Source: Frateuria terrea (GTDB lineage: Bacteria > Pseudomonadota > Gammaproteobacteria > Xanthomonadales > Rhodanobacteraceae). Taken from it: DNA of 64,000 nt. Shown here in pieces: positions 1 to 64,000 of the stretch. The notes beneath the pieces are model-generated. The model was not told the DNA's origin. It saw only the letters and a program-made list of their open reading frames with translations, and did no database searches. A program made the position numbers and the translations under genes. How positions within the stretch are numbered: position 1 is the stretch's first letter; each line of letters starts with the position of its first letter. The stretch spans positions 62,001 to 126,000 of the forward strand of contig NZ_FOXL01000003.1 in assembly GCF_900115705.1 (NCBI RefSeq). The letters are read 5' to 3'.

Positions 1-830
1 TGCGCGCCGACCTGGACGGTCAGCTGGAGCCACTGCAGCGCAAGGCGCAGGTCGCCGAGCGGCGCCACGTCGAGGCCATGCAGGGCCGCGAGCGGCTGGA
101 GCAGGCGCGCCGCCGCGCCGCCGAGCTGCTCGCCGGCCTGCTTGCCAAGGCGCCGCCCCGCGCCGCGCTGCGGGCGCTGCTCGAACACGCCTGGTCGGAC
201 GTGCTCGCGCTGACCCTGCTGCGCCACGGCGAGCAGAGCGAAACCTTCGCGCGCCGCCTGGTGATCACCGACCAGTTGCTGGGCCGCCTGCCGCCGGGCA
301 ACCTGGAAACCCTGCAGGCCGAGGTGGTGGCGGGCGTGCAGCAGATCGGCATGCACGGCGAGGAGGCCGACCAGATCGCGCATCGGCTGATCGGCGCAGG
401 CGCAATGCTGCAGGAAGCCGATGCGCCGGACCCGGCCAGCGGCCTGACCATGCGCCTGAAGCAGCGCCGCGGGCTGGACGAACCGGGCGCACCGTCGCCA
501 GCCGCACCGGTGGTGCCTTCCGCCGAGGCCTTGCGACTGCACCAGCGCCTGAGCCAGCACGCGGGAGCCTGGTTCGAGTTCGCCGAGGCCGGCGGCGGCC
601 GGGTCCGCCGCAAGCTGGCCTGGTACTCGCCCCGCGGTGCGCGCGGCCTGTTCGTGACGCGCCAGGGCCAGCGCGCCGAGGAGATGACCCTGGCGGAACT
701 GGCCGAGGCCATCGGCGCAGGTAAAGTCCGCGAGCTGCCGGCCGTTAACGAGAGTGACCTGGACCGTGCCGTGCGCTCGCTGGCCGACAGCCTGCGCCAG
801 GCCAACCCGATGCCCGGAGCCCGTTCGTGA
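1..830 (+). CDS. DUF1631 family protein, C-terminal part (5' end outside window)
   Basis: The reading frame is already open at base 3, so this is the last ~275 codons of a longer gene. I recognise the C-terminal part of DUF1631, a family often misannotated as thymidine phosphorylase. Helical segments (RRAAELLAGLLAK, LEHAWSDVLALTLLRHG) are followed near the end by a small beta-rich stretch (KLAWYSPRGARGLFV), which resembles a PilZ-like barrel. The next gene is a PilZ protein that starts inside this gene's stop codon (GTGA), so the two are probably co-translated. That suggests a link to cyclic-di-GMP, but this is inference. No enzymatic motif is visible. Confidence 0.7.
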   Translation, partial: RADLDGQLEPLQRKAQVAERRHVEAMQGRERLEQARRRAAELLAGLLAKAPPRAALRALLEHAWSDVLALTLLRHGEQSETFARRLVITDQLLGRLPPGNLETLQAEVVAGVQQIGMHGEEADQIAHRLIGAGAMLQEADAPDPASGLTMRLKQRRGLDEPGAPSPAAPVVPSAEALRLHQRLSQHAGAWFEFAEAGGGRVRRKLAWYSPRGARGLFVTRQGQRAEEMTLAELAEAIGAGKVRELPAVNESDLDRAVRSLADSLRQANPMPGARS

Positions 831-1174
831 CGCCCAATCCGCAGGAAAGCCGCCGCGCTCACCGCAAGCCGGTCAACATCGCCGCCGAAGTGGTGGACGC
901 GATCAGTGGCCGGCGCATGGGCCAGCTGGGCAACCTCTCGGCCAGCGGGATGCTGTTGATCGGCAGCGAGGCGCCGCGCAACGAGGCGATCTACCAGCTG
1001 CGCCTGCCGCTGCCCGGGCTGGGGGAGGCACCGCCGACGATTGAGGTCGGCGTGCAGGAGCAGTGGCACGAGGAAGCCGCCATGCCCGGCCAGTTCTGGG
1101 CCGGCTACCGGATCATCGCCATCGGCGAGGACGAGGCCGCACAACTCCAACGCTGGCTGGAAATGCCTGGCTGA
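827..1174 (+). CDS. PilZ domain protein
   Basis: A 115-residue single-domain protein. The N-terminal RRAHRKPV resembles the RxxxR arginine motif of PilZ domains that grips cyclic-di-GMP, and GQLGNLSASGMLL matches the D/NxSxxG motif (NLSASG), so both ligand motifs look intact. It probably acts as a cytosolic c-di-GMP receptor or adaptor. The start is GTG at 827, overlapping the upstream TGA by 3 nt, which implies translational coupling to the DUF1631 gene. The output partner is unknown; the upstream gene is the obvious candidate. Confidence 0.8.
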   Translation: MTPNPQESRRAHRKPVNIAAEVVDAISGRRMGQLGNLSASGMLLIGSEAPRNEAIYQLRLPLPGLGEAPPTIEVGVQEQWHEEAAMPGQFWAGYRIIAIGEDEAAQLQRWLEMPG

Positions 1175-1279
1175 CCTGCCGAGTCCAGGCTTGCGGCTGG
1201 CCCTCGGCCCGCTGCCGCGCGATCATGGTCGACTCCCCGAAGGCAAGCCCCCGCGCCTGCCACCGATGAAGGACGCCAC

Positions 1280-2602
<1,323 letters not shown>

Positions 2603-2610
2603 CCGGTCCG

Positions 2611-2635
2611 CTCCCCCGGCGCGCTGCCGGGGGAG
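2611..2635. terminator. Hairpin between convergent pepQ and cioB
   Basis: A perfect 10-bp G+C stem (CTCCCCCGGC / GCCGGGGGAG) with a 5-nt loop sits in the 36-nt gap between two convergent genes. There is no T-tract, so it is a termination or mRNA-end structure only by position. Confidence 0.5.
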
Positions 2636-2638
2636 GCC

Positions 2639-3649
2639 TCAGTGGTAGCCCTCGCCGGCCAGCACCTTACCGCGGAACACCCGGTACGAATACACGGTGT
2701 AGGCCAGCACCGCCGGGATCAGGAAGGCCGCCCCGACCAGCACGAAGCCCTGCGAGGACGGCGGCGAGGCGGCGTCCCAGATGGTCATGCTCGGCGGCAC
2801 GATGTTCGGCCACATGCCCACTACCAGGCCGATGAAGCCCAGCGCGAAGAAGCACAGCGCCAGCACGAACGGCTGCACCTCGCGGTTAGCCAGCACCGCC
2901 CGCCACAGCAGGATGGCATTGAGCGCGGTCAGGATCGGCACCGGCGACAGCCACAGGATGTGCGCGCCGGTGAACCAGCGTTCCATCAGCTGCGAGTCCA
3001 GGAACGGCAGCCAGGCGCTGACCATCAGCATGAAGCCGATCACCGCCAGCATCAGCGGCCGGGTCAGGTCGAAGGCGATCCGCTGCAGTCGCCCCTCCGT
3101 CTTCAGGATCAGCCACGTCGCGCCAAGCAACGCATAGCCGAAAACCACCGCCACCGCGGTCATCACCGCGAACGGGCTGAACCAGCCAAATGCACCCTGC
3201 ACGTACTTGCCGCCGGTCAGCGGCATACCCTCGACCAGCGCGCCCAGGATCAAACCCTGCGCGAAGGCGGTGAGCACCGAGCCCACGCTGAAGGCCACGC
3301 CCCACAGCCAGCGCGAGGTGTGCGCCTTGAAGCGGAACTCGAACGCCACGCCGCGGAAGATCAATGCGATCAGCATCACCAGGATCGGCAGGTACAGCGC
3401 CGATAGGACTGCCGCATAGGCCTTGGGGAAGGTCGCCAGCAGGCCCGCGCCGCCGAGCACCAGCCAGGTCTCGTTGCCGTCCCAGATCGGCGCGGCGGTG
3501 TTCATCATGTGGTCGCGCTGGTGCTCGTCGTCGGCGAACGGCAGCAGGATGCCCAACCCGAGTACGAAGCCATCCAGCAGCACGTACATGATCACCGCGA
3601 AGCCGATGATGAAGAACCACACCACCGGAAGGATGGTCGCCCAGTCCAT
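2639..3649 (-). CDS. cioB: Cyanide-insensitive (bd-type) ubiquinol oxidase subunit II
   Basis: A 336-residue polytopic membrane protein with the N-terminal YVLLDGFVLGLGIL motif typical of CydB/CioB. It pairs with subunit I to reduce O2 to water with electrons from ubiquinol. NETWLVLGG (about residues 59-67) is also family-typical. It begins 2 nt after the cioA stop, so the two form one operon. No cydX/cbdX-like small ORF is visible in the 36 nt after it, and no cydDC lies nearby, as is common for CIO-type loci. Confidence 0.92.
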   Translation of the reverse strand: MDWATILPVVWFFIIGFAVIMYVLLDGFVLGLGILLPFADDEHQRDHMMNTAAPIWDGNETWLVLGGAGLLATFPKAYAAVLSALYLPILVMLIALIFRGVAFEFRFKAHTSRWLWGVAFSVGSVLTAFAQGLILGALVEGMPLTGGKYVQGAFGWFSPFAVMTAVAVVFGYALLGATWLILKTEGRLQRIAFDLTRPLMLAVIGFMLMVSAWLPFLDSQLMERWFTGAHILWLSPVPILTALNAILLWRAVLANREVQPFVLALCFFALGFIGLVVGMWPNIVPPSMTIWDAASPPSSQGFVLVGAAFLIPAVLAYTVYSYRVFRGKVLAGEGYH

Positions 3650-3651
3650 CG

Positions 3652-5055
3652 TCAGTCTCCCATCGGGTCGTCGGGTGCCGACAGCGGACGCGCCGGCGTG
3701 CGGTGGTGGCTGCCATGCACCGGCGTGGCCGGTTGCCCGCGCTGCGGCGCCGGTACCGGGCCGTCGCGAAACAGCTTGAGCAGGTACCAGATGCCGGCGC
3801 CGAAGATGCCGATGTAGACCACCACGAACGTGATCAGCGAGGCGAGCACGCTACCCACTGGCAGCTTCGTCGCCGCCTGCGTGGTGCGCATCAGCCCCTG
3901 CACCACCCATGGCTGGCGGCCCACCTCGGCCACCCACCAGCCGGTCAGCAGCGCGATGAAGCCGGACGGGATCAGCGCCACCCAGGCCTTCAGGTACCAG
4001 CGCCCCGAGAACAGCGTGCCGCGCTTCCATCGCCACAGGCCCACCAGGGCCAGCGCCAGCATCAGCAGGCCGAGGCCGACCATGACGCGGAAGGAGAAGA
4101 ACGGGATCTTCACCGGCGGTCGCTCGTCGCGCGGGAAGTCTTTCAGTCCCCTGACCTGGCCGTTCCAGGAATGGGTCAGGATCAGGCTGCCCAGGTGCGG
4201 CACCTCCACCGCGTAGCGGTTGGCCTCCGCCTCCTCGTCGGGCCACGCGAACAACGCCAGCGGCACGCTGCTTTCGGTGGTCCAGCGTGCCTCGATCGCA
4301 GCCAGCTTGGCCGGCTGGTATTCGCGCACCTTCAGCCCCGCCATGTCGCCAATCACGATCTGGACCGGGATCACGATGGCCAGGAATGCCAGTGCCAGCT
4401 TGAGCATTGTCCCGGCACGGTCGACGAATCGCCGCTCGAGCAAATAGACGGCCGACACGCCGCCGACCACCATCGCGGTGGAAATGAACGCGGCCAGCAC
4501 CATGTGCGGCAGGCGCACCAGGAACGACGGGTTGAAGATGACCTGCCACCAGTCCGCCGGGTAGAACACGCCGTCGCGGATGGTGTAGCCCGCGGGCGTC
4601 TGCATCCAGCTGTTGGCCGACATGATCCAGAATGACGAGAGCAGCGTGCCCAGCGAAACCATGCAGGTGGCCAGGAAATGCATGCCGTCGCTGACTTTTT
4701 TCCAGCCAAACAGCATCACGCCCAGGAACGTGGCCTCGAGGAAGAACGCGGTCAGCACCTCGTAGTTGAGCAGCGGCCCGACCACGTTGCCGGCGACGAT
4801 CGAGAAGCCGGCCCAGTTGGTACCGAACTGGAAGCTCATCACGATGCCCGACACCACGCCCATGCCGAAGGCGACAGCGAAGATCTTCAGCCAGAAGAAA
4901 TACAGGTCGCGCCACAGGTCGGTGCGCTTGACCAGCCACACGCCCTCGATGAATGCCAGCCACGCCGCCGTGCCGATGGTGAAGGCGGGGAACAGGATGT
5001 GGAAGGACATCACCCACGCGAACTGCAGGCGCGAGAGGAACTCGGCAGTCGGCAT
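3652..5055 (-). CDS. cioA: Cyanide-insensitive (bd-type) ubiquinol oxidase subunit I
   Basis: A 467-residue membrane protein, the haem- and quinol-binding subunit of a bd-type oxidase. H19 in the first helix (SFHILFPAFTIG), the LNYEVLTAFFLEATFLG helix with its two conserved glutamates, and the methionine in FFSFRVMVGLG are the expected haem ligands and proton-path residues. The quinol-binding Q-loop is short (467 aa against about 522 in E. coli CydA), which marks the CioA subclass. The GWWVAEVGRQPW signature is intact. It is first in the operon; the 346-nt upstream region holds palindromic repeats and must also contain the promoter. Confidence 0.93.
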   Translation of the reverse strand: MPTAEFLSRLQFAWVMSFHILFPAFTIGTAAWLAFIEGVWLVKRTDLWRDLYFFWLKIFAVAFGMGVVSGIVMSFQFGTNWAGFSIVAGNVVGPLLNYEVLTAFFLEATFLGVMLFGWKKVSDGMHFLATCMVSLGTLLSSFWIMSANSWMQTPAGYTIRDGVFYPADWWQVIFNPSFLVRLPHMVLAAFISTAMVVGGVSAVYLLERRFVDRAGTMLKLALAFLAIVIPVQIVIGDMAGLKVREYQPAKLAAIEARWTTESSVPLALFAWPDEEAEANRYAVEVPHLGSLILTHSWNGQVRGLKDFPRDERPPVKIPFFSFRVMVGLGLLMLALALVGLWRWKRGTLFSGRWYLKAWVALIPSGFIALLTGWWVAEVGRQPWVVQGLMRTTQAATKLPVGSVLASLITFVVVYIGIFGAGIWYLLKLFRDGPVPAPQRGQPATPVHGSHHRTPARPLSAPDDPMGD

Positions 5056-5402
5056 GCTTCACTCCCGATGGAAGGGCGTCGGCGACTATAGGCGCCCGGG
5101 GCGTGACGGCCGCGGCATCGCGACAGGCCGCCGCGCGGCAAGGCGTCGCAGGCAGCCAGCACGGATTCGCTCGATAGCGGGCGCAGGAACGGGTTGAGGC
5201 TCGATCCCCTTCCCTCGGGAGAGGGGTTGCGGAGCGTTTCGGGCCCGCCGGCGCTCAGCCCCGCCCGTACCTTCACCCGCCAGTCGGCAGCCCCTTCCGA
5301 AGCAGAAGGATTCGGCCATGAAGCTCGAGCAAACGCTTCGCCTTCGCCCTGCGGGCTACGCTCGGCGCGCACGGGTTTTGCTGGAGGAGGGCTGCACCAG
5401 GC
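5056..5402. repeat. Intergenic region with degenerate palindromic repeats
   Basis: No gene is supported in this gap between the cioA start and the pepP end. About 5205-5310 is a diverged copy of the CCCTCTCCC...GGGAGAGG element that occurs better preserved at 27497-27604 and 42094-42204. About 5325-5385 resembles one arm of the second palindrome found at 27378-27470 (CTTCGCCTTCG...GCGCGCACGGGTT). The cioA promoter must lie in the part near 5056-5200, but I could not assign it. Confidence 0.5.
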
Positions 5403-6713
5403 TCAGCGCCTGCTCAGCACCCGCAGCAACTCCTGCGGCTCTTTCGGCACCGCTGCGGTAAGCACCGTGTTGCCGTCCGCGCCGACCGCCACGTCGTCCT
5501 CGATGCGGATGCCGATGCCGCGCCAGCGCTCGGCGACGCCACGCACGTCGGGCGGTACGTAGATACCCGGTTCGACGGTCACCACCATGCCCGGCTCGAG
5601 CAGGCGCGCCTGGCCGTCGACCCGGTAGTCGCCCACGTCATGCACGTCCAGGCCGAGCCAGTGCCCGGTCTTGGAAGGAAAGAAGGCCTTGTACGCACCG
5701 CTTTCGATGGCCGCGTCGGCATGGCCCTTGAGTATCCCGAGCGCACACAGTCCCTCGGCGATCACCCGCACCGCCGCGTGGTGCGCGGCGTCGAACGGGC
5801 AGCCGGGCTGTACCTCGTCGATCGCCGCCTGCTGGGCGGCCAGCACCACCTCGTACAGCGCGCACTGCTCGCGCGTCCAGCGACCGTTGACCGGGAAGGT
5901 GCGGGTGATGTCGGAGGCGTAGCAGTCCACCTCGGCACCGGCGTCGATCAGGAGCAGGTCGCCGTCCTTGAGCGGCGCGCGGTTGGCCAGGTAGTGCATC
6001 GTGCAGGCGTTGACGCCACCGGCGACGATCGGCGGAAACGCCGGCACCGCGCCGCGGCTTCGCATCACCCGCAGCAGCTCTGCTTCGACCTCGTACTCCA
6101 GGCGGCCGGGCGAAGCCGCGGCCATCGCGGCGAGGTGCGCTTCGGCCGCGATGGAGGCCGCGTCGCGCATCAACTTGAGCTCGCCGCGCGACTTGTACAA
6201 CCGCAGGTCGTGCAGCAGGTGGCCCAGCGCCACGAATTCCTTCGGCACGACGCCGCCACCACGCAGCTGGCGCAGGCGGCGCATCCAGCCGAGCAGGCGC
6301 GCGTCGAAGTCCGGTTCGCGGCCGAAATGGCAGTAGACCCGCGCGCGACCCTCGATCATCCCGGGCAGGATGTCGTCGATGTCCTCGATCGGAAAGGCGT
6401 CATCCACGCCATGGACGCGGACCGCGCGTTCGGTGCCGGCCACCTCGCCATGCCAGCGCTCGTGCGCCGGATCACGCTCGCGGCAGAACAGCACCGCCTC
6501 ACCGTGCGCGCGCCCGGGCAGCAGCGCCAGCACCGCGTCGGCTTCGGGAAAGCCGGTGAGGTAGTGGAAGTCCGAATCCTGCCGGTACGGCCAGGCGGCA
6601 TCGGCATTGCGCATGCGCTCGGGCGCGGCGGCGACCAGCAACGCCGCGTCGCCGCCGGCCATGCGCATCAGCTGGCGCCGGCGGCGCGCGAACTCGGCCG
6701 TTCCGATGCTCAA
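5403..6713 (-). CDS. pepP: Xaa-Pro aminopeptidase PepP
   Basis: An M24 metallopeptidase that removes N-terminal residues preceding proline. The family motif YRQDSDFHYLTGF is present, as are the metal ligands in IDAGAEVDCYASDITRTF, TGHWLGLDVHDVG, TVEPGIYV and GIRIEDDV. I place the start at TTG 6713, which overlaps the upstream TGA (TTGA) and gives 436 aa, near the E. coli length (441). A GTG at 6752 would add 13 residues that do not align with the family. Neither start has a clear ribosome site. It is co-transcribed with the UPF0149 gene; the ubiH often found next in gammaproteobacteria is absent here. Confidence 0.92.
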   Translation of the reverse strand: MSIGTAEFARRRRQLMRMAGGDAALLVAAAPERMRNADAAWPYRQDSDFHYLTGFPEADAVLALLPGRAHGEAVLFCRERDPAHERWHGEVAGTERAVRVHGVDDAFPIEDIDDILPGMIEGRARVYCHFGREPDFDARLLGWMRRLRQLRGGGVVPKEFVALGHLLHDLRLYKSRGELKLMRDAASIAAEAHLAAMAAASPGRLEYEVEAELLRVMRSRGAVPAFPPIVAGGVNACTMHYLANRAPLKDGDLLLIDAGAEVDCYASDITRTFPVNGRWTREQCALYEVVLAAQQAAIDEVQPGCPFDAAHHAAVRVIAEGLCALGILKGHADAAIESGAYKAFFPSKTGHWLGLDVHDVGDYRVDGQARLLEPGMVVTVEPGIYVPPDVRGVAERWRGIGIRIEDDVAVGADGNTVLTAAVPKEPQELLRVLSRR

Positions 6714-7276
6714 TGCAGCGTATCGCCGGCCGGCCGTTGGGCGGTGTGGCACTCGGCGAACAGCAACATGGCGCCCATGCGCACGAATTCGTGCACTTCG
6801 ATCAGCGCGTCCTCGTCCTCGCTTTCGTCGCCGAAATCAAAAGCCGAACCGGCGATGGTGGTCAGGTCGCGCAGGATCTCCTGCGCCTCGTCCGAAAGCT
6901 GCGCGTGCGCGCCGACGCCGGCCAGGCCGAAGCCGCCGAGGAAGCCACGACACCACTCCACCAGCGCATCGACGCGCTCGGCCAGAGGGCGGTCGTCGGC
7001 CGGCAGCAGTGGCTCGAAGCCCAGTTCGGGATCGGCCAGCTCGCCACGGGATTGCGTCGCCAGCCGTTCGAGCAGGGCCTGGTCGTGGGGGGCCGGCACC
7101 AACGCCTCGCCTCCCTCGAACTCCAGCGCCGCCAGCAGCGGCTGCTTGTCCAGCGAACCGCCACCGGCCAGGTAGCCGCACAGCGAACCGTGCAGTTCGC
7201 TGGCGTCGGCGCCAATGCGCAGGCGCACGAGGGCGGCGTCCAGCTCGTCGTAACCGAGGAAGTCGGTGGCGCTCAT
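6710..7276 (-). CDS. UPF0149 family protein (YgfB/YecA type)
   Basis: A 188-residue protein matching the YgfB family: SLCGYLAGGG near residue 30, VEWCRGFLGGFGLAG near 105-120, and an acidic tail (DFGDESEDEDALIEVHEFVRM). It is a helical cytosolic protein. YgfB homologues have been tied to regulation of amidase expression in Pseudomonas, but the biochemical role is not settled. Coupling to pepP through overlapping stop and start codons is the usual gammaproteobacterial arrangement. Confidence 0.85.
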   Translation of the reverse strand: MSATDFLGYDELDAALVRLRIGADASELHGSLCGYLAGGGSLDKQPLLAALEFEGGEALVPAPHDQALLERLATQSRGELADPELGFEPLLPADDRPLAERVDALVEWCRGFLGGFGLAGVGAHAQLSDEAQEILRDLTTIAGSAFDFGDESEDEDALIEVHEFVRMGAMLLFAECHTAQRPAGDTLH

Positions 7277-7390
7277 GGGAATGCTCCGGGATAGCGGCCA
7301 CCAAGTCTAATCGCCGACGCCCACGCGTGGCGCCTGGGACAGCGCAATGCCGCACCCTTTTCCCGCGACAGGCTTGCTATATTTCACGCC

Positions 7391-7615
7391 ATGAGCACGC
7401 CCGATCCCGTCCAGCAGGAATTGGCCACCCTGAACCAGCAGTTGGACCGGCTGCTGGAGCTCGTCCGTCGGCTGCAGGAGGAAAACCGCAGCCTGCGGCA
7501 CAGCCAGGAACAGCTGGCCAACGAACGGGCGGGCCTGATGGCGCGCAACGACCAGGCGCGCACCCGGGTCGAGGCGATGATCCAACGGTTGAAAGCCCTC
7601 GAGAACAACGGCTGA
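7391..7615 (+). CDS. Small coiled-coil protein, TIGR02449/ZapB-like
   Basis: A 74-residue, almost entirely heptad-patterned coiled coil (LATLNQQLDRLLELVRRL, QEENRSLRHSQEQLA). It matches the TIGR02449 family, encoded directly before zapA in many gammaproteobacteria, and resembles ZapB in size and pattern. It probably has a role at the divisome with ZapA. Its stop overlaps the zapA start (TGATG). Confidence 0.8.
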   Translation: MSTPDPVQQELATLNQQLDRLLELVRRLQEENRSLRHSQEQLANERAGLMARNDQARTRVEAMIQRLKALENNG

Positions 7616-7932
7616 TGAGCAGCACGCCCTCTCCCGCCCCCGAGCCGGTCGCGCTGCGCCTGCTCGACCGCGAATTCCTGATCGCCTGCTCGCCGGACGA
7701 GCGCGAGGGCCTGCTTGCCGCGGCCACCTTTCTCGACCAGAAGATGCGCGAGCTGCGCGCCAACGCCAGGACCCCGGGTTTCGACCGCCTGGCGGTGTTG
7801 GCGGCGATCAGCATCACCCACGAATACCTCGCCCTGCGCAAGCAGCACGACGGGGCTGATCGCAGCGTGACTGATGGCCTCGCCGCCCTGCGCCGCAAGC
7901 TTGAAGCGGCGCTCGACGCGCAAGTAAGATAG
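7615..7932 (+). CDS. zapA: Cell division protein ZapA
   Basis: A 105-residue protein with the ZapA pattern: a short N-terminal strand region (VALRLLDREFLIACSPDEREGL), then FLDQKMRELRAN and a C-terminal coiled coil (EYLALRKQ...AALRRKLEAAL). ZapA cross-links FtsZ protofilaments at the Z ring. The ATG at 7615 shares one base with the previous stop (TGATG), so translation is probably coupled. The gene order zapA, 6S RNA, cyclo-ligase is the classic gammaproteobacterial one. Confidence 0.9.
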   Translation: MSSTPSPAPEPVALRLLDREFLIACSPDEREGLLAAATFLDQKMRELRANARTPGFDRLAVLAAISITHEYLALRKQHDGADRSVTDGLAALRRKLEAALDAQVR

Positions 7933-7937
7933 ACCCC

Positions 7938-8126
7938 GGCGTTTTCTGCGGTGTGCGCCAGCACACTCTTACATTTGCCTTGTTCCTACATACGACCCCG
8001 GGTCGGTTTCACATGGTTGTTGTGCATGTCCGCCGCGTGCGGAAAGCCTTTTAGGCCATGTAGCCCTCCCACCTGATCCAAAGGGATCAAGGTCGTTCGG
8101 TGGGCAGCGGCATCGCGGTTGACGCC
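7938..8126 (+). ncRNA. ssrS: 6S RNA (SsrS)
   Basis: It lies directly after zapA and before the ygfA/fau homologue, the canonical location. The 3' part (CACCTGATCCAAAGGGATC, then AAGGTCGTTCGGTGGGCAG) closely resembles the corresponding part of E. coli 6S RNA around its ACCTTGAACCAAGGGTTCAAGG hairpin. A closing helix forms between GGCGTT at 7938 and GACGCC at 8121-8126, giving about 189 nt against 184 in E. coli. 6S RNA binds sigma70-RNA polymerase and represses housekeeping transcription in stationary phase. The exact ends are inferred from pairing. Confidence 0.85.
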
Positions 8127-8204
8127 ACCTCTTCCCCGCCCCGGCCGACGTTGATGCAACGCCGGCCGGGAGCGCGAGCGGCGCGTCGCGCCGTCCACCA
8201 GGAG

Positions 8205-8819
8205 ATGCGCATCGTGGACGCCACCGACCAACGCCGCGAACTGCGCCAGCACCTGTCCGCCCAGCGGCGCGCACTCACGCCGGCCCAGCGCATCACCGCC
8301 GCCCAGGGCCTGCGGCACAGCCTCGAACAGCTGCCCGAGTACCACACCGACGCGCGCGTGGCCGGTTACTGGGCATGCGACGGCGAACTGCCCCTCAACC
8401 TGGTGATCCCGCCGCTGGCCGCGCGTGGGCAACGCTTCCTGCTGCCCGTGCTGGACGATAGCCGTCAATTGCGTTTCGCACCCTGGGCCGCCGGTGAAGA
8501 GGTGCAGCCGAACCGTTATGGGATTCCGGAGCCGGTAGCGCCGCGCGAGTGGTTCGCGCCGTTCCAGCTCGACCTGGTGCTGGTGCCGTTGCTGGGCTTC
8601 GATCGCCATGGCCATCGGCTGGGCTACGGCGGCGGCTGGTACGACCGCAGCTTCGCCTTCCTCAAAGACCAGGCGCGTCCTACCGAACCCTTGCTGGTGG
8701 GGATCGCCTACGGCTTCCAGGAACTGCCGGTGATCAAGCCTGAACGCTGGGACGTACCGCTCGATTACGTCGCAACCGACCGCGAGCTGATCGACTGCCA
8801 CCCGGAATCCAACCGATGA
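8205..8819 (+). CDS. ygfA: 5-formyltetrahydrofolate cyclo-ligase
   Basis: A protein of about 204 residues converting 5-formyl-THF to 5,10-methenyl-THF with ATP. The hallmark LGYGGGWYDR and the LVPLLGFDRHGHRLG segment are present. The start could be ATG 8205, but the AGGAG at 8200-8204 is only 1 nt from it and 9 nt from the in-frame GTG at 8214 (MDATDQRREL), so GTG 8214 is a serious alternative. The longer frame from 8100 runs into the 6S RNA and is unlikely. The gene is probably transcribed with the 6S RNA. Confidence 0.9.
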   Translation: MRIVDATDQRRELRQHLSAQRRALTPAQRITAAQGLRHSLEQLPEYHTDARVAGYWACDGELPLNLVIPPLAARGQRFLLPVLDDSRQLRFAPWAAGEEVQPNRYGIPEPVAPREWFAPFQLDLVLVPLLGFDRHGHRLGYGGGWYDRSFAFLKDQARPTEPLLVGIAYGFQELPVIKPERWDVPLDYVATDRELIDCHPESNR

Positions 8820-9283
8820 GCGAGCGCCCCTACACCCACTGGCTGATGAAGTCCGAGCCGGACACGTTCTCCATCGACGACCTGAAGCAGCGCAAGCACG
8901 AGCCGTGGGACGGCGTGCGCAATTACCAGGCGCGCAACTTCATGCGCGACGGCATGCGCAAGGGCGACAAGGTGTTCTTCTACCATTCCAACTGCGCCGA
9001 GCCGGGCATCGCCGGTATCGCGCAGGTGGCCAGCGAGGCTTATCCGGACCCCAGCCAGTTCGATCCGGAGAGCAAATATTTCGACCCGGCCAGTTCGCGC
9101 GACAACCCGCGCTGGATGCTGGTCGAGGTCAAGTACGTACGCAAGCTCAGGCGCGTCATCACGCTCGACGAGCTCAAGGGCCAGCCGGCGCTGGCCGAGA
9201 TGGCATTGGTGCGCAAGGGCAATCGGCTGTCCGTGATGCCGGTCGGCGCGCAGGACTGGGAGTTCATCCTCGCGCTCGAATAG
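8816..9283 (+). CDS. EVE domain protein (thymocyte nuclear protein 1-like)
   Basis: A 155-residue single EVE (PUA-like) domain: HWLMKSEPDTFSIDDL at the N-terminus, WDGVRNYQARNFMR, then KGDKVFFYHSNC. EVE domains bind modified bases in DNA or RNA. The bacterial stand-alone form has no firmly known role. It overlaps the cyclo-ligase stop by 4 nt (ATGA), so the two are coupled. Confidence 0.88.
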   Translation: MSERPYTHWLMKSEPDTFSIDDLKQRKHEPWDGVRNYQARNFMRDGMRKGDKVFFYHSNCAEPGIAGIAQVASEAYPDPSQFDPESKYFDPASSRDNPRWMLVEVKYVRKLRRVITLDELKGQPALAEMALVRKGNRLSVMPVGAQDWEFILALE

Positions 9284-9337
9284 CTATCCGACGCCTGCCC
9301 AAGGCAGACGTGCACACATCGTCCAAGGAAACCTTCC

Positions 9338-9976
9338 ATGACCAGCAATGAAAAGCGTCTCGCCGGCGAGGCCGCCGTCCGCTATGTCGAGGATGGCGCC
9401 ATCGTCGGCGTCGGCACGGGCTCGACCGTGGCCTTTTTCATCGCGGCGCTGGCCGGCATCAAGCACCGCATCCACGGTGCCGTCTCCAGCTCCGAGCAGT
9501 CGACGGCGTTGCTCAGGCAGCATGGCATCGACGTGCTCGACCTCAACGCGACAGGGCCATTGTCGTTATACGTCGACGGCGCCGACGAATGCGACCCGCA
9601 CAAGCGCCTGATCAAGGGCGGTGGTGCCGCGCTGACCCGCGAGAAAATCATCGCCGAGGCCAGCACGCGGTTCGTGTGCATCATCGATTCGGCCAAGCGC
9701 GTAGACCTGCTCGGCCGTTTTCCCCTGCCGATCGAGGTGATCCCGATGGCGCGCAGCCTGGTCGGCCGCGAGATCGTCAAGCGCGGCGGTCACCCGGTGT
9801 GGCGGGACGGCGTGGTCACCGACAACGGCAATTGGGTGATCGACGTGCACGGCTGGCAGATCACCGACCCGGTCACGCTCGAGTCCGAACTCAACCAGAT
9901 CCCGGGCGTGGTCACCGTCGGCTTGTTCGCCCGACGGCCGGCCGACATCGTGCTGGTCGGCGACAAGGAGATGTAA
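9338..9976 (+). CDS. rpiA: Ribose-5-phosphate isomerase A
   Basis: A 212-residue enzyme interconverting ribose-5-phosphate and ribulose-5-phosphate in the pentose phosphate pathway. [11 protein letters not shown] forms the phosphate loop, DGADE carries catalytic acids and [14 protein letters not shown] the conserved lysine segment. The length matches E. coli RpiA (219 aa). An AAGGAAAC Shine-Dalgarno precedes the ATG. Confidence 0.95.
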
Positions 9977-9981
9977 CTGCG

Positions 9982-10011
9982 TGGACGTCCTCCCCGCAGG
10001 GAGGACGTCCA
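9982..10011. terminator. Hairpin between convergent rpiA and CLC gene
   Basis: A perfect 13-bp inverted repeat (TGGACGTCCTCCC / GGGAGGACGTCCA) with a CGCA loop fills the 41-nt gap between convergent genes. It has no T-tract. It probably ends transcripts from both sides. Confidence 0.6.
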
Positions 10012-10017
10012 GCGCCG

Positions 10018-11904
10018 CTAGGCCGTGCGCATGCCATTCCTGCCGAAGCGCAGGTGGCGGCTGGCCTGGCGGGCTTCCTGCAGGCGACGCTTGTGCGCGC
10101 TCAACAGGTCGCCGCGGGTGATGATGCCCACCATCCGGTGCGGCGCATCCTTGCTGACTACGATCAGCCGGCCAACCTGTTCGGCCACCATGTGATCGGC
10201 GGCCTCGCGCAGCGAGTGATCCTCCTTGACCATCATCGGCGGGCGCGTGACCAGGTCTGCCAGCGGCAGCGAGTAGGACCATTGCGGGTCGAGCAGGCTG
10301 CGCCGGGTCAGCACGCCCACCACCTGTTCATGCTCGTCCACCACCGGGAAGCCCTGGTGCTGGGCCTCGGGGGAACCCTCGCCCAGCCAATGGCGCACTT
10401 CGCCCAGGGTCTGCGTCGTGCGCAGTGTCACCACGCCGCGCGAGCAGGCGTCGCCCACCGCCACCTGGTCGAGGTAGTCGGCAGCGTATTCGGAGGGCAC
10501 GCGCACGCCGCGGCGGGCGATCTTCTCGGTCATGATGGTGTTGCGCATCATCAGCGCCGAGATCAGGTAGGCCGCGGTGCAACCGCCCAGCAGCGGCAGC
10601 AGGCCGGCCGGCTGGCCGGTGGTTTCGAAGGCGAACACCACTGCCGTCAGCAGCGCGCGGGACGCCCCGGCGAAGATCGCCGCCATGCCCACCAACGCGG
10701 CGATACGCGGGTCGATGCCGAACTGGGGCAGCATCGCTGCCAGGCCGAGGCCGATCAACGCGCCCAGGGCGCCACCAATGGTGAACAATGGCGCCAGTGT
10801 GCCGCCGGAGGTGCCGCTGCCCAGCGAGATCGACCAGGAGATGAACTTCATCACGCAGAGGAAGAACAGCGTGTGCAGCGTGAACTGTCCGCTGACGATG
10901 CCTTCGATGTTGGTGTAACCCACGCCCAGCGTGAGCGGTGCAAAGTAGCCGACCACGCCCACCGCGAGGCCGCCGAGCGCCGGCCACCACATCCAGTGGA
11001 TTGGCAGCTTCTCGAACGCATCCTCGATGCCGTAGACGATCCGCGTGACGCCCACGCTGATCAGGCCCAGCAACGCACCGACACCGACGTAGCAGGCCAG
11101 CGCGACGGCCCCGGGTTCGGCCAGGTGCGGCATGGCAAACACCGGCGCGGCGCCCTGGAAGGCATAACGCACGGAGGTGGCTGCCACGGTCGCCAACGCC
11201 ACGGGAATGAGCGAGCGCGGACGCAGTTCGAACAACAGCAGCTCCACCGCCAGCACCACCGCCGCCACCGGCGAGGCGAACACCGCCGCCATGCCGGCTG
11301 CGGCGCCGGCGGCCAGCAGCACCTTGCGCTCGCCGCCGGTCACCCGCAGCAGCTGGCCGATGAACGACCCCAGCGCACCGCCGGTAGCGATGATCGGACC
11401 TTCGGCACCGAACGGGCCACCGGTGCCGATGGCGATCGCCGAGGACACGGGCTTGAGGAAGGTGATGCGCGGCGGGATTTTCGACTCGTTGAGCAGCACC
11501 TGTTCCATCGCCTCGGGAATGCCGTGCCCGCGGATCGCACGCGAGCCCCACCGGGCCATGGCTCCGACCAGCAACCCACCGATCACCGGCACCACGATCA
11601 CCCAGGCGCCCAGATGGTGGCCGGCCGGCGAGGAAAACGCGGTCGACACGCGGCCATAGAAGGCCAGGTTGGTCACCAGGCCGATCAGGCCGGTCAGCAA
11701 CTGCGCAATGATTGCCGCCGCGACGCCCAGAACGATCGACACTGCGGTAATGCGCAGCACGCGGCGGTCGACCAGGGTCGAACGCCTGGGCATGCGTGTC
11801 GCATCGAGGCTGACGCCCAGCGCGGGGGAGAGGGGCAAGGCATCCGTACTGCCTTCCAGGCGCACGGCCGGCGGAAAGGCCGGCTTGTCGATCGGGGGTG
11901 TCAT
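10018..11904 (-). CDS. CLC-family chloride channel/transporter with C-terminal CBS domains
   Basis: About 628 residues from the ATG at 11904; an in-frame start at 11973 would add 23 residues without family similarity. The CLC filter motifs GHGIPE and GPFGAEGP are present, the latter carrying the gating glutamate, and GGTLAPLF replaces the GxFxP loop. In AVELLLFELRP the glutamate before LRP aligns by eye with the proton glutamate of E. coli ClcA, which suggests an H+/Cl- antiporter. Two CBS repeats follow at the C-terminus (GFPVVDEHEQVVGVLTRRSL and VGRLIVVSKDAPHRMVGIIT), which usually bind adenine nucleotides and regulate gating. Confidence 0.88.
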   Translation of the reverse strand: MTPPIDKPAFPPAVRLEGSTDALPLSPALGVSLDATRMPRRSTLVDRRVLRITAVSIVLGVAAAIIAQLLTGLIGLVTNLAFYGRVSTAFSSPAGHHLGAWVIVVPVIGGLLVGAMARWGSRAIRGHGIPEAMEQVLLNESKIPPRITFLKPVSSAIAIGTGGPFGAEGPIIATGGALGSFIGQLLRVTGGERKVLLAAGAAAGMAAVFASPVAAVVLAVELLLFELRPRSLIPVALATVAATSVRYAFQGAAPVFAMPHLAEPGAVALACYVGVGALLGLISVGVTRIVYGIEDAFEKLPIHWMWWPALGGLAVGVVGYFAPLTLGVGYTNIEGIVSGQFTLHTLFFLCVMKFISWSISLGSGTSGGTLAPLFTIGGALGALIGLGLAAMLPQFGIDPRIAALVGMAAIFAGASRALLTAVVFAFETTGQPAGLLPLLGGCTAAYLISALMMRNTIMTEKIARRGVRVPSEYAADYLDQVAVGDACSRGVVTLRTTQTLGEVRHWLGEGSPEAQHQGFPVVDEHEQVVGVLTRRSLLDPQWSYSLPLADLVTRPPMMVKEDHSLREAADHMVAEQVGRLIVVSKDAPHRMVGIITRGDLLSAHKRRLQEARQASRHLRFGRNGMRTA

Positions 11905-12191
11905 GGATTTACCGCAAAGGAAAACGGGGATTTTACGCCCGCTCGCCGCGGAACCGAAGTGCGAACGGCTCACGGTTCGTCCAAGAGGCGCCCGCCCCGG
12001 GATTTTTCTGCCCGTACGGTAAGCACTTCCTGCTCCATGAGGCGGCCGGAATCCGGTTCGACAAGTACCCCGGAGCCTTAACCAGGCGCCTTAACAAGGT
12101 GCCCAGATTTGACCAGCACCTTCGCAAAAACATCACTTTTCCTGCTGGTAGAGTGCGATAGCTCAGTCAGTGAGCAGTCCAACAAGGGGAC

Positions 12192-12686
12192 ATGGCTATG
12201 ATCAACCTCCTGCCGTGCCGCGCCCTTTGCGCCGGCCTGGTCGTCATGGGACTCTCGGGCGCCGCCATGGCAGCGACAACGCCCGGCACAGGTCTGGGTC
12301 AAGCCTGGCCCAACGCTCGCGACCTGAGTGCGAGCAGGCACTGGCACGTCTACATGTTCGGCAACGGCGGGGTGCAGTACGTGCAGGTAAACGACCTGTA
12401 CGGGAACGTGCGCGTGGTCTTCGCGGACATTAACGGCCAATTCCTGGTACTGCCCATGGGGCGCGATGCCCGGCGCATTTCCACACCGCAGCAGAGCGCT
12501 TCGACCAGCGCCACGGCGGTACCGCTGACCCCCTACGCCGAAACGGTATTTCGCGACGGGACCCTGCAGCTGAACGCCGTGCCGATGAGTGACGGCACGA
12601 CCATGTTCACCGCCGGCCCCGACACGACGACTGCTGCAACCACGCCCTGTGACGATCCGGAAGAATGCAGCAGCCATTCCCCGTAA
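12192..12686 (+). CDS. Small exported protein of unknown function
   Basis: A 164-residue protein with a clear signal peptide (LCAGLVVMGLSGAAMAA, cleavage after AMA) and no domain I recognise. The mature part has a short beta-like segment (HWHVYMFGNGGVQYVQVND, VVFADINGQFLVLPMG) and a Thr/Ser-rich tail with two cysteines (CDDPEEC) that could form a disulfide. An AAGGGGA ribosome site precedes ATG 12192; ATG 12198 is also possible. A good rho-independent terminator follows, so this is probably a monocistronic, genuinely expressed gene. Confidence 0.65.
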   Translation: MAMINLLPCRALCAGLVVMGLSGAAMAATTPGTGLGQAWPNARDLSASRHWHVYMFGNGGVQYVQVNDLYGNVRVVFADINGQFLVLPMGRDARRISTPQQSASTSATAVPLTPYAETVFRDGTLQLNAVPMSDGTTMFTAGPDTTTAATTPCDDPEECSSHSP

Positions 12687-12705
12687 GTCCGACGTCATGG
12701 ACAGC

Positions 12706-12736
12706 AAAAAGCCGCCTTCCTCGGGCGGTTTTTTTT
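12706..12736. terminator. Bidirectional intrinsic terminator
   Basis: AAAAAGCCGCC, a short loop, then GGCGG followed by eight T residues. It sits between two convergent genes (the exported protein and the MASE1-like gene) and can serve both. Confidence 0.85.
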
Positions 12737-12774
12737 GCGACCAACCGTTGCTGCCGCCGCGAGGCGGCCCGCAG

Positions 12775-14352
12775 TCAGGAAAGCATGGGATCGAACAGCA
12801 ACATGCTGATGCGGTTGCCGGTGCCGCGGACACGCGCATGGATCGTGCCCTCGAAAATGCCGGCGCGGTCCTTGAGCGCCCCCAGCCCCATGCCGGTCCC
12901 GCCGAGCGCCGACATGACCTCGTCCCAACGCACGCGGGCCAGCCGCTCGTAGTCCACGTCGCTGTCCACGCAAAGCACCGCCCAGCGCCGGCCACGGGAC
13001 TGGCCGCAGCGCAGGCTCACGCGGATCTTGCTGACGTTGCGCTTGGAACAGGCCATGCCGATGGCTTCCGATGCCAGCCGGTAGAGCGCCATGTGGACAC
13101 TGCTGGAAAGCTGCTCGACGTCGCCCTGGATGTCGCACCAGTAGACGATGCCGCCCTCGTCCAGCGCGCGGGGAATGGACCCTTCGCGCAGTGCGGCTGG
13201 CAGTCCGCGGTCCCGCCACGTCAGCGGATACAGCGAATCGGCGAGGCGGTACATCTGGTGCTGTGCCACTGCTGCCTGGCGGTAGTAGGTACGTTCGTCG
13301 TTGCCTGGCAACAGGCTGCGCATACGTCCCAGCAGCTGGGTATAGGAGGCCTGGACCGCACTGCTCATCTGCTCCAGCGCATAGGACGTCTGCCGCAGTT
13401 GCAGCTCGCCCAGGTAGACGTTCCTCTGCGCCATGGCCAATGCCAGGCGCGAGTCCATGCGCTCTTGCCTTTCCAGTTCGTGCAGCGCCGCGATGCGTGC
13501 GCCGAGCATCAGCATGGTGGTGATCGTGAAGGCGATGAAGGCTTGGGCCTGGACGGTCCCATGGTCGCGCAGGACGGGCATCGTCAGGATCACCGCAATG
13601 CTGGCCGCAGTGCCACCCACCGCAGCACCGCGCCAGCCATGGCGCAAGGACAGCCAGGCGACCGGCAGGAACATGGCCATCCGCGCGGCCTGGGTCGCAT
13701 CGCCGGCGACGCCCGAAGCCAGCCATACCAGCAGTGCCAGGGCCGGCAACAGCAAAGAAATGCTTTCGAGCACCAGGCGGCTTTCCGGCACGCCTGCCAG
13801 GATCTGCCTGACCGGCTTGCCGATCAGTTCTTCGCGCACGGCAAGCACCAATGGCACCACCGTGAGGATGCCGATGTAGGAGCCGAGAAAATAGCGGCCG
13901 GCGGCTGCGCGATAGTCATAGGAGGTGTGGATGGTCGCGAGGATCAGGGCAATGGTGTCGGCGAACGTCCATACGACCGACACCAGCAGGGAACAAAGCA
14001 GCATCACGTTGATGCTCGTAATCGAGCGGGCGGGAAACAGACGCCGCTGCTCGCGACAGAAGCGCACGATCGGCATGGCCAGGCCTATCGGCGGCACCAG
14101 CATGACGGCCGACCACATCCAGCCGTACTGATCCAGGCAGGCGAGACTGATGTAGCCCAGCGGCACCAGCTCACCCACCAGCAGCGCAGGCCAGTAGCGG
14201 TAGGGCATCAGCATCAATGCACACAGGCGCAGGCCCGCGAACAACACCCAATGGGAAAAGGAAACCTCACGAAGCAGGGCGTAACCCAGGGCATAGCCGG
14301 CCGCGACGGCCAGGTGCCGAAGCCAGATTTTTTCCCAGATCCTCGTCAGCAT
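12775..14352 (-). CDS. MASE1-like membrane sensor with degenerate histidine-kinase domain
   Basis: A 525-residue protein. Residues 1-290 are about eight to ten hydrophobic helices of MASE1 type. Residues 295-345 look like a linker coiled coil. Residues 370-523 resemble the end of a NarX/UhpB-type kinase: RLADSLYPLTWRDRGLPAAL, YRLASEAIGMACSK (N-box position) and GTGMGLGALKDRAG (G-box). Key residues are missing: no ERxxIARELHD phospho-acceptor motif, the N-box asparagine appears replaced by methionine, and the DxGxG box is replaced by DSDVDYE. It is therefore probably a non-catalytic sensor or pseudokinase. No response regulator gene is adjacent. Confidence 0.7.
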   Translation of the reverse strand: MLTRIWEKIWLRHLAVAAGYALGYALLREVSFSHWVLFAGLRLCALMLMPYRYWPALLVGELVPLGYISLACLDQYGWMWSAVMLVPPIGLAMPIVRFCREQRRLFPARSITSINVMLLCSLLVSVVWTFADTIALILATIHTSYDYRAAAGRYFLGSYIGILTVVPLVLAVREELIGKPVRQILAGVPESRLVLESISLLLPALALLVWLASGVAGDATQAARMAMFLPVAWLSLRHGWRGAAVGGTAASIAVILTMPVLRDHGTVQAQAFIAFTITTMLMLGARIAALHELERQERMDSRLALAMAQRNVYLGELQLRQTSYALEQMSSAVQASYTQLLGRMRSLLPGNDERTYYRQAAVAQHQMYRLADSLYPLTWRDRGLPAALREGSIPRALDEGGIVYWCDIQGDVEQLSSSVHMALYRLASEAIGMACSKRNVSKIRVSLRCGQSRGRRWAVLCVDSDVDYERLARVRWDEVMSALGGTGMGLGALKDRAGIFEGTIHARVRGTGNRISMLLFDPMLS

Positions 14353-14628
14353 CGTCCTTCCCCCTTGGCGCGTTCGGCCGGGTCACCCCAACCCGGCGAC
14401 GCGCCCCGCGTCGGCGCGATATTCCGACAATCCAACAATTTTTTACGTGAAAAACCAGTGAAACCAATAACCTATCGGCCCCTGTCGGCCTCGCCATCCT
14501 AGCGCAAGCCAACCCCTGCGCCGTATTGTCGAGCCGTCACCGGTGTGCCCTGCGTCGCAGGATTCGTATCCGAACCCCGGGTCTGCCACCACTCTTCCGT
14601 CACCGCGAAAACTTGCCAGGAAGACGTG

Positions 14629-14660
14629 CAAAAAAGAGGCCCGCCAATGGCGGGCCTCTT
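14629..14660 (-). terminator. Rho-independent terminator after tRNA-Gln
   Basis: On the minus strand a 12-bp stem (AAGAGGCCCGCC / GGCGGGCCTCTT, 3-nt loop) is followed by a run of T residues. It ends the tRNA-Gln transcript and possibly the whole rplM-rpsI-tRNA unit. Confidence 0.85.
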
Positions 14661-14664
14661 AGGT

Positions 14665-14738
14665 TGGCTGGGAGACTAGGATTCGAACCTAGATAAACGG
14701 AGTCAGAGTCCGTTGTCCTACCGTTAGACGATCTCCCA
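14665..14738 (-). tRNA. tRNA-Gln (anticodon CTG)
   Basis: A complete cloverleaf can be drawn on the minus strand: acceptor TGGGAGA/TCTCCCA, anticodon stem ACGGA/TCCGT around the loop CTCTGAC (anticodon CTG), T-arm CTAGGTTCGAATCCTAG and an encoded CCA end. The G at the discriminator position and the first-pair mismatch style resemble glutamine tRNAs. It lies 52 nt downstream of rpsI on the same strand and may be part of that transcript. Confidence 0.96.
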
Positions 14739-14790
14739 AAACCCTTGGGAACGATGCGCTCTGACCCGGTGCATCGCCCCTCGAAGCCGA

Positions 14791-15183
14791 TTAGCGCTTC
14801 GAGAACTGGGTGGCGCGGCGGGCCTTGTGCAGACCGACCTTCTTGCGCTCGACCTCGCGGGCGTCACGAGTCACGAAACCGGCCTTGCGCAGCGGCGACT
14901 TCAGGGTTTCGTCGTACTCGACCAGCGCGCGGGCGATGCCCAGGCGGATCGCGCCGGCCTGGCCGGTGATGCCGCCACCGGCGACGGTGACCTTGATGTC
15001 GAACTTGTCGGCGCTCTGGGTCAGCTCGAGCGGCTGGCGCACGATCATGCGCGAGGTCTCGCGGCCGAAGAACTGGTCGAGCGGCTTGCCGTTGACTTCG
15101 ATCGCGCCGTTGCCCTTGCGCAGGAACACGCGGGCGGCGGAGGTCTTGCGACGGCCGGTGCCGTAATTCTGCTGGATAGCCAT
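14791..15183 (-). CDS. rpsI: 30S ribosomal protein S9
   Basis: A 130-residue S9 protein: [15 protein letters not shown] at the N-terminus, [19 protein letters not shown] in the middle, and the basic tail ending FSKR that reaches the P-site tRNA in the 30S subunit. It starts 8 nt after rplM in the standard L13-S9 operon. Confidence 0.98.
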
Positions 15184-15191
15184 GGGTTTCC

Positions 15192-15620
15192 TTAGATCTC
15201 CAGCGCCTGCGGCTGCTGGGCGGTATGCGGATGTTCGGCGCCGCCGTACACCTTGAGCTTGCGGTACATCGCACGGCCCAGCGGATTCTTCGGCAGCATG
15301 CCCTTGACGGCGATCTCGATCACCCGCTCCGGGTGCGTCGCCAGCATGTCCTTCAGGCTCATGGTCTTCAGGTTGCCGACGTAGCCGGTGAAGCGGTGGT
15401 ACATCTTGTCGTCCAGCTTGGCGCCGGTGACCGCGACCTTTTCGGCATTGACCACGACGATGTAGTCGCCGGTGTCCACGTGCGGAGTGAATTCCGGCTT
15501 GTGCTTGCCGCGCAGGCGACGGGCGATCTCGGTGGAGAGACGACCGAGCGTCTTGCCCGTGGCGTCGACCACGTACCAGTCGCGCTTGACGCTTTCCGGC
15601 TTGGCGCTGAACGTTTTCAT
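15192..15620 (-). CDS. rplM: 50S ribosomal protein L13
   Basis: A 142-residue protein, identical in length to E. coli L13. Family motifs include [46 protein letters not shown] and [14 protein letters not shown]. It is an early-assembly 50S protein and the first gene of the rplM-rpsI operon. Confidence 0.98.
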
Positions 15621-15683
15621 TTGAAGAATACCTGTCTGCCGCCACGGGGGCGGTTAGCGGAATCGATGGAACAAAGGCGCGAG

Positions 15684-15713
15684 ATGATAGCGGAGCCGTC
15701 ATCGATCACGCAA
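15684..15713 (-). promoter_or_regulatory. Candidate sigma70 promoter of rplM-rpsI
   Basis: On the minus strand TTGCGT (15713-15708) and TATCAT (15689-15684) are separated by 18 nt, about 65 nt upstream of the rplM ATG. Four of six bases match the -35 consensus and five of six the -10. Assigned by eye. Confidence 0.5.
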
Positions 15714-15751
15714 GCCCGCCGGTCGGCCGGCTGTGAGCTGCCAATGATAGC

Positions 15752-16954
15752 ATGCCGGTCATGCCCGAGAACAAGTCCGAGCGCCTTGCCGCACTGGCCG
15801 ACCAGTGCGTGCAATGCGGCCTGTGCCTGCCCGCGTGCCCGACTTACGCGCTGGACGGTAACGAGGCCGAATCGCCGCGCGGGCGCATCGCCATCGCAGC
15901 GGCGCTGGCACGGGGGGCAGCGCCAGTGAGCGACGAGCTGCGCAAGCCGCTGGACCATTGCCTGGGCTGCCTCAGCTGCGAGCGGGTCTGCCCTGCCCAG
16001 GTGCGCTTCGGCGACCTGCTGGTGGAAACACGCGCGCTGCTCGGCCCTGCGCCGCGGCGGCCGCGCGTGCTGCTCGCTCTGACCAAGCGCCCGGCCTGGC
16101 TGCGCACGATCCGCAGGCTGGCTGGCTGGGCCTGGCTACCTCATTGGCAGGCACGCCTCTCGCGGTGGTTGCCGAGGCATTCCGCGTGGCGCGCGGCAAT
16201 GGCGATGATGGCTGTGCCGCGGCAAGCCGAATCCGCTCCCACCCATTTCGCTTCCTCGCCGACGCTCGCACGCGTAGCCCTGTTCGTCGGTTGCGTAGCC
16301 AGCGTCGAGGATACCGCCGCGCAACAGGCGGCCATCGTCCTGCTCGAGGCCGCCGGCCATCCGGTCACCCGGCTGCCTGCCTCGTGTTGTGGTGCACTGG
16401 ACGCCCATGGTGGCCTGGCGGATGCGGCCGTGCGCGCCATGCAGCGCGTCCGGGACGCCTGGCAGGCCAGCGGCGCCTCGATGCTGGTGACGGTCACGCC
16501 CGGTTGCATCGGCCAGTTGCGCACCGCCCTGCCCGGCGTGCCGGTAACCGACCCCTACGCGCTGCTTGCGGCGCAGGCCGGGCGATTCCAGTTCGATCCG
16601 CTGCCCCTGCACGTCGCGCTGCACCTGCCTTGCACACAGGTCAACGTCGCGCGCAGCGACGAAGCGTTGCGGTCCCTGCTCAGGCGCGTACCGGCATTGG
16701 AAATCGTGCCGCTGCCGCCCGGCTGCTGCGGTGCAGCCGGCAGCCACATGCTGGAATTCCCCGAGCGCGCTGCATCGTTGCGGGCGCCTGTGCTCGAGGC
16801 CATGAATGCGCTGGCGCCACAGGCTTTGCTGTCGTCCAATATCGGCTGCCGGTTGCACTTGGCCGCGGGCCTTGCCGAGCAAGACCGGGCGGTTCCAACC
16901 CTGCATCCGCTGGTGCTGCTCGCGCAGCAACTTGCCCATGGAAGTCCATCATGA
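15752..16954 (+). CDS. GlcF-like (Fe-S)-binding oxidoreductase subunit
   Basis: A 400-residue protein with two 4Fe-4S ferredoxin motifs at the N-terminus ([24 protein letters not shown]) and two CCG domains ([20 protein letters not shown] with [10 protein letters not shown]). This is the architecture of the glycolate oxidase iron-sulfur subunit GlcF. No glcD or glcE lies nearby, so the flavoprotein partner is unknown or elsewhere. ATG 15752 and ATG 15761 are both possible starts. The stop overlaps the coq7 start (ATGA), so the two are translated together, which hints at a link to quinone metabolism. Confidence 0.82.
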
Positions 16955-17592
16955 ACGTACGCACGCTCTCTCCGCTCGACCGCCTGCTTGCCGGTGTCGA
17001 GCGCGCCCTCGAAACCGTGGCCGGCGCGCCGGAAGCGACCCGCCCTTCACCCGCAGGCCCGCTGGAGGAAGCCACGCTGGACGAGCAGGAGCGCCGGCAT
17101 GCTGCCGGCCTGATGCGCGTGAACCACACCGGTGAGGTCTGCGCCCAGGCGCTTTACGACGGCCAGGCCGCACTGGCGCGGGACGGCGGCACTCGCCTCC
17201 ACCTGCAGCACGCGGCCGACGAGGAAACCGACCACCTCGCCTGGTGCGCGCAACGCCTGCGCGAACTGGACAGCCGCCCGAGCCTGCTCAATGCGTTGTG
17301 GTACGCCGGCAGCTACGCCATCGGCGCCGCCGCTGCACTGGTCGGCGACAGGGTCAGCCTGGGTTTCGTGGTGGAGACCGAGCGCCAGGTGGAGGCGCAC
17401 CTGGAAGACCACCTGCAGCGCCTGCCGCCGCAGGACGAACGCTCGCGCGCCGTGCTCGTTCAAATGCAGGCTGACGAAACGCGCCATGCGGACGAGGCCA
17501 AGGCGCGCGGCGGCATCGATCTGCCCTTCCCGGTTCCCGGGTTGATGCACCTGAGTTCGCTGGTGATGAAGAGCATCGCCTATCGCATCTGA
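16951..17592 (+). CDS. coq7: Demethoxyubiquinone hydroxylase Coq7
   Basis: A 213-residue di-iron monooxygenase for the penultimate ring hydroxylation of ubiquinone. Iron ligands are visible in [34 protein letters not shown] and [10 protein letters not shown]. The internal hydrophobic segment ([12 protein letters not shown]) fits its interfacial membrane association. The length matches Pseudomonas Coq7. It is the alternative to the flavin enzyme UbiF used by E. coli and needs O2. Confidence 0.94.
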
Positions 17593-17701
17593 TGCCCGCG
17601 GCGGGGCCCACGGGTGATGCGGTCGCGCTGGCGTCGTTCGCGACATCACCATCGGCAGCCGGACACCGGCACGGCAGATTGGCGGACATGCCCCCAACGA
17701 A

Positions 17702-17725
17702 AAACCCCGCCGGGCGGCGGGGCTT
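17702..17725. terminator. Bidirectional terminator between coq7 and speD
   Basis: CCCCGCC and GGCGGGG pair around a 4-nt loop. On the minus strand (speD end) the stem is followed by TTTTT, so it is chiefly a speD terminator. On the plus strand only a short T-run follows. Confidence 0.75.
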
Positions 17726-17728
17726 TCG

Positions 17729-18514
17729 TCACATCAGGTTGCGGCCGTGGAACAGTTCCTCGATCTCGCGCTTGAGCAGCGACTCGATGCGCTGGCGCTC
17801 CTTGAACGACAGATCGTCCGCGTGCGCCTCGAACAGGTAGGTGTCCAGGTCGAAGTCCTTGATGTGCATCTTCGTGTGGAAGATGTTCTCCTGGTAAACG
17901 TTGACGTCGAACATCTCGTACTTCTGGCGGATGTGGCGCGCCAGGTAGTCCTGCACCGAGTTGATCTTGTGGTCGATGAAGTGCTTCTTGCCCTTGACGT
18001 CGCGGGTGAAGCCGCGCACGCGGTAGTCGCACACAACGATGTCCGACTCGAAGCTGTCGATCAGGTAGTTCAGGGCCTTCAGCGGCGAGATCACGCCACA
18101 GGTGGCCACGTCGATGTCCGCGCGGAAGGTCGCGATGCCGTTGTGCGGATGCGTTTCCGGGTAGGTATGGACGGTGATGTGGCTCTTGTCCATGTGCGCC
18201 ACCACGGCGCCGGAAATGGTGTCGCGGCCAAGCTTCTCCACCACCGGCTCTTCGGAGATGAGGATCGTGACCGAAGCACCCTGCGGATCGTAATCCTGGC
18301 GCGCGATGTTGAGGATGTTCGCGCCGATGATCTCCGCCACGTCAGTGAGGATCTGCGTGAGGCGGTCGGCGTCGTACTGCTCGTCGATGTACTCGATGTA
18401 GCGCTGGCGCTGGTCTTCGGACACTGCGTAGCAGATGTCGTAGATGTTGAAGCTCAGGGCCTTGGTCAGGTTGTTGAAGCCCTGCAGGCGCAGGCGCGGG
18501 AGCGGTTTCACCAC
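17729..18514 (-). CDS. speD: S-adenosylmethionine decarboxylase proenzyme
   Basis: A 261-residue protein closely matching E. coli SpeD (264 aa): [55 protein letters not shown]-like and [13 protein letters not shown] segments. The pro-protein self-cleaves before the serine in AHMDKSH, producing the pyruvoyl group that makes the aminopropyl donor for spermidine. I place the start at GTG 18514 (or 18511), preceded by a GGAGAG ribosome site; the open frame to 18712 lacks homology. It is divergent from clp. Confidence 0.95.
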
Positions 18515-18788
18515 GGCGACTCTCCATGGCCGGGACACGGCCAGCAGATGAGGCGGGTTAGCAGCAAGGGTCCCCGCGAAGGAAAAAAGACGCGCCAGGA
18601 CCCTTATCCTGCGCGACCTGAAGTTCCGGCCGAAGCGCAGCCTGGCCGAAGGACTGCGAAGTATGCGGCAAAACCCGGAAAAACAGAACTCACGTGCGCC
18701 TTGTCGCGCCATCTCTTGATCAGGCGAGACACGTGTTGCATGGTAACGCCTTGGCGGCAGCGCCGTGGCTCACCAGCGGGAATCCAAC

Positions 18789-19484
18789 GTGGCGCAACTC
18801 AAATACCAACTTCAGCAGGCTTTCGAACGGTCCCAGGCGCCCCTGAGCTTCGCGCCCGACCCGGCATCGATGGAACGCTTCCTGGCGCTGTGCCATCGTC
18901 GGCGCTATCCGGGCAAGACCGCGATCATCCGCCCTGGCGATCCGGCCAACACGCTCTACTACATCATCGAGGGCTCGCTCGCGGTCTGCACCGAGGACGA
19001 GCAGGGCCGTGAGCTGATCCTGGCCTACCTCAACCGCGGCCAGTTCATCGGCGAAATGGGCCTGTTCGTCGAACAGGCGCAGCGCGAGTCGATCGTGCGC
19101 AGCCGCACGCCGTGCGAAATGGCCGAGATCAGCTACGAGCGACTGTTCCAGCTGATGGAAGGTCCGCTGCGCGAGGAGTGCCCGAAGATCCTCTTCGCGA
19201 TCGGCTCGCAGCTGACCAACCGCCTGTTGCGCACCTCGCGCCAGGTCAGCCGCATGGCCTTCATGGACGTCACCAACCGCATCTCGCGCACGCTGCTGGA
19301 CCTGTGCCAGGAGCCGGACGCGATGACCCATCCGGAAGGCACCCAGATCCGCATCTCCCGCCAGGAAGTCAGCCGTATCGTCGGCTGCTCGCGCGAAATG
19401 GTCGGCCGCGTGCTCAAGCAGCTCGAGGAACAGGGCATGATCAACGTGTCCGGCAAGACCATCGTGGTGCGTGGCACGCGCTGA
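18789..19484 (+). CDS. clp: Clp, CRP/FNR-family global regulator (Xanthomonas type)
   Basis: From GTG 18789 this is 231 aa, matching Xanthomonas Clp (230 aa). GTG 18765 would add eight residues. The cyclic-nucleotide-binding domain (RPGDPANTLYYIIEGSLAV, GQFIGEMGLFVE) is followed by a HTH (ISRQEVSRIVGCSREMVGRVLKQL). In Xanthomonas, Clp controls virulence and extracellular enzyme genes, binds DNA when free and is released by cyclic-di-GMP rather than needing cAMP. The same ligand here is inference. The order speD-clp is shared with Xanthomonads. Confidence 0.9.
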   Translation: MAQLKYQLQQAFERSQAPLSFAPDPASMERFLALCHRRRYPGKTAIIRPGDPANTLYYIIEGSLAVCTEDEQGRELILAYLNRGQFIGEMGLFVEQAQRESIVRSRTPCEMAEISYERLFQLMEGPLREECPKILFAIGSQLTNRLLRTSRQVSRMAFMDVTNRISRTLLDLCQEPDAMTHPEGTQIRISRQEVSRIVGCSREMVGRVLKQLEEQGMINVSGKTIVVRGTR

Positions 19485-19507
19485 AGCTGCGCCACTGGTT
19501 TTCTGGG

Positions 19508-19553
19508 CGTGACCATGCAGCCGCACCGCCGACGGTGCGACCGCATGGTCACG
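19508..19553. terminator. Long nested hairpin between convergent genes
   Basis: CGTGACCATGC (19508-19518) pairs with GCATGGTCACG (19543-19553), with a second stem CGCACC/GGTGCG inside. It lies between the clp stop and the end of the MarR-GNAT gene, reaching 5 nt into the latter. No T-tract is present. It probably stabilises or ends both transcripts. Confidence 0.5.
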
Positions 19554-20502
19554 TCTGCGGCTGGTAGATCATGTAGACGTCTGCCCGCTCGTAGTGCGAA
19601 CCCGGACGCACCGACGGCTGCATCACGAAGCCGGCCTTCTGGTACATCCGCAGCGCGGTCTGCAGACGGCTGTTGGACTCCAGGAACAGCATCCGGCCGT
19701 CGCGGCGGTGGAATTCGGCGATGCACGCGTCGAGCAGGCGCCTGCCCGCGCCCAGTCCGCGGAAGGTCTCGTCCACGCCCATCTTGGTGAGCTCGAATAT
19801 GCCCGGCGATTCCTGCAGCAAGGCGCAGGTACCGATGACCTCGTCGCCGAGGCGCGCGAAGAAGATCGCGCCACCCGGCTGCAGGATGTGGCGCTCCGGC
19901 TCGCTGAGCACGGCGCGATCAATCTCCTCGAGCTGGAAATGACGCTCCAGCCACTGCGCATTCAGGCGGTAGAAGTCACCGCGCAACGCCGGCGCGTAAG
20001 GCACGATCTGCAGCGGCGCCGCCTTGATGGCGGCATGCTCTGCCAGGATCGCCTCCGCCACCGGACGATCCTGCAGCGCACGCTCGCATGCCGCGATGGC
20101 ATCCAGCAGATGCGCGGCATGCTCATCCAGCGAGGCATTCACGCCGCGCCGCACGGCGCACCAGATGGGCCCGAGCGTGGAGAGCGCGCCGCGCGCCTTG
20201 TCGGTAAGTGCCAGCACCGTGCGCCGGCCATCGGCCGGGTCGCGCCGGCGCCGGACCATGCCGGCGCGGACCAGCTTGTCGGTAAGCTGGCTCACCGCCG
20301 AATGGGTCTGGCCGATCGCATTGGCCACGTCGGTCACCGTGCTGGGACCTGCGTCCCACAGATAGCGCAGCACCGGCAGCCAACGCGACTCGATGGGCGC
20401 ACCGAGCGTGCGGTATACCTCGTCCGCGGCTCCGTAGAAGTGGTCGCTGAGGGCCTTCAGGCGGCTGCCGAGGGCCAGCTTGCCGAGGGATGCCAGATAC
20501 AT
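19549..20502 (-). CDS. MarR-GNAT fusion: helix-turn-helix regulator with acetyltransferase domain
   Basis: A 317-residue fusion. Residues 1-150 are a MarR winged helix (TVTDVANAIGQTHSAVSQL, VRRRRDPADGRRTVLALTDKA). Residues 165-315 are a GNAT acetyltransferase (IGTCALLQ, FELTKMGVDETFRGLGAGRRLLD as the acetyl-CoA loop, FLESNSRLQTALRMYQKAGF). The domain order is common in proteobacteria, where small-molecule acetylation and DNA binding are thought to be combined. No target gene is adjacent; it may autoregulate. Confidence 0.88.
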   Translation of the reverse strand: MYLASLGKLALGSRLKALSDHFYGAADEVYRTLGAPIESRWLPVLRYLWDAGPSTVTDVANAIGQTHSAVSQLTDKLVRAGMVRRRRDPADGRRTVLALTDKARGALSTLGPIWCAVRRGVNASLDEHAAHLLDAIAACERALQDRPVAEAILAEHAAIKAAPLQIVPYAPALRGDFYRLNAQWLERHFQLEEIDRAVLSEPERHILQPGGAIFFARLGDEVIGTCALLQESPGIFELTKMGVDETFRGLGAGRRLLDACIAEFHRRDGRMLFLESNSRLQTALRMYQKAGFVMQPSVRPGSHYERADVYMIYQPQT

Positions 20503-20626
20503 GGATCGCGCCGCGGTTAAAATATGTAAGCGCTAACGTATTCTGGAAAAGCGATCCCCGCAAGCCTCTCGCGAGCCCGGAGGGAAGCAACCAAGCATGT
20601 GGCATCGGCCGGTTCGCCGCAGACTC

Positions 20627-21301
20627 TCAGCGCCAGGCCACCCGCTCGAGCGTCCGCCCGAGCGCCCGCTCCATTCGCTTGCAAAGCTTCGGCGTGCCGT
20701 TGACCAGAACGGGTTCGGCCGCCGCTCGCAGCATGTGCAGGTCATGCAGCGAATCGCCGTAGGCGCGCCGCCAGGCCGGCACGCCGTGCGCGGTGAGCGC
20801 GGTGAGCTTGCCGGCGCCGACGTTGTGGTATGCGACGCGCAGGCCCAATGCGCCGCGCCTGAGCCGCGACGCGACCAGCTCCACCCCGGCAAGGCCCAGC
20901 TGGGCGAGCAGGCTTTCGACCAACGTGTGCTCGCAGCCGGTCACCACGATCACCCGTTCGCCCGCAGCCTGGTGCCGGCGCAGCGTACGCACGCCGTCAC
21001 GACAGAAGTGGCCGGGGCGGCGCACCAGCTCGGCGGCAAAGGCATTGACGGTAGCGCGATAGCGCTTTTCGTCCAGGCCCAACAGGGCGATGTGCACCAG
21101 CGGGCGCTGCAGCCGGCGCGTGAGCGGCCACAGCAACAGCAGCCAGGGCAGTGCCAGCAGGGCCAGCAGCTTGCGCCAGGCCGAACGTGCATAGCGCTCG
21201 CGCACGAACAGCTCGAAGGTATCGGCGTGGGTCAGCACGCCATCGAAATCGAAGAGCACGACCGGCGGTACACCGGCGGCCGCGGTTTCCTGCCCTTCCA
21301 T
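20627..21301 (-). CDS. HAD-family phosphatase, phosphatidylglycerophosphatase C-like
   Basis: A 224-residue protein with HAD motif I (FDFDGVLTHAD), motif II (VIVVTGCEHTLVE) and motif III (YGDSLHDLHML). A hydrophobic insert (LLALLALPWLLLLWPL) after motif I matches the membrane-anchoring segment of E. coli PgpC, which dephosphorylates phosphatidylglycerol-phosphate. It begins 3 nt after trpC on the same strand, so it is probably the last gene of the trpGDC transcript. Substrate remains inference. Confidence 0.75.
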   Translation of the reverse strand: MEGQETAAAGVPPVVLFDFDGVLTHADTFELFVRERYARSAWRKLLALLALPWLLLLWPLTRRLQRPLVHIALLGLDEKRYRATVNAFAAELVRRPGHFCRDGVRTLRRHQAAGERVIVVTGCEHTLVESLLAQLGLAGVELVASRLRRGALGLRVAYHNVGAGKLTALTAHGVPAWRRAYGDSLHDLHMLRAAAEPVLVNGTPKLCKRMERALGRTLERVAWR

Positions 21302-21304
21302 GCG

Positions 21305-22099
21305 TCAGGCCGCGAACAACCGATCGAGCGCCTGGCCCGGATCCTCGGCCCGCATGAACGCCTCGCCGACCAGGAACGCGTGGATGCCCGCCGCGCGCAG
21401 GCGCGCCACGTCTTCGCGCGTGTGGATTCCCGATTCGGCCACCAGCACGCGGTCATCGCCCGCCATGCGCGGCTCGAGCGCCAGCGAGGTGTCCAGGCTG
21501 GTTTCGAAGGTGCGAAGGTTGCGGTTGTTGACGCCAATCAGCGGGACCGGCAGCGCCAGCGCACGCTCCAGCTCGTCACCGTCGTGCACCTCGCACAGCA
21601 CGTCCATGTCGAGCTCGGCAGCCAGCAGCGAGAGCTCGAGCAGCGCCGCATCGTCCAGCGCCGCCACGATCAGCAGAATGCAATCGGCGCCGATCGCGCG
21701 CGCCTCGTACACCTGATAGGGATCGATCACGAAGTCCTTGCGCAGCACCGGCAAGGCACAGGCTTCGTGCGCCTGCCTCAGGTAGTCCTCGCTGCCCTGG
21801 AAGAAATCGCAGTCGGTCAACACCGACAGGCAGGCCGCACCGCCGCAGGCGTAGCTGCGCGCGATGGCGGCGGGGTCGAAGTTCGCACGGATCACCCCCT
21901 TGCTGGGGCTGGCCTTCTTGACCTCGGCGATCACCGCCGGCAGGCCAGCGGCGAGCTTGTCCTCGATGGCGGCGGCAAAGCCGCGGGTGGGCGGCAGGTC
22001 CCCGATGCGCGAGGAAAGCTCGGCCAGCGGCAGCGAGGCGCTGCGCTCGGCGATTTCCTCGACCTTGCGGGCGAGGATGCGTTGAAGGATGTCGGTCAT
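21305..22099 (-). CDS. trpC: Indole-3-glycerol phosphate synthase
   Basis: A 264-residue TIM-barrel enzyme closing the indole ring in tryptophan synthesis: [16 protein letters not shown] at the N-terminus, [16 protein letters not shown] carrying the catalytic lysines, [31 protein letters not shown] and VAESGI. It is monofunctional, without the fused TrpF of E. coli. The ATG at 22099 fits homologues; the frame continues upstream without similarity. Confidence 0.95.
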
Positions 22100-22111
22100 G
22101 GCGTCGAACGG

Positions 22112-22131
22112 TAGGAGCGCACCTGTGCGCG
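22112..22131. repeat. Short palindromic repeat (GGAGCGCACCTGTGCGCG type)
   Basis: A 20-nt element with GCGCAC/GTGCGC arms in the 64-nt gap between trpD and trpC. A near copy (GGGAGCGCACCCGTGCGCGAC) lies after the serine hydrolase gene at about 43316. This looks like an interspersed extragenic repeat family. Confidence 0.5.
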
Positions 22132-22163
22132 AAAAGCCAACGGAGCGGCAACGCCGGTGCCGC

Positions 22164-23216
22164 TTACGACGAACCGGCCAGCCTGCGCGTGGCAGCAACG
22201 AACTCGGTCATTTTCGCATGGGCGGCGCCGCTGGCGATGGTCTGGCGCGCCAGCACGATGCCTTCGTCGATGTCGCCCGCCACCCCGGCGGTGTAGAGCG
22301 CCGCGCCGGCGTTGAGGCAGACGATGTCGTGCGCGACACCGGGCCGGGCGCCCAGCGCGTCGAGCAGCATGGCGCGCGACTCGTCCACGCTTTCCACGCG
22401 GAGGTTGCGGCTGGAGGCCATCGCCAGGCCGAAATCCTCCGGCTCGATCTCGTACTCGCGCACCTCGCCGCCGTGCAGCTCGCCGACCAGCGTGGCCGCG
22501 CCCAGCGAGATTTCGTCCATGCCATCGCGGCCCCACACCACCATGGCGTGGCGCGCGCCCAGCGCCTGCAGCACCCGCACCTGGATGCCGACCAGGTCGG
22601 GGTGGAACACGCCCATCAGGATGTTCGGCGCGCCGGCCGGGTTGGTCAGCGGACCGAGGATGTTGAACAGCGTGCGCACCCCCATCTCCTTGCGTACCGG
22701 CGCGACGACCTTCATCGCCGGATGATGGTTGGGTGCGAACATGAAGCCGATGCCGGTCTCCTCCATGCAGCGGGCGACCTGTTCCGGCGCAAGGTCGATC
22801 ACCGCGCCGAGCGCCTCCAGCACGTCGGCGCTGCCGGACTTGGACGACACGCTGCGCCCGCCGTGCTTGGCCACACGCGCACCGGCCGCCGCCGCGACGA
22901 ACATCGAAGCGGTGGAAATGTTGAAGCTCGAGGCGCCATCGCCACCGGTGCCGACGATGTCGAGGAAGTGCGGGTGCGCCGGCGCTTCGACCTTGGCCGA
23001 AAGTTCGCGCATCACCCGCGCGGCACCGGTGATCTCGCCCACGGTCTCCTTCTTCACGCGCAGGCCGGTGATGATCGCCGCGGTCATCAGCGGGCTTACC
23101 TCGCCGCGCATGATCTGGCGCATCAGCGCGATCATCTCGTCGTGGAAGATTTCACGGTGTTCGATGGTGCGCTGGAGTGCTTCCTGCGGCGTGATCGAAA
23201 TTTCGCGCGGGCTCAT
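22164..23216 (-). CDS. trpD: Anthranilate phosphoribosyltransferase
   Basis: A 350-residue enzyme transferring phosphoribosyl from PRPP to anthranilate. PRPP-binding motifs [17 protein letters not shown] and [22 protein letters not shown] are intact, and the anthranilate-side motif [15 protein letters not shown] is present. The ATG overlaps the trpG stop (ATGA). It is separate from TrpG, unlike the E. coli fusion. Confidence 0.97.
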
Positions 23217-23812
23217 GCCGCCAGCTTCCGCCGCGGCAGGCCGAGGAAGTTGGCCAGCATGTCGTGGCCGTACTGGGTGAGAATCGACTCGGGGTGGAAC
23301 TGCACGCCCTCGACCGGCAGCGTCCTGTGGCGCAGCCCCATGATCTCGTCGAGCGAGCCGTCTGCATGCTCCGTCCAGGCGGTCACTTCCAGGCATTCGG
23401 GCAGTGAGCCCTGCTCGACCACCAGCGAGTGGTAGCGCGTCGCCTCGAACGGATCGGGCAGGCCGGCAAACACGCCCTGCCCGCGATGGCGGACCGGCGA
23501 AGTCTTGCCATGCATGATCTGCTTGGCGCGGATCACCCTGCCGCCGAATGCCTGGCCGATCGCCTGGTGGCCCAGGCACACCCCGAACACCGGAATCTCG
23601 CCGGCGAGCTCGCGCAGCACCGCCAGCGATACGCCCGCGTCGTCTGGCGTGCCCGGCCCGGGCGAAATCATGATGTGCGCAGGCTTGAGCGCGCGGATGC
23701 CCGCCACGTCCAGCGCATCGTTGCGCACCACCTTCACCTCCTGCCCCAACTCTCCCAGGTACTGGACGAGGTTGAAGGTAAAGCTGTCGTAATTGTCGAT
23801 CATCAGGAGCAT
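23213..23812 (-). CDS. trpG: Anthranilate synthase component II (glutamine amidotransferase)
   Basis: A 199-residue class I glutaminase supplying ammonia to Trp[19 protein letters not shown], the oxyanion motif [12 protein letters not shown], nucleophile C79 in [16 protein letters not shown], and the catalytic histidine in [10 protein letters not shown] use ATG 23812; GTG 23821 would add three residues. It may also serve p-aminobenzoate synthesis, as PabA/TrpG often do. TrpE lies about 35 kb away at 59098. Confidence 0.94.
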
Positions 23813-24104
23813 GGTGGGCACGCAGATAAGCCGGGCGAATCGTCATGATAGCCCGCCCCGGCAACCGGTGCCTCGGCCACTGCCGTCAGCAACGGACGTC
23901 CATACGGCAAGCCTCTCCCGTGAGTCGGCCCGTCGCAGCGCACTGAACGCCCACCCGCGCCAGGCTGCCTGGCACGAAACGCGTGGCCCTGCCACGCCGG
24001 CGGCGTCCGCTGCCTTGCCAGGACTGCGACGGTATCCCACTGCCATCGAACGGCTGGTGCCACCTCACCACCGGCGGCGCCCGACCAGCTCCCGTCAGCC
24101 TTTG

Positions 24105-25259
24105 TTACGGAGCCGACACCGCGGCGACGGAGTGCAGCCGGTGCGGGCTGAGCAGGGCGGCCGACAGGCCCGCATCCACCAGGTGGCCGGGCAACGGCCG
24201 CCCGAGCGCCAGGTTCGCGCACGACTCGCCCATGGCGGCACTGGTCTGGATGCCGTAGCCGCCCTGGGCGGCGACCCAAAAGAAGCCGGGCGCGTCGGGA
24301 GCGAAGCCACCGACCAGGTCGCCGTCGGCGACGAAGGAGCGCAGGCCGGCCCAGGTGCGGGTCGGACGGCGGATCTCCATGGTGGTCGCCTGCTCGATGT
24401 TGTGGATGCCCAGCGCGATGTCGTACTCCTCCGGCTGCACGTCGTGCGGATCGACCGGGTCGGCGTTGGCAGCCGAGCCGAGCAGCAGGCCGGCGTCGGG
24501 CTTGAAGTAGAACGTCTCGGCGATATCGCAGACGAACGGCCAGCGATGTATGTCCACGCCGGTGGGCGGTTCGAACACGAACGCCGAGCGGCGTTTGGGC
24601 TGCAGGCCCAGCGGCGCCACGCCCGCCATTCGCGCGACCTGGTCGGCCCAGGCGCCGGCGGCATCGAGCAGCAGCGGTGCGCGGTAGAGCGTTTCGCCGG
24701 CTTCGACCTCCCAGCCGGCGGCCGTGCGTTCGATCGCGCGGATCGCCACGTCCAGGCGCAACTGCCCGCCGCGCGCGCGCAGTTCGCGCAGGAAGCCCTG
24801 GTGCAGTTCGTTGACGTCGATGTCCGCGGCGCCAGGCTCGTGCATGCCGATCGCGGCCGCCTCCGGTCGCAGCACTGGCACCGCCGCGCGCAGACGGGCG
24901 GCATCGTGCAGTTCGAGATCGCGCGTGTACGGCAGGATCGCCTCGTATTCGGCGCGCACGCGGTCGGCATCTTCGGCCGTACCGATTACGGTGGCGCCGC
25001 GCGGCGTCAGTATCGGCGAACGGGCAAAGCCTTCCGGCGGGCTGACCAGGAACGGCCGCGTCGCGCGGGTCAGCGCGCGCACCTGCGGCGAGCCGTAGGT
25101 CTCGCTGAAGAGCGCCGCCGAGCGGCCGGTGGAGTGCATGCCGGCGTAGCTCTCGCGTTCCAGTACCAGCACGCGTGCGTGCGGCGCGAGGAAATAGGCC
25201 ACCGAGGCGCCGGCCATGCCGGCGCCGATCACGATCACGTCGGTTTCGATCGATTGCAT
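24105..25259 (-). CDS. dauA: FAD-dependent D-amino-acid dehydrogenase, D-arginine dehydrogenase (DauA) type
   Basis: A 384-residue flavoprotein that resembles Pseudomonas aeruginosa D-arginine dehydrogenase along its whole length: VIGAGMAGASVAYFLA (FAD loop), YAGMHSTGRSAALFSETYG, LGLQPKRRSAFVFEPP, FYFKPDAGLLLGSAANADP, TWAGLRSFVADGDLVGGF and FFWVAAQGGYGIQTSAAMGE. The family oxidises D-amino acids to 2-oxo acids and passes electrons to an acceptor. The actual D-amino acid used here is inferred from context: it is the last gene of the leftward arm of the candidate cell-wall-peptide island. Confidence 0.85.
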   Translation of the reverse strand: MQSIETDVIVIGAGMAGASVAYFLAPHARVLVLERESYAGMHSTGRSAALFSETYGSPQVRALTRATRPFLVSPPEGFARSPILTPRGATVIGTAEDADRVRAEYEAILPYTRDLELHDAARLRAAVPVLRPEAAAIGMHEPGAADIDVNELHQGFLRELRARGGQLRLDVAIRAIERTAAGWEVEAGETLYRAPLLLDAAGAWADQVARMAGVAPLGLQPKRRSAFVFEPPTGVDIHRWPFVCDIAETFYFKPDAGLLLGSAANADPVDPHDVQPEEYDIALGIHNIEQATTMEIRRPTRTWAGLRSFVADGDLVGGFAPDAPGFFWVAAQGGYGIQTSAAMGESCANLALGRPLPGHLVDAGLSAALLSPHRLHSVAAVSAP

Positions 25260-25269
25260 GCGCGGATTC

Positions 25270-25328
25270 GTCTCAAGTGTTCCCTCCCCTGTTGGGGGAG
25301 AGGTCGGGGAAGGTTGTGCGTGGTCGGG
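25270..25328. repeat. Partial palindromic repeat between two genes of the leftward arm
   Basis: CCCTCCCCTGTTGGGGGAGAGG resembles the outer arm of the elements at 27497 and 42094. It separates the symporter gene from the dehydrogenase gene by 69 nt in all. No promoter was identified. Confidence 0.35.
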
Positions 25329-26588
25329 TTACCTCTCGCCCGCTTCCTGCGCCGGAACCACGTCGCGCGATTGCCGCGCCACCACACTGGTGGCGGTGAC
25401 GTCGGCGGTGACGTTGCCCAGCGTGGCAAAGGCGTCGGGCAAAGTGTCGACCGCCAGCATCAGGCCCAGCGGGCCGACCGGCAGGCCCATCGACTGCGCC
25501 ACCGGCAGGTTGGTGGCGATGAAGGTCACCGCGCCAGGCAGGCCCACCGAGCCCAGGCTGATCACCACCGCCAGTACCGCGCCGGCGATCAGCTGGCTGG
25601 CGGACAGGTCGACACCGTAAGCCCAGGCAATGAACGCGGCCGAGGTCAGGTATTGCACCGGGCTGGTCAGGCGGCACAGCGTGACCGCCATCGGAAGCAC
25701 CAGGGCGTTGACCTGCTTCGGATAGCCCAGCCTCTGCTCGGCGCTTTCCAGCATCGCCGGCAGCGAGGCGAGCGAGGACTGCGTGCTGATCGCCACCGCC
25801 TGGGGCGGCAGCAATGCGGCGACGAAGCGGCTGAATTTCTCGCCGCCCCAGAACACCGCCACGCCGTACATCATCGCGGTGACCGCCAGGTAGAGCAGGA
25901 TCTCCGCCAGCACGTACACGCCCAGCGCGCTCAGCATGCTAAGCCCCGAGCGTGCGCACACCCCCAGGATCAGCGCGAACACGCCCAGCGGCGCCACCCA
26001 CAGCACCCAGCGCACGACCACGATCATCGCGTCGGCGATCGCCTGGAAGAACTCCACCAGCATGCTGCGGCGCGCGGGCGCGATGCGCGTCAATGCGAAG
26101 CCCAGGAACAATGCGAATACCACCAGCGGCACCATCGCGCTCTGCGCGGCGGCCATGATGGCGTTGCTGGGAATCATCGCGATCAGCGATGCCGACCAGC
26201 TCACAGGAGCGGTCCGCGCAGCGCCGCTCACCACCGCGTGGTCCAGTGCGCTGCGCAAGGCCGGGTTGTGCGGGAACAGCGAGAACAGCGCTGGCGCAGC
26301 GGCGGCGGTAAACAGCGCACCGAGCAGCAGCAACAGGATGAACACCACGATCGCGCGCCGCGCGATGCGGCCGGACGCGGCGGCGTCGGTCGCCGTGTTG
26401 ACGCCGACCACCACCAGCGCCAGCACCAGCGGCACGACGGTCATCTGCAGCGCGTTCAGCCACAGCTTGCCGACCGGCTGGACGATGTCGGCCACCTGCG
26501 TGGCGACGAGCGGATTCCAGGCCGCCAGCGCCAGGCCGAGGATGGCGCCGGCAGCCAGGCCGCCCAGCACGCGTGCGGTAGGACTCAT
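25329..26588 (-). CDS. Dicarboxylate/amino acid:cation symporter (DAACS/GltP type)
   Basis: A 419-residue polytopic inner-membrane protein. The re-entrant hairpin serines are seen in AISTQSSLASLPAML, the cation/substrate helix as LPMAVTLCRLTSPVQYL, and the second hairpin as LGSVGLPGAVTF. GltP/DctA homologues import glutamate, aspartate or C4-dicarboxylates with H+ or Na+. The usual NMDGT of TM7 is replaced by TLCRLTSP, so the substrate may differ. The ATG overlaps the upstream TGA (ATGA). Context suggests uptake of an amino acid released from cell-wall peptides. Confidence 0.85.
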   Translation of the reverse strand: MSPTARVLGGLAAGAILGLALAAWNPLVATQVADIVQPVGKLWLNALQMTVVPLVLALVVVGVNTATDAAASGRIARRAIVVFILLLLLGALFTAAAAPALFSLFPHNPALRSALDHAVVSGAARTAPVSWSASLIAMIPSNAIMAAAQSAMVPLVVFALFLGFALTRIAPARRSMLVEFFQAIADAMIVVVRWVLWVAPLGVFALILGVCARSGLSMLSALGVYVLAEILLYLAVTAMMYGVAVFWGGEKFSRFVAALLPPQAVAISTQSSLASLPAMLESAEQRLGYPKQVNALVLPMAVTLCRLTSPVQYLTSAAFIAWAYGVDLSASQLIAGAVLAVVISLGSVGLPGAVTFIATNLPVAQSMGLPVGPLGLMLAVDTLPDAFATLGNVTADVTATSVVARQSRDVVPAQEAGER

Positions 26589-27349
26589 CGGGCGACTCCG
26601 CCCAGCACGGGCAGATGCCACTGGCCCTGCAGCTTGGCGTAAGCAGGCGTGGGCAGCAGCACGAACACCGGATGCTCCTCCGGGCGCAGCCACGCGAGCA
26701 GGCGATGCATCAGCGAAGGCGTCATGGCCGTGCAGCCGGTGGTGGCGTCCACCGGCGAATTCCACAGATGGGCGAAGATGCAGCTTCCGCCCAGCGGTCG
26801 TTGCTGCCTGTTGTGCTCGATCACGAAGCCCTGGCGATAGCGCTGGTCGCCGTGCACGTGGATGTCGCGGCGCATGGGTTCGGTGGAACCCTCGACCGCT
26901 TTCTCGCCCACCACCTTGGCATCGACGATGCGGTTGTACTGCGGCGAGCCGCTGACGTCGACGCAGTAGTCGGTGGCGCTCAGCGCGCGGTACGGCATCG
27001 CCGTGTCCGCCTTGGCGGCGTAGCCGAACGCCTCGCCGATGTCGAACACGCCGGCCGGGCTGCGCAGGTCGCCTTCGCGCTTGACCGGGCCGTCGTGGCG
27101 GGCAGCGTTGAGCCCGAGCCCCCAGCCGGCGCCGGCCCTGCCGATCGTGACCGGGGCTGGCTGGCCGATTTCCTTCCAGCCATCGGCGGTGCGCGCGTAG
27201 GTGCGCAAGGTGCCGTGGTCGACGTTCCAGCCGGGCGTGGTGACGACGACCATCTGGCGGGCGTCCGACCAGGCGGTGGTTTCGTCCGTGGCGGCGAAGG
27301 CGCTGCCGGCAAAGGCGAGCGCGAGAGTCAGCAGCACGCAATTGCGCAT
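26585..27349 (-). CDS. Exported YkuD-fold L,D-transpeptidase-like protein
   Basis: A 254-residue protein with a signal peptide (LLTLALAFAGSAFAA). The catalytic YkuD motif is present as DIHVHG, then GGSCIFAHLW and TTGCTAM with the active cysteine in S/T-x-G-C. It matches the COG3786 branch (one domain, no LysM). Such enzymes cross-link DAP-DAP bonds in the periplasm or attach lipoproteins; some may act as carboxypeptidases or endopeptidases. It is translationally coupled to the symporter gene, which suggests a role in handling peptidoglycan peptides rather than general wall synthesis. Confidence 0.82.
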   Translation of the reverse strand: MRNCVLLTLALAFAGSAFAATDETTAWSDARQMVVVTTPGWNVDHGTLRTYARTADGWKEIGQPAPVTIGRAGAGWGLGLNAARHDGPVKREGDLRSPAGVFDIGEAFGYAAKADTAMPYRALSATDYCVDVSGSPQYNRIVDAKVVGEKAVEGSTEPMRRDIHVHGDQRYRQGFVIEHNRQQRPLGGSCIFAHLWNSPVDATTGCTAMTPSLMHRLLAWLRPEEHPVFVLLPTPAYAKLQGQWHLPVLGGVAR

Positions 27350-27377
27350 GGATACTCCTGAGGTAAACGGGTGGGTT

Positions 27378-27470
27378 CCCTTCGACTTCGCTTCGCTACG
27401 CTCAGCGCGAACGGTTTCTGGTGACCATGGCCGTTCACGCTGAGCGTGGGCCGCAGGCCGAAGTCGAAGC
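27378..27470. repeat. Inverted-repeat element (CTTCGACTTCG...CGAAGTCGAAG)
   Basis: CTTCGACTTCG...CTCAGCGCGAACGG is mirrored by CCGTTCACGCTGAGCG...GAAGTCGAAG. It is an imperfect palindrome of roughly 90 nt of the kind dispersed in Xanthomonadales genomes. One arm also resembles 5325-5385. Confidence 0.6.
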
Positions 27471-27496
27471 GCCTGCCATAAGCCCCGGGGGCAAAT

Positions 27497-27604
27497 CCCT
27501 CTCCCCTCGGCAGAGGATGCCGACCAGGCGGGTGAGGGTTCGGGCGAAGCGGGGTATGCGCGGCCGAGCCCTCCCCCAAGCCCTTTCCCGAGGGAGAGGG
27601 GCCC
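27497..27604. repeat. REP/BIME-like palindrome, copy 1
   Basis: CCCTCTCCCCTCGGCAGAGG...CAGGCGGGTGAGGGTTCGGG is mirrored by CCGAGCCCTCCCCC...CCGAGGGAGAGGGG. It is nearly the same element as 42094-42204, including the GGCGGGTGAGGGTTCGG core. Together with 27378-27470 it fills the 288-nt gap between the regulator and the YkuD gene. Nothing else was seen in this gap. Confidence 0.75.
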
Positions 27605-27637
27605 AGAAGCAAGAGTGCGGACGTCGGGACGCCCAAC

Positions 27638-28489
27638 TCAGGGCTCCAGCATCAGCTGGATGCGGTCGAGGTTGGCGAGCAGCTGCGCATGGCGGTCGTC
27701 CTGGCCTTCGCACAGCAGCACGAACACGCAGTCGAGCAGGTGCTGCAGTGCCGACTGGTAGAGCAGCGGCTGGATGTACGGCCGCTCGTCGTGCGCGCTG
27801 ACCAGCAACTGCATGTCGGCCAGCGTGCGCAACGGGTTGGCGGTGTGCCGGGTGACGGTAATCACCTGCCCGCGCCGTTCGCGGAAATAGCGCGCGATCT
27901 TGCACAGCGCCGGATGGTTGCCGTGCTCGGAGAACACCAGCAGCACGTCGCCAGCACCGGCCGCCGACACATTGGCAGTCATCCGTGCCGTGTCAAAGTT
28001 GTGCACGGTGAGGATGCCCAGCAGCGACAGCCGCAGCGCGAAGTTGCGCGCGTAGATGTCGTCCTCGCCCAGGCCAATCATGAAAACCTTGCCCGCGCGC
28101 CCGGCCTGTTCGATCGCCGCGGCAATGGCGTGGATCACTTCCGGCGGATTGATCAGCCGGGTGGCCTCCTCCGCCTCGGACTTGCGCCGCCACAGCGCGC
28201 CTGGGCCTTCCTCGCCGCTCTCGCCGGCCCGCGCCAGCGCGGGCGCGTCACCGTTGTCGGCGCGGGCGATCGCCTCGCTGACCGAGTACTTGAGATCTGG
28301 ATATCCCTTGAATCCCAGCTTCTGGGTGAACTTGACCACGCTGGACTGGCTGATGCCCAGGGCATTGGCCAGCTGTTGCGAGGAGTAGTCGCGCAACAGG
28401 TGCGCGTTTTCCAGGATGAAGTCGGCCACACGCCGCTCGACCGCCGACATCTGGTCGCGTTCCGAGCGGATTTTGACCAGCGGCGACAT
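27638..28489 (-). CDS. MurR/RpiR-family transcriptional regulator
   Basis: A 283-residue regulator. An N-terminal HTH_6 (DYSSQQLANALGISQSSVVKF, about residues 35-55) is followed by a SIS sugar/ligand domain from about residue 120 (AGKVFMIGLGEDDIYARNFA; FSEHGNHPALCKIARYF). The classical SxSGxT of SIS is FSEHGNH here, so the ligand may not be a simple sugar phosphate. Its start overlaps the epimerase stop by 1 nt (TGATG). MurR of E. coli senses MurNAc-6-phosphate; a wall-derived ligand would fit the neighbours. It is the only regulator in the island. Confidence 0.88.
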   Translation of the reverse strand: MSPLVKIRSERDQMSAVERRVADFILENAHLLRDYSSQQLANALGISQSSVVKFTQKLGFKGYPDLKYSVSEAIARADNGDAPALARAGESGEEGPGALWRRKSEAEEATRLINPPEVIHAIAAAIEQAGRAGKVFMIGLGEDDIYARNFALRLSLLGILTVHNFDTARMTANVSAAGAGDVLLVFSEHGNHPALCKIARYFRERRGQVITVTRHTANPLRTLADMQLLVSAHDERPYIQPLLYQSALQHLLDCVFVLLCEGQDDRHAQLLANLDRIQLMLEP

Positions 28490-29586
28490 CAGTCGTCGAT
28501 CCTCTCCAGGCCCCGGATCTCGCGGATGCCGAGGCCTGGGGCGTCGGTCACGGAGATTTCCGATTCATTGAAGATTACCCCACCGTCGACCGGGTTGAAC
28601 TGCGCCAGCGACGGCCCGTCCAGGTCGATCTTGCTGATCGCGTCGGCGCGCGCCACCGCCACGTGCACGGCGGCCGCCACGCTGATCGAGGTCTCCAGCA
28701 TGCAGCCGATCATGCAGTCGATGCCGTGCAGCTGCGCGATGTCGGCGATCTTGATCGCGTTGGAGATGCCGCCGGTCTTCATCAGCTTGATGTTGATGAT
28801 GTCGGCCGCGCGCATGCGGATCAGCTCGATCACCTCCATCGGGCCGAACACGCTCTCGTCGGCCATCACCGGCGTGTGCACGCGCTCGGTGACGTAGCGC
28901 ATGCCTTCGAGGTCGCGCGCCTTGACCGGCTGCTCGACCAGTTCCAGCTTGATGCCGGCCTCTTCCAGCGTCTGCAGCGCGTAGACCGCCTGCTTGGCGG
29001 TCCAGCCCTGGTTGGCGTCCAGGCGCAGCAGCGCGCGACCCTCGACCGCCGCGTAGATCGCCTTGACCCGATCGATGTCGACGCCGATGTCCTTGCCGAC
29101 CTTGATCTTCAGCGACTCGAACCCGCGCTCCACCGCGGCCACCGAATCGGCCACCATCTTGTCGATGTAGTCCACGCTGATGGTGATGTCGGTGGTGATC
29201 ACCGGATCGCCACCGCCCAGCAGCTTGTACAGCGGCGCGCCGTAGAGCTGGCCCCACAGGTCGTAGATGGCGATCTCCACCGCCGCCTTGGCGCTGGAGT
29301 TCTTCTCCATCGAGCCCTGCACCAGGTGGGTGAGGCGGTTGAGGTTGGCGATCTCCTGCCCGATCAGCCGCGGCGAGATGTAGTGGCGGATGGCATCGAC
29401 GATCGAGCCGTGCGTGTCGCCGGTGATCACCGCGGTGGCCGGCGCCTCGCCATAGCCGACCTGGCCGGTGTCGGTGTGCACCATCACCACGATGTCTTCC
29501 ACCTGGTTGACGGTGCGCAGCGCGGTCTTGAAGGGTGTCTTCAAGGGCACCCGCAGCATGCCGAACTGGATGTCTGTGATCTTCAT
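28489..29586 (-). CDS. Dipeptide epimerase (L-Ala-D/L-Glu epimerase type, enolase superfamily)
   Basis: A 365-residue muconate-lactonising-subgroup enzyme. Catalytic lysines K160 and K162 (SLKIKVG), Mg ligands D190 (LDANQGW), E218 (LVEQP) and D243 (ADES), and the opposite lysine K267 (NIKLMK) are all present. The D321-L-D323 pair (KIDLDGP) is the DxD motif that holds the dipeptide ammonium group in Ala-Glu epimerases. It converts L-Ala-D-Glu, released from murein, to L-Ala-L-Glu in the cytosol. Other dipeptide specificities exist in the family, so the exact substrate is inferred. Confidence 0.88.
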   Translation of the reverse strand: MKITDIQFGMLRVPLKTPFKTALRTVNQVEDIVVMVHTDTGQVGYGEAPATAVITGDTHGSIVDAIRHYISPRLIGQEIANLNRLTHLVQGSMEKNSSAKAAVEIAIYDLWGQLYGAPLYKLLGGGDPVITTDITISVDYIDKMVADSVAAVERGFESLKIKVGKDIGVDIDRVKAIYAAVEGRALLRLDANQGWTAKQAVYALQTLEEAGIKLELVEQPVKARDLEGMRYVTERVHTPVMADESVFGPMEVIELIRMRAADIINIKLMKTGGISNAIKIADIAQLHGIDCMIGCMLETSISVAAAVHVAVARADAISKIDLDGPSLAQFNPVDGGVIFNESEISVTDAPGLGIREIRGLERIDD

Positions 29587-29675
29587 GGGTTGTCGGTCTT
29601 GTGTTGTCCGTAGGGCGGGCTTGCGCCCACCAGCCCTTTCTTGGCGTGTGGCGGGCGTCCTGCCCGACGGCCCGC

Positions 29676-31091
29676 TCAGGGCCGCATGCGCACGTTGCTC
29701 GTCATGTGGTCGATGAACGTGGAGTCCCTGCCGTAGAGCATCGGCAGCAGCGGCGTCACCGAGACCGCGTTGAGCTTGACGTGCCGGGTCGAGCCGTCGG
29801 GCATGCGGTAGCTCATGCCGAGCACGTCGTGGATCACCCACGGCTGGCCCTTCCACTGGCCCAGCGAGAGCATCACGTGGCCGGGGATGTAGACCAGGTC
29901 GCCGAGCTGGAGCGCGTGCGCCGCCTGCAGGCGTTCGTCGTGCGAGCTCGACTGGGTGAACGTGTGCTTGGCGAAGGCCGGGCTCACGCCCTGGCTGGAG
30001 GTGTTGCGCGGCATCTGCACGCCCATCGAGCGATAGACGTCCGAAACGAAGCCGGAGCAGTCCCGCCCGTCGTAGGCATGGCCCCAACCATAGCGCTCGC
30101 CCAGGAACTTGAACGCCTGGGTGATCAGGTTGCGCGGGGTCAGCGGCAGGTAGTCGGCGGCGGTGTCGGCGTTCTTCTGGATCAGCGCGGGGCTGAAGTC
30201 GAGCGAGCCGTCGGCCTTGCGCACCGGCAGCTCCACCACGTGCGCGGCATAGGGCGTCTGACCGTTGACCGCCTGGTCCGGCGGCAGGTCGGTGAGCACC
30301 GGCACGCGCGTGCCCATGTCCAGCTCCACCTGGGAGACCGCCGGCGCCTCGCGCGTATAGACGGTATAGACCTTCGCACCGGTCACGATGCGATACGGCG
30401 TCCTGTCGGCATAGCCGAACACGGCGGTCTTGCTGCCCTCGGCGATGTTGGCCGCCTCGGTCCAGGCGGCGTAGCGCGGGCTCACCACGAACAGCCAACG
30501 GCCGTCGCGGCTGGCGTGCGCGATCACCACCGGCGTACCCGGAAATTCGGCCGTCTCCTGGAAACGATCGATGTCGGTGTCGCCCGGATGGCTGAACACG
30601 CGCAACGTGGTGGGGAACGTCCGCAGTGCCGCGCGGCGCACCACCATGCCGTACCGCGTCGCCTGGCTCGCCGGGATCGTATCGAGCGCCCGCGCCGCGA
30701 CGATGGCGTCGAGCGTGGCCTGCGGTACCGGTTTGCCGTCGACGTCGTAGAGCGGCTTGGCAGGCGGCTGGGCCAGATCCTGGATCCAGCCGCGCACCTG
30801 CGCCGCACTCAAGGTGGCCGGCAGCTTGCGCAGCTCGTGCATGGACTTGTCCTGCGCGAACAGCGCCTCGTTCTGCGCCTCGATCTGCCGGCGGCTCATG
30901 ATCTCCCGGTCCGGCTGCGGCTGCAGGCCGATCCAGAAGGCGGGCGTCAGCTGCGCCTCGCCCACGCCCAGCACGCCCGAAGGCGGTACCGGCAGCGCCG
31001 GGACCTGGTCGCGCGCGTGCAATGGCGAAGCCGCCAGCAACAGCGCCAGCAGCACGGAAGTGAGGGAAGTTCGCATGATCGTGGTCCTCAT
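29676..31091 (-). CDS. Exported NlpC/P60 endopeptidase with SH3 domains
   Basis: A 471-residue protein with a signal peptide (LLALLLAASPLHA). An N-terminal stabilising segment (to about 150) and SH3-like domains (about 150-300: GMVVRRAALRTFP, GRWLFVVSPRYAAW) precede an NlpC/P60 domain. The triad is C345 (DGRDCSGFVSDVY), H405 (PGHVMLSLG) and H421 (VIHDVLG). This architecture is that of secreted gamma-D-Glu-L-diamino-acid endopeptidases that cut cell-wall stem peptides. The product L-Ala-D-Glu is what the next gene's epimerase would use. Confidence 0.88.
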   Translation of the reverse strand: MRTTIMRTSLTSVLLALLLAASPLHARDQVPALPVPPSGVLGVGEAQLTPAFWIGLQPQPDREIMSRRQIEAQNEALFAQDKSMHELRKLPATLSAAQVRGWIQDLAQPPAKPLYDVDGKPVPQATLDAIVAARALDTIPASQATRYGMVVRRAALRTFPTTLRVFSHPGDTDIDRFQETAEFPGTPVVIAHASRDGRWLFVVSPRYAAWTEAANIAEGSKTAVFGYADRTPYRIVTGAKVYTVYTREAPAVSQVELDMGTRVPVLTDLPPDQAVNGQTPYAAHVVELPVRKADGSLDFSPALIQKNADTAADYLPLTPRNLITQAFKFLGERYGWGHAYDGRDCSGFVSDVYRSMGVQMPRNTSSQGVSPAFAKHTFTQSSSHDERLQAAHALQLGDLVYIPGHVMLSLGQWKGQPWVIHDVLGMSYRMPDGSTRHVKLNAVSVTPLLPMLYGRDSTFIDHMTSNVRMRP

Positions 31092-31095
31092 GGCC

Positions 31096-32247
31096 TTACG
31101 TTCCGGCCAGCATCGACATGACCGACGCCACCACCAGGCCGAAGCCGGTGCCCAGTATGTAGCCCAGCAGCGCGAGCAGGATGCCGACCGGCACCAGCGC
31201 GCGCGAATAGCTTGCCGCCAGCACCGGCGTGGCGGCTACGCCGCCGATGTGCGCCAGCGAGGAGATCCCGCACAGGTAAAGGTCGAAGTGGAACAGCCTG
31301 GCAAAGCCGGCCAGGATCACGGCGTGGATGGAAATGATGGTGACGCCGCAGAGCAGGTACAACGGCGCGGCGCCGATGCCGTGGAAGTTGCTCTGCGAAG
31401 CGAGCACGGCCACCACGCTGATCAGCATCGCGCTGGAAATCGTGCTGGCGCCGGGAAACCGCGCCAGTGGCGTGTGCGCCGCGACCAGGCCCGCGCCGGT
31501 GGCGAGCAGGATGGTCCAGGTGGTGCCGCTGATCATGGTCGAGGTCGGCAGATAGCCGGCCAGCCACGCGCTCAGCGCCGCCACGCCCAGCGCGAGTCCC
31601 AGCCACAGCAGGACTGATTCGTAGTTGGTGGGCCCGGTCGCCTTCGTCTCTGCCACCTGCAGGTCGCCGCTGGATGTGGCGCGCGTCCAGCGGTTGAAGG
31701 CCGGCGCCACGCGGGCCAGCGCGAACAGCACCGCCACCCACGTCGAATAGCAGAGCGCGTCGGTGAGCAGGCTCATCGCCAGGTGCTGGTCGGACATGCC
31801 GATCGCCTGCTTGACCGCAATCATGTTTGCCGTGCCGCCCACCCAGCTGCCCGAGAGCGCCGCCAGCGGATGCCAGGCATCGCCCGGCAGCCAGCGGTGA
31901 TAGATCAGGAAGGTGCTGATGAAGGCGATGAACAGCGCCACCGAGGTGCAGGCGAACACGCCCAGCACGCGCGGCCCGAGCGCGAAGATTGCGCGCAAGT
32001 CGCAGTTGATCATCAGCAGGAACAGCAGCGCGGGCACCATGTGCGAGACCAGCATCGCCTGCGCGGTGTGGATCTCCTCGTTGACCTGCCACAGGCCCGA
32101 CACCGCCAGCGCGGTCACCAGCAGGTAGGTGAAGACGATCGGCGGCAGCACGTTGAACACGCGCCAGCCGAAGCGCCGCTCCATGGCCGGGAACACGCCG
32201 GCGGCAAGCAGCATCACGGCCAGGTACGGCCATACCGTGTGGATCAC
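31096..32247 (-). CDS. DUF819 family integral membrane protein
   Basis: About 383 residues with ten or more hydrophobic helices and the family motifs SGSWVGGTANMIAVKQAIG and CGISSLAHIGGVAATPVLAASY. I place the start at GTG 32247, which has GAGGGGGA 4 nt upstream; a TTG 33 nt further upstream is less likely. DUF819 (YjcL-type) proteins look like secondary transporters of unknown substrate. As first gene of the leftward arm, 4 nt before the NlpC/P60 gene, it is a candidate inner-membrane permease for murein-derived di- or tripeptides. Confidence 0.8.
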   Translation of the reverse strand: MIHTVWPYLAVMLLAAGVFPAMERRFGWRVFNVLPPIVFTYLLVTALAVSGLWQVNEEIHTAQAMLVSHMVPALLFLLMINCDLRAIFALGPRVLGVFACTSVALFIAFISTFLIYHRWLPGDAWHPLAALSGSWVGGTANMIAVKQAIGMSDQHLAMSLLTDALCYSTWVAVLFALARVAPAFNRWTRATSSGDLQVAETKATGPTNYESVLLWLGLALGVAALSAWLAGYLPTSTMISGTTWTILLATGAGLVAAHTPLARFPGASTISSAMLISVVAVLASQSNFHGIGAAPLYLLCGVTIISIHAVILAGFARLFHFDLYLCGISSLAHIGGVAATPVLAASYSRALVPVGILLALLGYILGTGFGLVVASVMSMLAGT

Positions 32248-32541
32248 TTCGTCCCCCTCGATGGGCGCCCGGCCGGGCAACCTCTACTCATTTGCTTCAT
32301 CCCCTGCGGCGCCCCGATCCACCGCGGCCCTTCCGTGAAGGCGGGAGCCCATTGTGATCCTGCCGCCAAGGCTGCGGATGGGATCGCCCGTACGAAGGAA
32401 AAACACGCCGGGTATACGGAGTTCGCTCGTCGTCGGGAATAGGTCATTCCTCATAGATTGACATGAAGCATAAATTATTGACCACCTTTTGCAAGCGTGC
32501 TACACAAGACCTTGATGCCAACTGGCGGGGGCGTTCGCGGG
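32248..32541. promoter_or_regulatory. Divergent control region of the peptide island
   Basis: A 294-nt gene-free stretch between the two arms. It holds the palindrome GGAATAGGTCATTCC at 32436-32450 and, 8 nt beyond, TTGACA (32458-32463). A better-spaced candidate rightward promoter is TTGACC (32478-32483), 17 nt, TACACA (32501-32506). No clear leftward promoter was found by eye. The stretch around 32455-32500 is noticeably more AT-rich than its surroundings, as promoters often are in such genomes. Confidence 0.5.
32436..32450. promoter_or_regulatory. Candidate operator GGAAT-N5-ATTCC
   Basis: A perfect 5-bp inverted repeat with a 5-nt spacer directly upstream of the rightward promoter candidates. 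Dimeric RpiR-family regulators bind palindromes of this general GAAT/ATTC type. The only regulator of the island is of that family. The assignment is by position and shape only. Confidence 0.4.
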
Positions 32542-34053
32542 ATGACGAAGGTGCCAGGCAAGCAACGCAAACACGAAACGAGCCACCGGCGCGCGCTGGC
32601 AGGCGCCGTGCTCGCCGGCCTGCTGTGCTGCGCGGTGCCGGCGCTGGCCAGCCTGCCGCCGTCCGCGCCGCCGGCGATCGTGGCGCAGATCGACCACGGG
32701 CATTTCGACGCCGCCCGCGCCGCCATCGCGCAGGCGCTGGCGCAGCCCGGCCTCACGCCCGAAGCGCGCCAGGCGCTCGAGTTCCAGCGGGAGCGCATGC
32801 GCCGCATCCTGCTCGACTTCTCGCTCACGGCCGAGGACGCGAAGGCACGCATCCGCAAGCAGATCCCCGACCTCACCGAGGCCGAGTTCGCGCGCTGGGA
32901 CGATGCCGGGCTGATCGAGCACATGGTGATCGACGGCCGCACGCTGTATTTCAACCGTGGCCCGTCCAACCTGTTCCTGCTCAGCGCCGAGGCGCGTGAT
33001 CGCCGCGGCGCGCCGCCGACCTCGCCCCCCAACGGCCCGAACGAAACGCTCAACGACCACCACCGCGCCGCCCTCCGAGAGGCACTCCAAAGCGGCAAGA
33101 CCGGCGTGCTGCCGATGCGTGTGCGGGTGACGCAGACGCTCACGGTCGACCCCGATGCCGTGCCCGCCGGCGAAACGCTCAAGGCATGGATCCCCTACCC
33201 GCGCGCCATCCCTGGCCAGCAGGACGACATCCGGCTGGTCGCGAGCCAGCCGGCCGGCGCGCGCGTCGCGCCGGTCGACACGCTGCAGCGCACCGCCTAC
33301 ATGGAAGCGCCGGCCAGGGCCGGCCAGCCGACCGTATTCAAGCTCACCTATGAGGTGACGCTGCGCGCGCAATACCATCGGATCGATCCTGCCAAGGTCG
33401 TCCCGGCCACCATCACGCCCGAGTTGAGGCCCTTCGTCGAGCAGCGCCCGCCGCACATCGTGTTCACCGACGACATGCGTGCGTTCTCGCGCAAGGTCGT
33501 GGGCGACGAGAAGAATCCCTACCGCATCGCGCAGAAGCTGTTCGCCGCCGTCGACAGGATCCCCTGGGCCGGCGCGCGCGAGTACTCGACCATCAGCAAC
33601 ATCGGCGACTACACGCTGCACGCTGGCCATGGCGACTGCGGCGAGCAGACCCTGCTGTTGCTCACGCTGCTGCGCATGAACGGCATCCCGGCGCGCTGGC
33701 AGTCCGGCTGGATGTTCTCCGACGGCAGCTACGACAACATCCACGACTGGGGCCAGGTCTACTTCGCGCCCTACGGCTGGGTGCCCGTCGATGTCACCTT
33801 TGGCCAGCTCGAGCCCAAGCCGGGCGACGACCCGCGCCTGCGCTGGTTCTACCTGGGCGGTCTGGACGCCTACCGCATCGCCTTCAACGACGACTACAGC
33901 CGCCCGTTCGTGCCGGCCAAGCAGTTCCCGCGCTCGGAGACGGTGGACTCGCAGCGAGGCGAAGTCGAGTGGCGCGGCGGCAACCTCTATTTCGACAAGT
34001 GGGATTACCACTTCGACTGGCAGTTCCTGCACGGACGCGACAACAAGAAGTAA
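32542..34053 (+). CDS. Exported transglutaminase-like protein
   Basis: About 503 residues from ATG 32542; in-frame GTG 32497 and ATG 32515 lie within the promoter stretch and are less likely. A signal peptide (ALAGAVLAGLLCCAVPALA) is followed by a helical region and then a transglutaminase-core domain: HAGHGDCGEQTLLLLTLL (catalytic Cys), NGIPARWQSGW, then YDNIHDWGQVYF (His) and GWVPVDVTFG (Asp). The triad looks intact. Bacterial members act as proteases, amidases or cross-linkers. It is the first gene of the rightward arm, just before the TonB receptor. Confidence 0.8.
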   Translation: MTKVPGKQRKHETSHRRALAGAVLAGLLCCAVPALASLPPSAPPAIVAQIDHGHFDAARAAIAQALAQPGLTPEARQALEFQRERMRRILLDFSLTAEDAKARIRKQIPDLTEAEFARWDDAGLIEHMVIDGRTLYFNRGPSNLFLLSAEARDRRGAPPTSPPNGPNETLNDHHRAALREALQSGKTGVLPMRVRVTQTLTVDPDAVPAGETLKAWIPYPRAIPGQQDDIRLVASQPAGARVAPVDTLQRTAYMEAPARAGQPTVFKLTYEVTLRAQYHRIDPAKVVPATITPELRPFVEQRPPHIVFTDDMRAFSRKVVGDEKNPYRIAQKLFAAVDRIPWAGAREYSTISNIGDYTLHAGHGDCGEQTLLLLTLLRMNGIPARWQSGWMFSDGSYDNIHDWGQVYFAPYGWVPVDVTFGQLEPKPGDDPRLRWFYLGGLDAYRIAFNDDYSRPFVPAKQFPRSETVDSQRGEVEWRGGNLYFDKWDYHFDWQFLHGRDNKK

Positions 34054-34116
34054 CCAACAACACAAGCAATCAACGATTCAACTGACATCGACCCGGCGTC
34101 GAGGGGAGTAGGGGAA

Positions 34117-37100
34117 ATGAGCAGCAAGGTTTGGAACATGCGCAGGACCGTGCTCGGCACGGCACTCGGGCTGGCGCTGGCCGCCTTCGGCGCGCCGCCG
34201 GCGCACGCCGCCAACAACGACGGCGCCGTCGCCGGCCACACCCAGGCCGGCGCCACGGTCACGGTGACCAATCCGGACACGGGCCTGACCCGCAGCGTGG
34301 TCGCCGACAGCGACGGCAGCTATCGCCTGCCGTTCCTGCCGGTCGGCCAGTACACCATCAGCGCGAGCAGCGGCGGCCAGCAGGTCGGCCCGACGCGCAA
34401 CGTCACGGTGGCGCTGGGCACCACCACCACGGTGGACCTGGGCGCGGTGAACGCGACCAGCCTGGCCACCATCAACGTCACGAGCTCGGTGCTGCCGGTG
34501 ATCGACGTCAGCTCCACCGAGTCGGCCACGATCGTCTCGCGTGCCGACCTGGTGCGCCTGCCGGTCGACCAGAACGTGACCTCGGTGGCGCTGCTTGCGC
34601 CGGGCGTGGTCAAGGGCAACGCCGGCTTCGGCGGCATTTCGTTCGGCGGCTCGTCGATCGCCGAGAACGCCTTTTACGTCAACGGCCTCAACGTTACCGA
34701 CTTCTACAACCGCAACGGCTTCTCCGAGGCACCGTTCGCCTTCTACGACCAGTTCCAGGTCAAGACCGGCGGCTACTCGGTGGAATTCGGCCGCACCACC
34801 GGCGGCGTGGTCAACGCGGTGGCACGCTCTGGCACCAACGAGTTCAAGGGTGGCGCCGAGATCACGATGGAGCCGGGCAACTGGCATTCGCACGGCCATG
34901 ACTATTACTTCGACGGCGAGCGCTACTACACCTCCAGCCGCGACCAGGATTCACTGATCAAGACCAACGTCTGGGCATCCGGCCCGATCGTGAAGGACAA
35001 GCTGTTCTTCTTCGCCATGTACGAGGCGCGCGGCGCCAGCCCGCGCAACACCGACAACGTCGGCACCACGATGACCGACCACAGCGCCAACCAGGGCTTC
35101 TGGGGCGGCACCATCGACTGGAACATCACCGACAACAACACGCTGTCGCTGATGGCGTTCTCGGACAAGAACAAGGACACCGGCGACGTCTACAGCTACA
35201 ACTTCGACACCAACACGCGCATTGCCAAGACCAACGAGGTCTACACCGACACGGGCGGCCGCAACTGGGCGCTGACCTGGACCAGCTACCTGACCAACGA
35301 CCTGTCTATGAAGCTGATGTACGGGCGCAACCAGCGCCAGGCGAACATCAGCTCGCAGTTGGACACCGAGTGCAACCGCGTGGCGGTGGAGGCCGGCGTG
35401 CCGCTGCCCGGCGACCTCCCGCTGGGCTGCACCAGCAGCTCGCAGGTCGCTTCACGCGAGGACACCCGCAAGCAGTACCGCGCCGACTTCGAATGGACGC
35501 TGGGCGATCACCTGCTGCGCTTCGGCTATGACCACGAGGTCGACACGTCCGACTATGCGCGCCGCTATCCGGGCCCCGGCGGCTACTACTACAACGTGTA
35601 CAACGCTCCCGACAACGGCCAGGTCACCAACTCCAATGGCGGCGGACGCGTACCGGTAGGCGACGTGGCCTACGTGCGCGTGCGCCGCTACGAGATCGCC
35701 GGCACCTTCGCGACCAAGAATGCCGCCTGGTATCTGGAGGACAACTGGCATCTCACCCCGAACCTGGTGCTCAACGCCGGCCTGCGCAACGACAGCTTCG
35801 ACAACCAGGATGCCGCGGGCCGCAGCTACATCAAGATCGACCAGCAGATGGCGCCGCGCCTGGGCTTCTCCTGGGACATGAAGGGGGACGGCACGACCAA
35901 GCTGTTTGGCAACCTGGGCCGCTACTACCTGCCGGTGGCCAACGTGATCAACATCAAGCAGGCCGGCGGCCTGCTCGACGAGCGCTCGGCGCACCGCTTC
36001 CTCGGCTGGCAGACGCAGGAGATCAACGGCTTCCAGTACGCCATGCCGATCGTCGGCGATCCGCTGCCGGGCAGCCACACCGACACCTCGCAGGGTGACG
36101 GCACGGTGGGCGACCTGCGCGCCGAGGTCGACCACAACATGGATCCGGTCTACCAGGACGAGGCGATCCTCGGCTTCCAGCAGATGATCGACGCCAGCTG
36201 GTCGTGGGGCGTCAGCGGCACCTACCGCCGCCTGCACAACGCCATCGATGACATGGAGATCAGCGCCACCGCACAATGCGGCGAGAACGGCTACATCGGC
36301 TGGGTGATGGCCAATCCGGGCAAGAAGGTCACCGTGTGGGGCGACACCAACTGCGACGGCACCGCGGACGGCTACGTCACCGTGGACACGTCCAAGGAAG
36401 GCTGGGCCATGTACCGGCAGGATGGCGTGGATGCCAATGGCGACCCGATCATGACCTACATTGGCCAGCGCGGCTGGGTGAAGCCCAAGCGCACCTACTC
36501 CGCGCTCGAGTTCCAGCTCGACCGCGCATGGGACGAGAAGTGGGCGTTCAACGCCTCCTACGTACTGGCCTGGAACCGCGGCAACGCCGAGGGCCCGGTC
36601 AATTCCGACACCGACTTCGACGACACCGGCCGCACCGAGAACTTCGACGATCCGTGGGTGAACTTCGGCGGCAACGGCTACCTGCCCAACGATCGCCGCC
36701 ACCAGCTCAAGCTGCGCGGCACCTACGCGATCACGCCGCACTGGCAGCTCGGCGCCAACGCCGACGTCCACTCCGGCGGCCCCATCACCGGCTTCGGCGT
36801 GGGCAACCCGTTCGACGCGAGCAACTACCACAGCTACTACATCTGCGTGGAGAACTGTGATTCGGACTTCTCCGCCGAGCGCGTCTACACGCACTCGGCG
36901 CGTGGCGCCCAGGGCCGCCTGCCGTGGACCTACACCTTCGACGCCAGCCTGAGCTACATCCTGCCGTTCGAGGGCGGCGGCAACCTGCGCGTGAAGCTGG
37001 CGGTCTACAACCTGCTCAACCAGCAGCGCAAGGTGCAGGTGGACCAGGACCTGCAGAGCGCGATCTCCAACCAGACCGACTCGACCTTTGGATTGCCGAT

Positions 37101-37152
37101 CGGCTTCCAGTCGCCGCGCTTCACCCAGCTGACGGTGAGCGTGGACTTCTAA
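34117..37152 (+). CDS. TonB-dependent outer-membrane receptor with carboxypeptidase-like N-terminal domain
   Basis: A 1011-residue protein. A signal peptide (LGLALAAFGAPPAHA) is followed by a CarboxypepD_reg-like domain (AGATVTVTNPDTGLTRSVV, GSYRLPFLPVGQYTI), a plug domain (NAFYVNGLNVTDFYNRNGF; YSVEFGRTTGGVVNAVARSG) and a beta barrel ending in SVDF, the aromatic C-terminus recognised by BAM. Oar-like receptors of this design often take up peptides or oligosaccharides. Its position suggests uptake of cell-wall peptides or muropeptides; that is inference. Confidence 0.92.
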   Translation: MSSKVWNMRRTVLGTALGLALAAFGAPPAHAANNDGAVAGHTQAGATVTVTNPDTGLTRSVVADSDGSYRLPFLPVGQYTISASSGGQQVGPTRNVTVALGTTTTVDLGAVNATSLATINVTSSVLPVIDVSSTESATIVSRADLVRLPVDQNVTSVALLAPGVVKGNAGFGGISFGGSSIAENAFYVNGLNVTDFYNRNGFSEAPFAFYDQFQVKTGGYSVEFGRTTGGVVNAVARSGTNEFKGGAEITMEPGNWHSHGHDYYFDGERYYTSSRDQDSLIKTNVWASGPIVKDKLFFFAMYEARGASPRNTDNVGTTMTDHSANQGFWGGTIDWNITDNNTLSLMAFSDKNKDTGDVYSYNFDTNTRIAKTNEVYTDTGGRNWALTWTSYLTNDLSMKLMYGRNQRQANISSQLDTECNRVAVEAGVPLPGDLPLGCTSSSQVASREDTRKQYRADFEWTLGDHLLRFGYDHEVDTSDYARRYPGPGGYYYNVYNAPDNGQVTNSNGGGRVPVGDVAYVRVRRYEIAGTFATKNAAWYLEDNWHLTPNLVLNAGLRNDSFDNQDAAGRSYIKIDQQMAPRLGFSWDMKGDGTTKLFGNLGRYYLPVANVINIKQAGGLLDERSAHRFLGWQTQEINGFQYAMPIVGDPLPGSHTDTSQGDGTVGDLRAEVDHNMDPVYQDEAILGFQQMIDASWSWGVSGTYRRLHNAIDDMEISATAQCGENGYIGWVMANPGKKVTVWGDTNCDGTADGYVTVDTSKEGWAMYRQDGVDANGDPIMTYIGQRGWVKPKRTYSALEFQLDRAWDEKWAFNASYVLAWNRGNAEGPVNSDTDFDDTGRTENFDDPWVNFGGNGYLPNDRRHQLKLRGTYAITPHWQLGANADVHSGGPITGFGVGNPFDASNYHSYYICVENCDSDFSAERVYTHSARGAQGRLPWTYTFDASLSYILPFEGGGNLRVKLAVYNLLNQQRKVQVDQDLQSAISNQTDSTFGLPIGFQSPRFTQLTVSVDF

Positions 37153-37163
37153 GCCCCCCGCCT

Positions 37164-37198
37164 GACGGCCCGCGGCATTCCGCGGGCCGTCCTTTTTT
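37164..37198 (+). terminator. Strong rho-independent terminator after the TonB receptor gene
   Basis: A 12-bp G+C-rich stem (GACGGCCCGCGG / CCGCGGGCCGTC, loop CATT) is followed by CTTTTTT. It lies only 20 nt before the lysA start. The downstream genes are therefore reached by read-through or from a promoter inside the receptor gene. Confidence 0.9.
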
Positions 37199-37217
37199 CA
37201 GGCTGTTGACGACCCTG

Positions 37218-38504
37218 ATGAGCGCCTCCTCCGCCAACGACTCACCACGCGTAACCGCAGCCCAACCCGCATTCGACGGCGTGGATCTGCACGCGCTGGC
37301 CGGGCGCCTGGGCACACCACTTTACGCCTACTCCGCCACCGCGATTCGCCAACGCATCGCCGGGCTCCAGACCGCCCTGGCCGGACTCGACGCCACCATC
37401 TGCTACGCGGTGAAGGCGAACAGCAACCTGGCGATCCTCGGCCTGATGGCGGACGCAGGGCTCGGCGCCGACATCGTTTCGGCTGGCGAACTCAAGCGCG
37501 CGCTGGCGGCGGGCATTCCCGCCGCACGCATCGTCTTTTCGGGCGTCGGCAAGACCGACGACGAGATCGATGCGGCGCTCGAGGCCGGCATCGCCCGCTT
37601 CAACGTCGAGTCGCTGGACGAGCTGCACGCGATCGAGCGCGTGGCAGGGACGCGTTCCGCCACGGCGAACGCCGCCGTGCGCATCAACCCCGACGTCGAT
37701 GCGCTCACCCACGCCAAGATCTCCACCGGCCGCGCCGAGAACAAGTTCGGCGTCAGCATTGCCGAGGCGCGCCGCTGGTTCGCCGAACGCGCGCAGCTGA
37801 GACATGTCCGGCTCGATGGCCTGCACGTGCACATCGGCTCGCAGATCCTCGACCTCGATCCGTTTCGGCTGGCGCTGCACCGCGTCGCCGCGTTCTGGCG
37901 CGAGCTGGTGCAGGCCGGCCACCCGCTCGCCAGCATCGACGTCGGCGGCGGGCTGGGCGTGCGCTACCGCGCCGGGCAGGACCAGCCGATCGACGCCGGC
38001 GACTACGCCGCCGTGGTCCGCGAGGCGCTGGCCGGTTTCGACGGCCGCCTGCTGCTGGAACCGGGCCGCTACCTGGTGGCCGAGGCCGGCGTGCTGCTCA
38101 CGCGCGTGCTGCGCATCAAGGAAGGCACCGAACGACGCTTCCTGGTGCTCGACGCGGCGATGAACGACCTGCTGCGGCCCAGCCTCTACGACGCCTGGCA
38201 CGACATCGTGCCGGTCTCGCCCGAACCGCGTCCGCCCGCCACCTACGACGTCGTCGGCCCGGTCTGCGAGACCGGCGACACCTTCGCCCGCGGTCGCGAG
38301 CTGCCCGAATGCGCGCCCGGCGACCTGCTCGCCATCCAGGGCGCCGGCGCCTATGGGGCCTCGATGGCCTCCACCTACAACTCGCGCCCGCTCGTCGCCG
38401 AGGTCCTGCTCGACGAGGGCCGCTACGCGGTCATCCGGCGCCGGCAAACGTACGAAGAGATGGTCGCCGGCGAACAACCGGCGCAGGATTGGCAGGCCCC
38501 CTGA
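37218..38504 (+). CDS. lysA: Diaminopimelate decarboxylase
   Basis: A 428-residue PLP enzyme of the alanine-racemase-fold decarboxylases. K66 (CYAVKANSN) forms the Schiff base, HVHIGSQILDLDPF and the glycine loop SIDVGGGLGVRY bind PLP, LLEPGRYLVAEAG and GPVCETGDTFA line the active site, and YGASMASTYNSRPLVAEVL completes the LysA pattern. It makes L-lysine from meso-DAP. In this context it would consume DAP released from murein. ATG 37218 is used; TTG 37206 would add four residues. No signal peptide, so cytosolic. Confidence 0.9.
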   Translation: MSASSANDSPRVTAAQPAFDGVDLHALAGRLGTPLYAYSATAIRQRIAGLQTALAGLDATICYAVKANSNLAILGLMADAGLGADIVSAGELKRALAAGIPAARIVFSGVGKTDDEIDAALEAGIARFNVESLDELHAIERVAGTRSATANAAVRINPDVDALTHAKISTGRAENKFGVSIAEARRWFAERAQLRHVRLDGLHVHIGSQILDLDPFRLALHRVAAFWRELVQAGHPLASIDVGGGLGVRYRAGQDQPIDAGDYAAVVREALAGFDGRLLLEPGRYLVAEAGVLLTRVLRIKEGTERRFLVLDAAMNDLLRPSLYDAWHDIVPVSPEPRPPATYDVVGPVCETGDTFARGRELPECAPGDLLAIQGAGAYGASMASTYNSRPLVAEVLLDEGRYAVIRRRQTYEEMVAGEQPAQDWQAP

Positions 38505-38518
38505 CCGCAGGAACACGC

Positions 38519-39733
38519 ATGAACCGACTTCGCCACCTCGCCCTCCTCGCCCTGCTCGGCAGCACGTTCCCGGCGTTCGCGCAGATGGCGCCGCCCGATC
38601 CGCCGATCACCATCGACACTCACGTCGATATCCCGTTCACCTACATGCGCGAGGCGCGCTTCGACGCCGGCAAGGACACGCCGCTGCTGGTGGATCTGGG
38701 CAAGATGGAGCGCGGCGGACTGAATGCCGCGTTCTTCGTGATCTGGGTACCGCAGCACAAGCTCGATGCGGCCGGCTACGCCAAGGCGGTGAACCAGGCC
38801 GAAGAGAAGTACGAGGCGATCGGCCGCATGCTGATGATGTACCCGGACCGCATCCGCCTGGCCACCTCGCCGGAACAGGCCATGGCCAACCGCAAGGCCG
38901 GACTGCTCTCGGCGATGATCGGCATCGAGAACGCCTATTCGCTCGGCCACGACCTCAACCGGCTGGACGCCGCCTACGACCGCGGCGCGCGCTACGTCGG
39001 GCTGGTCCACGTGGGCAACAACGACCTGTGCACCAGCTCGCTGCCGGACAAGGACAACGGCGAGCCGGCGATGAACAGCAAGGGCGACCACGGCATGACC
39101 GATTTCGGCCGCCAGGTGGTCGCGCGCGCCAATGCGCTGGGCATCATGGTCGACATCTCGCACGCCTCCGACGCCTGCGTGCACGACGCGCTGGCGGTGT
39201 CGAAGGCGCCGCTGATCGCCTCGCACTCCGGGGCCCGCGCCGTGCTCGACCATCCGCGCAACCTGCCCGACGACCTGCTGCGCGCGATCGCCGCCAAGGG
39301 CGGCGTGATCCAGGCGGTGGCCTACAAGGAGTTCCTCAAGAGCGACCCGGGCCGCGAGGCGGCCGAGAAGAAGCTGCAGGCCGAGGTCGCGCACGCGGCG
39401 GGCGACAAGGAATACGACAGCGACAAGCACGACTACCTGCCCGCGATGGCCGCGGGCATGGCGAAGATCCAGGAAAAGTTCCCGCTGCCCACGGTCGACG
39501 ATTACGTCAAGCAGATCCGCCACATCGCCGAGGTCGCCGGCATCGACCACGTCGGCATCGCCTCGGACTTCGACGGCGGTGGCGGCATCACCGGCTGGAA
39601 GGACGCCAGCGAGACCCGGAACGTCACCGCCGCCCTGCGTCGCGCCGGCTTCAGCGACGCCGACATCGCCAAGATCTGGGGCGGCAACCTGCTGCGCGTG
39701 TGGCGCGAGGTGGAGCGCGATGCACACCATTGA
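38519..39733 (+). CDS. Exported M19 (renal-type) dipeptidase
   Basis: A 404-residue zinc dipeptidase with a signal peptide (LALLALLGSTFPAFA). Metal ligands are H35 and D37 (IDTHVDIP), a bridging glutamate in IGIENAYSLG, and histidines in VDISHAS and IASHSGARAV; SDFDGGGG carries the C-terminal aspartate. M19 enzymes accept dipeptides whose C-terminal residue is D-configured, such as L-Xaa-D-Ala, and so suit wall-derived dipeptides. It starts 15 nt after the lysA stop. Confidence 0.9.
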   Translation: MNRLRHLALLALLGSTFPAFAQMAPPDPPITIDTHVDIPFTYMREARFDAGKDTPLLVDLGKMERGGLNAAFFVIWVPQHKLDAAGYAKAVNQAEEKYEAIGRMLMMYPDRIRLATSPEQAMANRKAGLLSAMIGIENAYSLGHDLNRLDAAYDRGARYVGLVHVGNNDLCTSSLPDKDNGEPAMNSKGDHGMTDFGRQVVARANALGIMVDISHASDACVHDALAVSKAPLIASHSGARAVLDHPRNLPDDLLRAIAAKGGVIQAVAYKEFLKSDPGREAAEKKLQAEVAHAAGDKEYDSDKHDYLPAMAAGMAKIQEKFPLPTVDDYVKQIRHIAEVAGIDHVGIASDFDGGGGITGWKDASETRNVTAALRRAGFSDADIAKIWGGNLLRVWREVERDAHH

Positions 39734-41327
39734 GCGGAGGACGCCCGCTCTCCCGTACCGGCGCCCGTCTGGGAGCAGGAAGCGCTTCTGCACCGTCGCA
39801 TTGGGGTTTCCGTTCCTGCTCGCCACGCTCGGCGTGGCGGCGCAACCCGCCAATCCGACCTACGATCCGATCGTCGATGCGGTCGTCGCCCGCTACCAGC
39901 TCCCAGGCATCGCGGTGGGCGTGATCGAGAACGGCCAGGTCGTCTACGCCGCCACCCGCGGCGAGACGGTCGCCGAATCGGGCCAGCCGGTCACGCCCGA
40001 GACGCTGTTCAAGATCGCCTCCAACAGCAAGGCCATGACCACCGCCCTGCTCGGCCATCTGGTCGATGCCGGCCGGCTCTCCTGGGACGACCCGGTCACC
40101 AAGTACCTGCCCGACCTCCGCATGTCCGACCCGTGGGTCACGAAGAACATGCGCGTGGCCGATCTGCTCACCCACTCCAGCGGCCTGCCCGAGGGCGGCG
40201 GCGACCTGATGCTGTGGCCCGAACCCAACGCCTTCACCCGGGCGGACATCATCCACGGGCTGCGCTACATCAAGCCCGGCTACAGCTTCCGCTCGCAGTA
40301 CCAGTACGACAACCTGCTCTACGTGGTCGCGGGGGAAGTGGCGGCGGCCGCGGGCGGCGCACCGTACGAGACGCTGATGCACCGAGAGGTGTTCGAGCCG
40401 CTGGGCCTGTCGCGCTGCCAGGTCGGCACATGGGGTCGCGACGCCGTCGGCAACGTGGCCCAGCCGCACTACCGCAAGGACGGTCGCAACCTGGTCATGC
40501 GCGAGGACGGCCCGACCATCCCCGCGATCACCTCCGACCCCGCCGGCGGGATCCGCTGCGACCTCACCGACATGCTGAGCTGGGCGAAGAACTGGCTCGT
40601 GCCCACGCCAACGCAGCTCCAGTGGCTCTCCTCCACCCAGCGCCAGGTGCTGCAGTCGCCGCACATGCTGATCCCGGTCTCCAACCAGCGACGCACCTGG
40701 GACCACTCCCACGTCATGGCCTACGGCTACGGCTGGCGCATGGCCGACGTGGACGGGCAATGGGTGGTCTGGCACACCGGCACGCTGGGCGGCATGTACT
40801 CGATGCTGGCGCTGCTGCCGGATCGCAAGAGCGGCTTCGTGTTCATGATCAACGGCGAGGCCGAGGACGCACGCACGGTGCTTGGCGAGGTGCTGACCAA
40901 GCACTTCACCGCGCCGGGCGACGGCCGCGGCGTGACGTGGTATGCCGATGCGCTCGACCACGAAGCAGCACAGCGCCCGGCGGCCGCCCGGCCGCCGGAT
41001 ACGTCCGCGGCAACGACGGTGAAGCCCGGCGCCTTCGCCTGGAGCGGCCGCTACCGCGATCCGTGGTTCGGACAGATCACCTTGTGCCCGCGTGGCGATA
41101 CCGTGCAATGGGCATCGCTCAAGTCGCCGCACATGCACGGCACGGTCCGGCAGCTGGGCAAGCGCTACCTGGTCCACTGGGACGACCCGGCCGTCGACCT
41201 CGACGCCTGGCTCGACCCGCACGCCGGCTCGCCGCCCACGCTCACCATGGCCAAGCTCGATCCGCTGGGCGATTTCAGCTCGGACTACGAGGACCTGCAC
41301 TTCGAACGCATCGGAGGTTGCCCGTGA
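39720..41327 (+). CDS. Exported serine hydrolase, class C beta-lactamase/DD-peptidase family (1)
   Basis: A 535-residue SxxK hydrolase beginning inside the end of the dipeptidase gene (14-nt overlap). A hydrophobic leader (VALGFPFLLATLGVAAQ) is followed by the catalytic SNSK (S101-K104), a Y-x-N element in YQYDN and WHTGTLGG as the third motif. A C-terminal domain (from about 420) resembles the extension of D-aminopeptidase/esterase homologues. Possible activities are DD-carboxypeptidase, D-aminopeptidase or esterase; resistance to beta-lactams is not implied. Confidence 0.85.
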   Translation: MHTIERRTPALPYRRPSGSRKRFCTVALGFPFLLATLGVAAQPANPTYDPIVDAVVARYQLPGIAVGVIENGQVVYAATRGETVAESGQPVTPETLFKIASNSKAMTTALLGHLVDAGRLSWDDPVTKYLPDLRMSDPWVTKNMRVADLLTHSSGLPEGGGDLMLWPEPNAFTRADIIHGLRYIKPGYSFRSQYQYDNLLYVVAGEVAAAAGGAPYETLMHREVFEPLGLSRCQVGTWGRDAVGNVAQPHYRKDGRNLVMREDGPTIPAITSDPAGGIRCDLTDMLSWAKNWLVPTPTQLQWLSSTQRQVLQSPHMLIPVSNQRRTWDHSHVMAYGYGWRMADVDGQWVVWHTGTLGGMYSMLALLPDRKSGFVFMINGEAEDARTVLGEVLTKHFTAPGDGRGVTWYADALDHEAAQRPAAARPPDTSAATTVKPGAFAWSGRYRDPWFGQITLCPRGDTVQWASLKSPHMHGTVRQLGKRYLVHWDDPAVDLDAWLDPHAGSPPTLTMAKLDPLGDFSSDYEDLHFERIGGCP

Positions 41328-42067
41328 CCGCACGCTCGATAACGCCGCGGAGGCCCGCGCCGGCGCTTCTGGCCGCCCTGTGTCTTTTGATGGCGGCCAC
41401 GACAGCCCGGGCGGAAGAGGCGACCACGCTGTCGCCCGCCAAAACCGCCGCCGAAGCCGACCTGGTCGACATCCGCACGCTCGTCCCCGACATCGCCGAG
41501 GACATCAAGTATGCCGGCCACGACAATTTCGTCGGCGCGCCGGTGGACGGCTATCTCGCGCCGAAGTGCCTGCTCAAGCGCCCTGTCGCCGAAGCTCTGG
41601 CACGCGTCGAGCGCGACCTGCGCGCGCAACACCAGCGGCTGAAGCTGTGGGACTGCTACCGCCCGGCGCGCGCGGTGACGCATTTCGTGCGCTGGGCGCA
41701 CGACCTGTCCGACCAACGCACCAAGGCCGGGCACTATCCGCGCCTGGCCAAGAGCGTGCTGCTGGGCGACTACATCGCGCCGGTCTCGGGGCACAGCCGT
41801 GGCGGCACGGCCGACCTGACGATGGAGCAGTGCGACGAGCACGGCAGCCACTGCAAGAAGCTGGACATGGGCACGCACTTCGACTTCTTCGACGTGCGCG
41901 CGCACACCGACGCGCCGGACGTCACGCCCGCGCAGCACGCCAACCGGCTGCGCCTGCGGGTGGCGATGGAGCGCGAGGGCTTCAGGAACTACCCGCTGGA
42001 ATGGTGGCACTACACCTGGGCCACGGAGCCCACGCCGCACACCATCTACGACGTGCCGGTGAAGTAG
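41324..42067 (+). CDS. D-alanyl-D-alanine dipeptidase (VanX/DdpX type, M15)
   Basis: A 247-residue zinc peptidase with a signal peptide (LLAALCLLMAATTARA), hence periplasmic. The VanX signature is intact: R113 (DCYRPARA), H157 and D164 in SGHSRGGTADLTM, and E226/H229 in EWWHY. It hydrolyses D-Ala-D-Ala. The GTG start overlaps the previous stop (GTGA). No vanS/vanR, vanH or vanA-type ligase is near, so nutrient recovery (as proposed for E. coli DdpX) is likelier than vancomycin resistance. Confidence 0.88.
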   Translation: MTARSITPRRPAPALLAALCLLMAATTARAEEATTLSPAKTAAEADLVDIRTLVPDIAEDIKYAGHDNFVGAPVDGYLAPKCLLKRPVAEALARVERDLRAQHQRLKLWDCYRPARAVTHFVRWAHDLSDQRTKAGHYPRLAKSVLLGDYIAPVSGHSRGGTADLTMEQCDEHGSHCKKLDMGTHFDFFDVRAHTDAPDVTPAQHANRLRLRVAMEREGFRNYPLEWWHYTWATEPTPHTIYDVPVK

Positions 42068-42093
42068 CACCTGCCGCATGGCACACGGCTGAA

Positions 42094-42204
42094 CCCCTCT
42101 CCCTCTCGGAGAGGTTGCCGACAGGCGGGTGAGGGTTCGGGCAGAGCGAGCATCCCGCGCTGGCCGAACCCTCACCCCAACCCCTCTGCCAACGGGAGAG
42201 GGGC
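42094..42204. repeat. REP/BIME-like palindrome, copy 2
   Basis: CCCCTCTCCCTCTCGGAGAGG...CAGGCGGGTGAGGGTTCGG is mirrored by CCGAACCCTCACCCC...CCAACGGGAGAGGGG. It sits between the VanX-type gene and the second serine hydrolase, and matches the element at 27497-27604 closely. Confidence 0.75.
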
Positions 42205-42230
42205 TCCAAGCCAAAGCACGGAGATACACC

Positions 42231-43277
42231 ATGCGTCTCGCCTTGCTGCTCGCCTCGCTCATCGCCGCCGGCGCCGTCCACGCCACCGACGCCCTGCAGA
42301 ACGCCAACCATCTGATGCAGAAGTACCAGGGCGACGTCCCCGGCGCCGCCCTGCTCGTGATCAAGAACGGCAAGCCGCTGCTCAGCAAGGGCTTCGGCCT
42401 GGCCAACCTGGAGCAGCACGCGAAGGTCACGCCGGACACCGACTTTCGCCTGGCTTCGGTCAGCAAGCAGTTCACCGCCGCGGCGATCCTGCTGCTGGCG
42501 CAGGACGGCAAGCTCACGCTCGACGATTCGATCCGCCACTGGCTGCCGTCGCTGCCGGCCACCACCGACAAGGTCACCCTGCGCGAACTGCTCAGCCATA
42601 CCGGCGGGCTGATCGACTACGAAGACCTGATCCCGCCCGACCAGACGGCCCAGCTCAACGACCAGGACGTGCTGCGCATGCTCTCGGCCACGCCCCGCAG
42701 CTACTTCGCGCCGGGCACCGCCTACCGCTACAGCAACTCCGGCTACGTGCTGCTCGGGCTGGTGGTGGAAAAGGCGTCCGGCAGCACGCTGCAGGATTTC
42801 CTCCAGCGGCGCATCTTCGCGCCGCTGCACATGGACCACACACTGCTCTACGTGCACGATGCCAGGAGGGTGCCGAACCGCGCCTACGGCTACAGCAGGA
42901 CCGGCGGCCGCTGGCTGCGCACCGACCAGGACCTCACCTCGGCCACCCGCGGCGACGGCGGCATCTACTCCAACATCGACGACCTCGCAAAATGGGACGC
43001 GGCGCTCTACGACGACCGCCTGCTCAGCGACGCCTCGCGCAAGGCCGCCTTCAGCCCGCACGTGAAGGTGACGGGCGAACCCTACCAGGCGAGCTACGGC
43101 TACGGCTGGCGTGTCACCGGCGACACCCTTTGGCACTCGGGCGAGAGCATCGGCTTCCGCAACGTGATCGTGCGCTGGCCGAAGCAGCACCTGACCGTGA
43201 TCCTGCTCAGCAACCGCAACGATCCGGAGCCGTACCGGACCGTGCTGAAGATCGCGCAACCGTTCCTGCAGAAATAG
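42231..43277 (+). CDS. Exported serine hydrolase, class C beta-lactamase/DD-peptidase family (2)
   Basis: A 348-residue SxxK hydrolase with a short signal peptide (LALLLASLIAAGAVHA). S76-V-S-K79 (LASVSKQFTAA) is the nucleophile motif, YRYSNSGY the second and WHSGESIGF the third. It is a single-domain protein, shorter than its neighbour at 39720. It probably acts on D-amino-acid peptides in the periplasm; the substrate is not determinable here. It is the last gene of the rightward arm and is separated from it by the palindromic repeat. Confidence 0.85.
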   Translation: MRLALLLASLIAAGAVHATDALQNANHLMQKYQGDVPGAALLVIKNGKPLLSKGFGLANLEQHAKVTPDTDFRLASVSKQFTAAAILLLAQDGKLTLDDSIRHWLPSLPATTDKVTLRELLSHTGGLIDYEDLIPPDQTAQLNDQDVLRMLSATPRSYFAPGTAYRYSNSGYVLLGLVVEKASGSTLQDFLQRRIFAPLHMDHTLLYVHDARRVPNRAYGYSRTGGRWLRTDQDLTSATRGDGGIYSNIDDLAKWDAALYDDRLLSDASRKAAFSPHVKVTGEPYQASYGYGWRVTGDTLWHSGESIGFRNVIVRWPKQHLTVILLSNRNDPEPYRTVLKIAQPFLQK

Positions 43278-43315
43278 CGGGCGGGAAAGAGAGCGGCCTC
43301 ACGCGTGGCCGTTGG

Positions 43316-43373
43316 CAGGGAGCGCACCCGTGCGCGACGCCATCCCTGGGGTCGCACACAGCCGCGCTCCTGC
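43316..43373. repeat. Inverted repeat downstream of the island
   Basis: CAGGGAGCGCACCCGTGCGCGAC is partly mirrored by GTCGCACACAGCCGCGCTCCTG. The left arm is nearly the same as the element at 22112-22131. It lies between convergent genes, and an imperfect hairpin (GAAGACTTACCCGG / CCGGGAGGTCTTC) follows at about 43395-43428. Confidence 0.5.
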
Positions 43374-43440
43374 GGGCATAGGGCGCTCGAGAGAAGACTT
43401 ACCCGGGGCGGTGCCGGGAGGTCTTCGCAAGCGGAGGGTT

Positions 43441-45273
43441 CTACAACAGCGAGAGCTGCTGCGGTTCTTCGACGGGCCGCGCACCGGCGAGCCGATCGGC
43501 CAGCCCGCCGGCACGGCGCACCGGACGCGCCAGCGCCGCATCCAGTGCGGCCTCGGACGACCACAGCAAAGCCGTCTTCCGCGCACGCGAAAGGCCGGTG
43601 TAGAGCAGCTGGCGCGACAGGATGCGGCTGTCCGGATCCGGCGGCAGCAGCACGGCGACCTCGTCGTACTCGGAGCCCTGGCTCTTGTGGATGGTGATCG
43701 CGAAGGCGCCCTCGTGCGCGGGCAACGTGCCCGGCGCGAAGCTGCGCGCGGTCGGCCGGCCGTCGGCGGTGGTGGTCTCGAACCATACCCGCAGCGTGCC
43801 GCCCGCGTCGGCCAGGCACAGGCCGACGTCGCCGTTGTACAGGCGCGTGGCGTAGTCGTTGCGCGTGATCAGCACGGCACGGCCCGCATACCAGGCGCGA
43901 TCTTCCGGTACGCCCCAGGCCTGTTTCAGGCGTTGCTCGATCCACTGGTTGAGCGCAAGGGCGCCGAAGCCGTCCTCGCGCAGCGCGCACAACAACTGGC
44001 GCCGGGCCAGCGCGTGCAGTGCCCGCAGCGCGAGCGTGCCGCGTTCGGACCCGGCCTCTTCCAGGTCGGCATGCCGCGCGGGAAGGCCGGGGCGGATCGG
44101 CAGCTGCGCCAACGCCTCGGTCCAGTGGACCAGCTCCCGCCGCAGCCGCGCCGTGTCTTCGACCGGGATCCAGCGTGCATGCTCGCCCGCGTGCGCCACA
44201 GCGTCGCGGAGGACGGTCGCATCGCCCGCCCGCACGGCGCGGTTGACGGGCACCAGCTGCTGGCCGGCGCGGAAGCTGTGCTCCAGCCGCACGATGTCGG
44301 ATGCCCGTTCGGCTTCCATCACCGCCACCACGTCCATCAGCACGGAGCCGGCCGCTACCGAGGTGAGTTGGTCCGCGTCGCCGACCAGCACCAGGGTCGC
44401 GTCCGGACGCACCGCTTCGAGCAGCGCGCGCAACAGCGCCAGGTCGATCATCGAAGCTTCGTCGACCACCACGATGTCGGCGGGCAACGGATGCTCCGCA
44501 TCGCGCGCGAAGCGGTTGCGGCGTGGATCGTAGGCCAGCATGCGGTGCAGGGTGAGCGCATCGCTGTCGGGAATACGCTCCAGCAGCGGTTGCCAGGTTT
44601 CCGGCAACGACGCCTGCAGCGCCTGCTTGCCCTGCCGCAGCGACTGCACCAGCCGCTGCGCCGCCTTGCCGGTAGGGGCGCCGGCCTGGATGGTCGGTGC
44701 CTTGCCGGGTTCGAGATGCTGCAGCATCAGCAACATGCGCAGCACGGTGGTGGTCTTGCCGGTGCCCGGGCCGCCGGTAAGCACGAACAGGCGCCTTCCG
44801 CCGACCTGCGTCACGGCCTGGCGCTGGCGCGCGACCGCTTCGCTGCGGACGCCGCCGAACAATTCATCAAGCGTCGTTTCGTGCACATCAGCCTGGCTGG
44901 CCGCCGCGCGACGCGCGCGCAGCTGCTGCGCCACCGCCGCCTCGTCGGCATGGTTGCGCCACAGGTAGAAACGGCCATGCGCGTCGAGCACGAACGGCGC
45001 CGGCGTACTGCCATCACTGACCATGGGATCGGCGCGCGCCGTGTCGAGCTCGTCGAACGACAGGACAGGCGCGCCGTGGCGTCCGGCCTGCGGACCGGCG
45101 AGCGGCAACGCCGTGTCGCCTTCGCCGTCGGCGAAGCTGGCCCACGCTGCCAGCCGCGCCACCAGCGGCGAGCCGCCATGTGCGAGCGTCCAGCGCAGCA
45201 GCGCGCGGTCGAGCGGACGCCACGGCGTGTCGGCCAATTCCGCGGGCGCGCGCTGGAAACGGTAGGTGCTCAT
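43441..45273 (-). CDS. recD: Exodeoxyribonuclease V subunit alpha, RecD
   Basis: A 610-residue superfamily 1B helicase: Walker A LTGGPGTGKTTTVLRML, Walker B VVVDEASMIDL, GDADQLTSVAAGSVL (motif III) and AITIHKSQGSEYDEV plus LLYTGLSRAR (motifs V-VI). RecD is the fast 5'-3' motor of RecBCD in double-strand-break repair. The ATG overlaps the recB stop (ATGA). The N-terminal part (to about 150) matches the RecD N domain only loosely. Confidence 0.93.
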   Translation of the reverse strand: MSTYRFQRAPAELADTPWRPLDRALLRWTLAHGGSPLVARLAAWASFADGEGDTALPLAGPQAGRHGAPVLSFDELDTARADPMVSDGSTPAPFVLDAHGRFYLWRNHADEAAVAQQLRARRAAASQADVHETTLDELFGGVRSEAVARQRQAVTQVGGRRLFVLTGGPGTGKTTTVLRMLLMLQHLEPGKAPTIQAGAPTGKAAQRLVQSLRQGKQALQASLPETWQPLLERIPDSDALTLHRMLAYDPRRNRFARDAEHPLPADIVVVDEASMIDLALLRALLEAVRPDATLVLVGDADQLTSVAAGSVLMDVVAVMEAERASDIVRLEHSFRAGQQLVPVNRAVRAGDATVLRDAVAHAGEHARWIPVEDTARLRRELVHWTEALAQLPIRPGLPARHADLEEAGSERGTLALRALHALARRQLLCALREDGFGALALNQWIEQRLKQAWGVPEDRAWYAGRAVLITRNDYATRLYNGDVGLCLADAGGTLRVWFETTTADGRPTARSFAPGTLPAHEGAFAITIHKSQGSEYDEVAVLLPPDPDSRILSRQLLYTGLSRARKTALLWSSEAALDAALARPVRRAGGLADRLAGARPVEEPQQLSLL

Positions 45274-48200
45274 GCGACCACCTCCAGCTCGCGCCCGGCC
45301 AGCACGTTGTCGACGGCCTCGATCAGCGCATCGTCGAAGCGGTGCCGCCACACGCCGGCGTCTGCCCCCAGGCCCACCGCGCGCACGAACAGGTAGATGG
45401 CCTCGCCCAGGTGCTGTTCGCGCGAGTAACGGGGCAGGCGCTGGCGCAGCATGCGGTCGAGCGCCACGGTGTAGAGCAGCGCCTGGAAGCGGTAGTGGTG
45501 CGCGTCCATGGCGACGGCGAGCGCGCTGGGGAGGTAGTCCTCGACGTGCTCGCCCAGGTAGTTGCTCTTGTAGTCGAGCACCCGGTAGCGGCCGTCGTGC
45601 TCGAAGATCAGATCGATCTTGCCGGTCATGCGCCCGCGCAGGTGGCCGCTACTCGCGAACGGCACCAGCGCCGGTTCGCCCAGCGCCGTGCAGGCTTCGC
45701 GCAGGGCGGCCATCGAGGTGTCGTCCAGCGTGTAGTGGAATTCCATCTCGGCCAGCTGCCGCTCGGCCGGCAGCGTGCCCAGACGCAGGCCCGGCAGCAG
45801 CGGCGTGTCGAGGTTGGCCTGCAGCCGGCGGGCGAGTCGCGCGACGAAGGCCTCGCGACCGGCCTCCTCCAGCCGCACGCCGAACTCGCGCAGGCAGCGG
45901 TCGATCAGGTCCTTCTGCACATCCATAGGCTGGCCGATGGTGCGCAGCTCGAACATCGCGTGCATCGCATTGCCGACGTCCGCACCGCGCACACCGGCCA
46001 TCGCGAGCAGCTCCGGATGCGGCGCCGAGTGCAAGGCCGATACGGCCAAGGCATCACCGACTGGCACGGGCGCGCTCTCGTCGCTTGCGGCCTGGTCCTC
46101 CAGCGCGCCGGCGTGCACGCCGCGGGTGAGGTTGGAGAAACTGTAGACCTGGGCCATCGGTCGCGCCGGCGGCAGCGGATGCGCCTGGCGTGTCGGCGCA
46201 TCGTCCTGCACCTGCGGCAGTGATGAGGCATGCCAGGGCCAACCTTCGGCCGACCAGGCCAGCCGAGGGGCGATCGTGGCGAGGTCATCGCCCGCCTCCA
46301 ACCGTTGCAGCAGGCGCTCGATCGAGGCATCCAGCGGCGCACGCTCGGGATCCTTCTGCGGTTCCTTCGCATTGGCCTTGGCCAGCCGGTCGGGCGGCAT
46401 CGCGTAGACGTGGCAGGCGTGGACCGCGCGGGTCAGCGCCACGTACAGCACGCGGTAGCGCTCGTCCTGGCCTTCAGCGTCGTACTGCGCCTTGGCCGCC
46501 TTGCCGAAGCCGACCACGCGCCGGCCGCACAGCGGCTCGTGGATGGCCACATCGGTGTCCCTGTCGTTGCGGCAGTGGTTCCACATCAGCGGCAGGAACA
46601 CCACCGGGAACTCCAGGCCCTTGCTGGCGTGCAGGGTCAGCAGGCGCACGCGGTGCGCGTCGGTTTCGATGCGCAGCTGGCGTTCCTCCGCCGCATCGCC
46701 GCCGGCGTCCTCGCCGTCGCGTTGGCGGGCCAGCCAGTCGAGCAGCTGCGCAGGGCCCGGCGTGGCCTCGGCCTGCGCCTGCAGGAGCTCTCCCAGGTGG
46801 CGCAGGTCGGTGAGCGCGCGCTCGCCGTCTTCGCCGGCCAGCAGCCGCGGCGCGGCATGCTCGATCAGCGCGCGCACGACGGCGAGCACGCCTTCACGCT
46901 GCCAGCGCGCGCGCCAGGCGGCGAACTGCTGCTCGTACGCCAGCCACGCATCGGGCTGCTCGCGCAGCGCCTTGAGTGCGGAGTAAGTCAGGCCGTACAA
47001 CCGGGTGGCGAGCGCGGCGCGCACCGCGCCCTCGTCACTGGCGTGTTCGACCGCATGCAGCAGCACGTGCAGCTCGCGCGCCGCCGGCAGGTCGAACACG
47101 CTGCTGCGACCGGCGCCGACGCAGGGCACGCGGTAGCGCTGCAGCAGTGCGCGCAGCGCGGTAATGTCGGCGTTGCCCGGCAGCAGTACGGCGATGTCGC
47201 CGGGCGCCAACGGCGCCTCGCCGATGCGGTGGCGACCGTCGCCCAGCATGGACGCGATCTGCGCGGCGCACGCTTCCAGCGCGGCGCGGCGGCGGGCCGG
47301 CGCGCTTTCGGGTACGTCGACGTTGAAGTGCAGTTGCAGCGGTTGCGCTAACGGCACGCCATCAATGCTCAGCGGCGCGTGGTCGCGGCGGCCAGCGGCG
47401 TGCACCTCTTCATAGCGGATCGGCGTATCGGGCGCGCGGCCCAATGTCTTGCCGACCAGCGCGTAGAACTGGTTGGTCGCCTCGACCAGGCCGCTGGCGG
47501 AGCGCTGGTTCACGCCCAGCCGCAGCACCTCGTCGGCGGCATCCGCGGCGGCCAGGTACGCCTGGATGTCGCCACCGCGGAAGCGATAGATCGCCTGCTT
47601 GGGGTCGCCGATCATCACCAGCCGGCCGCGCGCAGCACCGTCGCGGTCGCGGTAGATGGCGTCGAGGATGGCGTACTGCTGCGCGTCGGTGTCCTGGAAC
47701 TCGTCCACCAGCGCGATCGGCCACTGCGCGAACAGGCGTTCGGCGAGCCGCCGGTCCAATCGCCCCAGCGCACCGCCCACGCGCGCGATGAGTTCATCGA
47801 AGGTGAGCTGGCCGCGCGCAGCCAGGCGCTCGGCGCGCCAGGCGTCGACCTGGGCCAGCCAGCCCTGCCACGCATGCACATGATCGGCGTACTGGGCGTA
47901 GCCGAGCATGCGGCAAGCCTTGGCGGCGAGGATCAGCGCAGGATCGTCCACCAGCGCGCTTGCTTGTGCAGGATCAAGAAACTTCTCGGGCTTGGCGAGG
48001 TAATCCAGGTGGGTCTGGGAAGGCAGCTTGTCGCGGTCGCGCATCCAGCTTGCTAGCGCCCGCAAAGCATTTTTCAAGCTGGTGACGTCATCGCCCTTCT
48101 TTGGTGTCTTCGCCCAGATGCCCGGCCGGTCCGCGAAGGCTTCCAACTCGGCGGCCTTGGATACCGTTGTCAGCTGAGCCAGCTCGTCCTCGCTCGGTAC

Positions 48201-48818
48201 CCACAACTCGACACCCGGGCGTAGGTAAGCCCTGAGCAGCTTGCGCAATTCCGTCAAAGAAGCCGGCGCGACCGGTGGCGGCGCTGCCGCGCCCTGCTGC
48301 AGCTGGCGCCACAGGTCCTCGGCCCACTCGTCGAGCAGGGCCTCGGCCGAAACCAGTTCGCCGGCCTGCAGGCTGGCGCCGCTCTCGAACGGATAGTCGC
48401 CGAGGATGCGCTTGCACAGGCCGTGCAGCGTGGTGACCGGCGCACGATCGAGGTCGGCCAGCGCGAGCCGCAGGCGCAAGCGGTCACGCCCGGCCTGCGC
48501 GGCATCGGTGCGCCAGCGCGCGTGCAGCCAGGCAAGGTCGGCCGGTGCGTCGGCCCGCGATTCGGACGGCCGGGCGAGCGCCTGGTCCTCGGCCCAGGCC
48601 AGCCGGGCGCGCAGCCGCTCGCGCAGTTCCTGCGCGGCGGCGTCGGTGAAGGTGGTCACCACGATCTGTGCGGGCGAAAGGGCATGCTCCAGCAGCAGGC
48701 GCAGGTACAGCACCGAGATCGTCCAGGTCTTGCCGGTGCCGGCGCTGGCCTCGATCAGCGTGCGGCCAGGGCTGGCCAGGTCCAGCGCGGTCCAGTCGCG
48801 GGCGACGGTGGGGCTCAT
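45270..48818 (-). CDS. recB: Exodeoxyribonuclease V subunit beta, RecB
   Basis: An 1182-residue helicase-nuclease. UvrD-type motifs: LIEASAGTGKTWTI (Walker A), VVTTFTDAAAQELRERL, ALVDEFQDTDAQQYAIL (Walker B), VMIGDPKQAIYRFRGGDI, LLTLHASKGLEFPVVFLP and RVLYVALTRAVHACHV. The C-terminal nuclease domain has GKIDLIFEHDGRYRVLDYKS with the catalytic D-x-K. The ATG at 48818 overlaps the recC stop; the open frame further upstream is recC antisense-frame noise. Confidence 0.95.
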   Translation of the reverse strand: MSPTVARDWTALDLASPGRTLIEASAGTGKTWTISVLYLRLLLEHALSPAQIVVTTFTDAAAQELRERLRARLAWAEDQALARPSESRADAPADLAWLHARWRTDAAQAGRDRLRLRLALADLDRAPVTTLHGLCKRILGDYPFESGASLQAGELVSAEALLDEWAEDLWRQLQQGAAAPPPVAPASLTELRKLLRAYLRPGVELWVPSEDELAQLTTVSKAAELEAFADRPGIWAKTPKKGDDVTSLKNALRALASWMRDRDKLPSQTHLDYLAKPEKFLDPAQASALVDDPALILAAKACRMLGYAQYADHVHAWQGWLAQVDAWRAERLAARGQLTFDELIARVGGALGRLDRRLAERLFAQWPIALVDEFQDTDAQQYAILDAIYRDRDGAARGRLVMIGDPKQAIYRFRGGDIQAYLAAADAADEVLRLGVNQRSASGLVEATNQFYALVGKTLGRAPDTPIRYEEVHAAGRRDHAPLSIDGVPLAQPLQLHFNVDVPESAPARRRAALEACAAQIASMLGDGRHRIGEAPLAPGDIAVLLPGNADITALRALLQRYRVPCVGAGRSSVFDLPAARELHVLLHAVEHASDEGAVRAALATRLYGLTYSALKALREQPDAWLAYEQQFAAWRARWQREGVLAVVRALIEHAAPRLLAGEDGERALTDLRHLGELLQAQAEATPGPAQLLDWLARQRDGEDAGGDAAEERQLRIETDAHRVRLLTLHASKGLEFPVVFLPLMWNHCRNDRDTDVAIHEPLCGRRVVGFGKAAKAQYDAEGQDERYRVLYVALTRAVHACHVYAMPPDRLAKANAKEPQKDPERAPLDASIERLLQRLEAGDDLATIAPRLAWSAEGWPWHASSLPQVQDDAPTRQAHPLPPARPMAQVYSFSNLTRGVHAGALEDQAASDESAPVPVGDALAVSALHSAPHPELLAMAGVRGADVGNAMHAMFELRTIGQPMDVQKDLIDRCLREFGVRLEEAGREAFVARLARRLQANLDTPLLPGLRLGTLPAERQLAEMEFHYTLDDTSMAALREACTALGEPALVPFASSGHLRGRMTGKIDLIFEHDGRYRVLDYKSNYLGEHVEDYLPSALAVAMDAHHYRFQALLYTVALDRMLRQRLPRYSREQHLGEAIYLFVRAVGLGADAGVWRHRFDDALIEAVDNVLAGRELEVVA

Positions 48819-51800
48819 GCGGCCACCGCCACGTGAAGGTTGATCAGGTGCCGCAGCCGTTCGGCGAACGCCTGCAGTTCGACGAACGCAGGCTGGCCCG
48901 GCGAGAAGTCCGCGTCGCCGGCGAGCAGCCAGGCGTAACCCGGCGCGTAGTCGCGCTCGCCGGGATGGCCGAAGCTGCCGGCCCAGGTCTGCTGTGCCCT
49001 GTCCGGACGCTCGTCCAGCGCGGCCCAACTGGTCCTGGGGAAGTACGGTAGCGGATGGCATTGGGCCTGGCGCCACAGATCGAGCAACGCGCGGACGCGC
49101 GCCGCCAGATCCTCGCGCATCGCTTGCGCTGTCTGGAGGCCCGCCGTGCGATAGGCATCATCCCAGTCGTTGAACATCGACTCCCAGGCGTGCTCGTCGC
49201 CGTCGGCGAGCAAGCACGCACGTACAGGCGTGGCCGGCTCGGTGACCAGGCGCAGCAGCGCCCACTCGATGAAGAACGGTACCCGCTCGCGGAAGCCGAG
49301 CTTGTCCTCGGCCTTGCCGGGATAGACGTCGAATTGCCAACGGGCCTCACCGGTGCTCCAGACGCGATCGAGCGTCCCTTCGACCAGCAGGCCGACCACC
49401 GGCTCCAGCAACGTCACCGGCGTGCGATGCGGCAGCGCACCGGCGAACAGCGGATGGTCGGCGGCGCGCGCGAGCAGGACCTGCACCTTGGCGCGCTCCT
49501 TCATCCATGCCTCGACCCCCAGACGCCCCGGCGGCAGCAATCCGCTCAGTCGCAGCCACGCTGGCGCTTGCTCATGCAGTTCGAACCGGTTGCCGAGTGC
49601 CTCGAAGAAGAGCTGCTGGGACACCCGCTCCAGCGCCGGGATGTCGTCACTGAGACGCTCTCGTCCCTGCAGGCGATCATCTTCCAGCGCGTCCAGGCGC
49701 ACGTGCAACTGGCCCGCCAGCACCTGGCGCGAGGGATCACGGAACCAGGCCCGCACCTCGCGCAGCGGGATCGGCGCGGCTTCGGCGGCCGCCTCCTGCA
49801 CAGGCGCGCCATCGAGGAAAGGACGCGGCGCCTCGGCGCCCGCGCGCATCGCGGCGAAGCCGGCGTCGTAGCAGCACAGCCGCGGGTCGCTGCCGTCGAA
49901 GTAACGTGCGTCGAACGGCTGCAGCGGGTGGCGCACCCGCCACGGGCGGCGGAACTTGCGTGTCGTACCCGGTGGCAGCGGCTGTTCGTCGATGTCCGCG
50001 TCGACCGCGCGCAAGTGCGCCTGCTCGTCGAGAAACTGCATCAGTTCGGCCAGCGGCGCGGCCGGATTGCGCGGCTTGCCGTCGCGCACGCCCTCGGCGA
50101 GATAGGACAGGTGCAGCACTTCGCGCGCGGCCATCACCGTTTCCAGGAACAGGTAGCGGTCGTCGTTGCGCACGTCGCGGTCGCCCAGGCGGCGGTGGCG
50201 CGCCATCAGGTCGAGCCCGGCGTCGCTGGCATTGCGTGGGAACTCGCCGTCGTTGAGCCCGAGCACGGCGACCACTTCGAACGGGATCGCACGCTGCGGA
50301 ACCATGCCGCAAAAGGTGACGCCACCGAGCAGGAAGCGCTGACGCTCCGGCGCGGCGGCCAGGCGCTCGCGCAGCACGTCGCGCACCACCACGAAATCGA
50401 GCAGCGGATCGAGCCCGCAATCGGCGGTTTCCGCTGCGGTGGCCTGGATGAAGCGACGCAGCAGCGCCAGCGCCTCGACCGCCTGACCGTCGCGCGCGTC
50501 GATGCGGAACAGCGCGTCGAGCAGTTGTTCCAGTCGCGTGGCCCAGGCCGACGCGGTGCGCGGTTGCGCCGCGTCGCGCTGCAGCGCGGCCAGTTCCAGC
50601 AGCAGGCGGTCGAGGGCGCCGAGCACCTGCGCCTGCGGGCCGTGCACGCCTTCGACCGGCCACAGCTCGCCGTCCGGCAGCGACCAGGCTTCGCCCTGCC
50701 CTGCGGCATCGTCGCCCATGGCATAGCCGGCGAGCAGCCGGTCCATGCCCCAGGCGAAGGTGGTTTCCTCGATCGGCGGCACGCCGAAGCGCGCGCGGTG
50801 TTCGCCGTCCAGCGCCCAGGCCACGCGGCTCTGGCGCAGCCAACGGGTGAGCGTTTCGCGGTCGCCCTCGCAGAGCGCCAGCGCGCGGGCGATCTCGGGG
50901 ACCTCGAGCAGGTCGAGCAGCTCGGGCGCGCCCAGCCGGGCGTCCGAAATGCCGAGCAGGCGGCTGAACGCTTCGAGCATCGGATGCGTACGTGCCACCG
51001 CCACGTCGGCCAGGTGGTAAGGCAGCGGGCCGTGTGCGCGGCCGGGCTCGCCAAACACCACCGGCAGCAGCGGCACGTAGGCCTGGATGTCCGGCGCCAT
51101 CACGACGATGTCGGAGGGCTTCAGTTCCGGGCGCTCGCTGAGCTCCTGCAGCAATACGTCGCGCAGCACTTCCAGTTCGCGCAGGCGCGTGTGGCACAGG
51201 TGTATGCGCAGGGAGCGGTCGACCATGGCCGTGGCGTAACCGCCGGCGAGCGGCGCGGTGCGCGCCGGGTCGAGCTGGCGCAGGCTTTCCTGCAGGCGTT
51301 GCAGCAGACCGCCGCCTTCGATCGGGCGCTCGTCCTGCCAGTGGCGCACGTCCATGCGGATGGCGTCGTCGACCTCCTGCAGGTTGAGCATGAAGTGCTG
51401 GCCCATGCGGCCCCAGTCGGCCAGCAGCGGGTGGCCCAGCTGCTGGAAGAACCGCTCGGAGTCCTCGGTGAAGTCGGTACGCCGGGCCAGCTCGCGCAAC
51501 TGGGCGCGCTCGCCGCGCAGGCCGGCCCAGTATTCACGGCAGGGATCGGGTACGTAGAGCACGACGGGGCGCACCTGGGCTACCGCGCGCAGCAGATCAA
51601 GCTCTGCCGGCGCCAGGTGGCTCACGCCGAAGATGTGCAGCGGCTCGAAGGTGGCCTGTTTTTCCGGATGCCTGGCGAGCTCGCGTACCAGCGCATGCAC
51701 CCGTTCCCCACGGTGCGGCGTGCCGATAGCCACATGCAGCTGGCGCCACAGCGGCGCCATGAAGGTCGGCTCGGGGATGTCGTCCCGACCCCGCTCCCAC

Positions 51801-52285
51801 GCCTGCAGCCAGTCGGGCCGGTAGGTCAGGTACTGGGTGTACAACCGGGCCAGGCGGTCGGCGAGCTGGTAGCGCCGGCGCGCGGCATCGCCGCTGTCCA
51901 GGTAGGCGCGCACCTGCGGGTCGTCGATGCCCGGCAGCAGTTCGTGGATGCGCCAGCGCAGCCGGTCGCGGCGGAACGGCGCCAGCGCCACCGCGGCGCT
52001 GTCCAGCACGGCGAGCGCCAGTTCATCCAGCCAGGTGCTGGGCAGGGTGATGCGCAGGTTGGCGACGATGCCGCCGCTGCCACGCTTGCCCGCCAGCGCG
52101 CCGGCCAGCCAGTGGCGCATGCCCGGGTGTGCGGCGATCACCGTCTGCGGTGCCAGCACGTTGGCCGGCGGTGCCGCGTCGAGCAGCGCCACCAGCGGAT
52201 CCAGCAGCGCCTCCAGCCGGCTGGCGCGGATCACGGAAAGCCCGCGGGTCAGGTCGTCGGGGGAGAAGGCTGCCATGTCGCTCAT
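48815..52285 (-). CDS. recC: Exodeoxyribonuclease V subunit gamma, RecC
   Basis: An 1156-residue protein (E. coli RecC 1122). It starts with SVIRASRLEALLDPL, and shows family segments LHIFGVSHLAPAELDLLR, SDIVVMAPDIQAYVPLL, GALPYHLAD-like PLPYHLADVAVAR, FCGMVPQRAIPFEVVAVLGLNDGEFP in part and HPLQPFDARYF. RecC is the inactive-helicase scaffold that recognises Chi. I use ATG 52285; the ORF continues upstream to 53122 without similarity. It is first of recC-recB-recD, joined by ATGA overlaps. The usual ptrA is absent. Confidence 0.94.
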   Translation of the reverse strand: MSDMAAFSPDDLTRGLSVIRASRLEALLDPLVALLDAAPPANVLAPQTVIAAHPGMRHWLAGALAGKRGSGGIVANLRITLPSTWLDELALAVLDSAAVALAPFRRDRLRWRIHELLPGIDDPQVRAYLDSGDAARRRYQLADRLARLYTQYLTYRPDWLQAWERGRDDIPEPTFMAPLWRQLHVAIGTPHRGERVHALVRELARHPEKQATFEPLHIFGVSHLAPAELDLLRAVAQVRPVVLYVPDPCREYWAGLRGERAQLRELARRTDFTEDSERFFQQLGHPLLADWGRMGQHFMLNLQEVDDAIRMDVRHWQDERPIEGGGLLQRLQESLRQLDPARTAPLAGGYATAMVDRSLRIHLCHTRLRELEVLRDVLLQELSERPELKPSDIVVMAPDIQAYVPLLPVVFGEPGRAHGPLPYHLADVAVARTHPMLEAFSRLLGISDARLGAPELLDLLEVPEIARALALCEGDRETLTRWLRQSRVAWALDGEHRARFGVPPIEETTFAWGMDRLLAGYAMGDDAAGQGEAWSLPDGELWPVEGVHGPQAQVLGALDRLLLELAALQRDAAQPRTASAWATRLEQLLDALFRIDARDGQAVEALALLRRFIQATAAETADCGLDPLLDFVVVRDVLRERLAAAPERQRFLLGGVTFCGMVPQRAIPFEVVAVLGLNDGEFPRNASDAGLDLMARHRRLGDRDVRNDDRYLFLETVMAAREVLHLSYLAEGVRDGKPRNPAAPLAELMQFLDEQAHLRAVDADIDEQPLPPGTTRKFRRPWRVRHPLQPFDARYFDGSDPRLCCYDAGFAAMRAGAEAPRPFLDGAPVQEAAAEAAPIPLREVRAWFRDPSRQVLAGQLHVRLDALEDDRLQGRERLSDDIPALERVSQQLFFEALGNRFELHEQAPAWLRLSGLLPPGRLGVEAWMKERAKVQVLLARAADHPLFAGALPHRTPVTLLEPVVGLLVEGTLDRVWSTGEARWQFDVYPGKAEDKLGFRERVPFFIEWALLRLVTEPATPVRACLLADGDEHAWESMFNDWDDAYRTAGLQTAQAMREDLAARVRALLDLWRQAQCHPLPYFPRTSWAALDERPDRAQQTWAGSFGHPGERDYAPGYAWLLAGDADFSPGQPAFVELQAFAERLRHLINLHVAVAA

Positions 52286-52323
52286 GATAGCGGCGCCCCA
52301 TCGCAGATCCCGCGACGCGCAGG

Positions 52324-53040
52324 CTACCGGCGCGTCGCCGGCGGCGGGAAGGCGAGCACCTGCTCGGTGTAGGTCTCCACCAGCGCACTGAACGGCCGGC
52401 CCTGCGCATCCTCCAACAGGGCGCGGTGCTGCAGCAGCTGGTGCGGCAGCACGAGCGGCTGGCTGCCGGCGGCTGGCAGGCCGTGCATCTCCCAACCCTC
52501 CGGCAGCGGCGACCACAGCAACCGCGCGGACAGCGTGTGGCGGCGGAAGCGCAGCGGCGCGACCACCTTGCCGAAGGGCGTGTCGCCGTGGTCGAGCGCC
52601 TGGTTCATCGCCCCGGTGAGATGTGCGGGCAGGTACCAGTTGTCGGCTTCGGAGAGCACATGGTCGCCGCAGGCCAGCTGCACGCGGCGGTAGCGCACCG
52701 GCGTGCCGGCCTCGATGCCGAGCGCACGGCGCAGGTCCTCGGGCAGCGGCTTGCTCACCTTGCGGTCGCGCCGGGCGAACACCTTGGGCGTGGTTGCCAG
52801 GCGATGCGCGCCACACCAGCGCTCCAGCGTGAGCGTGGCGCTCGGATGGCTGAGCAGGTCGGCGTTGAGCGTCTGCAGCAGGGCCAGCGCCTCGGCACGG
52901 GCCAGCGGCGTGTCCGGCCACTGGGCCGCGGCGGCGGTCACCGGAAGCAGCACGCCGAGCCACAGCGCAGGCAGGCATCGCCATCGCGCCGCGCGGGTGG
53001 TCCTGGCGGCGCCGTGCGATGCCGCGCGATCGTCCTGCAT
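52324..53040 (-). CDS. Exported chorismate-lyase-like protein
   Basis: A 238-residue protein. Residues 1-38 look like a signal peptide with a long basic n-region (ALWLGVLLPVTAAAAQ). The rest resembles the chorismate lyase/UTRA fold: VRYRRVQLACGDHVLSEADN, YLPAHLTGAMNQALDHGDTP, FGKVVAPLRFRRHTL, like UbiC's motif of arginine, LCGDGEPW and LGxxPLG. UbiC is cytosolic, so an exported relative is unusual. It lies 41 nt after the RND pump gene and 38 nt before recC on the same strand. Function is unknown. Confidence 0.6.
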   Translation of the reverse strand: MQDDRAASHGAARTTRAARWRCLPALWLGVLLPVTAAAAQWPDTPLARAEALALLQTLNADLLSHPSATLTLERWCGAHRLATTPKVFARRDRKVSKPLPEDLRRALGIEAGTPVRYRRVQLACGDHVLSEADNWYLPAHLTGAMNQALDHGDTPFGKVVAPLRFRRHTLSARLLWSPLPEGWEMHGLPAAGSQPLVLPHQLLQHRALLEDAQGRPFSALVETYTEQVLAFPPPATRR

Positions 53041-53081
53041 GCGTCTTCCCCGGATGGTCGATCGGGGAAGTGTAGCGAGGG

Positions 53082-56000
53082 CTACACCTCCAGCCGATCC
53101 TGCGGCCGCGCCACCACCGCATACAACGCCGGCATCAGGAACACGCTGATCAGCAGGCGGGTGAACAGGCCGCTGACGATCACCAGCGCGAACGGCCGCT
53201 GCGTATCGGTGCCCACGCCGGTGGCCAGTGCCGCCGGCAACAGGCCAAGCGCGGCGACCAGCGCGGTCATCATGATCGGACGCAGGCGCAGGATCGCCGC
53301 CGCGCGGACCGCCTCGGCCAGCGGCGTGCCATTGCGGCGCAGTTCGTTGACGTAGGAGATGTACACCACCGCGGTCTGCACCGAGACGCCGAACAGCGCC
53401 AGGAACCCGATCCCCGAGGACACCGAGAACGGCGTGCCGGTGAGCCACAGCGCCACCAGTCCCCCGACCGGCGCCGACAAGACCACGCCGAGCACGGTGA
53501 TGAAGGGGAACTTGAAGTTGCTGTAGAGCGTGAACAGCAGCAGGAAGATCAGCGCCAGGGTCAGCGGCACGATCACGTTGAGCTGCGCGCGCGAGGCGGT
53601 GTATTCGGAGTACTCGCCGCCCCAGTCGGCGCGATAGCTCTGCGGCAGCTTCACCTGCTTGCCGACCTGCGCCATCGCGTCCTCCACCGCACCGGCCAGG
53701 TCGCGCCCTTCCACCGAGAACTGCACGCCGATGTAGCGCGAGTTGTTCTCGCGGTAGATGAAGGAGGCACCGTCGGTGACGTGGATGTCCGCCAGCGTCT
53801 TGAGCGGAATCTGCTGGCCGGCCGGGGTGGCGACCAGGATGTTGCCGATCGCCTGCGGATCGTCGCGGTAGGGCTTGTCCAGCCGCACCACGAGGTCGAA
53901 CTGCTTCTCGCCCTGGATCACCTGGGTGGCCACGTCGCCGCCGATCGCGGTCTGGATCAGCCCGTTGATGTCGTCGACGTTGAGCCCGTAGCGGGCGATC
54001 GCCGCGCGATCGATGACGATGCTCAGGGATGGCTGCCCCAGCTCCTGCACCAGCGACACATTGTGGATACCTCGCACCCGCTCGAGCACGTGCTTGATCG
54101 CCTTGCCCTTCTTCTGCAGCGTGTCCAGGTCGGGACCGAACACCTTCACCGCCAGGGCGCTCTTGAGGCCCGTCTCGGCCTCGTCCACCGCGTCCTCGGC
54201 CGGTTGGGTGTAGTTGAAGACGATGCCGGGGAAGGCGGCGAGCTTCTTGTTGATCGCCTCGATCAGCTCGGGCTTGGTGCGGTACGCGCCGTGCCACTCC
54301 GAATACGGCTTCAGCGCGACATAGAACTCGACGTTGAAGAAGCCGGTGGCGTCGGTGCCGTCGTCCGGGCGGCCCAGTTCGGAGGCGACCGTGGTGACCT
54401 CCGGGAACGAGCGCAGGATCTTCCTGATCTGCGGGGTGACCTTGGCCGACTCGTCGAAGGAGATCGTGTAGGGCATGGTCGCGCGCACCCACAGTGCGCC
54501 CTCGTCCAGGTGCGGCATGAACTCCGCGCCGATGCCCGGTATCAGCAGCAGCGACGCGCCCAGCAGCAAGGCCGAGGCGACGATGGTGCCGCGCGCGTGC
54601 GCCAGGCAGACATCCAGCCCCTTCGCGTAGGCCGACTTGATCCATTCGAAGACCGCGTTGCGCCGCTCCCGCACGCCCTTGCGCATGAGCCACGAGCACA
54701 GCACCGGCAGCAGCGTCAACGTGACCACCAGCGAGCCGACCAGCGCGAACACCATGGTGTCGGCCATCGGCTTGAACAGCGTGCCGGACGGGCCGGACAG
54801 CACGTAGATCGGCAGGAAGCTGACCACGATCACCGCCACCGCGTAGAACAGTGGCCGGTCCACCTCGGCCGCGGCGTCGCGGATGATCTCCACGACGTCG
54901 AAGTGCTCGCCTTCGCGGTCGGCGATCTGCCGGTAGATGTTTTCCACCATCACCACCGCCGCATCGACCAGGATGCCGAAGTCCACCGCGCCGATCGACA
55001 GCAGGTTGGCCGAGGCGTGCTGCAGGTCCAGGCAGGTGAAGGCGAAAAGCAGCGCCAGCGGGATGGTGGCGGCCACGATCAGGCCGGCGCGCACGTCGTA
55101 GAGGAAGAAGATCAGCACCACGACCACCAGCAGCATGCCGCGCACGAGGTTTTCGCGCACGATCCGCGTGGTCAGCGCGACCAGGTCGCTGCGGTCGTAG
55201 AACGGATGGATCTTGATGTCGCCCGGCAGGACGTGTTCGTTGAGTTCCTTCGTCTTGGCCTCGACGCGACGGAGCACGTCCTGGGTCTTCTCGCCGGTGC
55301 GCAGCGAGATCACGCCTTCCACCGCGTCGTCCTGGTTCTCGTAGCCGAATTCGCCCAGCCGCGGCGCAATGCCGACGGCGACGCGGCCGACGTCCTTGAC
55401 CAGCACCGGCTTGCCGTCGTGCACGGCCAGCACCACGTTGCCGATGTCTTCGAGCGTGACCAGCCGGCCGACGCCGCGCACGTAGTAGAACTGCCCGCCC
55501 TGGGAGTAGAAGCCGCCGCCGGCGTTGGCGTTGTTGGCGCCGAGCGCGGCCTGCACCTGCGTTGCACTGAGGCCGGCGCCGGCGAGCTTCACCGGATCGA
55601 GCAGCACCTGATACTGCATGGTGCCGCCGCCGAAGCCGGAGTCGTCGGCCACGCCGGGCACGGCGCGGTACTGCGGCTCGATGACCCAGTCCTCGATGGT
55701 CTTGAGTTCCGCCGGCGTGCGGTCGGAACTTTGCAGCACGTAGCGGTAGATCAGCCCCGAGGGCGAGGACATCGGCGAGACCGACGGCGCGATGCCGTCG
55801 GGCAGTTCGAGGTCGCCGAGCCGGTTGAAGACTTCCTGGCGGTCGAGCTCGTAGTCGCTGCCGCCGGCGAAATTGAGCGTCACGTCGGACAGGCCGTACA
55901 GCGACACCGAACGCGTGCTGGTGGTCCTGGGAATGCCGGTCATGCCCCGCTCGACCGGCACCGTGATCAGCCGCTCGACTTCCTCGGCGGTGTGGCCGGG

Positions 56001-56201
56001 CCACTGCGTGACGATGTCCACGCTGGGCGGCGACAGGTCCGGATAGGCGTCCACCGGCAGGCGCTGCAGCGCGCGGATGCCGGCACCGACCAGTACCAGC
56101 GTCAGCAGCGCGACCAGCAGGCGCTGGCCCAGCGACGCACCGACCAGGCGATTCATCAGCGACGCCGAACGCGGCGGCATCGGAGGCAGGTGGTCGCTCA
56201 T
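53082..56201 (-). CDS. Heavy-metal-type RND efflux permease (CusA/CzcA family)
   Basis: A 1039-residue inner-membrane pump with 12 predicted helices and two large periplasmic loops. The HME-subclass motif in TM4 is present (IGAVDFGILVDAAVVMVEN, with the two aspartates of the proton relay). ITVPVERGMTGIPRTTSTRS at about residue 80 and GLLPAALATGVGTDTQRPF near the end are family segments. The metal cannot be assigned; the methionine triad of CusA is not evident, so a divalent-cation or other substrate is possible. It starts within the adaptor gene's stop (ATGA). Confidence 0.9.
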   Translation of the reverse strand: MSDHLPPMPPRSASLMNRLVGASLGQRLLVALLTLVLVGAGIRALQRLPVDAYPDLSPPSVDIVTQWPGHTAEEVERLITVPVERGMTGIPRTTSTRSVSLYGLSDVTLNFAGGSDYELDRQEVFNRLGDLELPDGIAPSVSPMSSPSGLIYRYVLQSSDRTPAELKTIEDWVIEPQYRAVPGVADDSGFGGGTMQYQVLLDPVKLAGAGLSATQVQAALGANNANAGGGFYSQGGQFYYVRGVGRLVTLEDIGNVVLAVHDGKPVLVKDVGRVAVGIAPRLGEFGYENQDDAVEGVISLRTGEKTQDVLRRVEAKTKELNEHVLPGDIKIHPFYDRSDLVALTTRIVRENLVRGMLLVVVVLIFFLYDVRAGLIVAATIPLALLFAFTCLDLQHASANLLSIGAVDFGILVDAAVVMVENIYRQIADREGEHFDVVEIIRDAAAEVDRPLFYAVAVIVVSFLPIYVLSGPSGTLFKPMADTMVFALVGSLVVTLTLLPVLCSWLMRKGVRERRNAVFEWIKSAYAKGLDVCLAHARGTIVASALLLGASLLLIPGIGAEFMPHLDEGALWVRATMPYTISFDESAKVTPQIRKILRSFPEVTTVASELGRPDDGTDATGFFNVEFYVALKPYSEWHGAYRTKPELIEAINKKLAAFPGIVFNYTQPAEDAVDEAETGLKSALAVKVFGPDLDTLQKKGKAIKHVLERVRGIHNVSLVQELGQPSLSIVIDRAAIARYGLNVDDINGLIQTAIGGDVATQVIQGEKQFDLVVRLDKPYRDDPQAIGNILVATPAGQQIPLKTLADIHVTDGASFIYRENNSRYIGVQFSVEGRDLAGAVEDAMAQVGKQVKLPQSYRADWGGEYSEYTASRAQLNVIVPLTLALIFLLLFTLYSNFKFPFITVLGVVLSAPVGGLVALWLTGTPFSVSSGIGFLALFGVSVQTAVVYISYVNELRRNGTPLAEAVRAAAILRLRPIMMTALVAALGLLPAALATGVGTDTQRPFALVIVSGLFTRLLISVFLMPALYAVVARPQDRLEV

Positions 56202-57367
56202 TGGCTTTGCATGAACTGGACGAACAGGCCGCCCTGGGCCACCACCTGCTCGCCGGCCTGCAGGCCTTCGGAGACCTGGTAGCGGTCACCGCTGCGGTAA
56301 CCGAGTGTCACGCGCCGGCGGGCGAAGCTGCCGTCGTGCTGCGCGACGTAGACGAACGGCAGGTTCTCGTCGTCGCGCAGGAACGCCGACACCGGCACCA
56401 GCAGGCCACGGTCGGTCTGGCGCGACTGGATGCGCACGCGCACGTACATCTGCTTCTTCAGCAGCCCGTGGGCGTTGTCGACCCGCACACGCACCGGCAC
56501 CGCGCGCGTGTCCGGATCGACCACCGCACCGATGTTGTCCACCACGCCGGGCAGCGTGCCGGTGCTGCCGGCATCGATGCGGGCTGGATCGCCGATGCTT
56601 ACCGCGGCCAGTTCGCCGGGCGCGACCTGCGCCATCACCCACATGCGCGAGAGATCGGCCACGGTGAAGCAGGCGGTGCTGCCGGCCTGCAGCAACTGGC
56701 CCGGCGTGATGAGCTTCTCCGCCACGGTGCCGGCGACCGGCGCGCGGATCACCGCCTCGACGTGCGCCGGCGGCTTGCCCGACTGGATTGCCTTGATCGT
56801 CTGCGGGTCGGTGTCGAGCGCGAGCAATGCCTGCAGCGCGGCGTCACGGTCGGCATCGGCACTGGCGGCATCGGTCAGGGCCTGCTCCAGTTCGCGCCGG
56901 GGCACGCCTTCGTGCGCGCTCAGGTCGCGGTCCGCATCGGCCAGCCGTCGCGCGTTGCGGGCGGCGACCAGCGCCTTGCTGTAGGCGCCGACGGCCGCCG
57001 CGAAGTCCGGCGAATTGACCCGCGCCAGCGGCTGTCCCTTGTCGACGTGCTGCCCGGCGCTCACCAGCAATTGCGTGACCGGGCCGGAGAACGGCGCCAG
57101 CACGCTGGTGGCCTGGTCGTTGTCGAAGTCGACCACGCCGGTGGCCTCGATCGCCTTGTGGAAAGGCCCGGAGACGACCGTGTCCAGCGTGATGTGCTGA
57201 CGCTGCGCGGCGGTCAACGTGGCGTTGTGCGGGGCATCGGCCGGCGGCGCCGGCTTGTCCGTGGACGAGCCGCATCCACCGAGCAGGCTGGCGAGGGTCA
57301 ACGCCGTGGCGGCGAGCAGGGCACGCGGCGGGCGGCGCGCAGTCGTGCAGGCGCGGTCAGGGGTCAT
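56198..57367 (-). CDS. RND periplasmic adaptor (membrane fusion) lipoprotein
   Basis: A 389-residue CusB/CzcB-type adaptor with a lipobox (LASLLGGC) near residue 33. A lipoyl-like half-motif (VLAPFSGPVTQLLVSAGQHV, KGQPLARVNSPDF), a helical hairpin, the second half (IRAPVAGTVAEKLITPGQLL) and beta-barrel segments (DLSRMWVMAQVAPGELAAV) occur in the expected order. It links the permease with the outer-membrane factor. It overlaps the upstream gene by 11 nt. Confidence 0.9.
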   Translation of the reverse strand: MTPDRACTTARRPPRALLAATALTLASLLGGCGSSTDKPAPPADAPHNATLTAAQRQHITLDTVVSGPFHKAIEATGVVDFDNDQATSVLAPFSGPVTQLLVSAGQHVDKGQPLARVNSPDFAAAVGAYSKALVAARNARRLADADRDLSAHEGVPRRELEQALTDAASADADRDAALQALLALDTDPQTIKAIQSGKPPAHVEAVIRAPVAGTVAEKLITPGQLLQAGSTACFTVADLSRMWVMAQVAPGELAAVSIGDPARIDAGSTGTLPGVVDNIGAVVDPDTRAVPVRVRVDNAHGLLKKQMYVRVRIQSRQTDRGLLVPVSAFLRDDENLPFVYVAQHDGSFARRRVTLGYRSGDRYQVSEGLQAGEQVVAQGGLFVQFMQSQ

Positions 57368-58874
57368 GGGAAGCCTTGGTTGAAGTCGTATGGGCTGCGG
57401 TCGCCGGGTGGTCGTCCTGCGCCAGGTCGGCGCGATGCCACCAGCCGCCGCCGAGTGCCTGGAACAGCGCCACCGTGTCGGCGTAGCGGCTAGCCTGCGC
57501 CTGCACCAGGCTGACGCGCGCCTGCAACGCGGCCTGCTCCGCGGCGAGTACGGCGAGGTAGCCGGCGTAGCCGTCCTTCCACTGCCGCTGCGAAAGGTCC
57601 AGCGTCACCCGGGCGGCCTTGTCGGCGGCGGCGGCGGCCTGCAGCGCCTGCGCATCCTGCTGCAGCGCGGTCAGCGTGTCGGCGACGTCCTCGAACGCCG
57701 CCAATACCGTGCTGCGGTATTGCTCCGCGGCCTGCGTGTAGGCGGCCTTGGCGGCGCGTTCCTGGTGCCTGAGCGAGCCACCCTGGAAGATCGGCGCGGC
57801 AAGCCCCGCGCCCAACCCCCAGAAGCCGGTGCCCGACGTGAACAGGTTGCGGATCGCCAGTGCCGTGCTGCCGGCATCGGCACTCAACGTGAGGTTGGGC
57901 AGGCGGTTGGCGATGGCGACGCCGACCTGGGCGCTGGCCGCGTGCAGGTTGGCCTGCGCCTGCAGCACGTCGGGCCGCTGCGCGACCAGCGCCGAGGGCA
58001 GGCTGAGCGGCAGTTCCTGCGGCAGTTGCAAGTCGGACAGCTCGAACGCCGCGGCCGGCCCCTCGCCGGGAAAGCGGCCGGCAAGCACGGACAGCCGGTG
58101 CTGCTGTTGCGCCAGCTGTGTGCGCAGTGCCGGCAGCGAGGCGTTGACCTGCGCCAGCTGGGTCTCCTGCGCGGCCACGTCGAGCCGGCCGATGTAACCC
58201 TTGGCCAGCTGGTAGCGCATGATCGAAAGCACGTGCGCGCTGAGCCCAGCCAGCTCCTGCGTGGCCTTGAGCTGTTCACGCAGCGAGGCGACCTGGATCG
58301 CGGTAACCGCCACGTTGGCGCCCAGCGCCATGTCGGCGGCGATCATCTCGTAGCGCGCGACCTGCGCCTGCGCCTGGAGCGCCTCGACCGTGCGCCGGTT
58401 CAGCCCGAACACATCGGGCATGTAGGACACGCTGACCTGCGCGGTGAGCAGGTTGTACAGGGAGGCGTTGGAGCTGGGCACCGGCGCCAGTGCGCCGGGC
58501 GGGTCCTGCTGGCGGTTCGCCGAGAGGCCCACGCCGACGCTGGGATAGTAGGCTCCGCGGCCGGCCAGTGCATTTTCGCGCGCCGCGAGCAGCGCGGCCT
58601 GCGCGGCCTTGAGGTCGGGATTGCGGGCCAGTGCCTGCTTGACCAACGCGTCGAGCGCGGGCGAATGGAACAGTTGCCACCATTGCGCGGGAATGTCGCC
58701 GCCCCGCTCGAAGCGCTGGGACGCCCCGCCCGGGACACCGGCAGTGGCCACCGTCGAGGTCGCCGGCGCAGCGGTGTAATGCGACACCGCCGGTGCCGCG
58801 GGACGCTGGAAGTCCGGGCCCACCGCGCATCCGGCCAGTAGCATAGAGGCCAGCACGGCGGACTTCTTGATCAT
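57357..58874 (-). CDS. Outer-membrane efflux lipoprotein (NodT/OprM/CusC family)
   Basis: A 505-residue TolC-like channel with lipobox MLLAGCAVGPDFQRP. Two repeats of the outer-membrane-factor fold are seen, e.g. WWQLFHSPALDALVKQALA with NPDLKAAQAAL, and LPSALVAQRPDVLQAQANLH. It is the first gene of the pump operon (channel, adaptor, permease). The upstream 223 nt must hold the promoter, which I did not identify. Confidence 0.9.
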   Translation of the reverse strand: MIKKSAVLASMLLAGCAVGPDFQRPAAPAVSHYTAAPATSTVATAGVPGGASQRFERGGDIPAQWWQLFHSPALDALVKQALARNPDLKAAQAALLAARENALAGRGAYYPSVGVGLSANRQQDPPGALAPVPSSNASLYNLLTAQVSVSYMPDVFGLNRRTVEALQAQAQVARYEMIAADMALGANVAVTAIQVASLREQLKATQELAGLSAHVLSIMRYQLAKGYIGRLDVAAQETQLAQVNASLPALRTQLAQQQHRLSVLAGRFPGEGPAAAFELSDLQLPQELPLSLPSALVAQRPDVLQAQANLHAASAQVGVAIANRLPNLTLSADAGSTALAIRNLFTSGTGFWGLGAGLAAPIFQGGSLRHQERAAKAAYTQAAEQYRSTVLAAFEDVADTLTALQQDAQALQAAAAADKAARVTLDLSQRQWKDGYAGYLAVLAAEQAALQARVSLVQAQASRYADTVALFQALGGGWWHRADLAQDDHPATAAHTTSTKASHDP

Positions 58875-59029
58875 GCGGATGCGTCTTCGGGCGGAAGGAG
58901 GGGCGAAACGATATAACGTTGCAGTCCAGCCATGGTATGCCGGAAGTCATGCACGCGAGCGAAAGTTTTTGCGCACGTCGCCTGGGAGCCCGGCATGCCC
59001 GGAAGAAGCCCCGCGTCAATGAGGGATTG

Positions 59030-59090
59030 GGGCGAGTCCCCCTCACCCCAGCCCTATCCCGGCAGGAGAAGGCGCCAGAGCCACGCAGTG
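59030..59090. repeat. Half of a palindromic repeat before trpE's end
   Basis: CCCCCTCACCCCAGCCCTATCCCGGCAGGAGAAGG matches one arm of the elements at 27497 and 42094. It lies in the 223-nt gap between the trpE stop and the pump operon start. No gene is supported in the gap. Confidence 0.45.
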
Positions 59091-59097
59091 GTCGCCT

Positions 59098-60573
59098 TCA
59101 GAGCCCCTTGGCCGCCTGCGCCACCGCGCGGAACAGGGCGCGGCCCTTGTTCATCGTTTCCTCCCACTCCGCCGCCGGGTCGGAGTCGTAGACGATGCCG
59201 GCACCGGCCTGCACGTGCAGGCGGCCGTCCTGGATCACCGCGGTGCGGATGGCGATGGCGGTGTCCGCGTCGCCCCACCAGCCGATCCAGCCGATCGCGC
59301 CGGCGTAGATGTTGCGCTTGTACGGTTCCAGTTCCTGGATGATTTCCAGCGCACGGATCTTGGGCGCACCGGAGAGGGTGCCGGCCGGGAACGTGGCCTT
59401 GAGCACGTCCATGTAGGAAAGCCCCTCCCGCGCCGCGCCCTGCACCTGCGAGACGATGTGCATGACGTGCGAGTAGCGTTCGATCACGAACGACTCGCTC
59501 ACCTCGACCGTGCCCGTCTGGCTGATGCGGCCAATGTCGTTGCGGCCCAGGTCGATCAGCATCACATGCTCGGCGCGCTCCTTCGGGTCGGCCAGCAGCT
59601 CGGCCTCCAGCGCGAGGTCTTCCTCTTCGGTGGCGCCCCGCTTGCGAGTGCCGGCCAGCGGTCGCACTACTACCTTGCCGTCCTTCAGCCGCGCCAGGAT
59701 CTCCGGCGAGGAGCCAACGATCTGCGTGGCGCCCAGGTCGACGAAGTACATGTACGGCGAGGGATTGAGCGCGCGAAGGGCGCGGTACACGTCGACCGGG
59801 CGCGCGTTGAAACCCACGCTCAGGCGCTGCGAGGGCACCACCTGGAAGATGTCGCCGGCGCGGATGTGTTCCTTCGCCTTCTCCACCATCGCCTCGAACT
59901 CGGGCCGGGTGAAGGAAGATTTGAAGTCGCCTTCGTCGAGCGCGGTGGACTGGGTCAGCTGCGGATACGAGGCGCCACCCTGGCGTAGCCGGTAGACCAG
60001 TGCATCGAGCCGGCGCTGCGCGTGCGCGTAGGCCTGCGGCTGCGACGGGTCCGCGTGCACGATCAGGTACAGGCGCCCCTTGAGGTTGTCGAAGACGGCC
60101 ACTTCCTCGGCCAGCATCAGCAGCACGTCGGGCGTACCCAGTTCGTCCGCGCGGTCCCACCGGGCCAGCCGCGGCTCGATGTAGCCGATCGTCTCGAAGC
60201 CGAAGTAGCCGACCAGGCCGCCCGTGAAGGCGGGCAGCTCCGGCAGGTGCGGCACCGAATACTGCGTACGCAGCCGCTCGATCTCGCCCAGCGGATCGTC
60301 CAGGTGGCGGCGCTCGACCACTTCCCCGGCCTCCTCGACTTCCAGTTCGGGCCCGTGCAGGCGGTACACACGCTTCGCCGGCAGGCCGATGATCGAATAG
60401 CGTCCCCAGGTGGCGCCGCCCTCGACCGATTCGAACAGGAAGGTATAGGGACCGTCGGCGAGCTTCAGGTACACCGACAGCGGCGTGTCGAGGTCGGAGA
60501 AGACCTCGCGCACCAGCGGAATGCGCGTGTGCCCTTCGGCAGCCAGCGCGTCGAATTGGTCTCGGGAGATCAC
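59098..60573 (-). CDS. trpE: Anthranilate synthase component I
   Basis: A 491-residue chorismate-using enzyme. The N-terminal regulatory segment has LFESVEGGATWGRYS, where tryptophan binds for feedback inhibition. The catalytic core has GDIFQVVPSQRL, PYMYFVDLG, VVRPLAGTRKRGAT, AEHVMLIDLGRNDIGRI, HIVSQVQG, FPAGTLSGAPKIRA and YAGAIGW. TrpG is encoded separately at 23213. No tryptophan-rich leader peptide was found in the 84 nt upstream. Confidence 0.95.
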   Translation of the reverse strand: MISRDQFDALAAEGHTRIPLVREVFSDLDTPLSVYLKLADGPYTFLFESVEGGATWGRYSIIGLPAKRVYRLHGPELEVEEAGEVVERRHLDDPLGEIERLRTQYSVPHLPELPAFTGGLVGYFGFETIGYIEPRLARWDRADELGTPDVLLMLAEEVAVFDNLKGRLYLIVHADPSQPQAYAHAQRRLDALVYRLRQGGASYPQLTQSTALDEGDFKSSFTRPEFEAMVEKAKEHIRAGDIFQVVPSQRLSVGFNARPVDVYRALRALNPSPYMYFVDLGATQIVGSSPEILARLKDGKVVVRPLAGTRKRGATEEEDLALEAELLADPKERAEHVMLIDLGRNDIGRISQTGTVEVSESFVIERYSHVMHIVSQVQGAAREGLSYMDVLKATFPAGTLSGAPKIRALEIIQELEPYKRNIYAGAIGWIGWWGDADTAIAIRTAVIQDGRLHVQAGAGIVYDSDPAAEWEETMNKGRALFRAVAQAAKGL

Positions 60574-60657
60574 ATGCGGATCCGGACGGCTAAACAGTCC
60601 CCCACGATAGCAGCCCCACGCCCCCAGGAGCAGCGGGATGCCCCATGGCCTGCCCGG

Positions 60658-62673
60658 TCACAGCCGCTGGCGCGGCATGTTGCGCAGGCGCAGGGTGAAG
60701 GCCACGCCGCTGCCGTCCCCTAGGTTGCCGGCGCTGGCGCTGCCGCCGTGGCGTTCGGCGACCAGGCGCACCACGTAAAGCCCAAGGCCCAGGTGCGGCG
60801 CATCGCCCGGGGTGGCCTTGTCGCGCAGGCTGACCAGCGAGTCGAACAGGCGCGCCTGCATCGCCGCGGGCAACGGCGGTCCCTGGTTGGCGAGGGTAAT
60901 TTCGGCGCCATCCTCGCGGGCGATGAGCGCCAGCCGCAGCCAGCCGTCGGCGGGGGTGAACGAGAGCGCGTTGTCGAGCAGCTTGTCCAACGCCTGGGCG
61001 ATCAGCTCGGGCGCGCAATGCATCGGCAGCGGCGCCTCGGGCAATTGGCAGGTGAGCTCGCGGGCGCCGATCAGCGGGCGGTAGGCCTCGGCGCAGCCGC
61101 GCACCACCTCGCGCAGGTCGACGTCCTCCGCTTCGGCGGCCGCGATCGCGCGCTCCATCCGGCTGGCCTCGCTCATCGCGCGCACCAGCGTGCCCAGCCG
61201 TGCCACGCCGTCGCGGGCGCGGGCCAGGTAGGGCTGCGCCTCCGGCGGCAACGCGGCGTTGGCCTGCAGTGCGTGCTCGAGGTTGTCCAGCGAGCTCTTG
61301 ACGATCGCCAGCGGCGTGTTGAGTTCGTGCGAGAGCTTGGAAGCCAGCGTGCGCAGGTAATCGGTATAGCCGCCGACCGCCTCGAACAGGCGCTCGAAGC
61401 TGCGCGCCAGGTCGCCGATCTCGTCCGGTGCCGCGGTGAGCGGGAAACGCCCCTGGGCGAACAGGCCGTCGATGCGCCCGTCGGCCATCTGGGCGCGCTC
61501 GGCGGCATCGCGCAGGCGGCCCAGGCGCAGGCTCAGGCGCGTGGCGAACCACAGCAGGATGCCGCCGGCCACCAGCAGCACCCCGAAGCTGGTCGCCAGC
61601 AGGGTGAACAAGGCACGGTTGGCCAGCAGCGGCACGGTGGTGCTGGCCTGTTCGAGCAGCAGCACCCCACGTACCCGGCCGGGCGTGCCGATCGGCACCG
61701 CGGCGGCGAGCACCACGCTGGCGCGGGTCTCGCCGTCGCGCCACACGGTGGACGGCTTGCCGGCGCGGGCCCGGGCGATCTCGGGCAGGTCCAGGCGTGG
61801 GGCGTCCTGGGTCCAGGAGGCGGCGTCCTCGACGGGGTTGGCAAGCAGCGCGCGATAGACCAGCGCGGAGAACCAGCCCGGCTGCGGTCCGCCGGCCTGC
61901 AGATGCCCGCTTTGCGCCAGCAGCCAGCCAGTGGGCGCCAACACGCGGGCACGCACCTCCTCCGGCGCCAGGCGGTCGAGCTCCTGCGCCAGGGTCGGCG
62001 AGTAGTGCCACAGCGATCGCGCATCGACCGCCAGCGGGTCGCCACCGGCCGAGGCGTCGTACAGTCCCAGGCCGAGCCGGTCCACGACCAGTGGGCGTGG
62101 CAGCTGCACCTCGACACGCCAGCCGCCACCATCCTCCTGCCACTGCCCGACCAGCCGGTCGGGCCAGCCGGGCACCGGCGGATCGAGCAGCCGCGCGGTG
62201 AAACTGCCCGGCGCGGCGCTGGCCAGCAGGTAGCGCAGGCGCGCGTCGCCGCGGTCGAGTTCGAGGATGAGGTGATCGGCGCGCAATGCACCCGGGTCGT
62301 CCGCATCGGCGCGCACGCGCCGGGTCTGGCGCTGCTGCACGTAGAGGTAGAACCCGTCGGCGTCCTCGGCCAGCAGCACGCTGCCGCGCGGACCCAGCGG
62401 CTGGCTCCACGGCGTCAGCGGCGCCCAGTCGTCGCCGTAGCCGTCGACGGTGATCGGCGTGGCGGCCTGTTCGACATACCAGCCGCGAGCGTCCTGCGGC
62501 AGGGCGGCGCCGGTCGCCACCAGGCTGCGCGCCACTGCCCGCGCGGAGGCGACCAGCGCCTGCGCCTGGCCTTCGCGCAACAGCGTCTCCATCTGCCGCA
62601 CGTACAACCAGCCGGCCACCGGCAGAGCCAGCGTGCACAGGGCGACCAGCAGCAGCTTGCGGCGCAGGTTCAT
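60658..62673 (-). CDS. pdsS: Sensor histidine kinase, dedicated-sortase-system (PdsS) type
   Basis: A 671-residue membrane kinase. TM1 is at residues 7-24 and TM2 at about 355-378. The periplasmic domain between them has PITVDGYGDDWAPLTPW and DHLILELDRGDARLRYLL, which look like a CBM9-type fold. HAMP follows, then HisKA with H449 (SKLSHELNTPLAIVKSS), an N-box (ALDKLLDNALSFTPADG) and a G-box (GLGLYVVRLVAERHGG). Length and layout match the TIGR03785 'proteobacterial dedicated sortase system' kinases. It is encoded after the response regulator and a small secreted protein. Confidence 0.75.
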   Translation of the reverse strand: MNLRRKLLLVALCTLALPVAGWLYVRQMETLLREGQAQALVASARAVARSLVATGAALPQDARGWYVEQAATPITVDGYGDDWAPLTPWSQPLGPRGSVLLAEDADGFYLYVQQRQTRRVRADADDPGALRADHLILELDRGDARLRYLLASAAPGSFTARLLDPPVPGWPDRLVGQWQEDGGGWRVEVQLPRPLVVDRLGLGLYDASAGGDPLAVDARSLWHYSPTLAQELDRLAPEEVRARVLAPTGWLLAQSGHLQAGGPQPGWFSALVYRALLANPVEDAASWTQDAPRLDLPEIARARAGKPSTVWRDGETRASVVLAAAVPIGTPGRVRGVLLLEQASTTVPLLANRALFTLLATSFGVLLVAGGILLWFATRLSLRLGRLRDAAERAQMADGRIDGLFAQGRFPLTAAPDEIGDLARSFERLFEAVGGYTDYLRTLASKLSHELNTPLAIVKSSLDNLEHALQANAALPPEAQPYLARARDGVARLGTLVRAMSEASRMERAIAAAEAEDVDLREVVRGCAEAYRPLIGARELTCQLPEAPLPMHCAPELIAQALDKLLDNALSFTPADGWLRLALIAREDGAEITLANQGPPLPAAMQARLFDSLVSLRDKATPGDAPHLGLGLYVVRLVAERHGGSASAGNLGDGSGVAFTLRLRNMPRQRL

Positions 62674-62705
62674 TGCATCAGCTTGGGGTAATCCGTCGCT
62701 GCGGG

Positions 62706-63263
62706 CTAGCGGGGCGCGGCCGTTCGCCGATAACCGGTGCCGACAACGACGCGCATGAAGTCATCGAGCAATGCCGCGCGCTGCGGGTCTGCATCCTTGA
62801 AGCTCATCGACCAGCTCAGGCGGATGCCGGTGGCCTTGCCCGGATCGCAGAACACCACGGCGTCGTCGACCTTGTCGCTGCCCTCGAACACCACCGCTTC
62901 GCACGGCATCGCGCGATGGCGGACCGGAAAGCGGGCGACCTTGGCCGCCGGGTCGGCCTGAAGGTAATGCTCGCGGTCGGCGTCGAGCTCCGCATCGAGG
63001 CTGGCGAGCTTGCGGGGCCAGACATTGAGCACCATGACTCCGTAGGGCTCCCCGGTCCACTCGCCACGGTAGATCACCAGGTTCACGCCGATGGCGCGTG
63101 CGTAGGTACAGCAGTCGGCGGTCCAGCCGGCCGGCGTGGGCGCATGGACGGTCCAGCCGGGCACGTCGCGGTCGGGCTTGCCCTGGGCGGTGGCTTCGCC
63201 TGGCGCGTCGGCGGCAACAGCTGCGGCGACGAGCAGCAGCAAGGCGCCGATCAACCGCCTCAC
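62706..63263 (-). CDS. Small secreted protein of unknown function in the two-component locus
   Basis: A 185-residue protein with a signal peptide (LIGALLLLVAAAVAADA). The start is GTG 63263, overlapping the regulator's stop (GTGA); GTG 63272 would add three residues. The mature part contains paired cysteines (TADCCTY; CEAVVFEGSDKVDDAVVFC) and segments such as GVMVLNVWPRKLASLD. I do not recognise a family. Its place between regulator and kinase genes suggests a periplasmic accessory that modulates the kinase. Confidence 0.7.
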   Translation of the reverse strand: MRRLIGALLLLVAAAVAADAPGEATAQGKPDRDVPGWTVHAPTPAGWTADCCTYARAIGVNLVIYRGEWTGEPYGVMVLNVWPRKLASLDAELDADREHYLQADPAAKVARFPVRHRAMPCEAVVFEGSDKVDDAVVFCDPGKATGIRLSWSMSFKDADPQRAALLDDFMRVVVGTGYRRTAAPR

Positions 63264-63949
63264 GGCTTCCACCGGTAACCGACGCCGTGCACGGTTTCGA
63301 TCGCATCGAAATCGGGCGCCAGCGCGACGAATTTCTTGCGGATGCGCTTGATGTGCGAGGTGATGGTGGCATCGTCCACCACCAGTTCCGCCTCGCGCAT
63401 CAGCTGGTCGCGGTTCTTCACGTGGCCGGGGAAGCGCACCAGCGTGTGCACCATCCAGAACTCGGTGACGGTGAGCGGGATCTCGGCGCCGTTCCAGGTC
63501 ACGCGCATGCGCTCGGATTCGAGCTTGAGCGGCCCGTGCGCGATCACCGTCTCGCTGGATGCCGGCGCCTTCAGCGATTCGATGCGGCGGAACAGCGCCG
63601 CAATCCGCGCGGCCAGCTGGTGCAGGCTGGTGTCCTTGCTGAGGTAGTCGTCGGCGCCCAGGCGCAGGCCCGAGATCACGTCGAAATCCGAATCGCGCGC
63701 GGTAAGGAAAATGATCGGCAACGTGGCCGACTTGGCGCGCAGCTCGCGGCAGAGGTCGAAGCCGCCTTCGGGTTCATCGCCCAGGCCGATATCGATGATC
63801 ACCAGTTCCGGCAGCTTCATCGCGAAAGCGGTGGACGCCTCCTGCCGCGAACCGTAGCCGCGCGTGTCGTAGCCGAAGCGGTTCAGCGCCTCGACATAGT
63901 TGGCGCGGATGAGCGGTTCGTCCTCGACGATGGCGATGCTGCGGCCCAT
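63260..63949 (-). CDS. pdsR: Response regulator, dedicated-sortase-system (PdsR) type
   Basis: A 229-residue OmpR-family regulator. Receiver: D53 (LVIIDIGLGDE) is the phospho-acceptor, T83 (FLTARDSDFDVISGLRLGAD) and K105 (YLSKDTSLH) complete the site. The C-terminal winged helix has LTVTEFWMVHTLVRFPGHVK, DDATITSHIKRIRKKF and ETVHGVGYRWKP. The FLTARDSDFDVISGLRLGAD and FWMVHTLVRFPGHVKNRDQL stretches are distinctive for the TIGR03787 regulators. It is the first gene of the leftward operon visible here; its promoter lies at or beyond the window end. Confidence 0.8.
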   Translation of the reverse strand: MGRSIAIVEDEPLIRANYVEALNRFGYDTRGYGSRQEASTAFAMKLPELVIIDIGLGDEPEGGFDLCRELRAKSATLPIIFLTARDSDFDVISGLRLGADDYLSKDTSLHQLAARIAALFRRIESLKAPASSETVIAHGPLKLESERMRVTWNGAEIPLTVTEFWMVHTLVRFPGHVKNRDQLMREAELVVDDATITSHIKRIRKKFVALAPDFDAIETVHGVGYRWKP

Positions 63950-64000
63950 GACTGGTCTCCCTTTCGGTGGCGCGCAGCGTGCTATGCGCGCCGCCGCGGC

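Follow-up and report, generated by a model that had tools for sequence, protein, structure and literature searches.

A DUF819 membrane protein encoded beside murein-peptide enzymes in Frateuria terrea as a candidate importer of L-Ala-D-Glu

Known routes of murein peptide recovery and the Frateuria locus

In Escherichia coli, murein tripeptide is imported via MppA-Opp. The E. coli MpaA/YcjG/PepD pathway, as outlined in PMC2954226, leads from L-Ala-D-Glu to L-Ala-L-Glu and on to amino acids, steps that it shares with the pathway proposed here; it differs in that the tripeptide is imported and cut inside the cell, and in its endopeptidase and importer. With the Bacillus Ykf/Dpp and Ykf/OppA pathway, the locus described here shares a YkfB-type epimerase adjoining an NlpC/P60 endopeptidase, and with the B. 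cereus pathway also the secreted endopeptidase and a postulated import of dipeptide. According to a proposal in the same source, murein peptides are cut outside the cell in B. cereus and L-Ala-gamma-D-Glu is taken up for YkfB(C), with an oppA gene alongside; the source also describes the B. subtilis permease for free murein peptides as unidentified (PMC2954226). The importer genes in Bacillus are of the Dpp/OppA ABC type, whereas here a putative secondary transporter of the DUF819 family is found, and no OppA-type binding protein. Cleavage outside the cell and dipeptide import having already been proposed for B. cereus, what is new here is the proposal that DUF819 acts as importer. In Neisseria meningitidis DUF819 likewise lies beside a peptidase, of family M15; this pair was reported, with no function assigned, in 75 of 128 genomes (PMC12671195). 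In the accessible texts of literature outside subscription journals, no transport function or murein-dipeptide role was found for DUF819, PF05684, YjcL or COG5505.

The window analysed is a stretch of 64,000 nucleotides from the F. terrea genome. The DUF819 gene (31096..32247, minus strand) is an open reading frame for a 383-residue membrane protein, residues 12-380 of which match PF05684 with 257.1 bits (cut-off 27; profile positions 3-379 of 379), and no second DUF819 gene occurs in the genome of 3.84 Mb. It starts with GTG at 32247, and ATG or GTG occupies the equivalent position in the ten relatives compared. The stop codon ends at 31096 and the first ATG of the NlpC/P60 gene lies at 31091, leaving a gap of 4 nt (19 nt for an alternative in-frame ATG at 31076). 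Coordinates and Pfam matches thereby agree with the original prediction that DUF819 heads an arm with NlpC/P60 and dipeptide epimerase genes, 4 nt from the former.

DUF819 is followed on the minus strand by an NlpC/P60 plus SH3b1 protein with a secretion signal, a putative gamma-D-Glu-diamino acid endopeptidase (29676..31091; PF12913, PF00877); an L-Ala-D/L-Glu (dipeptide) epimerase of the enolase superfamily without signal peptide (28489..29586; MR_MLE); a MurR/RpiR-family regulator with HTH_6 and SIS domains (27638..28489; NCBIfam MurR/RpiR 135.4 bits, under the cut-off); a secreted protein tentatively labelled by a weak YkuD (L,D-transpeptidase) match (26585..27349; PF03734, 17.2 bits, cut-off 23.4); an SDF (sodium:dicarboxylate/glutamate) symporter (25329..26588; PF00375, 261.9 bits; GltP model 132.2 bits, under the cut-off); and an FAD-dependent amino-acid-oxidase-like oxidoreductase of DAO type (24105..25259; PF01266, 166.3 bits). 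The divergent arm on the plus strand comprises a transglutaminase-like gene of uncertain start (32497..34053; PF01841), a TonB-dependent receptor with a carboxypeptidase-regulatory domain (34117..37152), a PLP-dependent, LysA-like decarboxylase of the ornithine/DAP/arginine decarboxylase family (37218..38504; PF02784, PF00278) and an M19 dipeptidase with a secretion signal (38519..39733; PF01244, 319 bits), and then a serine beta-lactamase-like protein. No promoter or terminator matches were found near the divergent start. Loci of Lysobacterales and Paraglaciecola have conserved the secreted protein with the weak YkuD match next to the epimerase; it is a candidate divergent L,D-transpeptidase or carboxypeptidase.

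The best PDB match of the epimerase is the L-Ala-D/L-Glu epimerase 1jpm (344.8 bits), which we take to be YkfB of B. subtilis. Lysines of the Frateuria protein align with K162 and K268 of YkfB, named as its catalytic lysines (PMC5808125), as is typical of a YkfB-type enzyme. An NCBIfam epimerase model is the best match as well, though under the equivalog cut-offs (NF041118, 257.9 of 500; NF011708, 110.2 of 343). The NlpC/P60 protein matches best to 3m1u (E 2.3e-30) and resembles YkfC in combining SH3b and NlpC/P60 domains, with the Cys- and His-bearing segments aligned with those of 3m1u; its putative cleavage site is between D-Glu and the diamino acid. Secretion signals were read in the sequences of the NlpC/P60 protein and the M19 dipeptidase and not in that of the epimerase, which bears out the earlier argument that the epimerase is cytosolic while its substrate is made in the periplasm.

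We consider it rather probable that DUF819 at this locus is a CitS/AspT-type elevator secondary importer of the murein dipeptide L-Ala-D-Glu, since the gene lies beside enzymes that make or use this dipeptide in many distantly related bacteria. Outside the cytoplasm, the secreted NlpC/P60 protein would cleave stem peptides at the link from D-Glu to the diamino acid. The dianionic L-Ala-D-Glu would then be carried inward by DUF819 in the inner membrane, acting as a symporter or exchanger; in the cytosol the YkfB-type epimerase would convert it to L-Ala-L-Glu, and dipeptidases would then split the product. What was observed is the gene order with its conservation, the presence or absence of secretion signals and the predicted fold; that the protein transports at all, and in which direction, which substrate and with which ion, is our inference.

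Association of DUF819 with dipeptide enzymes across genomes

Among 147 genomes of the own family, DUF819 is present in 60, of which 57 carry the window clade and 3 another clade, the latter being called by higher PF05684 scores (327-363 bits) and lack of an epimerase, rather than by a tree. An epimerase scoring more than 500 bits is found in 64 of the 147. In all 57 window-clade genomes it lies on the same contig and strand as DUF819, 1401-1759 nt downstream, which argues for a non-random arrangement. The epimerase is also missing from 83 of the 90 genomes without window-clade DUF819, and no epimerase above 500 bits occurs in the 3 genomes with the other clade; 7 of the 64 epimerase-bearing genomes have no DUF819.

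A wider set of 83 clade loci was composed of the best 80 of 578 relatives from a scan of named genomes with a seven-sequence alignment and 3 loci of a gammaproteobacterial family (f46), neighbours being detected with window-derived and iterated profiles. The 80 loci are those most like the window protein and hence do not form an unbiased set, unlike the family, class and Clostridia sets, for which genomes were chosen regardless of DUF819. The clade loci span Pseudomonadota, Campylobacterota, Bacillota, Spirochaetota and others. An epimerase lies within 2.5 kb at 59 of the 83: Lysobacterales 28/28, Campylobacterota (including L136) 9/24, Bacillota 10/11, Spirochaetota 2/2, Desulfobacterales, Rifleibacterium and Wallbacteria 3/3, f46 3/3, Alteromonad-type loci 4/8 and Robiginitomaculum 0/4 (where NlpC/P60 is near in 4/4). 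L144 (Lutibacter; Bacteroidota according to NCBI) is counted here with the Bacillota, with which it groups in the tree. The association across phyla with epimerase and NlpC/P60 genes, proposed as a check along with the original prediction, was found: one or the other lies within 5.5 kb at 68 of the 83 loci, many of which are on short contigs, and, where the contig extends 4 kb or more to each side, at 58 of 62. As for the four exceptions, the genome of L135 holds a strong epimerase elsewhere, those of L137 and L141 none, and that of L129 weak ones only; two Campylobacterota genomes carry the window clade and lack the epimerase.

Stop-to-stop reading frames overlap in three gammaproteobacterial loci, and in Fusobacterium vincentii (L212:2727-5161), a representative of a further phylum, the epimerase and DUF819 frames abut at 3959. 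A plasmid collection yielded 7 DUF819 matches, with an epimerase neighbour in 1 of four examined (Fusobacterium). The upstream genes of L093, L097, L104 and L147 were considered as conserved neighbours and rejected, being of similar size, but unrelated.

In the class-level set, 17 of 276 genomes contain DUF819, namely 7/7 of those with an epimerase above 400 bits and 10/269 of the others (Fisher p 9e-10, kinship ignored); the two genes are adjacent in 4 of the 7 and apart in 3. In the Clostridia set (236 genomes), DUF819 matches occur in 34 genomes, 32 of them over the cut-off, and an epimerase (E <= 1e-60) in 17, of which 7 have any DUF819 and 5 have it adjacent (p 0.003). The conservation in 57/57 family genomes, the counts at the 83 loci and the p values rule out chance adjacency. 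The importer role of DUF819 is now a well supported genomic prediction and no longer a guess from a single locus.

The original prediction had further argued that no importer of a classical type is present. This holds within the window, where the open reading frames of at least 180 codons with at least 6 predicted helices comprise CydAB, a CLC channel, MASE1, RND, SDF and DUF819 only, with no peptide importer among them. Genome-wide the premise fails, as two POT/PTR2 proteins and one AmpG are encoded, and the argument had also missed the SDF symporter in the arm of DUF819 itself. No SBP_bac_5 protein (OppA/DppA/MppA) was found in the own genome, and such proteins are present in 11 of 14 control genomes. 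The DUF819 protein itself has no match to the POT, OPT or Opp/Dpp families (PF00854, PF03169, PF00496/PF00528).

Replacement of classical importers by DUF819 may be approached by comparing epimerase neighbourhoods. Around 14 clostridial epimerase genes without adjacent DUF819 (100 proteins within 4.2 kb), SBP_bac_5 was matched 5 times, BPD_transp_1 4 times and OPT 3 times; ten candidates scanned singly gave SBP_bac_5 (L168, L175), OPT (L174), BPD_transp_1 (L178) and six other proteins. None of these three families is among the 25 listed for 87 neighbours of 15 epimerase genes with DUF819 (11 Bacillota-type loci plus L104, L109, L127 and L032), a set hand-picked from wider taxa and thus inexactly matched to the clostridial one. 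Families with a single member were perhaps unlisted, so that one of each might be present; in that least favourable case, p for the contrast is 0.03.

Predicted fold and competing assignments

An AlphaFold2 model of the DUF819 protein was computed from 61 sequences (mean pLDDT 89.3, pTM 0.87) and compared with known structures by Foldseek and VIA-align. It aligns over 358 residues with CitS, a symporter of Na+ and citrate (Z 24.7, rmsd 4.2), and over 340 residues with AspT, which exchanges aspartate for alanine (Z 22.0); Na+/H+ antiporters score far lower, at a Z of about 12. Helix breaks at 136-138 and 335-338 coincide with fully or almost fully conserved GG motifs. By these GG tips and the CitS/AspT match, the modelled structure is of the CPA/AT re-entrant elevator fold, and PMC8396727 places DUF819 in the CPA/AT re-entrant group, to which it also assigns AspT and glutamate symporter families. 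CitS (of the 2-hydroxycarboxylate transporter family) and AspT, which have anionic substrates, share the fold over nearly the whole DUF819 chain, but differ in sequence (10-14% identity). DUF819 is the sole Pfam match of the protein, and no PDB chain was matched at E <= 1, which sets it apart from the 2HCT (CitS) and AAEx (AspT) families proper. The predicted fold speaks for secondary anion transport and is silent on substrate, direction and coupling. Residues specific to the window clade include T139, S284 and Y347.

The idea of a murein-peptide permease, with which the analysis began, is upheld in that the association is strong and crosses phyla; its tripeptide version fares less well. L-Ala-D-Glu is the more likely substrate, because the endopeptidase acts outside and because DUF819 elsewhere lies beside dipeptide enzymes, while genome neighbourhood does not separate the dipeptide from its constituent amino acids. 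Against an exclusive role of DUF819 speak the SDF symporter in the operon, the two POT proteins and AmpG, and the 7 of 64 epimerase operons without DUF819. The SDF symporter might itself import the dipeptide, or D-Glu freed outside the cell by the secreted M19 dipeptidase and then oxidised by the DAO-type enzyme, with DUF819 otherwise employed. SDF is kept in 5 of the 7 family operons that lack DUF819 (the other 2 lack SDF too), and in 2 of 3 same-order genomes, in which NlpC/P60 and epimerase occur with no adjacent DUF819. However, outside the 28 Lysobacterales loci SDF was detected at only 2 of 55 clade loci, weakly and more than 3 kb off, whereas DUF819 stays with the epimerase; moreover, import of D-Glu would leave the dipeptide epimerase unneeded. 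We regard this assignment as unlikely.

The cargo of DUF819 could also be the second product of the NlpC/P60 enzyme, meso-DAP or a peptide that contains DAP, or else a free amino acid, as the adjacency to NlpC/P60 and the LysA-like decarboxylase in the opposite arm would suggest. Yet many clade loci combine an epimerase with no NlpC/P60 nearby (within 2.5 kb, 10/11 against 1/11 in Bacillota and 3/3 against 0/3 in f46), and other subclades adjoin M19, M20 and M15 dipeptidases, which makes such a cargo quite unlikely. An AspT-like exchange of precursor and product (for instance dipeptide in and alanine out), or export, draws on the AspT score, which is near that of CitS; but the fold tells neither coupling nor direction and the symporter CitS matches equally, and we hold this reading to be improbable. 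Import of L-Ala-D-Glu by DUF819 remains our preferred reading. If true, it would assign a specific substrate to a widespread family of transporters for which none is known, and would provide bacteria that lack OppA-type proteins, as here, with a means of scavenging wall peptides. To our knowledge, a dipeptide carrier would also represent a new substrate class for the CitS/AspT fold.

Other DUF819 subclades and accessory genes

A murein-peptide role cannot be extended to all DUF819 proteins. At 14 other-clade loci of the class set, epimerase, NlpC/P60, M19 and M20 are all missing nearby, and no peptide-related pattern appeared among ten neighbours scanned. The 11 most divergent clostridial genes (L198-L208) likewise have no epimerase, M19 or M20 nearby. 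In neighbours pooled from loci including these 11, a GH67 alpha-glucuronidase and a 2-hydroxyacid dehydrogenase recur, which suggests that this divergent branch may handle sugar acids.

We analysed 34 of the 35 clostridial DUF819 genes over the cut-off (G572, which scores 33 bits and contains a stop, was omitted). A dipeptidase (M19, M20 or M15) or an epimerase is a neighbour at 20 of these 34 loci, in several subclades: an epimerase at 5 (L093, L173, L177, L209, L210), M19 at 9 (L179, L181, L182, L183, L185, L187, L190, L193, L194), M20 at 3 (L186, L189, L192) and M15 at 3 (L195, L196, L197). M19 also lies 1.4 kb from DUF819 in L184, and the remaining 13 loci are L188 (at a contig end), L191 and L198-L208. 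By a rough Poisson estimate, 0.04 M19 neighbours would be expected against the 9 observed. The M15, M19 and M20 identities were confirmed by Pfam on examples; the M20 protein of L186 passes the cut-off for beta-Ala-His dipeptidase and that of L113 (outside the 34) the one for PepV dipeptidase, and the M19 enzymes of L179, L187 and L193 have no signal peptide.

On a DUF819 tree of 110 rows, built by a quick method with SH-aLRT values only, genes with the same kind of partner tend to group together, the partner label changing 21 times as compared with 52 times after shuffling. L173 and L177, both linked to an epimerase, lie beside M19-linked genes in a well supported part of the tree apart from the window clade, so that the link between DUF819 and epimerase may have arisen more than once, the long branches in the tree being a caution. 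We tentatively put forward, at somewhat below even probability, that DUF819 proteins form a family of secondary dipeptide permeases on the CitS/AspT elevator fold. Its subclades would be tuned to wall-type dipeptides according to the neighbouring enzyme (L-Ala-D-Glu with epimerase, D-Ala-D-Ala-like with M15, others with M19 or M20), and would replace Opp/Dpp and OPT at the murein-dipeptide step in many bacteria.

A TonB-dependent receptor like that at 34117-37152 (compare L148-L154) is found at most Lysobacterales DUF819 loci. None of the 7 family genomes with an epimerase and no DUF819 has the receptor at this locus, which hints that receptor and DUF819 may act as a pair in uptake across the outer and inner membranes.

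In Clostridia, a protein of about 108 amino acids recurs between or beside DUF819 and epimerase (L093:11182-11505, L097:11185-11517, L098:11256-11579, L099:11236-11559, L113:12619-12942). The copy in L098 is a DUF3870 protein (PF12986), and this family accounts for 6 of the 87 epimerase neighbours with DUF819 and 3 of the 100 clostridial ones without. DUF3870 is possibly a novel part of the dipeptide pathway.
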